Origin: Sanghuangporus weigelae
Lineage: Eukaryota; Basidiomycota; Agaricomycetes; Hymenochaetales; Hymenochaetaceae
Direction of reading: 5' to 3'
Length of the DNA stretch: 64,000 bases
Assembly: GCA_033182465.1 (NCBI GenBank)
Contig: CP137323.1
Location: 682,001-746,000 of the forward strand
A program made the translations under genes and the position numbers. Under the pieces are notes generated by a model, which was given only the letters and a program-made list of their open reading frames with translations, made no database searches and had not been told where the DNA came from. This document shows, in pieces, positions 1-64,000 of the stretch; within the stretch, counting starts at the first letter, position 1; every line of letters begins with the position of its first letter.

Positions 1-1885
1 GTCTTAAAGACGACATCCACATATGTTTGGTCTTTCATAGTCCAGGACAAGACATATTTGATAATAAGATAACTCATGTGGATATCATGATGTCTCCTGT
101 CTCGCGTCCTATTACATGTATAAACGGTGTTAGAAAGAAGCCGAAAATCGACAGACACGACGCGACATAGCGCAACGGAAATACCTCTTCCGTAGCGATT
201 TGTTATAAGATTGAACGACATGAGGCCAATTAAAGCAAAGCAGTAGGCGTCAACGAAATACCGCATGAGAAATCGTTGATCCGGAAAGGTAGCGAGGCCG
301 ATCGTCGGACGCGTTGCTCTCGATACCTGGCATCGTTCTTTCTCTGCAACGTGTACATGTACTCACGACGAGCAAACTGAGAAATTATCCTTTCTGATTT
401 GAGGCCGGCAGCAAACAGAAAGAGTGGAAAGGAAAAAAAAAGGGACAACGATCATCAAAATGACTGAGTGGCAAGAGTCGATTGCTCGGCAGCATCCCGT
501 CGATATCAATTTCTTTTGCCCCGACTCGACTCGATTCGACTTCATGCTTTCCAATCCGGATATTCATCCAAATTACTAGCCCTCTCCTTATACTATACTT
601 CTCCCTAATCAGGCAGCTCCGACTTAGTTGCATATCCTTCTGTGAATAAAAGGATCCCGTATCTTTCTTCATTGCTCACGCTCGTGTAACAAATCCATCC
701 ATGGGGGGGGATGCAAGCCCTAGTCTTGTTTGTTCACACGGCCTCAACCCACTATGTAACAAACACTATGTACTGTATCTGTCATCAATTATTCGGGTCG
801 TTCAGACTATCCTCTCTCTCATGAGAGCTAGTTTGAAAGAAAAAAAAAAACTCTGTATACAGTATATCCCATGCCATGTATATCACCCAAACAAATATTT
901 GTAGGTAGGATAACAATAGCAAGAGTACAGGGATCAGTATTGCTATTGTAGCTACATATTAGTATCGACCTATCTAATAATTCAACAAAGGATGAGGGTG
1001 AGGGCACTCCAAAAAAAAAAAGCTGAGCTGAGCCCGGATCCAGATCCAGACCTCCTAGACAGTCGGTCGACTCTCTTTCGATTCGATTCGAGATACTGCA
1101 TGTACAAATAGTGATAGTGACAGTAATAGTAATAGTAATAGTGTTAGTAATAAAGAAGTCATAACCACGAGGCAGGTGTACAGTAGAAACAGAGATAGAT
1201 TGAATCAGAAATCACATACGTGTAGATGTAGATCTCACTTGCTGCAATGATAATGATAATGATAAAATGCATCCGTCATTCAATAGAGGAGAGAGAGGAG
1301 GCCATACTCCAGAGCGCGCGCGCCCGGACATGAGGACGGACGAGGGACGCATGCGTCGGATCGAGTTCGTTTCGCTGTTCCGCCTGCTCTCCTGCATCCC
1401 CCCCTCTCAGTCGCAATCGCGTGTCCATGTTCTTCCGTTCCATACGTATTGAAGTTACCGCACCGCCTTCATCTCGAGATATCGATATTCATGAATTGGT
1501 ATTGATGAGTACGTACGTAGATTGAAGAGAAAAAAAGGGGATTAAAGAAAAAAGGATGAAAGAAAAAAAGGGAAAAACACTATGTACGTACGATGGGAGA
1601 CGATAACGGACGAAAAGACCAAAACGAAAAATATCAAAATCAACAAAAGGGGGCCGACAAGCAATGTTAGGTAAGTAAGTAGGTTTGTATGTATGTACGA
1701 TCTGACGAGACAGAGAGAGAGAGACAGAGAGAGAGAAAGGATTGATTAGCTACAAAGACAGAAGATTTGTTATGTGTTTCGGTTGGTTGGTTGGTGGATG
1801 CGGAAGATGGGGGGCATGCGGCATGCGACGTGCGGTGTGATTGCAGTGAGGTGAGTTTGGTCGGAGAATTACTTGGTTTGGTAGG

Positions 1886-1933
<48 letters not shown>

Positions 1934-3577
1934 CAGAAGAGAGAATGGGGAAGTCTATGTTTGTATGAGTCGAGATGATACGAGAGAAGAGAGAAGAGAG
2001 GATGCACGCGAAGAGAAAAGGAAAAGGAAAAGGAGAAAGACACAGAGGCTCCAAAGACAAAACAAAACAAATCGGGCGAAAAGACCAGCAGGAAAGACCG
2101 GGGTGGGTGAATGTTCGAACAAAAACAAAACAAAACAGTAAATTCCGCATCAGCGGTGGACGATAAAAACAAAGATACACACTTTCAAAGCAAAGCAAGT
2201 TAACGAAAGCTAAAAGCAAGTAGCAAAAAAATACACCAAAAAAAAAGTGAAAAACTAAAACTCTCTAAGCCAGGGTGAAGCAAGAAAGAGCGGGAACACG
2301 GAAGCATCGAGATTAAACCAGAGCAGAGGAGTTTTGTCTGTTTAGCGATAGCCGAAATCGTGTGCGGGGTGAGCGCAGCGCAGTACGATAGGAGGATTCG
2401 AATACTCGAATCCCCGGACGCCCGGTCCTGTCTGTCCCTCCGACCGACCGACCGACCGACACATACCAACCCACCAGCCGAGTAGAGCAAAATGACTCGA
2501 GTTGGCCCATCAACTCAATCCGGGGGGTCCGAAGTAAGCGCGCTACCTCGTCACGCTGGGCACGGGAGAAGGACAGGACAAATCAATCACGTATCTCCAC
2601 AGACGCCCACCATGCGCACGTGCACCCACCAATCTGGGTCTGGCGTGCACCGGAGGACCGGCGAAAGGGCGACTATTTCCGGACGCTACCGCTACCGCTG
2701 GGGCCGAGGTTCGAGGTTCGAGGGTTCGAGATCGGTCGGGGTGATTGGGTGATGGGATGATGGGATGATATGCCGCGTTCATGCGTTCATAGCCGTTTTC
2801 GTCGCGGGCCAACCTACACCCGAATTAAAGTTTTCAGGTTTTCGAGGTCTAAGACCAGCGATGGCGGTGAGGTGAGGTGAGGAATTGAGAGAGAGAATCG
2901 AGTGCGTGTGAGTGGGCCCGCGTCGACCCAGCTTGGACCCTCGGAGTGCCTCTGGATGCGAAGGGCAGAGAAGACGGGGGCGTGGGCATTTAGGGAGGAA
3001 GGAGGGGCGGGAGAAGGGAAGGAGGAAAGGAGGGAGGAACGTGGTAGACGCGTTGGTGCTTCAGAGTCCCCGGGGAGAAGAAAGGTAAGGTAATGTAGCG
3101 AGCAAAAAATAAAGCGGATAGGATAGAACAACCCGGAACGAACCCCAAAGTCAGAACCCAAAGCCGATTGACAACGACGACAGCAACAGCAAAAAAAAAG
3201 CCAAAGCCAGAACGAGACGAGACGAGATGAAACCAAATGACATCCAGACCAGAGAAGAGAAAGAGAAAGAAATCTATAACTATGCGATGCGAGAGTGTCG
3301 GTAGGAGAGAGGGACAGTAAATGACGATGGCGGAGATGGAAGTAGGTCGGTAAACCCAGTCGTGCGCGCGCACCGAAAGACAAGGAGGACGCGGGAGGGT
3401 GGACGTGGACATGGACGTGTATACACGCGCGGATGAAGCAAAACTTTTTTCACTCCCGATCTTTTTGGCAGCGCGACCGTCCCGTGCGAGTGGTCGACGT
3501 GAGGAAACGAAGGGTAGGTAAGTCGGCGGGAGTTTGAGCAGCAGAAGGAACCAGGGGTGCCGCTAGACATGTCCGTT
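1..3577. other. gene-poor, low-complexity left flank
   Basis: I see no convincing gene in these 3.6 kb. The sequence is dominated by purine-rich runs (GA, GGA, GAAA), short A tracts and short tandem motifs such as the AATAGT-like run near 1110-1150. The open frames present are short, biased in composition and lack family motifs. It could hold untranslated or promoter sequence of a neighbouring gene outside the window, or the 3' flank of the small gene that ends at 3578. Confidence 0.6.
1891..1930. repeat. (GA)20 microsatellite
   Basis: About 20 uninterrupted GA dinucleotides inside a longer polypurine stretch. A long frame crossing it on the minus strand reads as a serine-leucine repeat and is an artefact of the repeat. 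Confidence 0.95.
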
Positions 3578-5241
3578 CTAGAGAACAATCCTCGATCCAT
3601 CCGTGCGCAAGTCAGCTCCAGGTCTCATCGTAATTTTGACTTTGTCTGGAGCAACGAGAAGAACATACGAAAACGCGTAAATAAACTCAAAATTCAAATA
3701 TACAGAGAGAATTATGAAAAAGTGTACTTACGGAGCGCATCATCAATGGAGGTTGCGAGCACGTCGTAGGCGAGCTGTGCGGACTTGAAGTTTTCTGTCC
3801 AATCACAACGAGGAAAGAAAAAAAAGGTAGGGTCAGCATCTTTTCGTTTCAAAAGCAAAGTAGACAGAAACACGATGAAGAAATGACGCGCCGACCCCCC
3901 GCCCCGGAGTATAAGAAGCGCAGCACAGCGCATGATGAATCATGCTCTGAAACGCGGAAGAAACGAAAGCTGAGATGATGATCGACGGACGACGCGAAAA
4001 CCTCGCATCGCATCGAATATAAAATCATCGGGTAAAAGTTCACAAAACACCAAAAAAAGAGGGGTCGAGCAAAAAGGGATGTATGATCACCGCGATCGCG
4101 ACCGCGACCTGCCGCGCAAAAATTGCCGGGTGAAACGAAGAGACGAAGAAGAGATCAGGCGGGGAGGTCAGAAGGAAGAAAGAAGGTAGGTAGGTCAGAA
4201 GAAGGGAAACGTCGGTGAAGAAAAGGAGAGGGAAGGACGGACGGAAGCGAGATCGATCGAGATGAGATGAGCGATGAATAAAGTTTAGTGCTAGCTCGGA
4301 CCTGCGCGCGTCGAGACTCACGGCCCTTCGCCAAGGTCTCCTCTCCTCATCACGATACGCGCTGACATATCGCCATTTGGAGAAGAAGTGCAAGGAAAAG
4401 GGGATGAGAGACGAATGCGTCGCGTAGAAGAGATAATGCCGAGGTACGCGAGCAGGGAGGGAGGGGCGAATGTGAAACGGGGTTCATCGAGCGCGAGCGA
4501 CAAGCGGCAAGCGATTATGGACGGGTTCTCAGGCATAGGTATCTCGGTTTCGGGGATGGGTGTGGGATGGATGGGGAAGGTAGACACAGGCTCGATAAAC
4601 ATGAGCAGGGAGGAGAGGAGAGTGCCTCCCACGTGGTGTTCGCTTCACGCCGCGTGCCCGAGTGCACGATGCGTGAGTGCGACATTCCGCGAGATAATGA
4701 TAGTGGATAGTGATAATAATAGGAACGTGATAACGTCAGATGTAGGTAGGAGCGGAGGGTGTCGTGGAAAATCTCGAGGTAGATGGCGGAGAGGTGCAAG
4801 GAGGGCAGGCGCGAAAGACAAAGACAGCTGAAAGCGAATGAGTACTCACGGCTGGTAATGAAGATGTCTGCTGGCCGTTGGCCATGTTCTGCGAGGTCAC
4901 GGATAGCGCTTTGCGCAGCTGCAAGAAAGGAAACGCGTCAAACTAGCTCTAGAGAGGAAATCCGACGCGCGCGCGTGAAAAGAAATCGGGCGCGTCGACC
5001 CAGGGCGTGCCATGTTTTACAGTGACCGCGACCACCTCGGCGCACGCACAGAGCTACTTCAAAGCAGCAGGAGTCGGACATGGAACTCGGAACGCACCTT
5101 AGCCTCCTGGGCGGGGAGGTTTGACCCAAGCGTAGGGTGGTGGAGCTTGACCTGGTCGAGGCCCTTTGCATGTGGAAGGTTGGAGAGGGAGCAGGACACG
5201 CTTGGGAGTGCGGTGAGGTGGTCCATGCGTTTTTGGGACAT
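3578..5241 (-). CDS. small spliced gene of unknown function (120 aa)
   Basis: I do not recognise this protein. A model of five exons, 5241-5098, 4918-4850, 4340-4322, 3794-3732 and 3645-3578, closes in frame over 363 bases. It starts with MSQKRMDHLTALPS and ends with RTDGSRIVL before a TAG stop. The middle (LRKALSVTSQNMANGQQ and FKSAQLAYDVLATSIDDAL) reads as amphipathic helix, so a small helical subunit of a larger complex is possible. Donors are GTGCGT, GTGAGT, GTGAGT and GTAAGT. The 19-base exon at 4340-4322 is the weakest point: it was chosen because it alone joins the flanking frames, and its acceptor follows an earlier unused AG. Introns 2 and 3, about 510-530 bases, are unusually long for this window. 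Exons 1, 2, 4 and 5 look sound; function is unassigned. Confidence 0.55.
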
Positions 5242-6279
5242 TGTGTGAGGTATTGCGATGGTGTGGTGTGGTGATGCGAGCAGTGAGAGACGGCGGCAGT
5301 AGCAGATGCTTGAGATGGGACAGTATTAATACGGGAGCAAAGACCACAGGATATATGCTCACACACAGGCTACTGCCCATTTCCTTTTCCAGCTTATCTC
5401 TTTTATTATTACTTTTAATTTAATTGGGGTTACCGGCTGCAGCTTCGGCTCGGCTTCTACGGCTGATCAGGCTCGATCTTACCCACGCGCATTTGCGCCA
5501 TTCTCAGTCCGCACCGGTGTCCATCCACTTCGGCGTCTTCTCTACTCTCCCCTATCCTGTTCTCGCCTTCTCGCGTTCTGTTCTTCCCGTCGCTCTCTTC
5601 CTCCTTCCTGTCCTCGCCTCGCCTCGCCTCGCATGCTTCCTGCCTTCTGAATTCCAGACCAGATTCACACTGCCAGACACGCTGCTGCTGCTGCTTTGCT
5701 GATGACGACGGTGCTTGATAAATGAGAATCAGATTCCCCCTTCCCAGTCGACGCGCTCATCATCATCATCATCAGCATCCCGTCCTCTTACATCCATCCA
5801 TGTATAGGGGCTCTGCGTCTCCTCACCTCATATCACATGAGCACGATGCCTGCCTATATTCCATTCCTCCTCGCGGACAAAAACAAGGGTACTGCTAGAC
5901 AGATGGATCCCGTACACGAGGCTCGGAAAACACGTTGTCCTCTATCTTCAGTCTTCGGCGCTCAATCATTACAGAGTTTGCTACAAATATAGAAACGGTA
6001 AATAGGCAACGCAGCTGGGCAGCGGGCAAAGAGTTGGATTCGGGAAGTGGATTCGGTAGTTGGGACTGCTATGCTAGAGCTTGAGCCTGAGCTTGATCTG
6101 CCGACCACGTTCTCGATGGATGGATTGGATGCCTTACCTGCTCACTCACTTACTTACTTCCTCTACGTCCTGGAAGTTGAATGCGAGAATGCCGATCTTC
6201 GCTGGGACTTCGTCGTTGCATGCTGTATGTATATGACGTGCCGTGCCATGCCTGTCTGTCTGTCTGAATGCACGACGCC

Positions 6280-6365
6280 CCGTACGCGTCTTTATCAACC
6301 CAGTACGCTATGCTTCTTTCAGCCGTACGCGTCTTTATCAACCCAGTACGCTATGCTTCTTTCTA
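6280..6365. repeat. two-copy 43-bp tandem duplication
   Basis: Bases 6280-6322 and 6323-6365 are nearly identical copies beginning CCGTACGCGTCTTTATCAAC. They differ only in the last bases (CAG against TAG). The high identity suggests a recent slippage or duplication event. Confidence 0.9.
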
Positions 6366-6581
6366 GCCTCCTCGACCACGCCTCCGAGTCCGAGCTTATA
6401 GGTAGATTGGGATTCTTTTTTTCTTCCTTCGATGCATGCCGTGACAGTAATATTTACGCGTGCCGCAGATCTCTAGTCTAGTACTCGACGCTTGGAAGGA
6501 GAAGGAGAAGGAGCAGGTGGGACTCGGAAGTCAGCGTACAGTACATCTTTCGACTTCAGACTCAGACTCAGACCCAGATTC

Positions 6582-6616
6582 AGTACGTACGTACGTACAT
6601 ACATACATACATACAT
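6582..6616. repeat. TACG/TACA tetranucleotide repeat
   Basis: A run of four TACG-type units changes directly into about five TACA-type units and ends in ACATG. It is a simple-sequence repeat in non-coding DNA. Confidence 0.9.
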
Positions 6617-7247
6617 GTAATGCATTTCACTTCTTGTCGTATCTTATATCTTATATCTTATATCTCGTGTCTAGTAGTCATCAATCGTTTACAGTAATTT
6701 GGGTTATTCATAGAAAGCATTGCAATGGAGGTTTTTTTAATATTATTAGATGGAGATGTACACACGATCAACTAACGTAACTATGTAGCACTCGTCGAAA
6801 TCTCAAATCCGCCCTACTTAACTGCGTACGGGCCGAGGTCGGGTAAAGAAGAAGGCCGGCGACGGGAGTGAGCGGCGCGGCTGAGGAACGTGGTGGCGGA
6901 GGGGCAAGTCTCTGCGCTCTCTCCGCCCGGAAGCGCGGGGGAAAAACGAAAAATATCCTTCAAGGAAGGCGAGGATATTGACTTGATTTGACTTCTACTC
7001 TGAGTGGCTTGCGTCGGTCCTAAGACCTAACCGCGCTCTCATTAATATCGCTCTTGTACATAGTTCGTAGTCCGTAGTCCGTAGTCCTTAGTCAGCTCAG
7101 CAAAAAAAGAAAAAAAACACACACACAAAAATTTCGGGGTCGGAAATGAAACGAAGACAGCGCAGCGCAGCGCAGCAAATCGGTGAAGAAAGTGGTACTT
7201 AGTGAGAATGGGCTGACGACCGAAGAACGATTCTGTGGAAGGCGACG

Positions 7248-7251
<4 letters not shown>

Positions 7252-7281
<30 letters not shown>
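7252..7281. repeat. (GA)n microsatellite
   Basis: About 15 GA units. It lies about 300 bases before a TGCG tetranucleotide run (7566-7591) and about 500 before a four-copy TGATATG run (7769-7799), so this is the densest simple-repeat cluster of the window. Confidence 0.9.
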
Positions 7282-7289
<8 letters not shown>

Positions 7290-8545
7290 GAACGAATAGA
7301 AGAACGAATAGAAGAACGGACGAACGGATGAACGTCCATCCTATCCCAATGCGGCGTTGCAGCAAAATATCGTTCTCATTCTCGTTCTCATTCTCGTACT
7401 GGCTGGTATGACAGACAGACAGACTGACTGACTGACGGACAGGAACCAGGGTACCTTCTTTAGCATTCCTCATTCCTCATTCCTTCTCTGCTGGTCGTTT
7501 TGGTGGAACGTATGGCTGTGCACTCTTTGCATCGAGGATTCGATTCGATTCGACTATCAAACCGGAGTGCGTGCGTGCGTGCGTGCGTGCGGAAGAAGCT
7601 CCCTCTCTTTGGTTTGGTCCGTGCCGCCGGCAGGATTGGAGCGGAGCGAGCGGTGTGGAGATGGATGGGCAGTCACGGTAAGTTATGTAGAAATGGGGTC
7701 GAGACCGCGTTCGATTTCGATTTCGATTTCGGCTAATTGTCCTCCTGGTGGTTCTGATCGTGAGTGACTGTGATATGTGATATGTGATATGTGATATGTT
7801 GCGAGTGGAAGTGGTGATACCAGTACTTATCGTAGAATGGATAGAATTGATGGATTGGAGTGGAGTACATATCTGAACCTCTTTGTCTATACTTATCTTT
7901 GTCTCCTTTCCTTTCCGTGTCCTCCTCACCGTTTGTTTTGTTGTTTGTTCTGTTCTATTCTTGCCGGTGTCTCTTTTTGCTCTAGACGCACAGCGCATAA
8001 AACCAGATCGAAGGTAACTTACTTACCCCCCCCCCCTCATTTCGAGCCCTCGTTTCCACAATTCACACAGTCGGTGTTGTGGTGTGGTGGTGGTGCACAG
8101 GCCAATCCGTGTATGCGTTTTAACTTTTATGCTCACCTCTGGCCCGGAGACGCGTCGCGTCGGTCGCGTGCGTATTGTCTGTCTCTCTCCCGCTCCCGCG
8201 AACTCACCATCATTCTGACCTACTTGCGGAGAACGCACACGAAACCAATCCTTCACGCTTTGTTTGGGCTCTCCGCTTCTCCCTTGCTTTTTTTTTTTTG
8301 TCGTTCATCCCGCGAAACTCTGTCTAGACCGACACCAATTTTGTTTTCTTCTTTTGTTCGTTGTGGCTTTTTGTCTCACTGACACCCCCCTCGAAATGCT
8401 ATATATAATTATCCAATTATCGTGTCTCTCTTTCTCTCTTTTCTTCTTTTGATCACGCCTCGCGACGCGACTGCCTCGACGCGCGACTCGAAGATCTTGG
8501 GCAACGAACGTTAGTAATTTTTTTTTTTTTTTTCATCTTTATCAG

Positions 8546-8585
8546 TGGATCTCAATCAATGATAACGATGATTTTGGATCACCTG
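8546..8585 (+). other. candidate 40-base exon in non-coding region
   Basis: A 16-base T run and the acceptor CATCTTTATCAG come directly before this segment and the donor GTGAGT follows it. A short upstream segment ending at 7676 with ATGGATGGGCAGTCACG before the donor GTAAGT would join it in frame across a long intron. I found no convincing continuation, so this may be an untranslated or non-coding exon, or chance. Confidence 0.25.
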
Positions 8586-11500
8586 GTGAGTACTTATCGC
8601 CTTTGCCTTGGAAGGAACGTACTCGTTCATCGTGTCCTTAGCGGCAGCATTTGTTGTTCAGATGATTTGCTTCAGATATAAAAGGACAGGGGCTTGCCTG
8701 CTTAGACTCCTACACCACATGCACATATGCATGTCCTATCTTGAAGCTATCTGATGCGTATCAGTCGAGGATGACCGGACTGAGATTACTGGAGTATCAA
8801 CACAAAGACACGATCTGTGAAGAGTGCTAGGTTTTATTAATTAATTAATTCCGTGCCAGGGTAGGAACGCCCCCTTCCTGGAACCCCCTCCCCCTGTTTC
8901 GTCTGGAGTCTATCTGTCTACTATCTATCTAGACGCCCGTATCAAAAAGCTGTGTGGTGGCTCTGGTTGAAAAGAAAGAAGCTCGGGAAGCTCGATCTGA
9001 TCTGATCTGTATAGATCGTGGTACTTTGCTCTGTTTTTGGGATTTGGTGAGTATATCTATCCCAGAACGGCGGAGCGGACTCGGAACAGGTGGAAGTCTC
9101 CGGTCTGCACGGAGGGATGTAATGTATATGCTCATGAAGGAAGGTGGTATTGCCTTGAAAAACGGGTGGGAGAGCATATGGTTCGAAATTCGGATAACGC
9201 TGACGACAGGGCGATTAGGAACATCCCAGACCGTTCCGCGAACGTTCTTTTGCATCTGAATATTCCTTCCTCTTTCCACACTGCGCGCGCGGAATCGTCA
9301 AATAGTCAATTTTTGTGCACTTGGCCAATTGCGTTAACCGGTCTGATCCTTTCCTGCTTCTTATTTTCGAGTTCGCTCGGATCCGACTTTGACTCTTCTT
9401 CTGCTGCTTCTTTTCGTTTTCGTTGACGGTTGCCCGCGGATAGCGTTCCCCCGCGAAACATCAAGCACTGTGTAGTGTAGTGCAACGACATCCCATCCCA
9501 TCAGAGCGCTCACTATACAGGCTTGTTGATCTCGGGGTGAGCTATTTTTTGTCCAGGATTGATCCTAATACTTTCGTTGTTATGCATAACAAGTTCCCAT
9601 CCAAGAGTATATATACGTTTACTGCGCTTTACCCCGGGTCCGACCGGTTTTCGTTGCCTAGGATATGGCATGGTTATATTGGGTTGCGGGACCATATGAT
9701 GAAGAGTATGGTCGTCTATTTCTATTTCTGTCTATGTATCTCTGTTGGTTCGTATGGCATGGGGTTGTTGGTGCACTTATCGTCGCCGGTGCCCGCGGAG
9801 CCGTGATGCGTTGTGGATTTGTGGTTTCATCTGACTACTGCGTTTCTATTCATCTACATCCTCCTTCTTCTTATGGGCATCAGGTGGCTTACTGACTATT
9901 GGTTTTTGATGAAAGTGATTATTTTTGGGAGTGCACGGATCAGTTGCATCTGGGTTGCGTGGACATTGGCGAAATATATTGCGATAATATCCGTGTTTGC
10001 CGCGATTAGTACTTACTTGCGATCCGATCGTATGTCTTGCTCTTCTATCATATGTATCACGAGGACTGCGTATGTGGTATTCTCGAGATGATAAGCCAGC
10101 AGGGAAGAACAAGACGTCATTCCATAAGTCTAATTTTCAGAAGACCGTTCTGTTCCTTCTCTGTGGGGAAGTCTTCTCACTCTTCTCCCGAATGATGAGT
10201 GTGGGGAAAGGAATTCGGCTTGATTTTATATTTATATATCCTTTTACTAATACTGATCAGAACATTTGATGCTCGTCGGTAGAGACAGTAATAGCGAGAC
10301 TGACGTCAACTCGTGTCCGCCCGCACGTTCGCCGAGTTGTCGGGTACTCGATGGAAGGAAAACAACTTCGACGGTGTGCGTCTGCGTGAGTGCTTTATCA
10401 GATGTTCCCTAGTACTGTAATTTACTCACGTGTTAGATCCTCCACGCTACTGCGGAATCAGACGCTGGACTCAACTTGAACCTGCTACTAACGACCGTTA
10501 AAGATACTTGCTATCGTCATCAGTTCGTCATTGACGATCAATAGCAGAAGTGGGACGGGTTCAGACTTTAAGCTTTGCTCTGACTCGCCATGTTTGCTTT
10601 TGCTATTTCTGTCGTTTCCGGCGAGCTAGAGGAAGTGTTCTAGCGCTGGACCGGATGATCATGAATTGCTTCTTGCTTCTGTTTCCGCTGTATGCTAGTT
10701 CTTCCGCTTCACCGTCGTCTCTCGATGTCAAGGTGATGATCCTTGTGTGTCTTCTATGCCATCTGAGGCCTGCGTACCTACCAGCTCCTTCTGACTTGCT
10801 ATTGGATAGTATTTATTTACTTCGCAACCCTCGAGTACTTTGGCGGAGCCTGCCAGCATCAAGCTTTAATCAACTTCAAACGAATGGCAACTTGGATGCC
10901 AGAGAAACCTCTATTCAAGGCTCCGCGATGAAGCGATGTAAGCCAGAACCTCCCACGACAACATATTCCTAGTGAACCGATGATCCTTTCCGTGTCTTTC
11001 TTTGGGATATTTTGTCTGCGGATGTTTTCCCCAGGGTCTGTATTTAGATTATGTTTCTTCTCTCTCGGTGCATACTTTGGCGGGATATGTGGAGCTTTGA
11101 TAGTCAAGTCCCGCATCATATTTATTTGTATTTGCCTTTGTTTACAAAATGGACCAACCTTCCTACTTTTGGTTTAGGTTTTTGCGACTTTAGCTTTTTC
11201 CCTCATCACGTACAACCCCTACCCTTACCTTACTCTGATGCTCGTCAATCTCAAACAACCCTCGATTGAAAGAGTGGATCGTCTGATCTCAATTGTTGCG
11301 TCGGCAGCAAAATTGCGAAATCCTGAAGGAAAGCCGACAAACCGCGAAAATGGCGCTACCGCACCAGTCTTGGAGAAAGAGCTCTTTGATCGTCCATCTA
11401 TGCTTGCGGGGCATACGGACGATAGAACCGTACTTACGAGCTTTGTGAGTCTCAGGAGGACAGTTTTGAGCTAGTCTGCGCTGTTTTTTTCTTTCCTTGA

Positions 11501-14500
11501 GAAAAAGGCGCATTCGAGCATTATGGTTCACGTCGTAGCTTTTCCAGATGTCTGGAGCCTGTTGTCAATGCCCCTTACTTGAGGGCATACTTTCTCCGTA
11601 TCCGCGTAGAAATGATTTCCGGGGCGCGGGGAGCCCGAGCCGAACTGCCTCTTGTCGGCTTCGGATCGCGATCTGTTGAACTTGAAGAAATCAAATTCCT
11701 CCTCGACTTTCACCGGCTTCGGCTTCACGCGATGCTTTTTTATGGATATACGTCCGGAAGTCAAAATATTCTATCCGAAAAACTATAGTGGTACCTAATA
11801 GTACTGGCCTGAACTCAGGTTTGCTTCCGCCTCGAGCACCAGGGACGACCATGTGGCTCGGTGTAGAAGCGTGTGGGTACACAAGATATCAATTCCAGGC
11901 GTTTTGCGGTACGATAGACGGAGATAATCATGCTTCACGTGTGCCTGCAGGATTCGAGGCACGATGCATAATCTTCAATCATTTACCAGAGGCCGTTGCC
12001 CTGGAGATAGAAGATAGAAGGCCGAGTCCGATATGCTTCCGTGCGAATTATACGAAGAACGACGTGCGTAGTCAACTTTTCGGGAAAGCAGATCAAAGTT
12101 TGTGCTCACGAACCGATGCTATCTTCCACATTCTTTAAATGCTTGCGCACACGCTGATCCTCTAGGCTATCGGTGGTTGTTCTCGGAAGGATTTACCGCT
12201 GCGAATCTCTGTCTCAATGGCAGATGAAGAACGCGTCTGTGGTGATTATTACTCAATACCACCTATCTATCCGTAGACAATTAGTCATTTACGTTTTCTT
12301 GCAGAGCCTCGCATGGCCGTCGGGATATCATTGGCTGTTTACAGGCTCAGGGATGTAACGGTATGCATGATGAATTAATATTGTGTCAATGATCTCCGTC
12401 TCAGTTCATATATTCACGAATTTGTATTGCAGACGATGAAATTCGCTGCCTCATGTACGATAAGGAGGGAGAATGCCATGATGCATGAGAACAGAGAAAG
12501 CGTCTGAACTCACGCGATAGAGTGAGAAGTCATCTTGAAGTCCTTTTGCTCATAGGTAGGGTGGCTATTGCGATGAATTCTATACCTCAAAGAAGTACAT
12601 ACGTGGGTGACAAAGATATTTCTTCCACGAATAAAATATCCTACTCAATGATGCGCCTTCATTTATTCAGTTTCGGATCCGGGCGGCAGGAGTTCTGTGC
12701 TTCGATCCGCAAAAATTCCTGATTATTCACGGATAATATTCCGCTTACAGGCAGCAAAGCCTAAATTTCTATTCTTCTATATGCTATTGCATCCCTCACC
12801 AGACTTCCCGAAGCACCGGTCGGTTGGACAGAGTTGCATTGCACCTGGTTCATCCCACGATAACAAGGAACTCGGTGCGCAAGAGACCGGTCTGGAATAT
12901 GACACCATGTCGCCGTCGACATGACTGCACATCTTGAAACGTAAGTTGGTCGTTGACACGCTCGGTGCCTTTACTATTGCATCATTACCCCTTCCCGTCC
13001 TGGCCATGCTCGTTTCATGAGATCTTCTAGGTGTGCGTGGTTCTCCGTCTCCCACAGTGTAAGTCGGATGGGGATATTTCCTTCCGTGTTTCGAATTCAG
13101 GTCCTTCTAGATAAGATATGCGAAGAGCATTTGGGGACTACGCGAGGCCAATTGCCGGATCTGCCTAATGCACTTATTTGTTCGCTATTTACGGAGGCGG
13201 AGGTCCCCGACGGCCAATCCGAATTACCTCATTGAGGAAGTAAGAAATACGGTATGTCTCCTTACTCTAATAACATCGCATTATCATGCCCGTTCACTAT
13301 TACTTTTGTTTATATGACTCATTGGAGAGATCTTCACCAACTGATCCAGTCTCCCAGCTAGAATCACTAATGATAGACGCCCGGAGGGTCCGAACTTCTC
13401 CTGTTTCTGTCCATTTTCGCAGCGTCAGTGGCGTTTATCAAGTCCAGACTGCAGCTGGATCATTCTACACGACTTGGATGACTCCATCTGGGTTGATTAT
13501 TGTCTCTGGTTATTCATATATATGAATTGATTGGCTGTGGTTGAAGCCAGAGCAAATCAGTACTAGTTGACTGGTCCTATGGGACGGAGAATCGCCTTAT
13601 ACTCTTTACGCAGATCCTTTGCCGAGCGCCCCTGACTGAACGCGGGCTTCAAAGAGGACAGGAGAGGCATGGCGTTCGTTCTGCGCGCGTGACCACCCAA
13701 TGCTTATCAGTGAAAATTAAAGTATTTTTGATTTCTTTATCTTTAAATCGGGGTTGACCTAGTGAACTACGCTGACCTCGACTAGGACTAGCACAATCCA
13801 ACAAATTCCATCGAATTAATATTCCTAGGTACTTACTTTCGGTTTACGTGTCCAAATTTGAAACCTCTACCCCGCGAACTGCCTGATGTGGTTCGAGTTT
13901 CGTGCGGCTCGCGCGGAGGCATTATGCGCTCATTTCTGGTCTGAGAGCGTCATCCGCCTTGGCCGGTCTCTTCTTCGGATAGATGTCCGTATTCGCACAC
14001 GTCTATAAACTCGACATCCACACGCAGGACTCAGGTGACCCCAGCACATCCCGAAAGGACTTGTGCAGCGTCATTATAGCGCCAAATGACCCTGTTCCAG
14101 ATCCAATGCTTGCAGCTCTCCACTGCGCTGGATTCGAAGTCTTTGTTACATGTAGACAACTCCCGTGAAGGATGTGGCAGATTTCTTAGGTTTGCTTCCG
14201 CGCTGTGGATATCTGGGGCTCTAATTCCAAACAAACATCGGTTCTTCTCTATCGCAGCTTCATCGTTCCGGTGTTGTCTGTTTTCTACACTTGGTCTTGT
14301 GCTCCGTTATCGCAGCTTCCAATCCTTGTGCAGTGTTCCCCCTTTCGTCATTGTCATACGTCCACAGAGGTCCAGATCTACCGTAAGGGCTGATAGGTTT
14401 TACGGGCAGTCACCTTTTTTCAGTGTCACTTCTCTCAGCCTAAGAACCGGTTTCTTCCCTCGCTTTCCAGGTTCTTACGCAGATTTTCTCGGTTCGCTCA

Positions 14501-16758
14501 ATCTCCGACCACGCCTCTCGAATAGAAGTAATCGAGAAACCCAAAAGTTTCTCAGAAATGGCTGTTCCTGGTATCACATTTTGCGTGCACTTCATGTATC
14601 GGCGCTCACCTGTGGGATTATGAGTACCCGGAGGCGGAAGTTCTTTGTCGACGCCGAAACGAGTCAAATTACGGCCGTGCAACCGTGATCCTTGGCAAAT
14701 CCGGCTGGTTGTGACATTTCGGACGAAACCACACGATCAGTCCTTTTCGACGGAACTGTGAGTTTTCCGAATCTTTACTTGGGTAATATCACAATTTTCT
14801 CCTCGGTGACAAAAGCGTTCTGCCCAGCGCCCCACAGCCGCGCACGTTGGAAGACTTACATGGTAGCTATTCTTTTGTTTCCCCACCCCATACCCCACAC
14901 TCCGCATGCCTATGTGAAACACCTAGGAGACAAAACACGAACGAATATTTCATTCACGGATCTCGTTTGCAATTCCTTTGAGAAACCTTCCATGATTCTA
15001 TTACTGTGTATACCATACCGTAAGTACTCATTGATCTACTTTCGTTAGTCTCCCAACATGCGGATCAGATGACGTGCGTGGCAGAGTACACCAAAGTGCA
15101 TGGGTCCACAGGAACACGCATATCCAGTTTCGGATTCCGAATGATAAAACATACACATTGTCCATAGAATATTAATTTTAATACAAGGAGCCCGGGCGCC
15201 GGCCACGGGTGTGCGGCGGTCCGGACGGGCAATGAGGCAAAGAAGAGTTGCACGGGCCTTTTATCTTCTCAGACGGAAAACTCGAGCTCAATCTCATCCG
15301 TGTGAAAGCAATTTTTTTTTGCGCCGGAGAAAAATTTTGTAGGTTACTTGATGTACCGATAAGTACGCTTTCTTTCCGTCTGGGCTGCACGAGTTGATGA
15401 ACCATCGATGCTCTCCCGAACTGCATCCGCTGCGTGGGAAATGCGTTTTCTCTTCAAGAAATAGCTTATAGTGGTGTTGCAAATTATCATCCTGATTATC
15501 AGCACGTTTGTTCAATTTGCACTTCTTTTTTTATCAGCATTCTGCTTACTACCGATACAGAGCTCTGGTCACTCTTGTGGGCAGTGCAGAATTGGTCCCA
15601 ACTGAACGATACCCTGACTGAAGCACTGGCTGAGTATCTTTCGCACATCAGTGGAATGCCATAACGCCGTCGCCGATAGTTGTCAGTCAGGTGGTTCAGG
15701 TGGTTCAAACATTTCAGTTGTATCGAATCAATAGACTCTGATCCAAAGACTAGAAGAAACGACAAGTCCTCGGCTCTTGATTATGCATTTACAGAGATAA
15801 GTGTATCCATATTGCCGAAGGCCTTGCTCACTTCGGCATTTCCCAAATGATGGCGCACAGATTATTAGCTTTCATTATGCATTGCTCCAGAGCCTTTCGA
15901 GATCCTTATTTCGCAAAATTTTCTCTTCCTTTTCTTTTCTTCGAGGACTTGCTTATGGAGCTTCTCCGATAGTGGCGCGACGCCTTAGAACCATCCTGCC
16001 CATACCCGAGGAAGCCGTCTCAGTCATCTCCGTCGGTCGGCCTGAACTGGCAGGACCACCCATCTGAATGCTACTATCAATTTGGCTAGTCCGTTCACTA
16101 CGGCTTGCCTCACGAACGAAGATCGGGCAAACAATCTCCGTCTATTCTTCCCCAGGGGTCAATGTGCCGTACCGTGTGTCCCATTTTGATATTCGATAAT
16201 CCATGAGTCACCACGGCATACAGGAACTCTCGTCTCGGCATCTGCTTGTCAGAGTTTTGACTATTTGCATAGGCATCGTGCGATGTGCGCACATTTGACA
16301 AATACATCTATGTTCCGATGGTCTTGGGTGTCCCCCTGAGTGGGATATTAATTAGTGGGGTTCATGTGCTACATTCTGCGCGTTATCAAGGCAGAACTTG
16401 TCAAAGCTTCCGGTTTCTGAACGCCTCGGAAACATCTTGACGATCAAACTCTAGATCAAGTAAAAACACAAAAGCCGCTATATGCAGAATCTATCACTTT
16501 ATCACTGTTAGTCCTGCTTACAGATCAATTGAATGAATCTAACAAATTCACCACCTCCCCAGCAAAACATGCATCTTATCGTGTCCTTCTTCCGCGGAGC
16601 TTCACGAAATCAGAATTCCACGGCAGTTTTCTAAGGGTTCTTCACGAGCAACCAACTACACGCGTTTAAACCGATTTATCAATGCCGGTTCCGGACACAA
16701 GCAAAAAGAACCGGTGAAAAATGTAGAAACTCACCGTGTCGAAGGCTGCTTTTTGAGT

Positions 16759-19659
16759 TCAATCTACGGCCTGAACGCCGTCGTAGGCGGGAAGGGTCTT
16801 GCAAGCGTCGGCCCAAGTTATGGTGCCCTGGACAAGATCGGTTACGACCGAAATCACCTCGTCGATGTCACCAATTAATTGTCCAGTCGTATCGCGCTCA
16901 CTAATGATCGAAGTTCATGTATTAGTCTATACCGTTTTACACGGAACACGGAACCAAAAGAGGAAGTAAAGAAGCAGAATGACTCACCGAAGCGTCATAG
17001 TCCGTTTCTGCACAGCTATAAAATGGAAGCAGAATAACGTCAGGTATTCGGATATTGAGATGAACGGTCACATGCGTACATGCAAAATCTAGAGTCAAAC
17101 CGAAGGGTGTTCCCAGCTCATCGTTCCGGGCATAGCGTTTCCCGATCGAGGTATTAGAATCATCAACCCTTGAATACACTCCCGCTTTCCGCAATTTAAG
17201 AGCTATCAGCAGTACATTTCATCACGTGGGATGACATGGTGTTGCGTAGTGTGTCCAGGACAGGAACGGTGAAGTCGTCATTAATTTGCGAGAATTGAGA
17301 GAAGGGAATTTAGTAATTAGAATTTTTGTTTGAGTATTGGCGACGGGTTGGGAGGTACAACGTGACTCACAGACTTCCCGAACCAGCGGATCAAACTCTT
17401 CTCTTGCACTTAATGGGACAATGAGAACCTTCGTCGGGGCGATAACAGGTGGAAGAGAAAGGACCTAGGGGACCGACAGTAATAGTCAGTCACACGACCA
17501 GGGCTAAAAGGCACCTTGAAAGAGGCCGTGGAAGGTATTAACGTACTCCACGCTCGACATCTTGCTCGCGACACCAAAAACTATGCTCCAGGAGAATATA
17601 GAGTATACGGCCTAGACCAAAAGATGGTTCAATGACGTTCGGGGTAAACTCTCGGACTACGAGGAACGATGAAAACAGGCTCGGCAGTCAGCAGGTCAAC
17701 TCGAGGAAGATAGGCACTCGTCATCGCTCACTTGATTGCTTGATTGTTTTTCGTTCAATTGAAAGATGATCCGACGTGAGAGTAAACTCCTTCCCGTCCA
17801 CCAATATGACGGTTGAGCTATATGGAAATGTAATATTTGAGAAATTTCTGCTTTATCCGGCATAATTAATCGAAAGAACGTACCCTTGCGCGAGTTCACC
17901 TTGAAGCTTGGCCAGACCTTCTTCCGAGAGTCCACTAACCGTCTGCTGAATTGCCGAAGAATCGCGGCCGAACGTCTTCCCGAAGTTCTTTTTATTGAAC
18001 TCCGGTACGAGCTTTTCGGACACGATAGGTACTTTGAGGGCTTGGCGTGCTACAAGGGAATGTCCAGTTTTCGCAGAATGCACAGAAAGGTCATAAGCCG
18101 CGCGATCCGCACACCCCACACACTCGGTCCAACCCGTGGAGTTATGGATCTCCGCATCCCAACAGTCTGTTGCATAATGAGCCATCTCGTTTGCCATGTG
18201 TTGTCGGAAGCGTAACCTCGCAGGATCGATACCAATTTTGAGTAGGAATTGCTGAACGCGAGCAAGGAAGTAGCCGAGCGTCTCGTTTGCGATTACGCCT
18301 TTTGCAACTGCATCCCCGGCAGACATATGTGACACCTCTATTCGGCCACTTGCCTGCGTGGTTCTGGCAAGCAGTGCAAGCGTGACGTCGCGTACTTCGC
18401 CAAAACGCTCATGCGATTTGTTCTCCGGGTCTACATAATGCTCGATCTCGGCCATCGTAAACTCGCGGACGCGCAACAGGCCCGCACGCGGAGAAATCTC
18501 ATTCCGGAAGGACTTGCCGATGTGCGCGGATGCGAAAGGAATACGGCCATTGTTGAACTCCAGCAGGCGAGAGAAGTTCAGGAAGTGGCCTTGCGCGGTC
18601 TCAGGACGCAAATAACTGACCGTTCAACCCGTTAGTGTGGAGCCCCAAGAGTAACGAAGTCTAGAACTTACCCAGGATGCTGACCAGTTGGGCCGATACT
18701 ACTGGCAAACATGAGGTTGAACTGTTGTGGTTCACTGACCTCATTGCCTGTATCTGGATTCGTTATGCTATGTTGTCGGCAGAACTGACCGAGTTCAGGC
18801 CCAGAATAGTTATCAAGCTGAGAAAAGTATCTTCAGTCCTTGCTAACGAAGAGTGGCGCAAAGAAACAATGAAAGGGAACAAGTGCTCTTCGTTCTGGAT
18901 ATGAAACTACTAGAATTCAACGATAGCAAGTTGCAAATGGCAAATTCCACGCAAACGCTACACACAAGTGCATTCGAATACGTTTCGGGAAGACGACGCT
19001 CATTAAAAGCAACAAGTTGCTATATTCTCACGACGGAATGGCCGTGTGCTCACCTGTGCCAATATGTTTTCATATTCTGCAACCACCCCATCTTCTAACT
19101 TCACTGCAGTCGTCTTAACTTTCTTCTTTTTCTTCTTGTCATCCTCTTTTACGGGTTGAGAGGCGAGACCACGAGCTTCCTTGTCACCGGCCAATCGGGC
19201 CTCTAATACTGCCTTTACCAGATGGTCTGCGCGAAGTACATCTCCAGTCTTTGTATCTTTGACCATCCAATCGGCAAAACGAGCGACATGCCCAGACGTC
19301 TCGAAGACAGGAGCGGGAGTCATTATAGTCGTATCTAGCTCGAGCATGTGCTCCTCTATAATAAAGTGGCGTCTCCATTCTGCGATGATGTTTGCTTGTA
19401 ATGCAGAGCCTGGTGGACCATAATCATATAGACCAGCAACGCCTCCGTAGATTTCGAATGCTGGTGCGTAGAAGAATCGCCTGTTGAGGAGCGTATCAAG
19501 ACGCGTCTTGTCGAACGGATGCGCGTTCTTGTTCACAGTAATCGCTGCCATATCGCGATGATTGTATCGCCGTATACAAGGTCTATACAGGTATATCTGA
19601 TACTTTGCTGGTCGTCGCAGAAGATGAGGGAGGGAGGGAAGAGGAGCTCGGCGGTACAT
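16759..19659 (-). CDS. GRS1: glycyl-tRNA synthetase, mitochondrial and cytosolic
   Basis: Class II aminoacyl-tRNA synthetase that charges glycine onto tRNA-Gly. Nine exons: 19659-19054, 18817-18672, 18615-17884, 17847-17732, 17656-17547, 17464-17371, 17202-17080, 17015-16988 and 16900-16759. They sum to 2097 bases, 698 residues. The N-terminal part carries the eukaryotic GlyRS catalytic sequence ([20 protein letters not shown] near residue 70) and a lysine-rich insert near 180-196. Motif 2 reads [17 protein letters not shown] at about 287-303 and motif 3 [10 protein letters not shown]. The C-terminal anticodon-binding domain includes [13 protein letters not shown] and ends in [10 protein letters not shown]. 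The first 36 residues are rich in arginine with no acid until Asp36, as in a mitochondrial presequence; Met37 then starts the usual cytosolic form. Length and exon continuity fit an intact gene. Confidence 0.95.
19549..19551 (-). other. second in-frame start codon (Met37) of GRS1
   Basis: This ATG opens [15 protein letters not shown], the usual beginning of the cytosolic enzyme. The upstream ATG at 19657-19659 adds 36 residues of presequence character. Fungi with a single GRS1 gene make both forms from it; yeast uses an upstream non-ATG start. Use of both ATGs here is inferred. Confidence 0.6.
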
Positions 19660-21755
19660 GCGCTCGAGTCACGGACAGCCAAACTGAGAATTTACTGGCC
19701 CTTCCAATCTTGTCGATCATCCTCGGAATTTGCCGATCCCGTGGATCTTCGCTTATCGTATACTGTTTAAGTCTCTCAAAAAAAACATTTAACGCTTCGA
19801 TATTGACTTGCGAAAGAATGGCTTCGCTTCTCTATCTGTCGTCTGGATGATTCCTGGAAATTTGGTCTATCGCCCTGTTGCTTTGACATCCTAATCTTAT
19901 TAAAGCATACTTCGTTTCCTCGCTGATTGTTGCTCGATCAGTGACGTACGGGACAATTCACGGTGCATATCCTACCGCTGGGATAATGCTTTTCTAACTA
20001 CTTGATCCATGCATCTCTTTGCCGATGAAGCTAAGGCGGGGACCGCGTTGATTCAACGACTTAGCGGCAATGGGTAGAAGACGTCGTGAATGAAGTACTG
20101 AAGAAGTCGTTTCGTCTTTGCAAGCCTACAATTAAAAAAAATTACGATCCTCTGGAAGTGCCAAATACCTCGTACCTCGCCGATATACCTTTTACTCTTA
20201 TGATGTGATCGAGCGTGCTTGATTCTTGACTTGCGATTGACTGGCCTTTTTATCCTCCCGACTCTATTGGACGTGTTTAGAGCCGACTCGTGAAGAAGCT
20301 TCACTATAGGAAAATACCTCTTTCTCTTTTTAGCTCTTGGAGAATTTTTCAAGTCATGCGAGGTCGAGACGCAACTCCTCTCTTACAAATATTAACACCT
20401 CCCCTCCTCCAAATCGTGTAATATCAAATACATCTCAGCACTTTCAGACTTGTTTCAAATGCCGAGAGTCGCGTGCTTCGTTAAAATGGCGACTGACTGA
20501 TTAAAGAATTGGCGCGCGTATGTCAGTTCATCCAAGTTTTCGAAAGAGTTGCATACGACTCACCTTCTGAGTCTGACTCGGTGCTCACCAGTTTATCTTT
20601 GTGGCGGGAACGAAGTTTTGGATCTCAGGCGTCACCCAGACCCTTCGTTCTCAGTCTGTTCAGAAGAGCTTCCGGAATGATAGCTTCTGGCGATACGGCG
20701 AGAATCTTACTTACCAGGTCACCAGACGAGTGATAAATAACTTTGCAATTCCTAGAGATCGGGTTTGTCAGAGACATCCCAAATCAGCTAGAAGGTATAA
20801 GGTAGCGTTGATATTGCAGCGATACTCGCTAGCACGTTAAATACCCACCAGGCTGGTAATCAAGCCAACGAGTCATGCTTCATTTGATAGAAAAGATTGA
20901 GAATCGTCCGGAAGCATTATTTCGCATATACATATGCACGCCGGATTAGCTCGCAGCAACTCAGAGTGACGTGGTCGGAAATTCATTAGATAAACATCCT
21001 TATGAATTCTAGATTATTTGCGCAGCATGGTCTGCGCGGCGAGCAATAAGACTTGGGAGGGAGTATGAAGGACGGGTCGCAATGGATCGCAACACTTTGC
21101 ATCGGCGGTACAGAGCTCGGAGATTCCTTACGGTTGGATGCGACATGCAAACTATGGTATTATGCTCCGGAATAACTGCACATGATAGACCACAATTACC
21201 AAGGAATCGCTACGGGATCCTTCGCTCGATTATATCAAGCTACGTGGCCTCGCAGTTACTTATTATTCTTGCCCTTATTGTTAGTTGACGACGAAGCCAC
21301 GGTCCTGGTGCGCTAAGACTGTTTCCAAATCTTTTGATAGGCGTTCTCAATCCGTTTGATCTTGGATCCCAATTCGTCATCTAAGCTATTTCAGTTTCAT
21401 GATGCTTATAATCTTCCGTCTTTCCCAGGTAGGAAGGTCCACTTGCACTTGGGATAGCTGCGGCGGGTATACAAGGGAGGCACATTGCACGGCCCACTTC
21501 AGGCCCTCTCTACTAACACGTACGGCACCTTTCCGAGATCCTACGTATTGAGTGAAACATGTATGAGCAGGTCTTCTGTGTGTGGATCTTCTTTGTATCA
21601 TAGCTGATTATGTAATCCTTATCACCAAGGACGGTGTCTGTTTTACGTCGTACCTCACCGCACGTCGGACAGATCGAATGAAACTATGAACAACTTTTCT
21701 TTTGTGTAAGTGCACGTTTTTCTATGCTTAGCGAATAAAGTTCATGTAACCCAGC
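19660..21755. other. intergenic region between GRS1 and F-box gene
   Basis: The two genes are divergent, so this 2.1 kb should hold both promoters. I see no gene. The longest minus-strand frame (20053-20352) is lysine and arginine rich but has no ATG start. Confidence 0.6.
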
Positions 21756-23195
21756 TTGCAGGGTTTCCCGCCTGGTTCTTTACCTCAAAACAGGTCCTCG
21801 CTTCGAATGGCCATTACGGAGACGCTTCCTCACGATATTCTCTGCGATATCTTTTTGCAGTCTTTGCCAGATCGGTTTGATAGGCTTAATATACCTTTCA
21901 AGGCATCGATCTCCGCACCTCTCTATATCTCTCACGTCTGTCGAGCTTGGCGGTCTCTGGCTCTTTCATGCGGGGAGTTATGGTCATATCTTTGCATCCA
22001 TTACGCGATCATGAGTCGAGATAAACGAAGGATGGTGGTGGATATTCTTAATACGTGGCTGTCGAGATCGAATTGTTATCCGATCTCCTACGTGTTCCTA
22101 TGCTCATTGGATGAGAAGAAGGATGATGTCGAAGATCATCGTCGCACCGAATACATGATCAAGACTTTGCTGTCACAACAGTACCGGTGGAAGGATGTGA
22201 ATTTTACCTGGTTCAACGAAAAAAATTTCGACGAGTTTCCAGGACTGGATGTGACCAACATGCCTATGTTGACATCGCTCTTCTTCTATGTCCTTTCGAT
22301 GCATGCTACTATCAGCCTTGCACAGTCCTCGCGCCTCAAGCGCCTCGATGTCCGTGGTAGCTTCGATCTATCAATCGCCGGGGAGCCACTGTGCATGTTG
22401 AATCGATGCGAATTCACATTCCTATCTGCATTTGGTTTCACTGGTGATCGTGCGGTTCGAATAAGCTTGGATGTCTTAAAAAACGCTCCGTTCCTCACGA
22501 GATTCGTGGCTTATTTTTCGCCTCAGATGGCTCTATCAAATCGACTTGACGATCATCCTCGCCTTCTTTTACGTTCTCTCCGAGCTCTCAAGCTGGAACA
22601 CGGAGAAGCGCCAGCCGCAATTGTCGATAACGTCACATTGCCGTGTCTAGAGGCGTTCTACTATGGAAGCAGGGTCAGAGAGGGAATACTCTTCAACTTC
22701 TTCCAACGCTCGAGACCACCCCTGACATTCTTAGCGGTAGGCGGCCCTTGCGCAGGAGAAGACGAAATCTTTGAAATACTGCGACTGTTACCTTATCTTA
22801 AAACATTACGATACTCAAACACAATTGTATCGAAACGCTTCTTCCGTGAGCTTGCGATGGGCATTGGAGAGATCGGGGAGAACACATCGTCCGTCGAGCG
22901 GGCTACCTGTCCCAACCTCGAGATACTTCGTCTTCATAATCTTTTCCCTCTCGATAGTGTCAGCGAGTGCATTGAAGCATTGATACTAATGATGAGGGCG
23001 AGGGCGAGGATTCAGAAGTCGTTCGAGAACATACGCCTCGACGGTGGTAATGCAAACTCCGTTGACATCAACATTTCCGATATCGACATTTCTACAGGGG
23101 TGTTGGAGCAATGTTTCGAGGATAGGAAGGGACACTTGGTCGTCGGGGACTACGACAACGCGTTTCGCAAGTCCTTCCCTCCGAACTCGGACTAG
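21756..23195 (+). CDS. F-box protein with leucine-rich tail
   Basis: A single-exon frame of 479 codons. The N-terminal segment TETLPHDILCDIFLQSLPD, followed by ISHVCRAWRSLALSCGELWS, is the F-box-like pattern common in Agaricomycetes. The rest is a leucine-rich region that probably recognises substrates. By family knowledge it should bind Skp1 and act in an SCF ubiquitin ligase; the target is unknown. The frame opens at residue 1 (MQGFPPGS), but Met18 (MAITETLPHD, base 21807) is the more likely start because the domain begins there. No introns are needed. Such genes are often expanded and lineage-specific, and two more F-box-like genes lie in this window. Confidence 0.8.
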   Translation: MQGFPPGSLPQNRSSLRMAITETLPHDILCDIFLQSLPDRFDRLNIPFKASISAPLYISHVCRAWRSLALSCGELWSYLCIHYAIMSRDKRRMVVDILNTWLSRSNCYPISYVFLCSLDEKKDDVEDHRRTEYMIKTLLSQQYRWKDVNFTWFNEKNFDEFPGLDVTNMPMLTSLFFYVLSMHATISLAQSSRLKRLDVRGSFDLSIAGEPLCMLNRCEFTFLSAFGFTGDRAVRISLDVLKNAPFLTRFVAYFSPQMALSNRLDDHPRLLLRSLRALKLEHGEAPAAIVDNVTLPCLEAFYYGSRVREGILFNFFQRSRPPLTFLAVGGPCAGEDEIFEILRLLPYLKTLRYSNTIVSKRFFRELAMGIGEIGENTSSVERATCPNLEILRLHNLFPLDSVSECIEALILMMRARARIQKSFENIRLDGGNANSVDINISDIDISTGVLEQCFEDRKGHLVVGDYDNAFRKSFPPNSD

Positions 23196-24223
23196 GATCT
23201 GATGCGAACTTGCGTTGCAACGTACCTCTCCGACCACTACGGCTGGCCGCATTAACCGCATACGACAAGCTTCCGGTTCCTGCTGAAGGATTGTACGCTT
23301 CTGGATCGCAAGTTGGGGACAATGCAAAGGAACTACTGACCGCAACTACCGTAAGGCTGATAATTACGTCGGTCCTACCTTGGTTGTCGAACTCTTCTTG
23401 ATTTTGGTAAAACCCTCTTTTCCTTTCATTGCGTGGTCTTGCAACCGCGCTGTAGCTTCATATAAAAACAAGTAATACTACTTTGGTGCACACGTTGGAC
23501 TGATGTGCCTCGGATTCATTCAATCGGCGAATGTGGCATATAGTTATTTTGACGCAGATTTGCTGCCTGACTGGCTATATCAAGGAGAGCAAACCTCAGG
23601 TGTACACAGTCACTCATAAACCCCGTGCTCCAATGGACATGCATACATACGCGTATGCTCACACCTTATAAAGCAGAATGTCTACTCTCTGGCTCAGATG
23701 AAGTTAGAAATCTGAATGGAGATACATAAACTTCACATTTGAGGTCAGGAACGGCCATCAGCCGTATTTACACAAGGATACCTATCATGCCTTACTACTG
23801 CGTTTAATCTTGCAAGTGCCCAGACTCGCTCTCAATCTCCAAGTCCGATAGGAACTGAGCCAGTGGAGACTATCTGCTGCTACGTGTGTCCCGATCCGAC
23901 TGAAACGAGAGCTCGGTCCCAACTGCGGACTCCCTTGCAATTCCGGAGATACAGCCTAGTTCCCATGAAAGGTAGCAACTGCCCAGGATTCTGAGAGCTG
24001 GTCTCAGGCCTGTGGCAGGTCAAGCTGACTGACTGACGGTAGTTAATCATCTAGGGAAGCCGAGAAGCCGACGCACGGTCGTCGCCACGCTAGCCCGTGA
24101 TTCACACGTGACATGACGAATTACAATTCCCGTGAGCTCCGACGACTCTGGAGAAATCTGCGCCGGACTTGGACTTGCATAATCATCTCTCTTAAACACC
24201 AACCACCACCATCGATTCAAAAA
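23196..24223. other. intergenic region before transaldolase
   Basis: No gene seen. The last few hundred bases should contain the transaldolase promoter and its leader, which runs into a CAAAAAATG start context. Confidence 0.6.
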
Positions 24224-25665
24224 ATGACTACCTCGCTCGACCAACTCAAACAGACCGGTACTGTCGTCGTCTCAGATTCAGGCGACTTCGAGTGTGAGTG
24301 GCGCATACAGTAGCATATAGTCATCTTTCGGGTTCCCATTTGCTTGGCTTGAGAACTGTTATCTGACTGGTGCTGACGATGGTCTCTTTCTCCAGCGATC
24401 GATGTCTACAAGCCTCAGGTATATAGTTATTGCGAATGATCAGGTAAGTGTGACACGATGGCTGAACCTTGTCACGTCTTAGGATGCAACGACCAACCCG
24501 TCGCTCATTCTCGCAGCAGCTAACAAGCCCGGCTACTCTCGTCTGATCGATGCTGCAGTCAATGCAGCGAAGCAGAAGGGCGGCAACCTTGATAGCCAGG
24601 TTGAGGTAGCGCTCGACCGATTGGTGTGTTTCTCCACGTGTTATCGTCAGCTTTGCGTCAGCACTGATTACATTCCATTCCACAGCTTGTCGAATTTGGC
24701 AAGGAGATTCTGAAAATCATTCCTGGTCGTGTATCGACAGAGGTCGACGCTCGTCTGTCCTTCGACAAGGAGGGTACTAAGACGAAGGTACGTCTGTCGT
24801 TACTGTTTCTATCTTTGGACGTGCGGACTGATGCGGCCGTTCCCTTAGGCCAAGGAACTCATTGCTCTTTACAAATCCATTGGTATTAACAAGGACCGTA
24901 TCCTGATCAAAATTGCATCAACATGGGAAGGTATCCAGGCCGCACGCGAACTTGAGCAACAGGATGGCATCCACTGCAACTTGACCCTGCTCTTTGGTTT
25001 CTGCCAGGCTGTTGCTTGTGCCGAAGCCGGTGTTACGCTTATTTCGCCTTTCGTTGGTCGTGTAAGTATTAATACCCTGTTTTCCAAGCGTGCTAAATCT
25101 GAGCGCCGGCTGGGTTCTAGATTCTTGATTGGTACAAGAAGGCCACCGGCAAGAACTATGAGGGTGATGAAGACCCGGGTGTGCAATCTGTCAAGAAGAT
25201 TTTCAACTATTACAAGCAGTATGGCTACAAGACCATCGTCATGGGTGCTTCCTTCCGTAACGTACATTTGAAGAACTTGTGTATTTTGACAATTCCCTGA
25301 CTTTGCCACAGACGAGCGAGATAAAGTCTCTCGCTGGTATTGACTTCTTGACGTAAGTCTTATCTTCCTCCCTTCAGTCCGCACACACTCAATTGAATTG
25401 CCTCTTTTACCTCAATAGCATCGCACCTGCGCTTCTTGAAGAACTCAAGGACTCCACCGACCCCATTCCAAAGAAACTCGACGCCGCGCAAGCCGCGAAG
25501 GCCGACCCTCTGCCAAAGGTCTCTTACATTAACAATGAGCCTGAGTTCCGCTGGGCGCTCTGTGAGGACCAGATGGCATTCGATAAGCTGCACGAGGGTA
25601 TCAGGAAATTCGCCGCCGACGCCGTTACACTAAGGAAGCTCCTTCGCGAGAAGCTCTCTGCGTGA
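24224..25665 (+). CDS. TAL1: transaldolase
   Basis: Pentose phosphate pathway enzyme that moves a dihydroxyacetone unit from sedoheptulose 7-phosphate to glyceraldehyde 3-phosphate. Eight exons: 24224-24293, 24396-24418, 24483-24623, 24686-24787, 24849-25061, 25121-25261, 25312-25352 and 25419-25665, summing to 978 bases, 325 residues, the usual length. Class I features are clear: VVVSDSGDF with Asp18, the [13 protein letters not shown] segment, the Schiff-base lysine Lys133 in [11 protein letters not shown] (equivalent to Lys132 of E. coli TalB), [20 protein letters not shown], and [17 protein letters not shown] before FLTIAPALL. All introns are short, and the second exon has only 23 bases. 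It looks intact and is a cytosolic housekeeping gene. Confidence 0.97.
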
Positions 25666-26419
25666 GCGCTGAACTGAAACTATATGTTTAGCCTGTCAAA
25701 AGCCTCTAGAATAATGGCGGGTTAGATGAAAAGGGAAGGAAACCTTGGTGTACTAATAAATTGCATAAATTTTGTATTGCATTGGGTAAGTAGAGGAGGG
25801 GGGTAGAACTATTCCTTTCATCCAGCTGTATAGCTCGGCTCAGTCAATAAACATTTTGTCTTGTATTTTGCATTCTACGACGATAAGCTTCCATCCTAAA
25901 TAAACGCGGGGCATTCTTTTGACATCCTGAGAAGTGTAGTGATTGCGTATTCAAAACTCCAAACATCTGTGAGTGAGTAGAAGGCAGCTATTGAATAATA
26001 TACTACTTGTCTGGTTAGGAAGCCATCCTCCGAAATTTTCATTTTCCGCAGCTGAAAAGACGAGATAAAATTGAAAGTCGTTTTCTCTGACGAGTCTGAA
26101 AGCGTATTACTAAGTTGCTCACCAGATACAGTTCGAAATGATTCCTCTTCTTCGAGACAATGAGTAGTATGTACTACCAAGAGACAGCGAGTGGATTGCA
26201 CGGACAGCATGGCGAGCAAGTACCTGGTAGCCCCGGGTTGAACGTCGAAGTCACTCCAAAACGGAATCGAAACTCCAGCAAACATAAGTAATTCGATCAT
26301 CTTCGAGAATATCTTGTAACATCTAATCAACTATATGCTTTATACTCGTATATTTATGAGCTTCAATCCAGACGGATAGAGAAAACGACGAGGAAGACAG
26401 GATTCTACCGTATTTATGA
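25666..26419. other. convergent intergenic region
   Basis: It lies between the 3' ends of transaldolase and the transporter. A 144-codon minus-strand frame (25896-26330) is present but has no motif I know and overlaps the expected 3' flanks, so I do not call it. Confidence 0.5.
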
Positions 26420-28648
26420 CTAATGTGCGAAGCGGAAATCCAACCTCCGGTTTCCAACGTCCTTCGTCGTTGCAAGGTATTCTGCCTTCTGCTCGGAAGT
26501 CATTACATTCCAGATTTTGTCTCTCTGCTTGTTCCTCCATATGTAGTATAATTTCGTACCAGGATACAAGATTGTCAAGTTGATGCAACTGATGATAATG
26601 AGTGCGCGGTTGCCACGCCGGTACCGCGGTCTGTCGTCCTCACGGTAGATGTTGGCGGAAATGATCGAAGAGGCCTGGACAAACATGTTGTAAAGCGACG
26701 CGTTGACTGTACGAGACGCGACAGTTCCGGCATTCCGGGAGCACCACGCGACCTGGATGGGGTGCGTATACGGGTACGAAAGAAGTGCTGTGGCCACACC
26801 CTGAAGAACGATATGAGATTACCACTACGAAGAGCGGAGAACAAATGCTCACGTAGTAGATCCACGGATTCGGGTTCGCAGGAAGGCAGTACAGGGCAAC
26901 GAGGAACGGCAGAGCCCAAACGTCCTCTATCATGGACACTCGGGCGCGGTCATTGACAGCTTCGGAGAGAACAGTCACCAAGAACGTGTTTATGAAGGAG
27001 CACACAGTCGAAGGGATGGTAAGCAAGTTGGTCTCGAACGTGCCGAACCTGTAAGGCACGCTCAGATAACAGGTCGAAATTGCGAATGCTGCTAGGAACA
27101 TACCCAAGATTCCTGAGCGAGAGTGTAAGATATGTTCCCGGTGGTGAGACAGGAATTCCAAACATCAGACCACTAGATTTACGGCACACGGTGAGTTGAA
27201 AGCACATGAGTACATGAAGACCGGACCCACAGTATATAGAGCGGCCACAAGTCATAATCCAAGACGGCAGTCCAGAGGCGCTTCACAGTCAGAGCTTCGC
27301 GGTTGTGCATATCACCTTTTGTCGGGTCATCTCGTAATATTCTAGATACAATAATCGTTTCTTCACGCTCGCTGAACCATCCCTTAGGTCGGAACCAACT
27401 GCGGGTCTGAGTCGGAGAAGGTGGCATCCTAAAGAAAGTGGCAATGCCAATGGCAAGGGTAATGGCTCCTCTGTAACGTTCGGGTAAGCAAAAGGAAACG
27501 AGGTCGAGAATATCGGGAAAGAAAGAAAGGACGCACTCGATCAGAAACAGCCAGCGCCAACCAGCCTTTGCATGATGTCCTCGCATTCGCAAAATACCGA
27601 ATGCAAGGAAACTCGCGATTATTGAGCAGATATTGGAAGACATCCAGAAGAAAGAAAGCCGAATGGGAAGCTCCGTCTTCGTATAAAAGTCTAATCCGAG
27701 AGCCTTCGTTTAGGAAGGTAGGAGAGGAAATTGAAGAAGGATGACGCACATGACAAGTAGAGAATCAAATCAGGAATAAAACCGCCTTGAATAAAACCGA
27801 GAAGGGCACGGCATACGAGAAAGCTGCTTCGACCCGTAAGGAAGAATTGCCCCATAGTCACGACGGCTAAATAAGAGTAACATATTAGTTATCAAGTATT
27901 CTTGCAAGTGGCAATTAACGCACACCATGCGCACATCTGGATAGGTATCCAGCGATCAGGACCAAGCTAACTGGATTTCAGAACGGGAATTTCAGGAATC
28001 AATCAACTCTCTCGCACCTTTTTAGACACCAACTGAGACGGAAGTTCCGCGCACAAGAAGGAAACTCTAAACAATGTGTTTCCCAAGTTGTAATCATCAG
28101 TATTCATGCCGAGGTCTCCGAGAATGTTGTCCGTGTTCGCCTGAGAAAGGTTGCCGCGATCCAAGTTGAGAGCAGAGAAACTAATGCAAGCCCATAGCAT
28201 GACTTTCCAGTCAATCTTGCGAACAATCGCCTGCGAAGACAAATTGGTATTGCACAGTAAGCAGATCGCTCAGATAGTTACATACCCGTTCTTCAGAAAA
28301 GGTCCAACGTGCGTCTGGATCAAATCTGTGTAAGTTTTCGTACCTCGCCGTCGGCCAGTAGTGTTTCGCAAGGACCGGATCATCATAAACACTGCGCCTC
28401 GTTGCTATCGCACTGTCGTCGGCCGGGCGAAGACGCCTCCGACGGAGAAAGAAGTCGGTGTAGCGGGGCTTCTCATCAATTGCATCCTGCAGATCATCGG
28501 TGCGATTGGCGACCTTGCTCACAGACTGTTCGGTAGAGCGGAGGACATCCTTGTCGATGGAGTCCGCACTTGAGTCCGAGGATTGACGTCTTTCGTCAGG
28601 ACCGTCGGCTAGACTGTCGTTCTTCAACAGACTGGGAGGAGTAGCCAT
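26420..28648 (-). CDS. MFS transporter, anion:cation symporter (Dal5-like) family
   Basis: Plasma-membrane permease of the fungal ACS group, whose members carry allantoate, nicotinate, biotin, pantothenate and other organic anions. Nine exons: 28648-28286, 28230-28018, 27966-27924, 27866-27750, 27690-27537, 27470-27231, 27172-27104, 27048-26853 and 26800-26420, summing to 1776 bases, 591 residues. A hydrophilic N-terminus of about 120 residues precedes the first membrane helix. Family signatures are [77 protein letters not shown] and the late block [20 protein letters not shown]. The substrate cannot be read from sequence. It is the first of three minus-strand genes with a lactonase-like and a hydrolase gene, which hints at carboxylate or lactone uptake. 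No breaks seen. Confidence 0.88.
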
Positions 28649-29552
28649 ATCGAACTTTTAGACGAAGCAGTCGGCGGCAGTGGAGCTATCCCCCGAGAGA
28701 AGACACTCGGACAAGCTGAACAAGGCTGGATAGCAAAGTCATTTATATACTTGATCTTTCAGCATCTTGTTCCTGGACCGGAGTTTCCTGATTGTCGCCA
28801 GGACTGGCGAAAGAAGCATTCGGCACGACGCCATGAAGAACGGCATCGCATCCTCGGCGAACAGGATGCACAACAAAGGTAATCGAGGCAAGCGATGGCG
28901 TGAATGGCGACATTGCTCTCGTCCTTAAGTATGATAGGTTCTTATCAGCATTGAGTTGAGGTATAGTAGGAATAGCCCACATGCGGTATCATGCGGATAG
29001 TTGAGAGAGCCGAAGGTATTGGCTACGACCGAACTACCGAAGTTACCGATTGGCAATGCACTCACTGAACTCCAGATGTTTTTACTCTGACTCTGACTGG
29101 TCAGAATTGTTCGTCAGATGGAAACAATCGAAATTGCATCGCGGAGATCGGTAGTGTCTTCCCTACTCTTTATGAATGTTTACCTAGACAAAACAAATCT
29201 CGTATATCTCTTTGTTGACCAGCCAGTAATGCTATTGCACATGCCAGAGTCTTATCTTATTATCACAGACGGAAAATAAGCCGAGAATGCTTGGCGAATA
29301 GGAAACATGATATTTTAAGAAGAATGCGGAGTAGGTCACTGAGGTTCTTGAGTAAGGCGCGGTTGGCTCTAGCGATGACGCGACACGAAAACGTCGGTCA
29401 CGTGATGTATTTGACATCTCTTTATTCCAGAGAATATATTTTCAACCATATCCAAATCTCATGTCTTCAATCTACTCTAGATAAAGTTGTATATGCGCCG
29501 GGATTTCATGTGTCCATAATATCTAGAATGCGAAGAGTAGGAATATTAATAT
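28649..29552. other. intergenic, transporter promoter region
   Basis: About 0.9 kb between the transporter start and the end of the lactonase-like gene. No gene recognised. Confidence 0.6.
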
Positions 29553-30861
29553 TCAATCCGAGATGCTGACAAACGATGTTCTGGTTGGTATCTCTGTATT
29601 CGAGGTCAATAGCGTAAGATTTCCGCCATTACCTGTTCGCTCAAATACCAGGACGCCTGCGTCCCCTGCCACGCCACTCGCAATCAGGAACCGATCGTCT
29701 TCTCCGAAAAACTGCATGCCACGAATTTGATCAAGCCCAGTAAACACGTATCCGACAATGTTTATCGTGCCGAACGGTCCGCGTTCGAAGATAGTGATGG
29801 CGTCACCACGGGCGTCTTGCACGCCGGTATTGCGATTTGAAGTGAAGACGAAAGAACCGTTGAACGTGTCTGACACATTCGGGATGAGAATTTCACCCGC
29901 TGCAAAAGCTGCGCCTTCAATTGGATCAGGTGGGATGATAGATATGTTTGCAATCAAAGGTGAGGTGCCATTTGGTGCTACCGGAAGTTGCTGGGACGTC
30001 AAGGTACTGGCTAACTCATGCAACGTGTAAAGGTAACCATCTGCTTTGATATGTCAGCGTTTACAAATCGAAGCTGTAGAAGTACTTTCAGAAACAGCTG
30101 ACCTGCAAGTGCAATATGTCGCGGCCCGGAGCCTTCGGGCTGCGCGACGAAGCCCTGAATTTCCCAAGTACCTGACGTATCAGACGACGCCTCGACGAGT
30201 CTCCACACTTTATCAGCACCCTTTATGTCCGATTCAGCGAGCTGCACAATACGTTGAAGGACAGCCTAGCTTACCAGATCTGGTACAAGCACCTCTTCAC
30301 CGTTCTCAAGAGCCATGTGTGGATGAGACACAGCCGCTGGGAAAATAATCAATGGTGCAGACGAATCATCGAAGTCCAACGGGTCAGACGTCGTTGGAAT
30401 AATTTTCCCATTCCCAGTATTATACTGATTTTTCAAGTCAGTTAGGCGAAACTCTCCGATTTGATTAACAGTGAAACGAACATTCATGACCGCAACTTGA
30501 CCCGTGCTTAGCGGCACCGTAAATGCGGGAGCATCCCCGCCAGTTGCGACAGTCGAAACTGGCGCACTTAGAAGCCCATCCCCTCCAATCACGAAAGATT
30601 GCAATGCGCCTGGCTCGTTCTCGTTGACAGCACTGTCAAAATCAACGTTTATATGCCAAGGATCAGAGATAAACTTGGAACAGAAGAAAGCTCCTGTACG
30701 CACTACAATATGCTTTTGTTTGTTGGATGAAGCGATATCCAAGACGGGTTCCCGCCCGTCTCTGACTGGCCCACAAGACTCAGAATATTACTGTCCGAAT
30801 CAAAAGTATACGTTGCGATGAACGCGCTGTAGCCGCCGGCAAGAATCGTGAAGTTAACCAT
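29553..30861 (-). CDS. lactonase / carboxymuconate-cyclase-like beta-propeller protein
   Basis: Seven-bladed propeller family that includes bacterial 6-phosphogluconolactonase (YbhE/Pgl) and the fungal 3-carboxy-cis,cis-muconate cyclases. Five exons: 30861-30707, 30632-30482, 30424-30275, 30220-30103 and 30040-29553, summing to 1062 bases, 353 residues, normal for the family. Visible signatures are MVNFTILAGGYSAFIATYTF at the start, GGNPSWISLHPTNKSI, FAVNENEPGALQSFVI, HPHMALENGEEVLVPDLGAD, EGSGPRHIALA, DGYLYTLHELA, and the late NIVGYVFTGLDQIRGMQF. There is no clear signal peptide, so an intracellular enzyme is likely. Whether it acts on a sugar lactone or on a muconate from aromatic breakdown is open. 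Its neighbours, an anion permease and an alpha/beta hydrolase on the same strand, make a catabolic role plausible. Confidence 0.85.
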
Positions 30862-31762
30862 ACCCGTCTGACTTGCAGAGGTGAGTTTGTGTAAAGAGGG
30901 TCGGAGTCAACGAGGCTGCTATGTATCCCGTCTACTTATGTTCTTGAGAAAATAGAGACACGTCACAAGACCCGTCTATCGGCCCTTCTTTTGTGAAAAT
31001 GAGAAGTCGAAGGAGCGTGTGTCTCAAGAGCTACGAAAAGCCCGGAATCAGAAATAAGTACTGCTGGTACTAGTGTATGAAGAAAGAAAAGGAGTCCGGG
31101 TCTTTGTTCTTAAATAAACACAACCTACGTGGTTTGCGGCGCCGACCGTCGTCACGCAAGGGCCCGAGGCTTGGCCGGATGTTCGTGGCCATCATGAGGA
31201 ATGGAAGAAAAGGACAATATAGTGAATTAAACATGTGGCTAATGGCGTCGTGACTGGCAACCGAAAGAGACGCGGATCTTTGATCAGCGGCTGATTGTTC
31301 ACATTATTTGATCGACATACTTCGTGAGTCCCACTAAATTGCAATTCACTGTGTAACTAAAAGCATTGAACCTGTTCATCGCTGCCATTTCTGTACCTAT
31401 AGTAGGAAGCGCACGGCAAATACATGGGTATTTGCTGTTTCTCTGGAAGAGATTCGGCTTCCGTACCTCTCAGGCCAGTATTTTTAGCGCCAATGGCATA
31501 TTTTGCCGAATTTCTGCAGCAAAAAGGACAAATCGTAAAAGGTGATCTCATGGTCCATGTCATTGGGAAATCGACTCAGAAGGCAAATGCTTTTCTTGCG
31601 TATATGAGTTTGAGCATTCAAGCCGACCAGTAAAAACCAAACGAATTGAGAACGGAAAAAGTTCAAAAAGTACACACATATTGGTATTACTAGATAGAAC
31701 CAGACGCGATTTCCTGGAATCGGCGCAAAGATTGTTCTTCCAAGTCTTTGGAGAGCGGGAAA
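30862..31762. other. intergenic between lactonase-like and hydrolase genes
   Basis: It holds the promoter of the lactonase-like gene. Short overlapping frames on both strands at 31357-31675 have no family motif and are not called. Confidence 0.55.
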
Positions 31763-33175
31763 TTACCTGGCGTTCATCAAATCGTACGAATCCAACTTTC
31801 CGGAGAGTACCGCAAGGAACTTGTCTGGATTATCCCAATGGAGCTGTATAAAAAGTTGTTCTTTCAGCATGGTGTCAGGCGGTCGATAGACCGGAGTATA
31901 AAAACGTACAAAATGGTTGCCACCATCGACACGTATGAAATCTAATGCTCTCTGTGGTGTCTTGGAATGGAGCTCACGTTCGGCTTCTAACTGCCACGAG
32001 CACCATTGTGAGGTCCAAGGTGAGTTCGTGCCAAACACGTATTGTACCTGGAGATCGGGCAAGGGTATGGAATTACTTGTTTGCTCAGATTGCCCCTTTT
32101 CACTTGACGGCGCCGAAAATTCAGGGACCGAAGAGCCTGAAGGTCGGAGAAAGACACCTCCTGCTAGTTGATCAAGTAACGCTTCGGATTGGACAAAATG
32201 GACAAACGCTCTTTCGGATCGCTCAGGAAACGTCTCCAAAGCAGCCGCAAACACTTCCGGTTCGATATTCGCGTACGATGGTAATTTGAAAGTGTCAACG
32301 CCTGCGGTATTCGTTCCTGTGGTCGGTAGAGCAGTTTCCGGCCGCAGAGCGAGTTGTTCGTAAGTGCGCGGGGCTAAAGAAAGGTCCCGAGACGTATAGT
32401 AAGGATGGGAAAAGTAGGCGCTGATCCATGCGTGAAAAGCTGCTTTACGTTCGCTCCCAGGAATTGAGATGTCATGGAACGGATGATACATCCATGGAGG
32501 ATGAGGATATCCAAGAGTAGCGTAGCTTGAGTCTATTCATACCATTCAATTCCCGATGAGAAAGCAAGACGGCTTTGCAGGACGTACCATAGATGATGAA
32601 TGTCTTTAGGTATGGCGCAAGCTTATCGACAAGCTCTTTCGGAAAACTAGGAAGGTTCCGAAGAAAGGCAAGCGTCGTGATACTTCCTAGCGACCAACCG
32701 AGCAGAGTTAGACCGCCATCGCGGGCTCCATCCCTTTGTGACTCTGCGGGAGGTATCTTCAATTCATCAATCACCCATGCGAGGAAGCGTGCAATTTCTA
32801 GGCCCCGTGAACGCAGGAACTGCTTGTGGTTTTCTGCATTGCTCGAAAAGAGCAAGGCAAGATCGGAATCGCTGAGCTGTGTTGAATCGGTATAGTCTCT
32901 CCTGTTGATGGCAATGATCCTTAAATTATACGATGGAGCGAGGGGCAAAAGACGGATGAACGTCTCTGTCAACGGAAAAACCAGATAGCAGATTAGCAGG
33001 TGGCTGTGTACGGAGCTGTGATAATAACTTCGGCACACGTTTACTCACTAAAATTGTAAGAATGCCCATGCACAAGGACTACTGTGGTGTACGTATTGCC
33101 TGGAGGCGGCCCAGAGTCAACGAAGGCAAGCTTCGTCCCTGTATCGTCGACAGGTGCGCTGTGTATGGTCGTCAT
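31763..33175 (-). CDS. alpha/beta hydrolase
   Basis: Three exons, 33175-33049, 32965-32588 and 32532-31763, sum to 1275 bases, 424 residues. The fold is shown by VVLVHGHSYNF near residue 33 (HG oxyanion loop), the nucleophile elbow GWSLG with Ser134, and a C-terminal histidine in DGGNHFVRFY near His375 that can complete the triad. The central part (residues about 180-300) is an insert or lid typical of long fungal serine hydrolases. No signal peptide is seen, so it is probably cytosolic. The exact substrate, an ester or lactone, cannot be told. The stop codon comes within the sequence AGGTAA, which also resembles a splice donor, so a further short exon to the left is possible. Confidence 0.82.
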
Positions 33176-33853
33176 GAGGGAATATATTAAGGAAGGGGAC
33201 GTCAGTCCTAAATAATGGCTAGCCTGGGTCTTTCAATCTCTCTTAGGCAGCATCGATGCCTCCCGATATAGATCAAATAGGCATGCTTCCCACATCCAGA
33301 ATCTTCATGTTTAAGGTTCATCCAGCTTAATGTTACCTGAAGTGGCTTCGGAGAGTGTGCGAGCAGTGATGAGACCTTCAGCTAACCTGCATCGTGGGCT
33401 GAATGTTGATAAGGAATGCTTGAGACGGGCCCGGGGATACAAGTTGAAATGGTGACACATCAGGCTGAGTTGAGAATGGGGACCCTCTAACTTTCTGGGA
33501 CGTACGATCATTCTCTGAGAACAAAAAGAAACATACATAATTTAGCAAAGGCTAAATTGACTTACCTTCGAGAGATTGAGATAGTGGATCGACGCGCAAG
33601 GGATGTCAAGGTGCTTCACAGAGTAAACACTGACAGTACTGTATTGGCCGATTATAATCGCTTTCTATGCCTTCTAGCACCGCTATAGAAAGGTAAGCTG
33701 GATACGCCGCAAAAGTGATGATTGCGTTAGGAAAGGAATGGTCACGTAGGCCTAAGCGCGACGCGTGACTTGACAAGTCGCGATGGTCTGGTCTCTTCGG
33801 GTATAAAGGTTAGCTCTAATCAGCCATGTCTCATAACTCCAACCCCTCATCTC
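33176..33853. other. divergent promoter region
   Basis: It separates the hydrolase (minus) from the second F-box gene (plus). No gene seen. Confidence 0.6.
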
Positions 33854-35236
33854 ATGGATACTGCCATCTCTACAGTCGTTTCTTTACCAGAAGAGATTTT
33901 GGAGAACATCATGTCATATGCTTTACTACCTGATTTTACTGGAGATGGATTTGCGTCGAAGACATCCGTGTCGGCTTTACCGCTCGTCTGCAGGTCCTTC
34001 AATCGCATTGCGAAGCCTTTTTTGTATAGTCATTTGCATCTTCGAACGCGCAGTCAATCGGACAAACTTGCAGATCTTCTAAGCTTCCAGCCAACTCTCG
34101 GTGCGTACATACGAGGTATCCGAGTCGATGCGCCGTCGGCCAGTGGAGCGTTTCTTGTGGCCGCAAAAATCCTCTCCAACACCAAAGAATCGCCTTGTCG
34201 TATTCTCGACGTTCTGGACATTGGTCTTGTCTCTGAACGCGGTCTTCCGGCAAGTCGGAGCATAAGTCCGAGTCAACTAAAAGAAGACCTCGCACGACTA
34301 AACTCTGCACTTAGCATTTGCCCTAATACGATATGCCTAATCGTCCGTCAAGACACTTATATTGGCTGGAATGCGGCCATTTCGTTTGCACATTCGCTCG
34401 CATCTTGCGTGGAACGTTGGCAGTACCTGGTCAGTGAAAGTAGTTCATCTATGATAAATCCGTTTCAGCCTCTCTGATCCTCTCTTATTCTCCGTTCTGC
34501 ACGAATACCGAATATTTGTCCTGTGTTTCAAATGCGCTACTGCCTAATTTTTATCGTGGTTTAGGAGGCAGTTGATCTGCGCATGAGGCCGACTCCAGTG
34601 CCTGCACCACCAGGTAGCCCGCGTCCTGATCCGCTTGCAGCGGCTCTCGCGAAAGCGCCTAATTTAAGGGTACTTCGGGCTCATCAGCCAACATTGCTGA
34701 ATAGGTTCCTATTGGACGTGGCAAGCAATCCAGCACTAAAACGGATCGAACTCCTTAACACCGCTTCCGATCTACCAGACCGAAGCTCATACTTTGGGCC
34801 GTATCTTTGTCTTCCATTCATCGAGTTGGAAAGGCACCGCGACCGTGATGCGAATGTATTGTCAGATCCTGCCTCGAGAGAGCCGCAATGTTACGAATCG
34901 TTTTACAAGCGCTTTCTCGGACACATCGGCCCAGATCCGGAACTGCTTGAAGCGGCAGCAGCTGAACTAGAGGCACAGCTTTTGAATGAGCCTCAGACGT
35001 TGTTCGCTAGCCAAGTAATAGCACATCCACGATTGTGTGAGCTCGTGCGAGCTGGGCGTCTCCAGCTTATAATGGAACGCCTCCTGATGTCGGGGAGCAA
35101 GCGCTGCTTAGGCGGTGATAGTCGTGAAGGATACAAGGACAATCTTGAAACGCTTCCGAGTTCCTGCCATAAAGCGAACCAGAAGCTCTCTGCCTCATGT
35201 CGCAACGGTTGCTTGCAACTCCAATCAAAAACTTAG
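33854..35236 (+). CDS. F-box domain protein
   Basis: Two exons, 33854-34429 and 34565-35236, give 415 residues. The N-terminal STVVSLPEEILENIMSYAL, followed by VSALPLVCRSFNRIAKPFLY and SHLHLRT, is a classic F-box, so the protein should serve as the substrate-recognition part of an SCF ubiquitin ligase. The second half (APNLRVLRAHQPTLL, ALKRIELLNTASDLPD) reads as leucine-rich. I chose Met at 33854 because it sits just before the domain; the frame is open 28 codons further upstream. The intron has the weaker donor GTCAGT. The last 40 residues look less coding-like, so the 3' end may be spliced differently. Target unknown. Confidence 0.72.
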
Positions 35237-35916
35237 CATGGTATGTATTCGGGTCTGCTTTCTACGCGATCGCGGTTTCTGAGATTTTTGAATCCTTGTC
35301 GTTCTCAGAAAGAATCTTGTGCAGCATTCTATCTTGATCCACCCCACTCCCTGCTTTGCTGAGGGACTTTTGTGCCTTGGACTCGGGTATATCTCCTATT
35401 TGAGGCCATTCATGTATCGTATTTGTATTTTGTTCATGCGCAGTAATCGAGAGCATTGTTGTTCACTTCCCGCACCGGAGAAGTTTCTTGCACAACCTAT
35501 TTCGTTTTCCGGGATTGCGTTTCTTTTCAACCTGTCGTCGTGCTCATTTCATGATGCTAGGAGACCCGAGTCAAGGCAGAAAGCAATATTGATGCTGAAT
35601 CGGCAGTCTTCTGCATACATAACGACGAACGGACAAACGATATTTTTGACACGGTCGAGATTGCGAGGACGAGTATGAATGATATCAGTTATCTCTGAAA
35701 TGCAGCTCTTTTTTCCAAGTCTAATGATTATGTAATATTATGGTGCAAATATTTACAAACATTAAGCTCGAAACTTTCTTTTGTTCTTCTTTCTCCCATT
35801 GTGGCTTATTTTAACGTGCTTATCTGTGCAGTCGTCTCCACTCCTTGATCTCTTTTTCCTTTCAACAGTCAACTTGATTTCAAGAGGATAACTGGCTCAG
35901 TCTCGGGACGGACATC
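35237..35916. other. intergenic, deacetylase 1 promoter
   Basis: No gene seen. A small leucine-rich plus-strand frame (35319-35678) shows no motif. Confidence 0.6.
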
Positions 35917-37695
35917 ATGTCGAACTCGAACTTCGGTTCTTCGAAACGCGAAATTTTGGTCGGCTTTGGCATCGACGCCGACGGTGTTTCCGGATGGTGC
36001 GTCATTATTTGAAAGCTTATCGAGCTCGTATGATGCTGTTTCATTCTCAATAATCGACGGTTTTTTCTTACCGATACTAACTTGAAGTCGGACAGGCTTG
36101 GCCGAGGCGGAGGAGGTGAAGATCCGGTGGATATCTCGCGAGTTCAGAAAAATGGATTCTATGTAATGATCTGTAGGGACTGAGGACCATAAATAGGGAA
36201 TGTATGCTGGAGAAGTCGGAATACCGCGTCTTTTGAAGTTATTTGAACAATTCGGGATCAAGACTACCTGGTTTGTACCCGGTGTGCACCTTTCGCATGC
36301 CAAAGGATCTCCCGGGCTGATTTTATGCCTCTTGCTCCGGAACCGGTTCATTAAGGTCACAGCCTAGAAACATTCCCGGACCAGTTGGCTGCTGTCCGTG
36401 ATGCCGGACACGAGATGTGCGCCTGTCAATTTGTCGTCACAAACTCGGAATTGATCTCTATATCCCTCATTAACTCATCTCCAGCGGTTTGCACGGTTAT
36501 TCCCATGAGGTATGCCCTAAAAAACTCTGATATATTTTGCCAACCAATACACCCCAGAATCAGAGGCGCTTGAACATTGAACAAGAGCGTGATGTTTTCA
36601 ATCACACTATTACGCTGTTGACCGACTTCTGCGGCGGAGTCTCTCCAAAGGGAAATGTTGCACCCTTCTGGGAAACAAGTCGTGAAGGCATAAATTTGCT
36701 TCTGGACAAAGGCATTGAATACGGTGAGCGAGCACTGTTCGGCGGTATTCCTGATTCTGATTGCAATTATCACTTACTTGATTTGAATGTCCGTAGACCA
36801 TTCTTACATGGCACATGAGTGCGCCTTTGAGTTGATTTCTTCGCATGTGACTGAGATTGGAAGTGAAGCTCCCAGGCTTATTATTTACGTGAAGGAGATA
36901 GTTGGACGTCCATTGACTACGATGCAAAGGCCGAAACTTGGATGAAGCCTCTTCAACGAGGCAGCGAAACGGGGTTGGTGGAGATCCCGGCAAATTGGTT
37001 TGTATCCCCTTAGATATTTCCGTGGTGCACCTCTTCTGACCCAATCGATGTCAGGTACTTGGATGACTTTCCGCCTCTTGTGTACGTACCTGACATCACA
37101 TATGGTTATTTCCTATTCAAGATAAATTACTGCAGCTTCGTGAAGTCGAGACCGAACTCTCACGGCTGGGTACTTGGAATCATCGGAATCCAGGAAACTA
37201 TCCTGACATTTTGATGCATATTGCAGGTTAACACTCGCGACGTAGAAGATCTCTGGAAAGATACGTTCTCATACTTATATCGGTATGCTCTCACTCAGTT
37301 CTTTCATGGCCGTCTACATTCCATCGGACTTCGGCGCACTAATCATTCTTCCAGAGAAGAAAAGGATTTCATATTTCCGATAACCCTCCACCCGGATGCA
37401 AGCGGGTATGTGAATATCTATCTCTGAAATCCTCAAGAATTAGGATTAAACTCAAGTTTCCGTTCTAGTCGTCCGCACGTCCTCATGATGCTGGTGAGTT
37501 CCTCGGCTTCATCGTATATCGGTATCCCGGGACGAAACCGGGGGACTGACATCATGCATGCAGGAGCGCTTCATCACCTGGGTCAATACCCACGAGCACG
37601 TACGCTGGGTACCTTTCATCGAAATGGCAAGGACATTTCGAGCGAAGCAGGCGCCTACACCTGGATCCATAATGCCTGCAGGATTCAAAGAGTAA
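35917..37695 (+). CDS. polysaccharide-deacetylase-fold hydrolase 1 (HP0310/PuuE type)
   Basis: NodB-fold metal hydrolase close to Helicobacter HP0310 (PgdA), bacterial PuuE and cyclic imidases. Fourteen exons: 35917-35996, 36096-36141, 36197-36281, 36356-36416, 36485-36509, 36558-36723, 36797-36818, 36869-36997, 37055-37081, 37136-37169, 37227-37282, 37355-37405, 37469-37493 and 37564-37695, in total 939 bases, 312 residues. The metal site is visible: Asp20 in [13 protein letters not shown] and His94 and His98 in GLHGYSHE. Other signatures are ATTWF-like KTTWFVPG, the [20 protein letters not shown] block and [13 protein letters not shown]. There is no signal peptide, so it should be intracellular. 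The glycine loop reads [10 protein letters not shown] against [10 protein letters not shown] in the second copy. Its last exon is copied twice more to the right. The substrate, an N-acetyl sugar or cyclic amide, is not decided. Confidence 0.92.
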
Positions 37696-38670
37696 TCGGC
37701 TTAATGCACTATTAGCTACGCGAGAGTAAGGCGCATCGAGCGAAAAGGTAATGAAAGGATCCTATGTAAAATAAGAAAACTATGAAGAATACATACATAT
37801 GTATGCACATCAATTGGATAGCATTACTGAGCTACAACTCCACGCAGCTAGGTTAGTACTTGTAGGATGAGTATCGTGCTCGAGCACTCAGACTCGGTAA
37901 AGCAGTTTGGCCATACCTTATCTATCAACAGGTTAACGTCTGGGGTTCAAAAGACAAACGGAGCAAAGACTGAAGCGTGCTTACTATGCTAACGTTGTGC
38001 TCTGAAAATTCGAAAGGGGGGAAGGGCCACAGACCCATCCTCTGTTCCCCACGTCTCTTTGATTATCTGCTTCAGCCCGCAATGATCCCAATGCGACTTC
38101 TGATACGACAGGATAGATCATGGGTACATGCACGCGATCTTCTTTCCTGTGTTGATGGAGTTTTCATTGATACAGGAAGATTTGTTGGCAAGATACAAAG
38201 ACCAATCATATAAGTACGATATGAGAGTAGTTAATTTCCTTCCCCTCTCGATAACCTGGCATTTGATCATACCGGGTATCTCGTGGATTATGTTCGATTT
38301 CAAGCTTCTGATAGTGTCCGAGCAAATCAACCAACTGCAACAGGTAATAGTCATGCTCACGATCAAAACGACAGGTTGAAAGATCTAGGCATGTTGTATC
38401 GTATGTACATATGTAGTAGTGATTATGCTAGGATGTAATTATAAAGCAATAAAAATGAGATGCGAACAATTATAGAGTACACTTGCTTGACAAATCATAG
38501 CCATCCGAATATACAAGCAAAACATAAAACAAAGCCCTCTAACATAAACGCGGTTCAGCAGGACCAGCCCGCAATCAAGCCTACACCAATGGTAAATCAC
38601 TACAAGGCGCAGTCTTAGATATACATCATGTGAAGAGGTTCCGGACGAACCTTGCCTAAGACATAAACGA
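37696..38670. other. non-coding block shared by the three kinase units
   Basis: No gene seen. Landmarks that recur in the other units include GTGCTTACTATGCTAACG near 37978 and the string around GTACATATGTAG near 38405, followed by GCAATAAAAA near 38443. It is the 3' flank of both deacetylase 1 and kinase A. Confidence 0.7.
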
Positions 38671-38876
38671 TTAGGCATATAGATCGCCGTAGTTGTCGTC
38701 AGCCGAACCAGGCTTCTTCGAGAAGTCTTCATCTAGGGTACGTCTTGGAACATGCTGACCTCCCCGAGCCAGAGGTCGCAGCAACAGTTCATCAGGACTC
38801 TCTTGATCCTGACTCTCTTGATCCCGATCTTGCTGTTCACCGACATCGTTGGAGGCACCGCCACCGCAGTCAAGCC
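38671..38876 (-). pseudogene. out-of-frame remnant of the kinase A C-terminal tail
   Basis: In the next frame this segment reads NDVGEQQDRDQESQDQESPD and ends in NYGDLYA, clearly matching the acidic tails of kinases B (DQNQESQDQESPDELLLQ) and C. In kinase A one T is missing in the stretch where C has TTGCCTTTAAGG and A has TTGCCTTGAGG, so the kinase frame stops at 38877 and this tail is no longer read. Confidence 0.8.
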
Positions 38877-41863
38877 TCAAGGCAAATGGCCGCTACTACT
38901 GTTCCGTATACTCAAGCGGGAACGTTTGTTCTCTGGTTGAGGTTCTTCATAAGGTCCCTCAGTTTCCGTCATTGATCGTTTGCTACCACGCTCCGACTGA
39001 GGCTGGGAAGATTCGCTGACTCGCGAGCCTGTGATGATCGAGGTCGATACGCGCGTGGCCCAATAATAGGACGCCCCCGGGATGAACTTATCCGCCACGC
39101 TATGAGCGACTCTTTCGACTCCCGTCTGTCTTCCTTTGGAAATACCATTGCAGATGGCACGCATATGACGCCAAACATCTTCGCTTGTCCAAGTTGTCAG
39201 AGCTAAACGGCCCTTGACATTTTCCTCCGCGTAAGTTGCAAGGTCGGCGTATGCGTTTGAAAACCAAGCCTTGATATGATCATTCTTAAAAAGAAATTCT
39301 GTCGTGAATTTCGAAGGATTGTACTTGTAGGTCCGCTTCTTGTCACCGCCAGAAGGTTGTTCATCGTCCAAAGAAGAGTAGTCGAAAAAGTTAAACATCC
39401 AGGTACCAAGCTTCTTTTTGATATTATGTGGGAGCCATAAAACGGCGCAATATAGCGAAACGTAGAACAACGATTCCAGGTCATCTTGATGCGAGTGACG
39501 AAATCCTGGCTTCCTGAGGAGCGCATTTGTCGACATATATGCCCAAGTTCCCTAGATGTGGAATTAAGACGCGACGGTCAATTCTGTCTGAAGTAAACAC
39601 ACCGATCGGTAATAATCTCCCGCCTTCCCTTCCCTGTCTACAAGGACTGAGAATTCCCAGTCTATGAGAACACCTATTCTTCTCCCCGTCACCCTGCATC
39701 TACATAGAATGATGTTGTCCAGGCTGACATCACGATGCAGTCTCTTGCACTTTTCGTATGCAACAACAAGGGCTACAAACATCGTGAGATGATAGATATG
39801 AAGGCACGGAAAGTCGCACCTTCAAGTACATCCTGTAATGCCAGGAATAACTCAACAGCATCAGTAAATTCACTGAGTGGATATCCGACCGTGGTAGTCG
39901 TCATCCTAAAATGCACATGTCTGACGATACGACGGTATAGATCGTCTGTCGATTGTTCGGGGAGCACGTGACATGATTCGCTGACCCACTCCTCATGTAT
40001 AAATTCTTGAGTCCTCGTAGTTTGCGGTTCCTCAGAGGCTTCGATGACTGGTTCCCCTTCTCCGATTTCACGTGCTGAATCCCCAGAATCGCTTTCTGAG
40101 TCAAGAAAATCCGTATCTTCATCCTAGTTATGAAGTTAATTGGCAATACTGCTAAGTATTCACAAAATCTAGCCGTACCGGTACATCTCCAAAGCAATCC
40201 AATTCAGGTATGTTTGGCACCTTTTTTTGTCCCATATCGGACAGAATCTCGCCTTCTGATGTGAGGCCGGGCAAATCGATGCGCCAGACGTCCTTCAGGA
40301 AACCTATCTCGACTTTTTCGATGCTCCCATCCTCTTTCTTCACTATTTTAGCCGACCAGTAGCAACGGGAGGAGCGACCCGAAGAGGACAATGGGCAGTG
40401 GACAGGCACGGAAACAAGATACTCTTCAGGTGTCGATTGAGAACCGTTGTGGGCCATGACTTTCGTTACTTTATCCTTCTCGAAGTGCACTTCCACGGCT
40501 TCACGCAGCTTCGCTGTATCGTTGCGATCAATGTTCTTCTGAAATATGACCTCCTCAGTGACAGCATCCTCAAACAACTCAATTTCTCGCTGCGAGGCGA
40601 TGGTGACAGTAGGATCGAAGCCACGCTCAACCATATCGGCGCTACTGAATCGCCAGAGATATCGGCACAACGGCTCCGGATTCTGCTGGTAATCAAATGC
40701 TCTAGTCACAATAGTTCCCGCGCGATCCCATCGGAAGAAACGAGCTCTTGTGCCAACTATGAGTACGGAATGGTAGAAGACGCGATGCTGACGCGCGCAT
40801 CCCTCCGAAGCATACGAAACATTCTGGCCGAACGCCTTCTTTTTCTTTTCCCGTTTGCGCGAGTCAATCTTATAGTTTTCCCAGTCGAAGAAAGACTCGT
40901 TCTCCTCATGATCGTCCTTTAGCGGATCCTGATCGTCGGGTTTCACCTCGAAGAAAGTCTCCGCGATGCCCAAGTTGGCACATGTATGAATCGCATTACT
41001 GGTTTTGCTGCAGACTTCTTTAAGAAGAGACACATCGCCTTCGTTGTACGCAGTAACATCGGGCTTAGAAACCCCTCGCCCGCTTTGCTCTGAGGTGACT
41101 GAAGTGTCAACGAATGTCAGGCCCGGACAGCGCCCGTTCTCGTTGATGGCTGCGATCTTGTATTAGATGAAGAAGATGTTACTTATGAAACTGCGATTCG
41201 GAAGGAGAAACGTACCAGGGGAGGATAAATATGTGTTTCATGATGCGCTTTTGCAGGCACAGTGTCGAATGCACCTGTAGGATCTGGCATCTCGCTTTCA
41301 TCTACTGCCGGAAGAAATTCGTCAAGGAACTCCTCGACTGGCATCGGTCCGATAAGCACTCTTATTCCGTCATCTGCGTTTCGAAGGTGTTTGTCTTCTG
41401 CCTTGTTCGGATGCATGGCATGCTTGTTTGTGGTCTCTCTCAAAGCCAGCGGGGTTTCCTTCGCCATAGGAGCACGTCTATTGCGGCGTGGAGTTGTTGT
41501 TGCGTTACGAAGAGGCAGATCGGATTGGAAATATCGCGGGTATCCAGACAGACCGTCTGAATGAAGTGGATTCGATAAAAGCTCTCGTTGAGGTATTCTC
41601 AAAGGATGATCGTCCTGCGTTTCCTGACTGCTGCCGTCTTTGATATCCCCTGGCAGTGTCAAAGACCCATCGTAATTCCGTGTCAAGGGAACTCGACCTC
41701 GAATACGGTCGCGTCTACGACGTGGTTCTATAGGATCGTGAGGATTAGGCCGGCGAACCGGAGTCTCGGGCTCGGGATCATTGTCCCATGGATATGGGTA
41801 GTCAACGTCGATTTCGTCATCGCCGACTACGACGTAGTCTGCGTCTACATCGTCTTGGAACAT
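38877..41863 (-). CDS. FunK1-type protein kinase A
   Basis: Fungal-specific kinase of the FunK1 family (Pfam Pkinase_fungal), expanded in Agaricomycetes. Five exons: 41863-41216, 41156-40179, 40123-39820, 39772-39603 and 39551-38877, in total 2775 bases, 924 residues. After an acidic start with YPYPWDN and a disordered region come the FunK1 signatures CARQHRVFYHSVLIVGTRAR and FFRWDRAG, then the catalytic loop LHRDVSLDNI with Asp658 and Asn663 and the metal-binding DWE (Asp681) in place of DFG. GTWAYMSTNALL and SHQDDLESLFYVSLY follow, as in the family. The acidic tail of its paralogues is lost by a one-base shift, but the kinase core is whole. I chose Met at 41863 because it matches the starts of B and C. 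Substrates and pathway of FunK1 kinases are poorly known. Confidence 0.88.
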
Positions 41864-41940
41864 AGTTGTAGGTTTGAAAGGCTGGTGGTGGTTGAGAAAG
41901 ACGCGTGTCACCAACACCGTCACACCGTGTGTTGTCGGGT

Positions 41941-41971
41941 CATGTGATCCATTTACTTACGTAAAGCACCT
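41941..41971 (-). promoter_or_regulatory. conserved upstream element of kinase A
   Basis: CATGTGATC, then a palindrome TTACGTAA at 41957-41964, then AGCACCT. It lies about 95 bases before the kinase start and is kept in all three units. TTACGTAA is a typical bZIP (Yap or C/EBP-like) binding palindrome; the regulator is inferred, not known. Confidence 0.5.
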
Positions 41972-42024
41972 GACTTACGCCGTATAGTATGCGTCAGCAA
42001 GAAAGAAGTCGTTGGTGTGTCCCT

Positions 42025-42245
42025 AAGCTTCATCATATATCAGTATCCCGGGACGAAACCAGAGACTTGATCATGCATACAGGAACGCTTCATCACCTGG
42101 GTCAATAGAACACATACGCTGGATACCTTTCATCATAATGGCAAGGGCATTTCGAGCGAAGCAGGCGCCCGCATCGGGAGCCATAATGCCTACAGGATTC
42201 AAAGAGTAATCGTCCTAATTCACAACTATCTGCACGAGAGTAAGG
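42025..42245 (+). pseudogene. relic of deacetylase last intron and last exon (1)
   Basis: It matches the end of deacetylase 1 from the string TATCCCGGGACGAAACC in its intron 13 to GGATTCAAAGAGTAATCG past its stop codon. The acceptor CAG has become ACAG before GAACGC, an in-frame TAG follows GTCAAT, and there is no deacetylase sequence to the left. It is a dead fragment carried in by the tandem duplication. Confidence 0.88.
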
Positions 42246-43207
42246 AACGTCGAGTGAAAAGGTAATGGAAGGTTCCTATGTAAAATGATCAAATTAAATG
42301 TACATCAATCGGATAGCACCGCTGAGTTACATCCTACGCAGCTGGTATTATAGTACTCGTAAGGTGAGTATCGTCTTCAAGTACTCAAACTCGATAAAGT
42401 AGCTCGTCAGCCGGTCATACCCTATCTATCAACACGTTAACGTCTGGGGTTCAAAAGACAAATGAAGCAAAGACTAAAGCGTGCTTACTATGCTAACGTT
42501 GTGCTCTGAAAATTCGAAGTGGGGGAACGACCACAGACACAGACCCCTCCTTTGTCTCCGTATCTCTTTGATTATCTGCTTCAACCCATCATGATCTCTC
42601 ATTTTGCCTTGCATACAAACAGAATTTGTTGCATGCATCTAAATATCAAAAAGCGATATCTTTGAATGCGACTTCTGTTACGACAGGCTAGATCATATAT
42701 ACTTGCAAGCAACCTTCTTTCCTACGTTGGCGGAGCTGTCATAGCTAATATTAATGTTCGCCTTGCGATATCACAGGTAGTTGACTTCCTCCCCATCCCG
42801 ATAAGCTGGAATTTGATAATACTAGATATCTCGTAGACTTTATTCACCCTTGAGGTTTGATAATTATCGAGCAACCACAACGAGTGATAGGTATACTAAC
42901 AAACAAAACGACAGGGTGAAAGGTCTAGACATATTGTATTGTATGTACAGATGTAGTATTGATTATTATGCTGGAATGTAATGCAATAAAAACGAGATGA
43001 GACCGATTACAGTCAAGACTTGCTAGCTCGACAACGAGATCCGAAGATACAATAATCAAAGCATAGAACAAAGCCATCTAGCATAAATACGGACATAAAG
43101 AACCGGCCCGCGATTAAGCCTTAGACATATATCATGCGAAGAGAATCTATCCGAACAACTACTGCCTAGAACTGTCTCGTGCCCGGATAGGCCCACGACA
43201 TATCCGA
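42246..43207. other. non-coding block of unit 2
   Basis: No gene seen. Strings near 42420-42510 (GGGGTTCAAAAGACAAATG, GTGCTTACTATGCTAACG) and near 42940-42990 repeat those of unit 1, including the GTATGTACA and GCAATAAAAA landmarks. Confidence 0.7.
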
Positions 43208-46200
43208 CTAGACGTACAGATCATCGTCGCCATCGTCATCGTTAGGCAGATCAGGCTTGTTCGAGGGTTCTTCGTTCACGGTACGTCTCGGATCATGCTG
43301 ACCTTTCCGCTTCAGAGGTTGCAACAACAATTCATCCGGACTCTCTTGATCCTGACTCTCCTGATTCTGGTCTTGCTGTTCATCGATATCGTCACCGGTG
43401 CCGCCGTCAGAATCAAGTTTCAACGGCGAACGGTCGGAGTGGATGCTCAGTATACTCACTCGAGAGCGCTTGTTCTCCGGCTGAGGTTCTTCAGAGGGTC
43501 CGCCGATCTCCGCTAGTGACCGTTTGCTACCACGCTCAGATTCAGGCTCGTGAAGTACACTTATTCGCGACCCCGAGATACGAGAAACTGAAACATGTGT
43601 AGCCCAATAGTTACGTTGTTCCGGGATGAATTGGTCCTCAACACTATGTTCGACCCTATCGAGTCCCGGTTGTTTCGGCTCGGATAGACCCTTGCAGACG
43701 GCACGCATATGTTTCCGGACGTTATTGCCGGTCCAAGTCGAATCCTCTGGCTTGATCATTCTTGAGAAAGTTGAGAGGTCGCGATACGCGCTCCCAAACC
43801 AGGCATTTATATGATCGTTATCGAAAATGAATTCGTTGCTGAACTCCGTTGGATCTAACTTATAGCTTTGCTTCACAAACCCGCCAACCATGATGCCGTT
43901 ATCTCGAACAGAATGCTGATCGAAAAACTCAAACATCCAGCTGCCCAGCGTCTGCTTCTCATTATGCCGGAGCCAATAAACGGCGCTGTACAGAGAAATG
44001 TAGAACAGCGATTCCAGGTCATCCTGATGCGTGTGACGGAAATCTGGGCTCCTCCAGAGCACGTTTGTCGACATGAACGCCCAAGTGCCCTGGAAATGGG
44101 ATTAGGTATGATGGTCAACCCTGATCAGGACCAAACATAACGCACAGATCGAAAGTAGTCTCCTGCTTTCCCTTTCCTGTCAATAAGGACTGAGAATTCC
44201 CAGTCTATGAGAATACCTAATCTTCTTCTCGTTACCCTGCATCTGCATAGGATGATGTTGTCCAGGCTGACGTCACGGTGCAGTCTTTTGCATTTTTCAT
44301 ACGCGATAATAAGGGCTACAAGCACCGTCAGACGACGTGTACGGAGAGGTTTGATAACACTCGCCTTCGAGAACATCCCCCAATGCAAGGAATAATTCAA
44401 GAGCATCAATGAAGTCACTGAGTGGATATCCGACTGTCTTTGAAGTCATTCGGTAATGTACGTGCTTGACAACACGGCGATAAAGATCGTCCACTGATTG
44501 CTTGGGAAGCACGCGGCATGACTTGCTGACCCAATCTTTATATATAAACTCTTGTGTCCTTGTCGTCTGCACCTTTCCAGAAGCTCCAATGACTGGATCG
44601 CCTCCATCGACTTTAACCTCCGGTTTGTTGCAACTATCATCCTAAACCAGCGGAAAGGTCGAGTATGAGTCGCCAACACGAATATCCATTTACAGGAAAC
44701 TATGCATACCTTTACATCTCCAAAGCAATCAGGCTCGGGTATGTTGGGCACGATCTCCGTCATCTCGGTTAGAATTTGCCCTTCCGTTGCCAGACCGGGC
44801 AAAGCAATGCGCCAAATGTCCTTCAGAAACCTAATCTCGCCCTTTTCTATGCTCCCGTCGAGCTTCCTCGCCACTTTAGCAGACCAATAGCCACGGCAAG
44901 AACGACCTGCGGCGGATGATGGGCAGTGAACAGGTACGGAAAGAAGATACTCTTCAGCCTTTGATTCAGAATAGTTATAGACCATCGCCTTGGTCACTTT
45001 ATTCCTGTCAAAGTGCATCTTTAGAGCCTCCTCCATCTTCTCTTTATCGTTGGCATCGATACCCAGTTGAAAAGCGACCTCAGCGGAGACGACTTTCTCG
45101 AAAACGTCAGTTTCCTCCTTTGAAGCCACAGTAACGGTGGGGTCGAAGCCACGCTCAACCATATTGGCGCCGCTGAATCGCCACAGATATCGACACAACA
45201 ACTTTGGATGCTGTTGGTAGTCGAATGCTCTGGTCACTATGACTCCCGCGCGATCCCATCGAAAGAAACGCGCTCTCGTGCCGATGATGAGTAAGGAGTG
45301 GTAAAAGACGCGATGTTGACGTGCGCAACTCTCCGCAGCGTACGATACACTCTGTCCAAACGCTTTCTTTTTCTTTGCTGCGATCCCATCTTTTTCAGAA
45401 AGATAATTTTTCCAATCGAAGAAATGTTTTCCCTCCTTCTCGGAATCATCCATTAACGGATCAATGTTGTCCGTTTTTATCTCGCAAAAGCTTTCCGCAA
45501 TGCCTAAGTTAGCGCATGTATGGATCTTGTTGCCTTTTTTGCTACGAATACGTTTAAGCAGGGACAGATCGCCGTCATTGTACGTGGAGACATCGGGCTT
45601 AAAAACTCCTCGCGTATTCTGCTCTGAAGTGACTGACGTATCGACGAACGTCAGGCCTGGACAGCGCCTGTTCTCATTGATGGCCGCAATCTTGACCAAA
45701 ACGAAAACACGCGTTACTTATGAAAGAGTGACCAGGTCTGAAAAAACGCACGAATGGATAGTAGATTTCCTTTTCATCACTTGCACCTCTGGGCACAGCG
45801 TCAAACGCACCCGTTGGATCCGGCATGTCGCTTTCATCCATTGCGGGGAGAAACTCGTCGAGAAACTTCTCGACAGGCATCGGTCCAACAAGCACTCTCA
45901 TTCCTTCATCCGCATTTCGGCGATGCTTGTCTTCTGCCTTGTTTGGTTCCATGGCACGAGTGTTTGCGGACATTCGCAAAGTCAAAGGGGTTTCCTTCGC
46001 AATGGGAGCACGTCGATTGTGGCGTGGCGTCATTGCTTCAGTACCGTTAAGTAGATCCGATAGGGATAATCGGGGGTATTCCGAGAGATCATCTGAATGA
46101 AGTGGATCTGGTGGAAGCTCTTGCTGAGACTCCCTCAAGGGATAATCATCCTGCGTTTCCTGGCTACTGCCTTCGATCTGTCCGGGTAGCGTGAGGCCTT

Positions 46201-46438
46201 TGGTTTGCTCGGGCAGAGTCAAAGATCCGTCATCACCTACTCGACTTCGAAAACGGTCGCGGTCGCGTCTATTACGTGGTACCATACGATCGTTGGGATT
46301 AGGGCGAGTCTTTGGCTGCACACGGTCGTCATCATCGGGCTCATTGTCCCATGGATATGGGTAGTCAACATCGACTTCATCATCGTCAACCTCATCTTCG
46401 ACTGCGGCGTAGTCTGCGTCTACATCGTCTCGGGACAT
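43208..46438 (-). CDS. FunK1-type protein kinase B
   Basis: Second tandem FunK1 kinase. Five exons: 46438-45752, 45690-44710, 44641-44365, 44315-44146 and 44089-43208, in total 2997 bases, 998 residues. The N-terminus is acidic (MSRDDVDADYAAVEDEVDD, then YPYPWDNEP). The FunK1 core has CARQHRVFYHSLLIIGTRAR, FFRWDRAG, the catalytic loop LHRDVSLDNI (Asp663, Asn668) and IDWEFSVL. It keeps the full acidic tail with the repeated word ESQDQESPDELLL, ending in DDDLYV. The third intron (44364-44316) begins with GCGAGT instead of GT; both paralogues have GT there. Reading through it meets a stop before the catalytic loop, so a GC-AG splice is needed for a kinase. In exon 4 it is closer to A than to C. 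Confidence 0.88.
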
Positions 46439-46499
46439 AGCGATAAGTTTGAGAGGCTGGTAGTGGTTAAAAGACGCGTGAACATCTGTGTTGTCGGAG

Positions 46500-46530
46500 C
46501 ACGTGATCCATTTACTTACGTAAAGCACCT
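46500..46530 (-). promoter_or_regulatory. conserved upstream element of kinase B
   Basis: CACGTGATC (a full E-box core, where A and C have CATGTGATC), then the palindrome TTACGTAA at 46516-46523 and AGCACCT. It lies about 80 bases before the start codon of kinase B. Confidence 0.5.
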
Positions 46531-46569
46531 AACCTCAATGCTGCGTAGGCAAGGCTGGTGCGTCTCCTA

Positions 46570-46770
46570 CTTCATCATATATCGGTAGCTGGGACGAACC
46601 CGGAGCCTTGAAATTATGAATACAGAAGCGCTTCATCATCTGGATCAATGGAGCACATATGCTGCATTATGTTCGAAATGGCAAGCGCATTTCGAGCGAA
46701 GCAGGCACCTGTGCCCGGAGCTACGATGCCTGCAGGCTTCAAATAGCAATCGTCTGTCCTAATGAACTAT
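46570..46770 (+). pseudogene. relic of deacetylase last intron and last exon (2)
   Basis: It resembles the end of deacetylase 1 (GGGACGAACC, AAGCGCTTCATCATCTGGAT, GCATTTCGAGCGAAGCAGGC, GCCTGCAGGCTTCAAATAG) with more changes and a short loss around the sequence for WVPFIE. It is a dead fragment like the one at 42025. Confidence 0.85.
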
Positions 46771-47772
46771 TAGCTGTCGAGGACAAGGGACGTCGGACAA
46801 ACACGCAAAGATGATGAAAGGCTTCCATGCACAATGTTGAAATCATCATGAATACGTACACGCATGTGCACATCGATTCCTATCACGGTACTCGTATGGT
46901 AAGTACCGCCTCAAATCATTCAAATTTGGTAGAGCAGTCGCTCAACTGCTCACACCTCCATCAGTCGACAAGTTATCATCTAATGTCAGTCGAAAGGTGT
47001 CGAGCGTGCTTACTATGATACGTTGTGGCCTGACAATTCGAATCAGGGAAATTTCTTGTTGTGCTTTCTTTTCGACTGATCGGTTCGACTCATGATGATC
47101 CGTAACTTCAGTTCTCGTGGTACTGCAGAAATTTGTTGTATACTTCCGCCCGCCATACCTGAGTAGTGTTGTCCTCGAACGCGAGGTCTGACACGGCAGG
47201 CACAATCATATCTGTAAGCGAGCGAACTTCTTTCCAATGCTGGAACTTCCATAGATACAGGAAGGTTCATCGCGATTGACAAGTTTACTCAGGTAAGTAA
47301 TTGATTCCAGCTTGTAATATGAGGTGTAATTGGTCTGCTTTCCGTCCTGATGATCTGACTTTTATAGCACTAAGTATATCGTGGATGATATTTAGCTTCG
47401 AATTTCTGAGAATGGTCAAGCGACTGCAATAGCTGATGTGTATGCTCATGATCAAAACGACAAGTTGAATAGTCTAGGCATATTGTATTGTATGTACATA
47501 TGTAACATTGATTATGCTGGAACGTAATGCAATAAAAACGGGATGCAAACGATTACAGTCTACACTTGCAAGCCAAACCAATGACATCCGAATATAAAAC
47601 GAGAGCAAAGCACAGAATAAACTACCTAGAATAGGTGCAACTTTACGAGCCAGCTCCGCAAGTCAGCTTGCACTAACGGCGAACTCCTTCAAAGCGTAAC
47701 CGGAGGCATACATTATGATAAGCGATCTGGACGCCACTGTCCAAGACAAGACTGATTCGTATCTTTGCAGGA
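46771..47772. other. non-coding block of unit 3
   Basis: No gene seen. It keeps a weaker version of the shared landmarks, such as GTGCTTACTATGATACG near 47008 and GTATGTACATATGTA near 47488, followed by GCAATAAAAACGGGATG. Confidence 0.65.
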
Positions 47773-50700
47773 CTACAACATATCCGGTTCTGCGACATAT
47801 AGATCGTCGTCGTCGTCATCGCTAGGTAGACCAGATCGCCTCGGGAGATCTTCCTCCAGCAGGAGTTGAAGCAATTCATCAGGAATTTTTCGTTCGTGGT
47901 CTTGCTCTACACCGACACCGTTACCAGAATTGCCATCAGGATCGAGCCTTAAAGGCAAATACTTGGTTTGGATGTCCTTTAGACTCAAGCGGGAACGTTT
48001 GTTCTCTGGCTGGGGTTCACTGGAGCGTTCTTCGAACTCCGTTCGCGACCGTTTGCTACCAGGACCTGACTGCGGCTGGGATATTGTACTAAGTCGCGCG
48101 CCTGAGCCGACGTTGGAGACAGAAATATGAGTTGCCCAATAATTGCATTCTTCCGGGATGAATTTATCGGCCACGCTATGTTCGACCTTGGTGACTCCCT
48201 GTTGTTTTCCCTCAGAAAGAGCTTCGCAGAGGACACACATATGTCTCCAGACGTTTTTGCTCGTCCATTTCGAATCCTCTATCTTGACCAAGTTTGAGTA
48301 AGTTGAAAGATCCGGATATGATTTCGCAAACCAAGCATTTATATGCTCGTTCTCGAAGATGAATTCCGTACTGAATTTCGCTGCATAGTACTTGTAGCTC
48401 AGTTTCACGTGACCGCCAATCGTACTGCCATCTTCTTGCACAATTGCTTGATCGAAAAAATTATGCATCCAGCCTCCTAGCGCCATCTTTTGATTATGCG
48501 GGAGCCGATGGACAGCAAAATACAGCGCAACATAGAACAACGATTCGAGGTCGTCCTGATGCGAGTGACGGAAATCGAGGTCCCTCAGGAGTACGTTCGT
48601 TGACATGAACGCCCAAGTTCCCTGAATATTTAATTAGGCATGGCGATTTGATTGACCAGAACTGAGCAGACCCACAGATCGGTAGTAGTCACTTGCCCTC
48701 CCTTCCCTGTCTGCGAGAACTGAGAATTCCCAGTCTATGAGAACACCCATCCGCCTGTTGTCCTTCTTGGATCTGCATAGAATGATGTTGTCCATGCTCA
48801 CGTCACGGTGGAGTCTCTTCATTTTTTTGTACGCAATAATCAGAGCTACAGGCACCATCAGACTGAGGGTGACAAGAGGAATGGAAACGCCCACCTCTGA
48901 GAACATCCTTCAATGCTAGAAATAGTTCAACAGCGTCAGTAAAGTCACTGAGCGGATATCCGACTGTCTTGGAAGCCATTCGATAATGTACGTGTTTGAC
49001 AACACGACGATGAAGATCATCCACGGATTTTTCGGGAAGAATGCGACATGACTTATTGACCCATTCTTTAAATATAAAGTCCTGAGTCCTAGTCGTCTGC
49101 GCTTTTCCAGTAGTTCCAGAGACATGTTGGCCTCCACCATTAGTAACCTCCATTTTACTGTAATCATCATCCTAAACCAGCAGAAATGGTTGAGTATCAA
49201 CCACCAATGCCAGTATTCGTCTACGGAAAATCAACGTACCGGTACATCTCCAAAGCAGTCCACTCGTGGTATATTGGGAACAATTCCCGCCATTTCGGAC
49301 AGAACGTCTCCCTCCGTTGTCCCACTAGGAAAATCATTACGCCAAACGTCCTTTAGAAACCCCACCTCGCCTCCTATGCTCCCATCCTGGTTCCTCACCA
49401 CTTTAGTGGACCAATAACCACGAGAAGAGTGGCCTGCACAGGATAATGGAGAATGGACAGGTACAGAAACAAGATATTCTTCCGTTTGCGATTCTGAATC
49501 GCCGTAGACAATGGCTTTCGTCACCTTCTTGTTTTCAAAATGCACCTTGAGGGCTTCTTCCAACATCGCCTTATCGCTACGATCGATGCCTTTTTGAAAT
49601 GCGACCTCCTCGGTGACAACTTCCTCAAACACAGCAGTTTCGGCCGCTGAAGCGATGGTAATGGTGGGGTCGAAGCCACGCTCAATTGTATTGGCACCAC
49701 TGAGTCGCCACAGATATCGGCATAGCAGCTTCGGATTTTGCTGGTAGTCGAATTTTCTTGTCACAACGATTCCGGCACGATCCCATCGGAAGAATCGAGC
49801 GCCCGTGCCGACTATGAGCACCGAATGGTAGAAAACACGGTGCTGGCGTGCGCAACTCTCCGAAGCGTACGATACAGCCTGGCCAAATGCTTTCTTTTTT
49901 TTCTTATACGAAGACCCATCCTTGGTATAATTTTTCCAGTCGAAGAAATGCTTGCCTTTTTCCTCAGACTCGTCAAAAAAGGGATCACTCTCGTCATCTG
50001 GTTTCACTTCGAAGCAACTCTCCGCAATGCCCAAGTTAGCACATGTGTGAAGAACGTCGCCAACTTTGCTGGGGACTCGCTTAAGTAGGGACACGTCCTC
50101 TTCATTATACACGGTGACATCCGGCTTGAAAACCCCTCGTCTCTTCTGTTCTGAAGTGACCGACGTATTAACGAATGTCAGGCCTGGACAGCGCCCATTC
50201 TCATTGATAGCTGCAATCTTGATTAGATGAAAAAAGGAGTTAATTATGAAACAGCAACGAAGATGAGGAAACACACCAGTAAAGGGTAAATTTCCTCTTC
50301 ATGTTTCGCTCGTTCAGGCACACCATCGAACGCGCCCGTAGGATCCGGCATCTCAGTCTCATCCACTGGCGGAAGAAATTCGTTGAGAAATTCCTCGACG
50401 GGCATTGGTCCAATGAGCACTTTCATCCCTTCATCCGCATTTCGGAAATGCTTGTCTTCTGCCCTGTTGGGAACCATTGCATGCCTGTTCGCAGTCTGTC
50501 TCAAGGTCAGAGGTGTGTCCTTCGCGACGGGAAAGCGTCTATCGTGGCGAGGTGTCGTAGTTGCGGTACGCCGAGGTAGGTCAGATTGGGATAACCGAGG
50601 GTAATCCGGAAGATCGTCTGAATGAAGTGAGCTTGGCGGAAGTTCTCGCCGAGATATCCTCAAGGGATGATCATCCTGTGTCTCCTGGCTCTCCTGACTC

Positions 50701-50963
50701 TCCTGACAGCTGCCTTTGATCTGCCCGGGTAGTGTAAGGCCTTTCGTCTGCCCGGGTACCGTGAAAGATCCATCGTCCGCCACTCGACCTCGAAAGCGGT
50801 CGCGTCTCCGGCGAGGTTCCATAGGATCATGAGGATTAGGGCGGTGAAGCGGTGTCTTTGGCTCCAGACTGTCGGGATCATTGTCCCATGGATATGGGTA
50901 TTCAGCTACGACTTCATCATCTTCGGCTGCGACGTAGTCCGCATCTGCGTCGTCTCGGGACAT
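47773..50963 (-). CDS. FunK1-type protein kinase C
   Basis: Third tandem FunK1 kinase. Five exons: 50963-50277, 50217-49240, 49171-48895, 48845-48676 and 48621-47773, in total 2961 bases, 986 residues. It starts with MSRDDADADYVAAEDDEV and YPYPWDNDP. The core carries CARQHRVFYHSVLIVGTGAR, FFRWDRAG, the catalytic loop LHRDVSMDNI (Asp662, Asn667), and LIDWEFSVL. Its loop between them (CRSKKDNRRMG) differs from the CRCRVT type shared by A and B. The tail is shorter than that of B and ends in DDDDDLYVAEPDML. All four introns have GT donors. The gene looks intact. Confidence 0.88.
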
Positions 50964-51412
50964 AGCGGTAAGTTTGAGAGGCTGGTGGTGGTTGAACTTG
51001 AAAGAAAGACGCGTGTTACCAACATCGTCACACCGTGTGTTCTCAGGTCATGTGATCCATTTGCTTACGTAAAGCACCTAACTCATTCAATGATTGATCT
51101 CTGGATCGGCGAACGAAGGAAGAATTTGGAAATAGACACACTTGAATCAAGTTGGATGGCGGTCTGATTTAATAGTAGCATTATTGTTGTCTGTTGGACG
51201 TATCATCCTTCTGCTGAGCTTTGTATGCATTTGACATCTTCATCTGACACAGTATCAATTCTTTTATTCGGCCATTCAGAATCTTTACCTCTGATCTTCA
51301 AAAAAAATAAAATAGGAGATACATCAATGTGTTAAAGTCATATGATATTATATTCATTTCCATAGAGATTTCGATAGTACTTGATGTCGTCCAGGCAGAT
51401 TAAGCCGCACTT
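50964..51412. other. region between kinase C and deacetylase 2
   Basis: It includes the kinase C promoter element and then about 330 bases of unique sequence that form the 3' flank of deacetylase 2. No gene seen. Confidence 0.6.
51049..51079 (-). promoter_or_regulatory. conserved upstream element of kinase C
   Basis: CATGTGATCC, the palindrome TTACGTAA at 51065-51072, then AGCACCT. The position, about 100 bases before the start codon, agrees with kinases A and B. Confidence 0.5.
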
Positions 51413-53171
51413 TCAGGAAATGTCAGCTTTAAACCCTGTAGGCATGCGTGCACCCGCCGCAGGTGCCTTCTTCGCGCGAAATGAGCGTGCCATCTCAATC
51501 ATGGGCACCCATTTGACATGTTCGTGAGTGTTAATCCACGTTATGAAACGTTCCTATACGAGACATATGTCTTAGAATTTATATTGTATTGGTGAGGCTG
51601 AGACGTACGAGCATCATGAGGACATGCGGTCGACTTTAGAGCGAGTAAAAGGCATTAATCTCTTCTGATTTCAGACCAGGTAAGTTTATTTCCGCACCCG
51701 CTGACATCAGGATGGATAGTAATCGGGAAGATAAAATCTTTCTCTTCCCTGAAAGGACCGTTAGGTTGGATTAAAATAAACGAGAAGTCATACGGTGGGA
51801 CTCGCCGATACAAATAACTAAATGTATCTTTCCAGAGATCTTCGACGTCGCGTGTGTTTACCTGGCAGGATATGCTCAGTTTGTTATGCAAAAGGGACAC
51901 AGAGGCAAGAAAGCTCACCCATCCATGAGAATTCGGAGCGGCTTTAATGAACCTAAGTAGTAGTCAATTATCTGGAATACAATGCGATTACTTTCCTTGA
52001 ACGCACATCATAGGCGGAAGGTCATCCAAGTACCTAAAATACAATTTCTCAGTAACGCCAAGAGATAAGCAAATAGGTTACGCACCAATTTGCGGGAATT
52101 TCTACCAATCCTGTCTCGTTTCCGCGCTGCAGAGGCTTCATCCATGTCTCGGCTTTGGCATCATAATCAATTGGAGTCCAGTGGTCAGCATCGCGCAGAT
52201 AATATGCCTGTGAGCTATGCTCGAAAGACAGCTCAAATCCACTTGTAACGGTAGGAGAATCAGAAGTGCCTACTCGTGCGCCATATTAGAATGGTCTGGA
52301 TTCAATCCGGCGAAATCAGTATCCGATGGTCGGAAGGGAATACTCTGCGTACCATATTCGATACCCTTGTCCAGAAGCAGGTCTGTACCCTCGTGACTGG
52401 TTTCCCACCAAGGAGCGACGCTGCCTTTGGGAGGAATGCCTCCGCAGAAGTCGGTAAGCATAGCATATGTCTTATCAAGAATGTCGCGTTGTTGTCCAAT
52501 CGTCAATGATTTTGGATTCTAGAAAGCAGCTATGCTATCAGCGTCGTCTAAATAGAGTGATGGGGAGGCGTGACGACTTACTTCATGAGAATAGCCATGA
52601 AGCCCACTAGTATAGCACAGGATATTTAGTCATACCGCACAATGAAACGATTGGTGACCTACATTTCATGTCCAGCATCTCTGACGGCAGCCATTTGTTC
52701 TGGGAAAGTTTCCAAACTATGACCTATCGGATTTCCATCTGACTATTTGCGTAACTTTTAGCGAACTGGTTGCTCACCAGGGATGAACCAGGTAGTCTTG
52801 ATTCCAAAACGTTCGAAGAGCTTGAGCAAGCGCAGAGAGCCGACTTCTCCTGCATACATTCCCTGAATTCGATAATAGTTCAACTAATAGCTCCGTGGAA
52901 ATGCATGGACGAGGAACAGACCCGCGAAATATCCCCTGGAGAGTCATGGCCACCATACGAGCCCAACCTACATGTTCGACAGGTTAGAAAGATGTGAATC
53001 ATTTACAAATACTTTCCAGGAAGAGAAAACTAATAAAGGATGGAGACTCTACTATGCTTGGCTTATGAAGAAGCGTAGAAGTTTTGACTGATAAACGTAC
53101 CATCCCGCAACAGCATCGACATCGACACCAAACCCAATCAGTACTTCACGTTTTGAATCTGAGCCAAGCAT
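51413..53171 (-). CDS. polysaccharide-deacetylase-fold hydrolase 2 (HP0310/PuuE type)
   Basis: Paralogue of the gene at 35917 with the same 14-exon plan: 53171-53101, 52967-52922, 52862-52778, 52723-52663, 52606-52582, 52518-52353, 52295-52274, 52214-52086, 52033-52007, 51952-51919, 51861-51806, 51748-51698, 51633-51609 and 51553-51413, again 939 bases and 312 residues. Exons 2 to 13 match copy 1 in length base for base. It keeps the bacterial-like signature [17 protein letters not shown], Asp17 in [12 protein letters not shown] and His91 and His95 in GLHGYSHE, plus [17 protein letters not shown]. The eleventh intron (51805-51749) begins with GCGAGT in place of GT; it is 57 bases long and has no stop in frame, so retention would only insert 19 residues. 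No signal peptide, so probably cytosolic. Confidence 0.92.
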
Positions 53172-53726
53172 GCTTTCACTCTCTTCGGCCTTACTTCACC
53201 AGATTGTAGGTGCGCAATTCGTTGGAGATGTGAAGATGGCGGTAATTGAATGAGTGAGAAATCATTAATACCGATAAGTAGATACGAATGGGAAAGAAGT
53301 GCAATTAAAATAAAGTTCCTTTGTGGGGACCGATTAGATAAGGGTCTGGTTATTTGTCTTTATTTACACACAACTCTTCCTCCTTCCGCGATGAGCGACC
53401 ATGTCTTTGTCAAGTCGCGAGCAAAATGGAGTGGGTAACAGTTTACTGGATCAGAGTCAGCCGCCATGTAATAGATATGCATAAATATTCTAAATGGCTC
53501 GGTCAGACCTGGAATCGATGTCCAGGCGATTTGTCTTTCCTTCCACCACGGGCTGACGCTTCACGAGGATGTTTAAAGATATGCTGACTGCCTCAGTCAG
53601 CCCGTCGTTTCTTTCATCCTTTCCTCCCGCCTCTCAAATAAGTACTCTCCTCTTTCACATTCCGCCTGGCACTTTCTCTAACAAAAATTTGCCTCACGTT
53701 CGTTACCTACCAACTACATTCCAACA
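53172..53726. other. divergent promoter region
   Basis: It lies between deacetylase 2 (minus) and the secreted protein gene (plus). No gene seen. The last 100 bases are C and T rich and run into the start context CAACAATG. Confidence 0.6.
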
Positions 53727-56306
53727 ATGCGCATAACGCTCTCGACGCTCCTTTGTGCCCTTTCGTTCCTTATCTTATCTGGAGTTGACGGCCGTGATTC
53801 TATACAGCATCAAATTTCGCATCGTGTTCCTTCATCGATTCTGGATACATGTGCTTATATTGATTCTACTCTGTCTGAATTTCTCGGCTATATACCTGGT
53901 ACAATCAACGGAGATGGAGAAGACATTCCAGTTCAGACTTGTCTCTGTACCTCGGAGGTCAAAACTTTTATCGAATTTTCGAATCTAACTATCGGCGATA
54001 TGGGCGCAGATGAGCTAGAGCTTGCCGCAGAAGAGTATATCGCCGAACATCCTGGAGCTCAGCACTGCGTCTACCCGCCCAACTCGAGCCCGAGATGTTC
54101 CCGCGGTGATCCATGTGGTTACGAATGTACAAACGGCTTCAAACACCAGTCCTATAGAATATGGGGAGGAGTGAAGAACGAGTGCACATGTCCCTCACCG
54201 AATATTGTCTGTAATGGTCGATGTGGGCTGTTCGCGAATGGGTGTCCTTCTCCTGGAGTTGCCCCTGATGAAGCATACAGACCGTATCGAGACCCGGCAA
54301 TCCGGGCACGTCCTTCGATTTCTGCTCGTCCGTCTGCATCTCCATCTCCGAGCGCTGCGTTCAAGTCCTACTCGGCCACTCCCACTGGTTCCTTCTACAA
54401 TTCTCAGGCACAACAAGCTCAGGAAGCCGGCTGTGCCCCTCAGGAGACTCTATGCGGTGCGTATGCTCCGCGTGGGCGAATCACGACGGAATGCGTCGAC
54501 ACTCAAAATGATTTGGAGAGTTGCGGTGGTTGTATGGTTGCACCGCCTTCACCATTCTTGAATGCGAAGCGTGACAAGCCAATGGGTGTTGATTGTTCCT
54601 CCCTCGAAGGCGTTACGGATGTGAGCTGCTATCATGGTCACTGTGTTGTACAGGTTTGTGAAGTCGGATGGATGGTCGCACCGTCGGGTGATCATTGTGT
54701 CCCGAATACGCATAGTAATGCTGCTTATGCTCCCAAACCTGAAGATGGAAAGGCTGATGGCAAGTGGTACGCGCCGGCCCATATGCCCTTTTTACAATCT
54801 CCTTCTCCAACGTCAACTTCCCCAGCGCCAACAGCATCATATGATCCAGCAACCCCAAGCACGACGTCACCTTCTCACTCTCCATCACCTGATTCCGATT
54901 CGGAAGCATCTACGTCTGGGAGTCCGTTCTCGTCCGCCGACTCAAGTTCGGATGAAGATCAGGAATCTGACTCCAGGTCTGCACCGCCAAGTCCAGATAA
55001 TGAACCGAATTCTAACCCTGGGTCCGCGCCAAGTGCTGAGCCTGCTTCAACTGCTGAGTCTGCTTCAGATGCGGATGCGGATGCAGATGGCAATGCAGAA
55101 AATTCCTCTGGTGCTTCCGGTTTCGATGGTGCAAATGCTGACTCGAGTTCCGACGATGACGCAGATGCAAATTCTACTTCTGGGGGTGCGGGACTTGGTT
55201 TCGGGAGATTCCCCTCAGGTAGCACGGACGATTCGTCGTGTGGAAATCTTCGGCGCGACGTTGACGCTGGAGTCTGTATTTCCGAGTCTGCTGAAGAGGA
55301 TGTGAACGCCAGTGACGCTACCGCATCTCAGTTCGTCAATGATGTGGAGGACCCAGACGCGCTCGCAGATGACTTATCCAGTCTTGCGACCGCCTCATTT
55401 ACGATGGAGGCGACAGCGTCGGCCTCGGCCGATGATGCAACGGGTGCTGCACCGACCTCGACGCTGACCTCTGATGTTGTGCCTAGCACCCTAGTAACCT
55501 CCGTGGCGGATGACACAGGCGTAGACACAAGTTCTGGGGGAGCACGGCTCGGTTTTGGAAAGTTCCTCTCGGATAGCACGGATGAGTCGACATGCGGAAA
55601 TCTTCGGCGCGACGTTGACGCCGGAGTCTGTATTTCTGAGTCTGCTGAAGAGGATGTGAACGCCAGTGACGCTACGGTATCTCAGCTTGCCAATGATGCA
55701 GTGGATCCAAACGCGTTCGCGAACGACTTGTCAAGCCTTGCGAGTGCCTCTTATACAATGGAGGCGACCGCTTCAGTCTCTGCGGATGATACAACGCACG
55801 CTTTGCCGACTTTGACGCTGATCTCTGATGTTGTGCCTAGTCCTTTAGTAACTACTGCGGTTGACGATGCAGGCGTGGATGTGACTTCTGGAGGAGGACA
55901 GCCCGGCTTTGGATCGCTTCTCTCATATAGCACAGACGAGTCGTCATGTGGAAATCTTCGCCGCGACATTGAGACGGGAGTCTGTATTTCTGAGTCTGCT
56001 GAAGAAGACGTGAACGCCGATGGGAATACTGTCTCTCAAGTTGTGAGCGATGTGGAGGACCCAGAATCGCTGACAAGTTCTTCTGCAGAGGACCTATTGA
56101 CCGTCGCAACTGCCTCAGTGACAATGGACGAAACAGCTTCAGTCTCTGCGGATGATATTTCAACGGACACATTGCCAACTCCGACAGTGACTGATGATGT
56201 TAAGCCAACTTCTCTGGTGACAGCTGATGCGGATCCTCCGTCGCAAACACCAGATATTCCAAACGATGGCGCAGATGGACTTGAAGTTGATCTTTCGAAT
56301 GTATGA
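53727..56306 (+). CDS. secreted CPL1-like cysteine-rich protein with tandem tail repeats
   Basis: A single exon of 859 residues. Residues 1-22 (ending in LSGVDG) form a signal peptide, so the protein should enter the secretory path. Cysteine-rich segments follow (CAYIDSTL, QTCLCTSEV, CSRGDPCGYECTNGF, NECTCPSPNIVCNGRCG) and then a CPL1-like domain: ETLCGAYAPRG, TTECVDTQNDLESCGGC, DCSSLEGVTDVSCYHGHC and CEVGW. In Cryptococcus, CPL1 is a secreted virulence-linked protein; that function cannot be carried over directly. A Pro/Ser/Thr region and a Ser/Asp-rich region lead to three tail repeats of exactly 118 residues from about Cys505 to the end. Each repeat opens with CGNLRRD and has a second Cys eight residues on. 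The RR pair could be a Kex2 site. No GPI signal is seen. Confidence 0.85.
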   Translation: MRITLSTLLCALSFLILSGVDGRDSIQHQISHRVPSSILDTCAYIDSTLSEFLGYIPGTINGDGEDIPVQTCLCTSEVKTFIEFSNLTIGDMGADELELAAEEYIAEHPGAQHCVYPPNSSPRCSRGDPCGYECTNGFKHQSYRIWGGVKNECTCPSPNIVCNGRCGLFANGCPSPGVAPDEAYRPYRDPAIRARPSISARPSASPSPSAAFKSYSATPTGSFYNSQAQQAQEAGCAPQETLCGAYAPRGRITTECVDTQNDLESCGGCMVAPPSPFLNAKRDKPMGVDCSSLEGVTDVSCYHGHCVVQVCEVGWMVAPSGDHCVPNTHSNAAYAPKPEDGKADGKWYAPAHMPFLQSPSPTSTSPAPTASYDPATPSTTSPSHSPSPDSDSEASTSGSPFSSADSSSDEDQESDSRSAPPSPDNEPNSNPGSAPSAEPASTAESASDADADADGNAENSSGASGFDGANADSSSDDDADANSTSGGAGLGFGRFPSGSTDDSSCGNLRRDVDAGVCISESAEEDVNASDATASQFVNDVEDPDALADDLSSLATASFTMEATASASADDATGAAPTSTLTSDVVPSTLVTSVADDTGVDTSSGGARLGFGKFLSDSTDESTCGNLRRDVDAGVCISESAEEDVNASDATVSQLANDAVDPNAFANDLSSLASASYTMEATASVSADDTTHALPTLTLISDVVPSPLVTTAVDDAGVDVTSGGGQPGFGSLLSYSTDESSCGNLRRDIETGVCISESAEEDVNADGNTVSQVVSDVEDPESLTSSSAEDLLTVATASVTMDETASVSADDISTDTLPTPTVTDDVKPTSLVTADADPPSQTPDIPNDGADGLEVDLSNV
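55239..56300 (+). repeat. three in-frame 354-bp tandem repeats
   Basis: The codon for the Cys of CGNLRRD falls at 55239, 55593 and 55947, so the spacing is 354 bases both times. The first two copies are nearly identical over their first 80 bases; the third has diverged more (CGNLRRDIETGVC). The frame is kept, giving three 118-residue protein repeats. Confidence 0.92.
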
Positions 56307-56802
56307 TAACTTTGCGAACGCTTCCCGGTAGCATATAGCCTCTTATACGAAATACCTTATTTATTTTTATGGGATTTCATAATTTATTTTCCGAAATGCA
56401 ACCGTTGCTGTCACGTCACGAAACGCGTTACATACGCGCTCGGCGTCCGTGTTCTTGTGTGTCACTTGGCCTGTCCATTCCGTACCCGAGTCCCGTGAGT
56501 CCGGTGGACCCCCATTATCCCCGTTCGCGTTCGTTCTTCAACTACGACTGACTGCATCCGACGACTGAGTAGTCAAGGCTGTCATCTTCTCTAGCAATAG
56601 TCGAAATAGAGAAATTAATAGAGGTGGGTAGGTGAATTGGTTGGTTTGGCTGAATTCATTCCATGTCATGAGAAAATAGAATGTGTGAAAATTAGAGAAG
56701 CAACTATGCTGACTGAGGTTGATTTCTAGTGGACTGACTATTCAATCCATTCTGTGGTAGCACACGGAGGTTTCTTGCTCTACGGAAGTTAACTGACGAA
56801 CA
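56307..56802. other. intergenic region before the peroxidase gene
   Basis: 3' flank of the secreted protein gene and promoter of the peroxidase. No gene seen. Confidence 0.6.
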
Positions 56803-58144
56803 ATGTTGACTGTGGAAGCTGAAGCTGCGACGGCGACACAGGAGAATCAGGAAACTCAGGACAAGATGTCGGTAGACGAGCAGCCGAAGGGGGAGGATCA
56901 GAAAGACGAGGAAAAGAAGGAGGAAGCGAGAGAGGAAGAGGAGAAGAAGGAAATTGGTGCCCGACGCCGTTCTTCACGAATTACCGCGACTACTAGTGCG
57001 GCACCTGTGAGCGATGGCACTCCGTCGAAAGTCAAGAGAGGCGGTGGAAGAGCGGCGCAGAAACGCTCTGCAGATGATCTTGCGGATGCTGATGGAGCAA
57101 ACGGGAAAACCAAGAGGGTGGGCTTATTCTGTATTTACAGCTTTCGTTATTAACCCTTCTGACGGTGAACGGGGTTGACAGACAAAGAAGGCCGACGAAG
57201 CAGAAGCAGGTCTGAAACTCGGCGAGCCCCTTCCAGACCTCGTCCTCAAGAATGAACAGGGTGAGGAGGTAAAGGTGCAGAGCCTCGCAGAAAACAAGAA
57301 GGGTGTCGTACTATTCTTGGTCCCGAAGGCTGATACACGTATGTCTCCTACTTTTACCCCGTTGCGTGGGGGATAGTAATGATGGCGCTAATGCACTTCA
57401 CATTTCTGTTTTGCTTTGGTAGCGGGTTGCACTACTCAAGCTTGCGGATTCCGAGACATGAGTTCAGACTTCACCTCGCTGGACTTCGCTGTGTACTGCC
57501 TCTCGGCCGATGCTCCTGACAAGCAGAAGAAGTGGAAAGACAAGGTAAGAGTTTCGATCATCCCCGGCTTGATACGTACATTGATGGTCCTGCATGTAAT
57601 GCAGAAATCACTTCCTTTCCCGCTGCTTTCTGACCCGGATCGTACGCTCATTGAGAAGCTGACTGGAAATGGCGCCAAGACTCCTAGAAGCCATTTTGTG
57701 TTCGCTGGTGGAAAGCTTGTTGATAAAAGGATGCCTGTGAAACCTGTAGATAGGTCAGTGATCATTGCTGTTTCTCTCCGCAACCTTTCCATCCAATGAT
57801 GGCTCAGAATTTTCGCTTTGGAGTCATCTCTTGCCGTTTTACATACCTACCTCTATCTCCATCACGAGTCGACCGTTTATCTCAGAGGAAAGAAACTTCA
57901 CTAACTTGTTCAATCTACTTCCCCCGCTTTCAGTCCACGTTTCGCTCTCGAATTCATCAAGGCGCTCGAAGTCGGCAAGACGGAAGCTCCGGAGGCAGTC
58001 AAAGAGCCTGACAATGCTGATGTCGCTGCTGCGAGTGCTGCAGCTAGTGCAGTTGTCGAACCAGCTGAGCCCATTGTTTCTGCGGCTTCCGAGGAGACGG
58101 AAAGTGTTCCTGCTCCTACTGCCGAGACGGCGACAGCGTCCTGA
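56803..58144 (+). CDS. DOT5: nuclear-type thiol peroxidase (peroxiredoxin, Dot5 family)
   Basis: Peroxiredoxin of the BCP/PrxQ class that reduces hydroperoxides with thioredoxin as donor. Five exons: 56803-57117, 57182-57338, 57423-57544, 57605-57753 and 57934-58144, in total 954 bases, 317 residues. Residues 1 to about 115 are a charged, disordered extension with basic stretches (ARRRSSR, KVKRGGGR) fitting nuclear import, as in yeast Dot5. The peroxidase domain begins at LKLGEPLPDLVLKNEQG. The active site reads TPGCTTQACGFRD with peroxidatic Cys160 and resolving Cys165, followed by LSADAPDKQKKW, LPFPLLSDPDRTLIEKL and SHFVFAGGKLVDKR. An Ala/Glu-rich tail of about 50 residues (EPAEPIVSAASEE) goes beyond the yeast protein. 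It looks intact. Confidence 0.92.
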
Positions 58145-58571
58145 AAGAGTTATATCTCAGGGCGTTATATAGCTCTGGGACAGTAAAAAGGACCGTTCTT
58201 TGTCTTTTTCTATGGGGAAGGTGAAATGAAAGGATCGAGTAGCAAAACGGACCGATTTTTTATCTTTTTATTCTTGCTTTTTTTTGCTGTGGTAGTTAAG
58301 CGTTTGTAAATAATGAAACGTCTTTTTAGCCTGATGTCTTTACGATTCATCTTGCCAGCGCTGTTCATGCAAAGTTGTAAGATGATGGAGAAATCTGGAA
58401 GTGCTTGGTTGAGAATAGGTGCGCATGCATGAGGACTTTGAAACTGCAACGCACGCAACGAAACAATTTCTGACGATCAGCTTGACGCCGATCTATGATC
58501 GGCATTTGAAGATCGACGAAGATCCTCGGACCCTCACGTCTTGACTGCGATCTTCCGTCTTCAAGTTACCT
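58145..58571. other. intergenic region
   Basis: 3' flank of the peroxidase, with T-rich runs near 58255-58280, and promoter of the next gene. No gene seen. Confidence 0.6.
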
Positions 58572-59863
58572 ATGCCTAAATCTGAGCAAATGCAGAACCG
58601 CAGACCAACTCTTCCAGAGGAGCTATTATGGAGGATAGCTTATTTTATGGTATCACCTCGCTCCAGCTCTACTCTTGGGTTAGAGGACTCTGCAGATTTA
58701 TCTGACATCGATACCTTTTTCAAACCAGCCTGGACGGACGTCCAAGGATTTGCGATGGGCTCCAAAGCCTTGCGGTATATGATTTTGAGAAACTGGTTTC
58801 GTGTCCTTCATATACGGAGCGATGATGATTGGAAAGTGTACGAGGAGCGTTACCCGTTCGTGTTCAGGTATACCACGTAAGTTGCAAAAAAAAATGCGAT
58901 CCGGATCATACAATCTTAGTTTTACACCTGATACAACCGCTCCTCATTATCAGTGCAATAGTCTGGCATGGGGTGATCGGCATCGACCCAGGTCTGAACG
59001 CAGCACGCAACTTCTTTACTCGTTTCGCAGGTCGGTCATTACGAAGCGTGCGGCTCATCCTACCTGTACCGGGAGATCAATTGCTCAACCTGGAGTACAC
59101 TCCTGAATATCCAGATTATCTGAAAGTTATCGGTTCCTGTTGCACTTCCGCTTGTTCTTCTGGGACGCCCACCGATACGAGCATCCCTAACGATAATCCT
59201 ATTCCCACCACCATTACCAAAACGAGTACAATTACGAAACTGGAGATATACAATGATTTGTATCCTGTTCCTGATTCAGTGCGCTTGATAGCAGAGGCAG
59301 TGCCTCAGCTGGAAGTACTGAGGTGGAGGCAACCATCGATATGGTGCAACTTGTGCTTTACGTGCTCTCTACCACGGTTTTCTAATCCGTTGCCTGTGGA
59401 CAAGGTCCTTAAGTATCCGGATGGGAGGGGCTTACCCGTGCGTTTGTTGTGAAACCTTCAAGAAATAAAGTGTCCGCTAACAAGCTTTGATATCATGTGC
59501 TCGAATTACACGCAGGCACACTGGGCTTCGCGACTCTCAGACCTCCCGAATTTACACACAGTCTTGGTCACTGTAGGCGTCAAACAAGGTCCTCGACCAT
59601 TCATGTTCCCTTCTTCTTTCCCTTCCTCTCTTCCCTCTACTACCTCAAACACCTTCAGATCCTTTCCCTGGACGGGCGAGTGCGAGATGTGTCTTTCCCT
59701 GATGGATCGAGACTCCACCCTCCTCGATACTTGCCTCGAAAGAAAGATGAGTAACAAGAAGATCCCGCCGAATTTGAAGAGAGTGGAGTGGCGGTTTGTT
59801 TCGATAGATGAATTTGAGAATGGGAGCGATTGGAATCGGATTTCGAAGTATCTGTACGAATGA
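58572..59863 (+). CDS. F-box-like protein of unknown target
   Basis: Three exons, 58572-58867, 58954-59437 and 59516-59863, sum to 1128 bases, 375 residues. The start RRPTLPEELLWRIAYFMV has the LPxEL core of an F-box, and later segments (SLRSVRLILPV, ITKLEIYNDLYPVPDSVR, VPQLEVLRWRQP, LSDLPNLHTVLVTVG, LKRVEWRFVSIDEF) have the spacing of degenerate leucine-rich repeats. This layout is common in Agaricomycete F-box-like proteins. Only the first 20 residues support the F-box directly, so the functional call is moderate, while the gene model closes well. It is transcribed toward the large gene on the right edge. Confidence 0.65.
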
Positions 59864-60666
59864 TTACTTTCTTTCTTGAATTAGCCATCTCCGCCTCTAA
59901 CCCCCCCCCCCCCCCCCCAATGTCTTTCAACCCCTCCAGCCATCTCTTCCTTTCTCTCCTTCGCCTCCTTCCGCCCTGTCCTCTCAGATACCTTCATCTC
60001 CTTCACATTGACAGACGTGTCCCTCTCTGATTGATCGAGACCCATACCATTCTCGAAAGAAAGATATATACTATACTATTCGGAGAGAAAAAAAATATGC
60101 AATTCTAATCCGTATGACTACCTAGCGAAGTGTTCGTGCAATAATATGTATGTATACAGGAAAGTAAAAGTAAACAAAGCAAAAAAAGAGAGAAACCGAA
60201 AGCAAATCGTCAACGAAGTAAGAGCTAAAATATAATAAATATGGTATGATAGGGACTCCGAAAACTTTAGGTAAATGTAATTGTGGCTAATGAACAGAAA
60301 TAGAGAGACAATATGTAATCCCGCCAGCGAGTATTGTTCCGACAGCAGTACGGCGAGAAGAGATAGGAAGGTGTAGAATATGTAAGAGAAGAACGAAGAT
60401 GGAGGAAGATGTAACCATTAACAGTTAGAAGCCGCATGCTTGTGAGATAGAACGAATCCAATAAGAGGGAAAGGGGAGAAAGAGAGATAGCGAGGGAGAA
60501 GAATAGATATAGGACGAGTGCTGGATTATGATGCAAAGCAGGCGATGCAATGTGTGTACGCAGACAGGTGCATCTGGAACATGAAGCGAAGAGACCGAAA
60601 GAAAAAAGAACGATGTTTGTCATATGAATCAAATATCACCAATGATAGCTCGCCTCACTTGGTCAC
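59864..60666. other. convergent intergenic region
   Basis: It lies between the 3' ends of the F-box-like gene and the large minus-strand gene. It holds a run of 18 C and then A-rich sequence. No gene seen. Confidence 0.6.
59901..59918. repeat. C18 homopolymer
   Basis: An uninterrupted run of 18 C (G on the other strand) just after the F-box-like stop codon. Such runs are error-prone in sequencing, so the true length may differ. Confidence 0.85.
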
Positions 60667-63600
60667 TCACTCTTCCTCTTCCTCATCCTCCTCAACAATA
60701 GCAGACTTGAAGGCAGGGTGTGCGCGGTTATTAGGTAGGTTCCTCCTACTCAATCGCGGCTCGTTCACATTCATACCCGACCCCAGAGATGCGTCAAACA
60801 CGCTATCGGAGCCGGGGAGAGGCATCGTGCCAGTGATGGGCGAATGGCCCGCCACTCCTCTTACGCGCGCTCCACTACCGCCACCACCGCCCCCGCGATT
60901 GCTTGTCCGACCTGTCTTGCGAGTATTGCGATTGCCTCGGAATGGGACGGGCGAGAGCTGGACGATAGGGTGCGAGTCGTAGTTGTGGGTATTCATCTGA
61001 CGAGTTGAGGATGAGGTTTTGTTCAGCGGGATTTGACCTAGCCCGCCTGCGAACGCGGGAAAGTCGTCATCCTCGTCTACCCAGTCTGATTCATCTCCGC
61101 CGGCGTTGATGCTAGAATAGGTACCGCCACCACCGCCTGTTCCAGTACTATTGAGATTGAGAGATTGTCTCCCTTGCCCGCTGAAGACGTCTCGTATCGT
61201 GATCGGCTGATCCGGAGCGGGAGAGATGACTAAGACTTCCACGGGATACTGTGAAGGACGGGATTGCCAACCGGGAGGCTCAGTACCCCAGGCTTTCTTC
61301 CAGCTGGAGCGTGAAGAGGAGACGGAGGTCATGAAGCTCGAGGTATATGCCGAAGGTACGCCCAGAGCCGTGTGTTTCTTCTGCGCGAGAAGGACAGTGT
61401 TGGCTTTGTTTCTATATCCCGTACGACGGGATGTGTCGTCGCGGAATGGAGAATCAGTCCCTCGACCCTCACCTTCAGAGGCGTCGTAGAACGATCCCGG
61501 ACGGGAGGATGGAAGAGAGTGAATGGAGGAGGTGGTTGAGTTGGATCGAACGTGAGTGGGCCGATTTTGCGACTGGGATTGGTGAGACGACGTCCGTGCT
61601 TGCCTAATGACCCGCGTTGAGGAGCTCGACCCAGCGCGTCGGTGATACTGCTTCAGCGGAGAGGAGGATGCACGTCCACCCCCACCACTAGCGTATCGAG
61701 CGGCCGACCCGCCAGACCCAGCCGACGGAGACTTCCGATGATGTCGATTGGTGCCATTGTTCTGCATGCTGTAGCTCCGTATCGACGATGGTCGTGAGGA
61801 ATGGATTTCCTGTTCGACTTCGGAGTTGGGAGTGAAGGAACGACGGGAGGCATCGCTTCGTTGGCGCGAGATGTCCACCATTCCGCCGGTGCCGGTGTGA
61901 TGCGGAGCAGCAGAATCCCTCTCCATGAGGACCATCTGCATGGACGCTACGCTCGATCGCCGCGAGTTCACGCTGCTCGAGCGACGAGAGGATACTGACG
62001 CTCGTTTCGCGCGGGGTTTCGGACCGTTCCATCCTCCCCGTCTCTTGAAAGCTCTGCCACGCGTTCCTCCCCCTGCTCTTGGCGACGCAGGCACACCGCC
62101 TGCTGCGCCAGGAGCGGATGAAGAGTTAGAAGAGGTTATGTTAATGGGAGGCGGCACGGAGGCTTTCCGTTTTCCCTTCCGGTCTTCGTTGAACCACATA
62201 CGGAAAGTCGTCAGGAGATTGCTGCGATTCCGTAACGGGCCACCGATCAACTTTGTATGATGATGGTGCCCGCCGACGCCAAAGTCGTTCGTGTTGCCTG
62301 AGGAGTTGGTCGGTGTCGGCGGGGCGGCCGTGAAGGTGGATGATCGCGAGACCGGGATCCACGGAGAGGCACTAGGAAGGCTTGTTGGGATCGTCCGCTC
62401 GCGCTCCGGTGTGACTGGTGGAGCAAGTGGAAGCATGGGATGGTTGTCCTTCTGATCCTTTACAGGACGGATCGGAGGAGACTTGGTGAGTCGCGCTGGT
62501 CCGTTGTGCCCATTCCCGTGATGACTGTTTCGGGAGTCTAGAGACGAGGACGTCCGATCGTCTTTCTCTTTCTCCTTCTCTCTTTCCTTCTCCTTGTCCT
62601 CCTTCTCTTTAACAGCCTCAGCAGACCGCTTTCGTACCAGCCCAGCAGCTTCCAGCGCCGTCATCGTCGCTCGTTGGACGATGCTCACGCTCCCTGAGCG
62701 GGGTTTGCCGCTGCTATTGCTATTCCGACCCTTAGAGTCCTTGTCTTTGTCTTTTGCGTTGGGAGTGGATGGACTGGATTTGGGAGAATCCATTGACGTG
62801 GGCGTCGGTGAGAGGTAGGATCGAGGGGACTTGGAGCGCGGAGGTGTGACGGGTGGGGAAGTCGATTTCTTTCTCTGCTGCTGGCGGTGAGAGGAATCTC
62901 CTTGAGTCGCTGCTGTTGTTGGAGTGGGGGGTATGAACGTTAGTTCAGGCGCAGAATGGGATTGATCGATTTTGCTCTTTGAAACTGTTCCTGATGCTGT
63001 TTTGTCAATCCCGTCTGAAGATTCTTCTGGTATGCTTGACCCCGGTGCCAGGCCCGGAGAAGGCTGGTCCAGTTTCAGAGTAGCGTTATTCTCCAACTCA
63101 GTCTCGACCTCCGTTTCGACTTCCGCGCTCGCTTCAGCCTCCTTAGCCTTCGCAGCCTTCTCAAAAGCAGCCTCTAGAGCCTTCTTCTCCGCTTTTCGCT
63201 TGAGCATCCACCAAATTGCGCCAGAGGCATCGCACGCATCGCTCAGCACGCTATGCACCATTTGCCCGATGTCGAACCCCAATGCGCTGAGGTTGTTGAG
63301 GAGAGAGCGTTCGAGCGGAGTGCTGAAGAGGAGAGGGGCGGGCGTGCGGAGGAGCGTGGCAAAGTCTTGGGGCGCGAAGTATGTGTTTTGGTGATTGCCA
63401 GTGTCTGAGGTGGGAGAGGATGGTTGGGAGAGGATAGAAGAGACTGAGCGACGCTTTGTACGTGCGGGTGTGCGGGTTGGGTATGCTGTTGGTGGTGCCG
63501 ATGCTGGGGACTGGCCTCCGTAGGATGGACTCGGAAGGGGCTTTTGAGAGGGAGAGGGATCTCGGGAATGTGGGTACGAAGCGTCTTGGGAACGAGAGGT

Positions 63601-64000
63601 CTCGGGCTGCTTCCCAGACATTGGATATTCCTCGTCTACGAGAGTTGGTGATATCTTCTTGCCATTGCGTTCTCTTTCATCTGGGCCCTTTGCAGATGTG
63701 GATTTCTTCCGTCTCGATGCAGGTTCTGCCGCATCCTTCTCGAGGTGCTTTCTACCCTTTTCCTTTTGTTGTTTTACAGTCGCTTCGCTTGCGTTACTGT
63801 CGAAACTCATATCGTCCACTCCTGCCATAATGACAGATTCATCTGGAGATTCATCCCGAGTAGATGTGGATAAAGTAGAGTGCTGGTTGAGAGGCGACGA
63901 TTGATGGGAAGGAGCCGAGTGGAAGCTTGCTTCAGAAATGGAAGGGGAAGGGAGATGATGTGCCGAGTTTGATGGTTCAGTAGAGGAAGCTTGTGGGACG
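60667..64000 (-). CDS. C-terminal part of a large disordered protein, possibly Gin4/Hsl1-type kinase (partial)
   Basis: The frame is open from the right edge of the window to a stop at 60667, giving at least 1110 residues; an ATG at 63828 (MAGVDDMSFDS) lies inside it, but the frame continues upstream, so the true start is probably outside. Most of the protein is low-complexity Ser/Pro/Gly/Arg with basic patches. One folded block is visible: TPAPLLFSTPLERSLLNNLS, then LGFDIGQMVHSVLSDACDAS and GAIWWMLKRKAEKKALE, which resembles a segment I associate with basidiomycete Gin4/Hsl1-class kinases. A second ordered stretch is VEVLVISPAPDQPITIRDVF. The tail ends in a run of Asp/Glu. No kinase domain lies in the window, so the identity rests on memory of one block and is tentative; it may be an unrelated scaffold. 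Confidence 0.6.
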   Translation of the reverse strand, partial: VPQASSTEPSNSAHHLPSPSISEASFHSAPSHQSSPLNQHSTLSTSTRDESPDESVIMAGVDDMSFDSNASEATVKQQKEKGRKHLEKDAAEPASRRKKSTSAKGPDERERNGKKISPTLVDEEYPMSGKQPETSRSQDASYPHSRDPSPSQKPLPSPSYGGQSPASAPPTAYPTRTPARTKRRSVSSILSQPSSPTSDTGNHQNTYFAPQDFATLLRTPAPLLFSTPLERSLLNNLSALGFDIGQMVHSVLSDACDASGAIWWMLKRKAEKKALEAAFEKAAKAKEAEASAEVETEVETELENNATLKLDQPSPGLAPGSSIPEESSDGIDKTASGTVSKSKIDQSHSAPELTFIPPTPTTAATQGDSSHRQQQRKKSTSPPVTPPRSKSPRSYLSPTPTSMDSPKSSPSTPNAKDKDKDSKGRNSNSSGKPRSGSVSIVQRATMTALEAAGLVRKRSAEAVKEKEDKEKEREKEKEKDDRTSSSLDSRNSHHGNGHNGPARLTKSPPIRPVKDQKDNHPMLPLAPPVTPERERTIPTSLPSASPWIPVSRSSTFTAAPPTPTNSSGNTNDFGVGGHHHHTKLIGGPLRNRSNLLTTFRMWFNEDRKGKRKASVPPPINITSSNSSSAPGAAGGVPASPRAGGGTRGRAFKRRGGWNGPKPRAKRASVSSRRSSSVNSRRSSVASMQMVLMERDSAAPHHTGTGGMVDISRQRSDASRRSFTPNSEVEQEIHSSRPSSIRSYSMQNNGTNRHHRKSPSAGSGGSAARYASGGGGRASSSPLKQYHRRAGSSSSTRVIRQARTSSHQSQSQNRPTHVRSNSTTSSIHSLPSSRPGSFYDASEGEGRGTDSPFRDDTSRRTGYRNKANTVLLAQKKHTALGVPSAYTSSFMTSVSSSRSSWKKAWGTEPPGWQSRPSQYPVEVLVISPAPDQPITIRDVFSGQGRQSLNLNSTGTGGGGGTYSSINAGGDESDWVDEDDDFPAFAGGLGQIPLNKTSSSTRQMNTHNYDSHPIVQLSPVPFRGNRNTRKTGRTSNRGGGGGGSGARVRGVAGHSPITGTMPLPGSDSVFDASLGSGMNVNEPRLSRRNLPNNRAHPAFKSAIVEEDEEEEE

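Follow-up and report, generated by a model that had tools for sequence, protein, structure and literature searches.

A FunK1 kinase locus, very likely built up by stepwise segmental tandem duplication and reshuffled later, with a dead deacetylase exon as a tag of origin

The Sdic locus of Drosophila is a tandem array whose units carry pieces of the flanking genes, and in the tandem arrays of Trypanosoma gene conversion leads to a mosaic evolution of the genes. The FunK1 array described here resembles Sdic in that a breakpoint within a neighbouring gene has placed a partial copy of that gene in each unit, but here the partial exon lies outside the new gene as a dead passenger, and a further unit, on a different contig, bears this tag as well. 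With the Trypanosoma arrays it shares copy segments with conflicting trees; in contrast to those arrays, however, its units are ca. 26-30% diverged overall, and exchange has therefore been patchy rather than homogenising.

FunK1 kinases are greatly expanded in some fungi, where their function is poorly known, and the published account attributes to them lineage-specific duplication and expansion, low expression and an active-site serine (PMC3203195). The present array is similar to those expansions in its PF17667 match, its HRDVS serine and the presence of duplicates within one genome. The word 'tandem' is absent from the main text of that account, the accessible portion of which describes no unit structure, neighbour relics or segment exchange (PMC3203195). 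There are good descriptions of both partial duplication and non-allelic recombination (PMC3449122), and no paper combining 'FunK1' with 'gene conversion' was found within a limited literature collection. Tandem duplication with exchange is a process already known; what makes the present locus informative is its dead exon, a label of descent by which one can read from a single genome in what order the duplications came, how segments of the kinases were reshuffled and that one unit moved.

Layout of the array and its neighbouring genes

The window, that is, the whole 64,000-nucleotide stretch of Sanghuangporus weigelae DNA that was analysed, corresponds to C6:682001-746000 in a 33.9-Mb genome of 13 contigs, and contains the following features (window coordinates).

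35917-37695, plus strand: gene A, polysaccharide-deacetylase family, intact, 14 exons (splice reading, PF01522)
37494-37563 and 37564-37695, plus strand: last intron and last exon of gene A, forming the left end of unit 1
37490-42010, no strand assigned: unit 1, left homologous end GCTGGTG, where exon 13 of gene A meets intron 13
38877-41863, minus strand: K1, predicted FunK1 kinase (PF17667), 5 exons, 924 aa
41941-41970, minus strand: conserved upstream element of K1, containing TTACGTAA
42011-46553, no strand assigned: unit 2, left homologous end GTTGGTG
42083-42209, plus strand: unit 2 relic of the last exon of gene A, with a 5-bp deletion that shifts the frame
43208-46438, minus strand: K2, predicted FunK1 kinase, 5 exons, open, intron 3 with a GC donor (GC-AG)
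46500-46529, minus strand: conserved upstream element of K2 (pattern search)
46554-51092, no strand assigned: unit 3, left end GCTGGTG, homology petering out at ca. 51085-51092
46626-46746, plus strand: relic of the last exon of gene A in unit 3, with the 5-bp deletion of the unit 2 relic and an additional 3-bp gap
47773-50963, minus strand: K3, predicted FunK1 kinase, 5 exons, open, 986 aa
51049-51078, minus strand: conserved upstream element of K3 (pattern search, 1 mismatch)
51413-53171, minus strand: gene B, paralog of gene A, intact, 14 exons, convergent to gene A, right boundary of the array

The three units follow one another in direct orientation with start-to-start spacings of 4521 and 4543 bp, and the order inside each is the same, namely the last exon of the deacetylase, non-coding DNA, a minus-strand FunK1 kinase and the conserved upstream element. 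A BLAST comparison of the window with itself yields direct diagonals at the spacing of ca. 4.5 kb (among others, 37492-38078 versus 42013-42587, 80%; 37490-37717 versus 46554-46775, 76%; 43451-46468 versus 47980-50993, 74% over 3060 columns), while global alignment over ca. 4.4 kb gives identities of 73.7% for units 1 and 2, 70.2% for units 1 and 3 and 72.3% for units 2 and 3. The right ends of the units agree to ca. 20 bp, with unit 3 lacking the final ca. 18 bp of the unit end that is present in units 1 and 2 and in a further unit on contig C7 (see below). A composite junction probe is matched over bases 1-116 by both C6 junctions, over bases 1-40 by the end of unit 3, over bases 58-109 by gene A and over bases 1-58 by C7. 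Self-comparison, alignment and junction probe together bear out the earlier description of three units with common boundaries, and these head-to-tail units with common ends constitute a segmental tandem duplication array. The breakpoint that had been placed within the deacetylase gene is likewise found there, since the unit copies begin at the start of the last intron of gene A. The junction between units 1 and 2 contains, at 42000-42012, ca. 9 bases more than that between units 2 and 3, which is possibly a trace of repair or excision.

Genes A and B flank the array face to face, as a diverged inverted repeat. Gene A has 13 GT-AG introns and is open through 14 exons (312 aa), and gene B, in which one intron has a GC donor, is also open through its 14 exons; the idea that either gene is dead was accordingly dropped. 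Their predicted products belong to the polysaccharide-deacetylase family by their PF01522 profile scores (54 bits for A and 47.6 bits for B, cut-off 23.1) and are 78% identical over 309 codons, with a saturated and hence undefined NG86 dS. The 17 protein-level matches to gene B in the genome all lie in gene A, in B itself or in the two relics on C6, and further, more distant PF01522 matches occur in three places, on C2, C1 and C4.

Just as had been annotated, unit 1 carries the living last exon of the deacetylase, gene A being intact, whereas the copies of this exon in units 2 and 3 are dead, frameshifted relics. In the alignment, the 5-bp deletion is present in the relics of units 2, 3 and C7 and absent from both A and B. 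Relative to the exon of gene A, the relics differ at 13 of 127 sites (unit 2) and 25 of 124 sites (unit 3), and these differences are distributed over codon positions 1, 2 and 3 as 8/1/4 and 13/3/9, respectively, versus 12/3/28 for gene B; small as they are, the counts for the relics show no weighting towards third positions, whereas those for A versus B do. The relics drift as passengers, and their use is solely that of a tag of origin. Their derivation from gene B, following loss of its last exon, was considered and rejected, as a last exon is still present in B and the introns of the relics align with that of A.

K1 belongs to the FunK1 family with a full-length PF17667 score of 155.6 bits (cut-off 24.1), and in K2 and K3 a single long exon of each scores 45.2 and 47.2 bits, respectively. 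The active-site serine that replaces lysine (HRDxS, position 8) is found in K1, K2, K3 and the C7 kinase, in the form LHRDVSLDN or LHRDVSMDN. The catalytic-loop HRD is retained in these predicted kinases, and what we take to be the position of the expected DFG reads DWE. K2 and K3 are open into a C-terminal tail of common type, before which K1 stops, the tail sequence being found downstream in a different frame. With pairwise NG86 dN/dS values of ca. 0.21-0.25 and dS of 0.87-1.06, the three window kinases are, as judged from sequence, under purifying selection; because a dS of ca. 0.9-1.1 is near saturation, any dates are rough. The upstream element has four matches in the genome at up to 3 mismatches, one per unit with C7 included, and none for the reversed-pattern control.

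A further unit on contig C7

The array had been described as a triplication, a count that is exceeded by the existence of a fourth unit on contig C7, which is presumably on another chromosome. A search of the genome with K3 identified this additional copy, with exon identities of 62-70%, as compared with at most 46% over the longer exons for the next closest kin, on C8. Also, a DNA search with the last intron, the last exon and the downstream DNA of gene A gave a match at C7:1111344-1111594 (E 2.4e-9), beside the C7 kinase. By alignment, the relic, non-coding DNA, kinase and upstream element succeed one another on C7 as they do in the window, and the unit is present nearly from junction to junction, with one end at the equivalent of position 37522 of unit 1, ca. 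32 bp in from where the units begin, and the other at the junction base of the composite probe. The C7 kinase contains a stop in exon 1 and may be dead.

Inside the C7 unit, at C7:1109613-1111124, is a 1,512-bp TG...CA insertion with GACTC on either side, which is likely to be a young solo LTR because its first 320 bases match 40 other places, among the matches listed, at 97-99% identity, many of these being paired ca. 10.8 kb apart. The unit is situated between duplicated blocks (1100812-1102337 and 1113677-1115216, 85%) containing small membrane-protein-like frames, and near it a piece adjoining a WD40 frame is repeated (1099729-1100075 and 1104701-1105060, 88%), possibly another instance of a relic from a neighbouring gene.

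Direct copies of a dispersed repeat of ca. 0.6 kb, starting TAGGGCTCCGC, are found at C7:1105124-1105584 and C7:1111601-1112157, no more than ca. 10 bp from the ends of the unit. The repeat belongs to a family with at least 49 matched stretches in the genome. For the left copy, homology begins at C7:1111594-1111601 in four of five other family copies, where the match to the unit ends at 1111600; for the right copy, homology stops at 1105577 in all five, ca. 10 bp from the unit end at 1105588, and since the family continues past 1105577, this copy is cut on its unit-facing side. A second repeat, which has inverted ends of 31 bp (1112153-1112183 and 1112762-1112792), apparently interrupts the left copy. 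Placement at both unit ends by chance seems unlikely, and the repeat is therefore probably linked to the move. An interpretation of the direct repeats as LTRs created by insertion of the C7 unit was rejected, given a similarity between them of only ca. 72-77% for the most part and their membership in a family of the size given above. The ca. 0.6-kb repeat was also discarded as a component of the window junctions: the C6 matches listed for it (five rows, four places) all lie elsewhere on the contig, and the repeat, when compared directly with the window, gave no match.

The candidate routes to C7 are composite mobilisation, circle integration and end-joining in a repeat-rich spot. The circle route, in which a one-unit DNA circle excised from the C6 array would have re-entered a different chromosome through recombination at the ca. 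0.6-kb repeat at the unit junction and left the unit between direct repeat copies, is in our estimation improbable. If it were true and common, tandem FunK1 arrays would be the source of dispersed FunK1 genes.

Genealogies along the four units

The quartet made up of units 1, 2 and 3 and the C7 unit (unit 4) contains 420 parsimony-informative sites, which are split 148/106/166 over the three possible trees. These sites are clustered along the unit, with 233 neighbouring pairs alike versus 143 expected (shuffle test, p ≤ 0.0002), and the best changepoint, at 38417, was matched in none of 1000 shuffles. The eight segments used for AU tests were picked after the sliding windows had been viewed, which was not the case for the shuffle tests. 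In six of the eight, both rival trees are rejected at p < 0.05, and the winners include all three possible trees: (1,2)(3,4) is supported at 37700-38335, (1,4)(2,3) at 38862-39290, 39290-39600, 39600-39850 and 40250-41230, and (1,3)(2,4) at 41450-41960. The other two segments (38487-38860 and 40019-40250) prefer no single tree. Over the whole unit, only (1,3)(2,4) is rejected, the remaining trees both being acceptable. The segments thus have significantly conflicting trees, as in a mosaic gene family, and since they back three incompatible genealogies, segments have been exchanged among the units.

The same switching of partners is seen in the divergences of the C7 unit, which, in the stretches where it has a clear partner, amount to 0.11-0.24 relative to that partner versus 0.29-0.45 relative to the other two units (third-position, intron and non-coding sites). 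The nearest kin of C7 is unit 3 at 37700-38335 (0.19), unit 2 at 38487-38876 (0.17), unit 1 at 38877-39208 (0.24 at third positions) and at 39603-39850 (0.15 at third positions, 0.11 in the intron), and unit 2 at 41450-41863 (0.12 at third positions). Close partners are lacking at 39209-39600 (smallest divergence 0.36 for third positions, 0.43 for the intron) and at 39851-40018 and 40179-41449 (0.37-0.41 at third positions). In a GENECONV-style permutation scan, 12 tracts reached p ≤ 0.05, calculated for each pair and uncorrected for the six pairs; three of these tracts, at 37505-37538, were rejected as exchange, being an edge effect of the missing left end of the C7 copy.

One tree for the whole unit, with no exchange and with a mosaic look due to uneven rates and selection along its length, is an extremely unlikely account of these data. 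It would be in keeping with the constraint on the kinase exons and with the upstream region at 41779-41955, which is 86-95% identical in all six unit pairs, but the closest pair also switches at third positions, in introns and at non-coding sites (units 1 and 4 at 39603-39850, units 2 and 4 at 41450-41863, units 3 and 4 at 37700-38335; divergences as above). Furthermore, AU p-values for the rival trees are as low as ca. 1e-49, and shifts of rate on different branches would be required in each segment. Exchange among the units has two consequences for the reading of such loci: whole-gene FunK1 trees can mislead after it, and the resulting mosaic makes any one date for the copies wrong.

Proposed history of the locus

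The initial annotation had derived the array from unequal crossing-over and had dated all copies together. A single triplication of this kind, with all copies of the same age, would agree with the common unit ends and with the similar overall identities (70-74%), but we regard it as highly unlikely. The 5-bp deletion is restricted to the relics of units 2, 3 and C7, so that their relic ancestor postdates the first duplication and the copies were not made together; the trees of the segments are in conflict; and the pairwise divergences of the non-coding blocks, a check that had been put forward in the annotation itself, are unequal at 37700-38335 (0.26 between units 1 and 2 versus 0.39 between 1 and 3 and 0.37 between 2 and 3), which argues against one age. 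The common dating is contradicted by this restricted deletion and by the differing genealogies and divergences of the segments. Moreover, a comparison of the ancestral break regions on both strands (200 bp against 250 bp) gives 7 bp as their longest common word. A founding join with no longer common word leaves homologous unequal crossing-over unsupported as the origin of the array, although a homology that has since decayed is conceivable, and an illegitimate first join is the most likely; only the later copies can be put down to homologous exchange.

The FunK1 locus, which is an old one, instead very likely grew by segmental tandem duplication in steps and was reshuffled afterwards, the order and polarity of events being read from one genome. 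At first, a point ca. 100-160 bp upstream of the kinase would have been linked, probably without homology, to the place in gene A where exon 13 gives way to intron 13, and the structure of the junctions suggests that this would have produced a second unit carrying only the last exon of A. The orphan exon next acquired the 5-bp frameshifting deletion that its descendants carry, and further copies would have been derived from the deletion-bearing unit, most likely through homologous unequal crossing-over between units. In a fourth step, one unit, nearly junction to junction as the ends of the C7 copy show, was copied to C7 beside the dispersed repeats. Finally, as the statistics of the segment trees show, segments were swapped among the units by gene conversion or unequal crossing-over, making each unit a patchwork.

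A variant that is compatible with the first four steps places the move to C7 early and has it followed by ectopic gene conversion with the C6 array in both directions. We consider this possible, although doubtful. The C7 copy has high-identity tracts with all three array members, including identical runs of 44-53 bases with units 1 and 2 (35 at most with unit 3), and its partnerless stretches (0.36-0.43) fit a patchy conversion of a copy that had moved early. On the other hand, exchange is usually commoner between adjacent copies than between chromosomes, and the clear-partner tracts are similarly diverged, as could also result from one move and reshuffling within the array, a point that is not decisive.

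Further FunK1 loci exist in the same genome, in which the PF17667 profile has at least 117 matched stretches; this abundance of FunK1 genes and the shortness of the introns are indicative of a fungus, probably one that forms mushrooms. On C11 (913-936 kb), three tandem FunK1 matches several kb apart lie inside repeated blocks, and since the main blocks of these repeats (C11:915862-930950) are 94-96% identical, the C11 array is far younger and FunK1 arrays arise repeatedly in this genome. Relics of neighbouring genes could, in the same manner as the deacetylase exon, trace the origin of dispersed FunK1 genes.

As a separate observation in the window, a long open frame at 53682-56306 contains a CPL1-like domain (PF21671) and ca. 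three copies of a repeat of ca. 354 bp (ca. 118 aa) at 55178-56065, with a DNA identity of ca. 80%.
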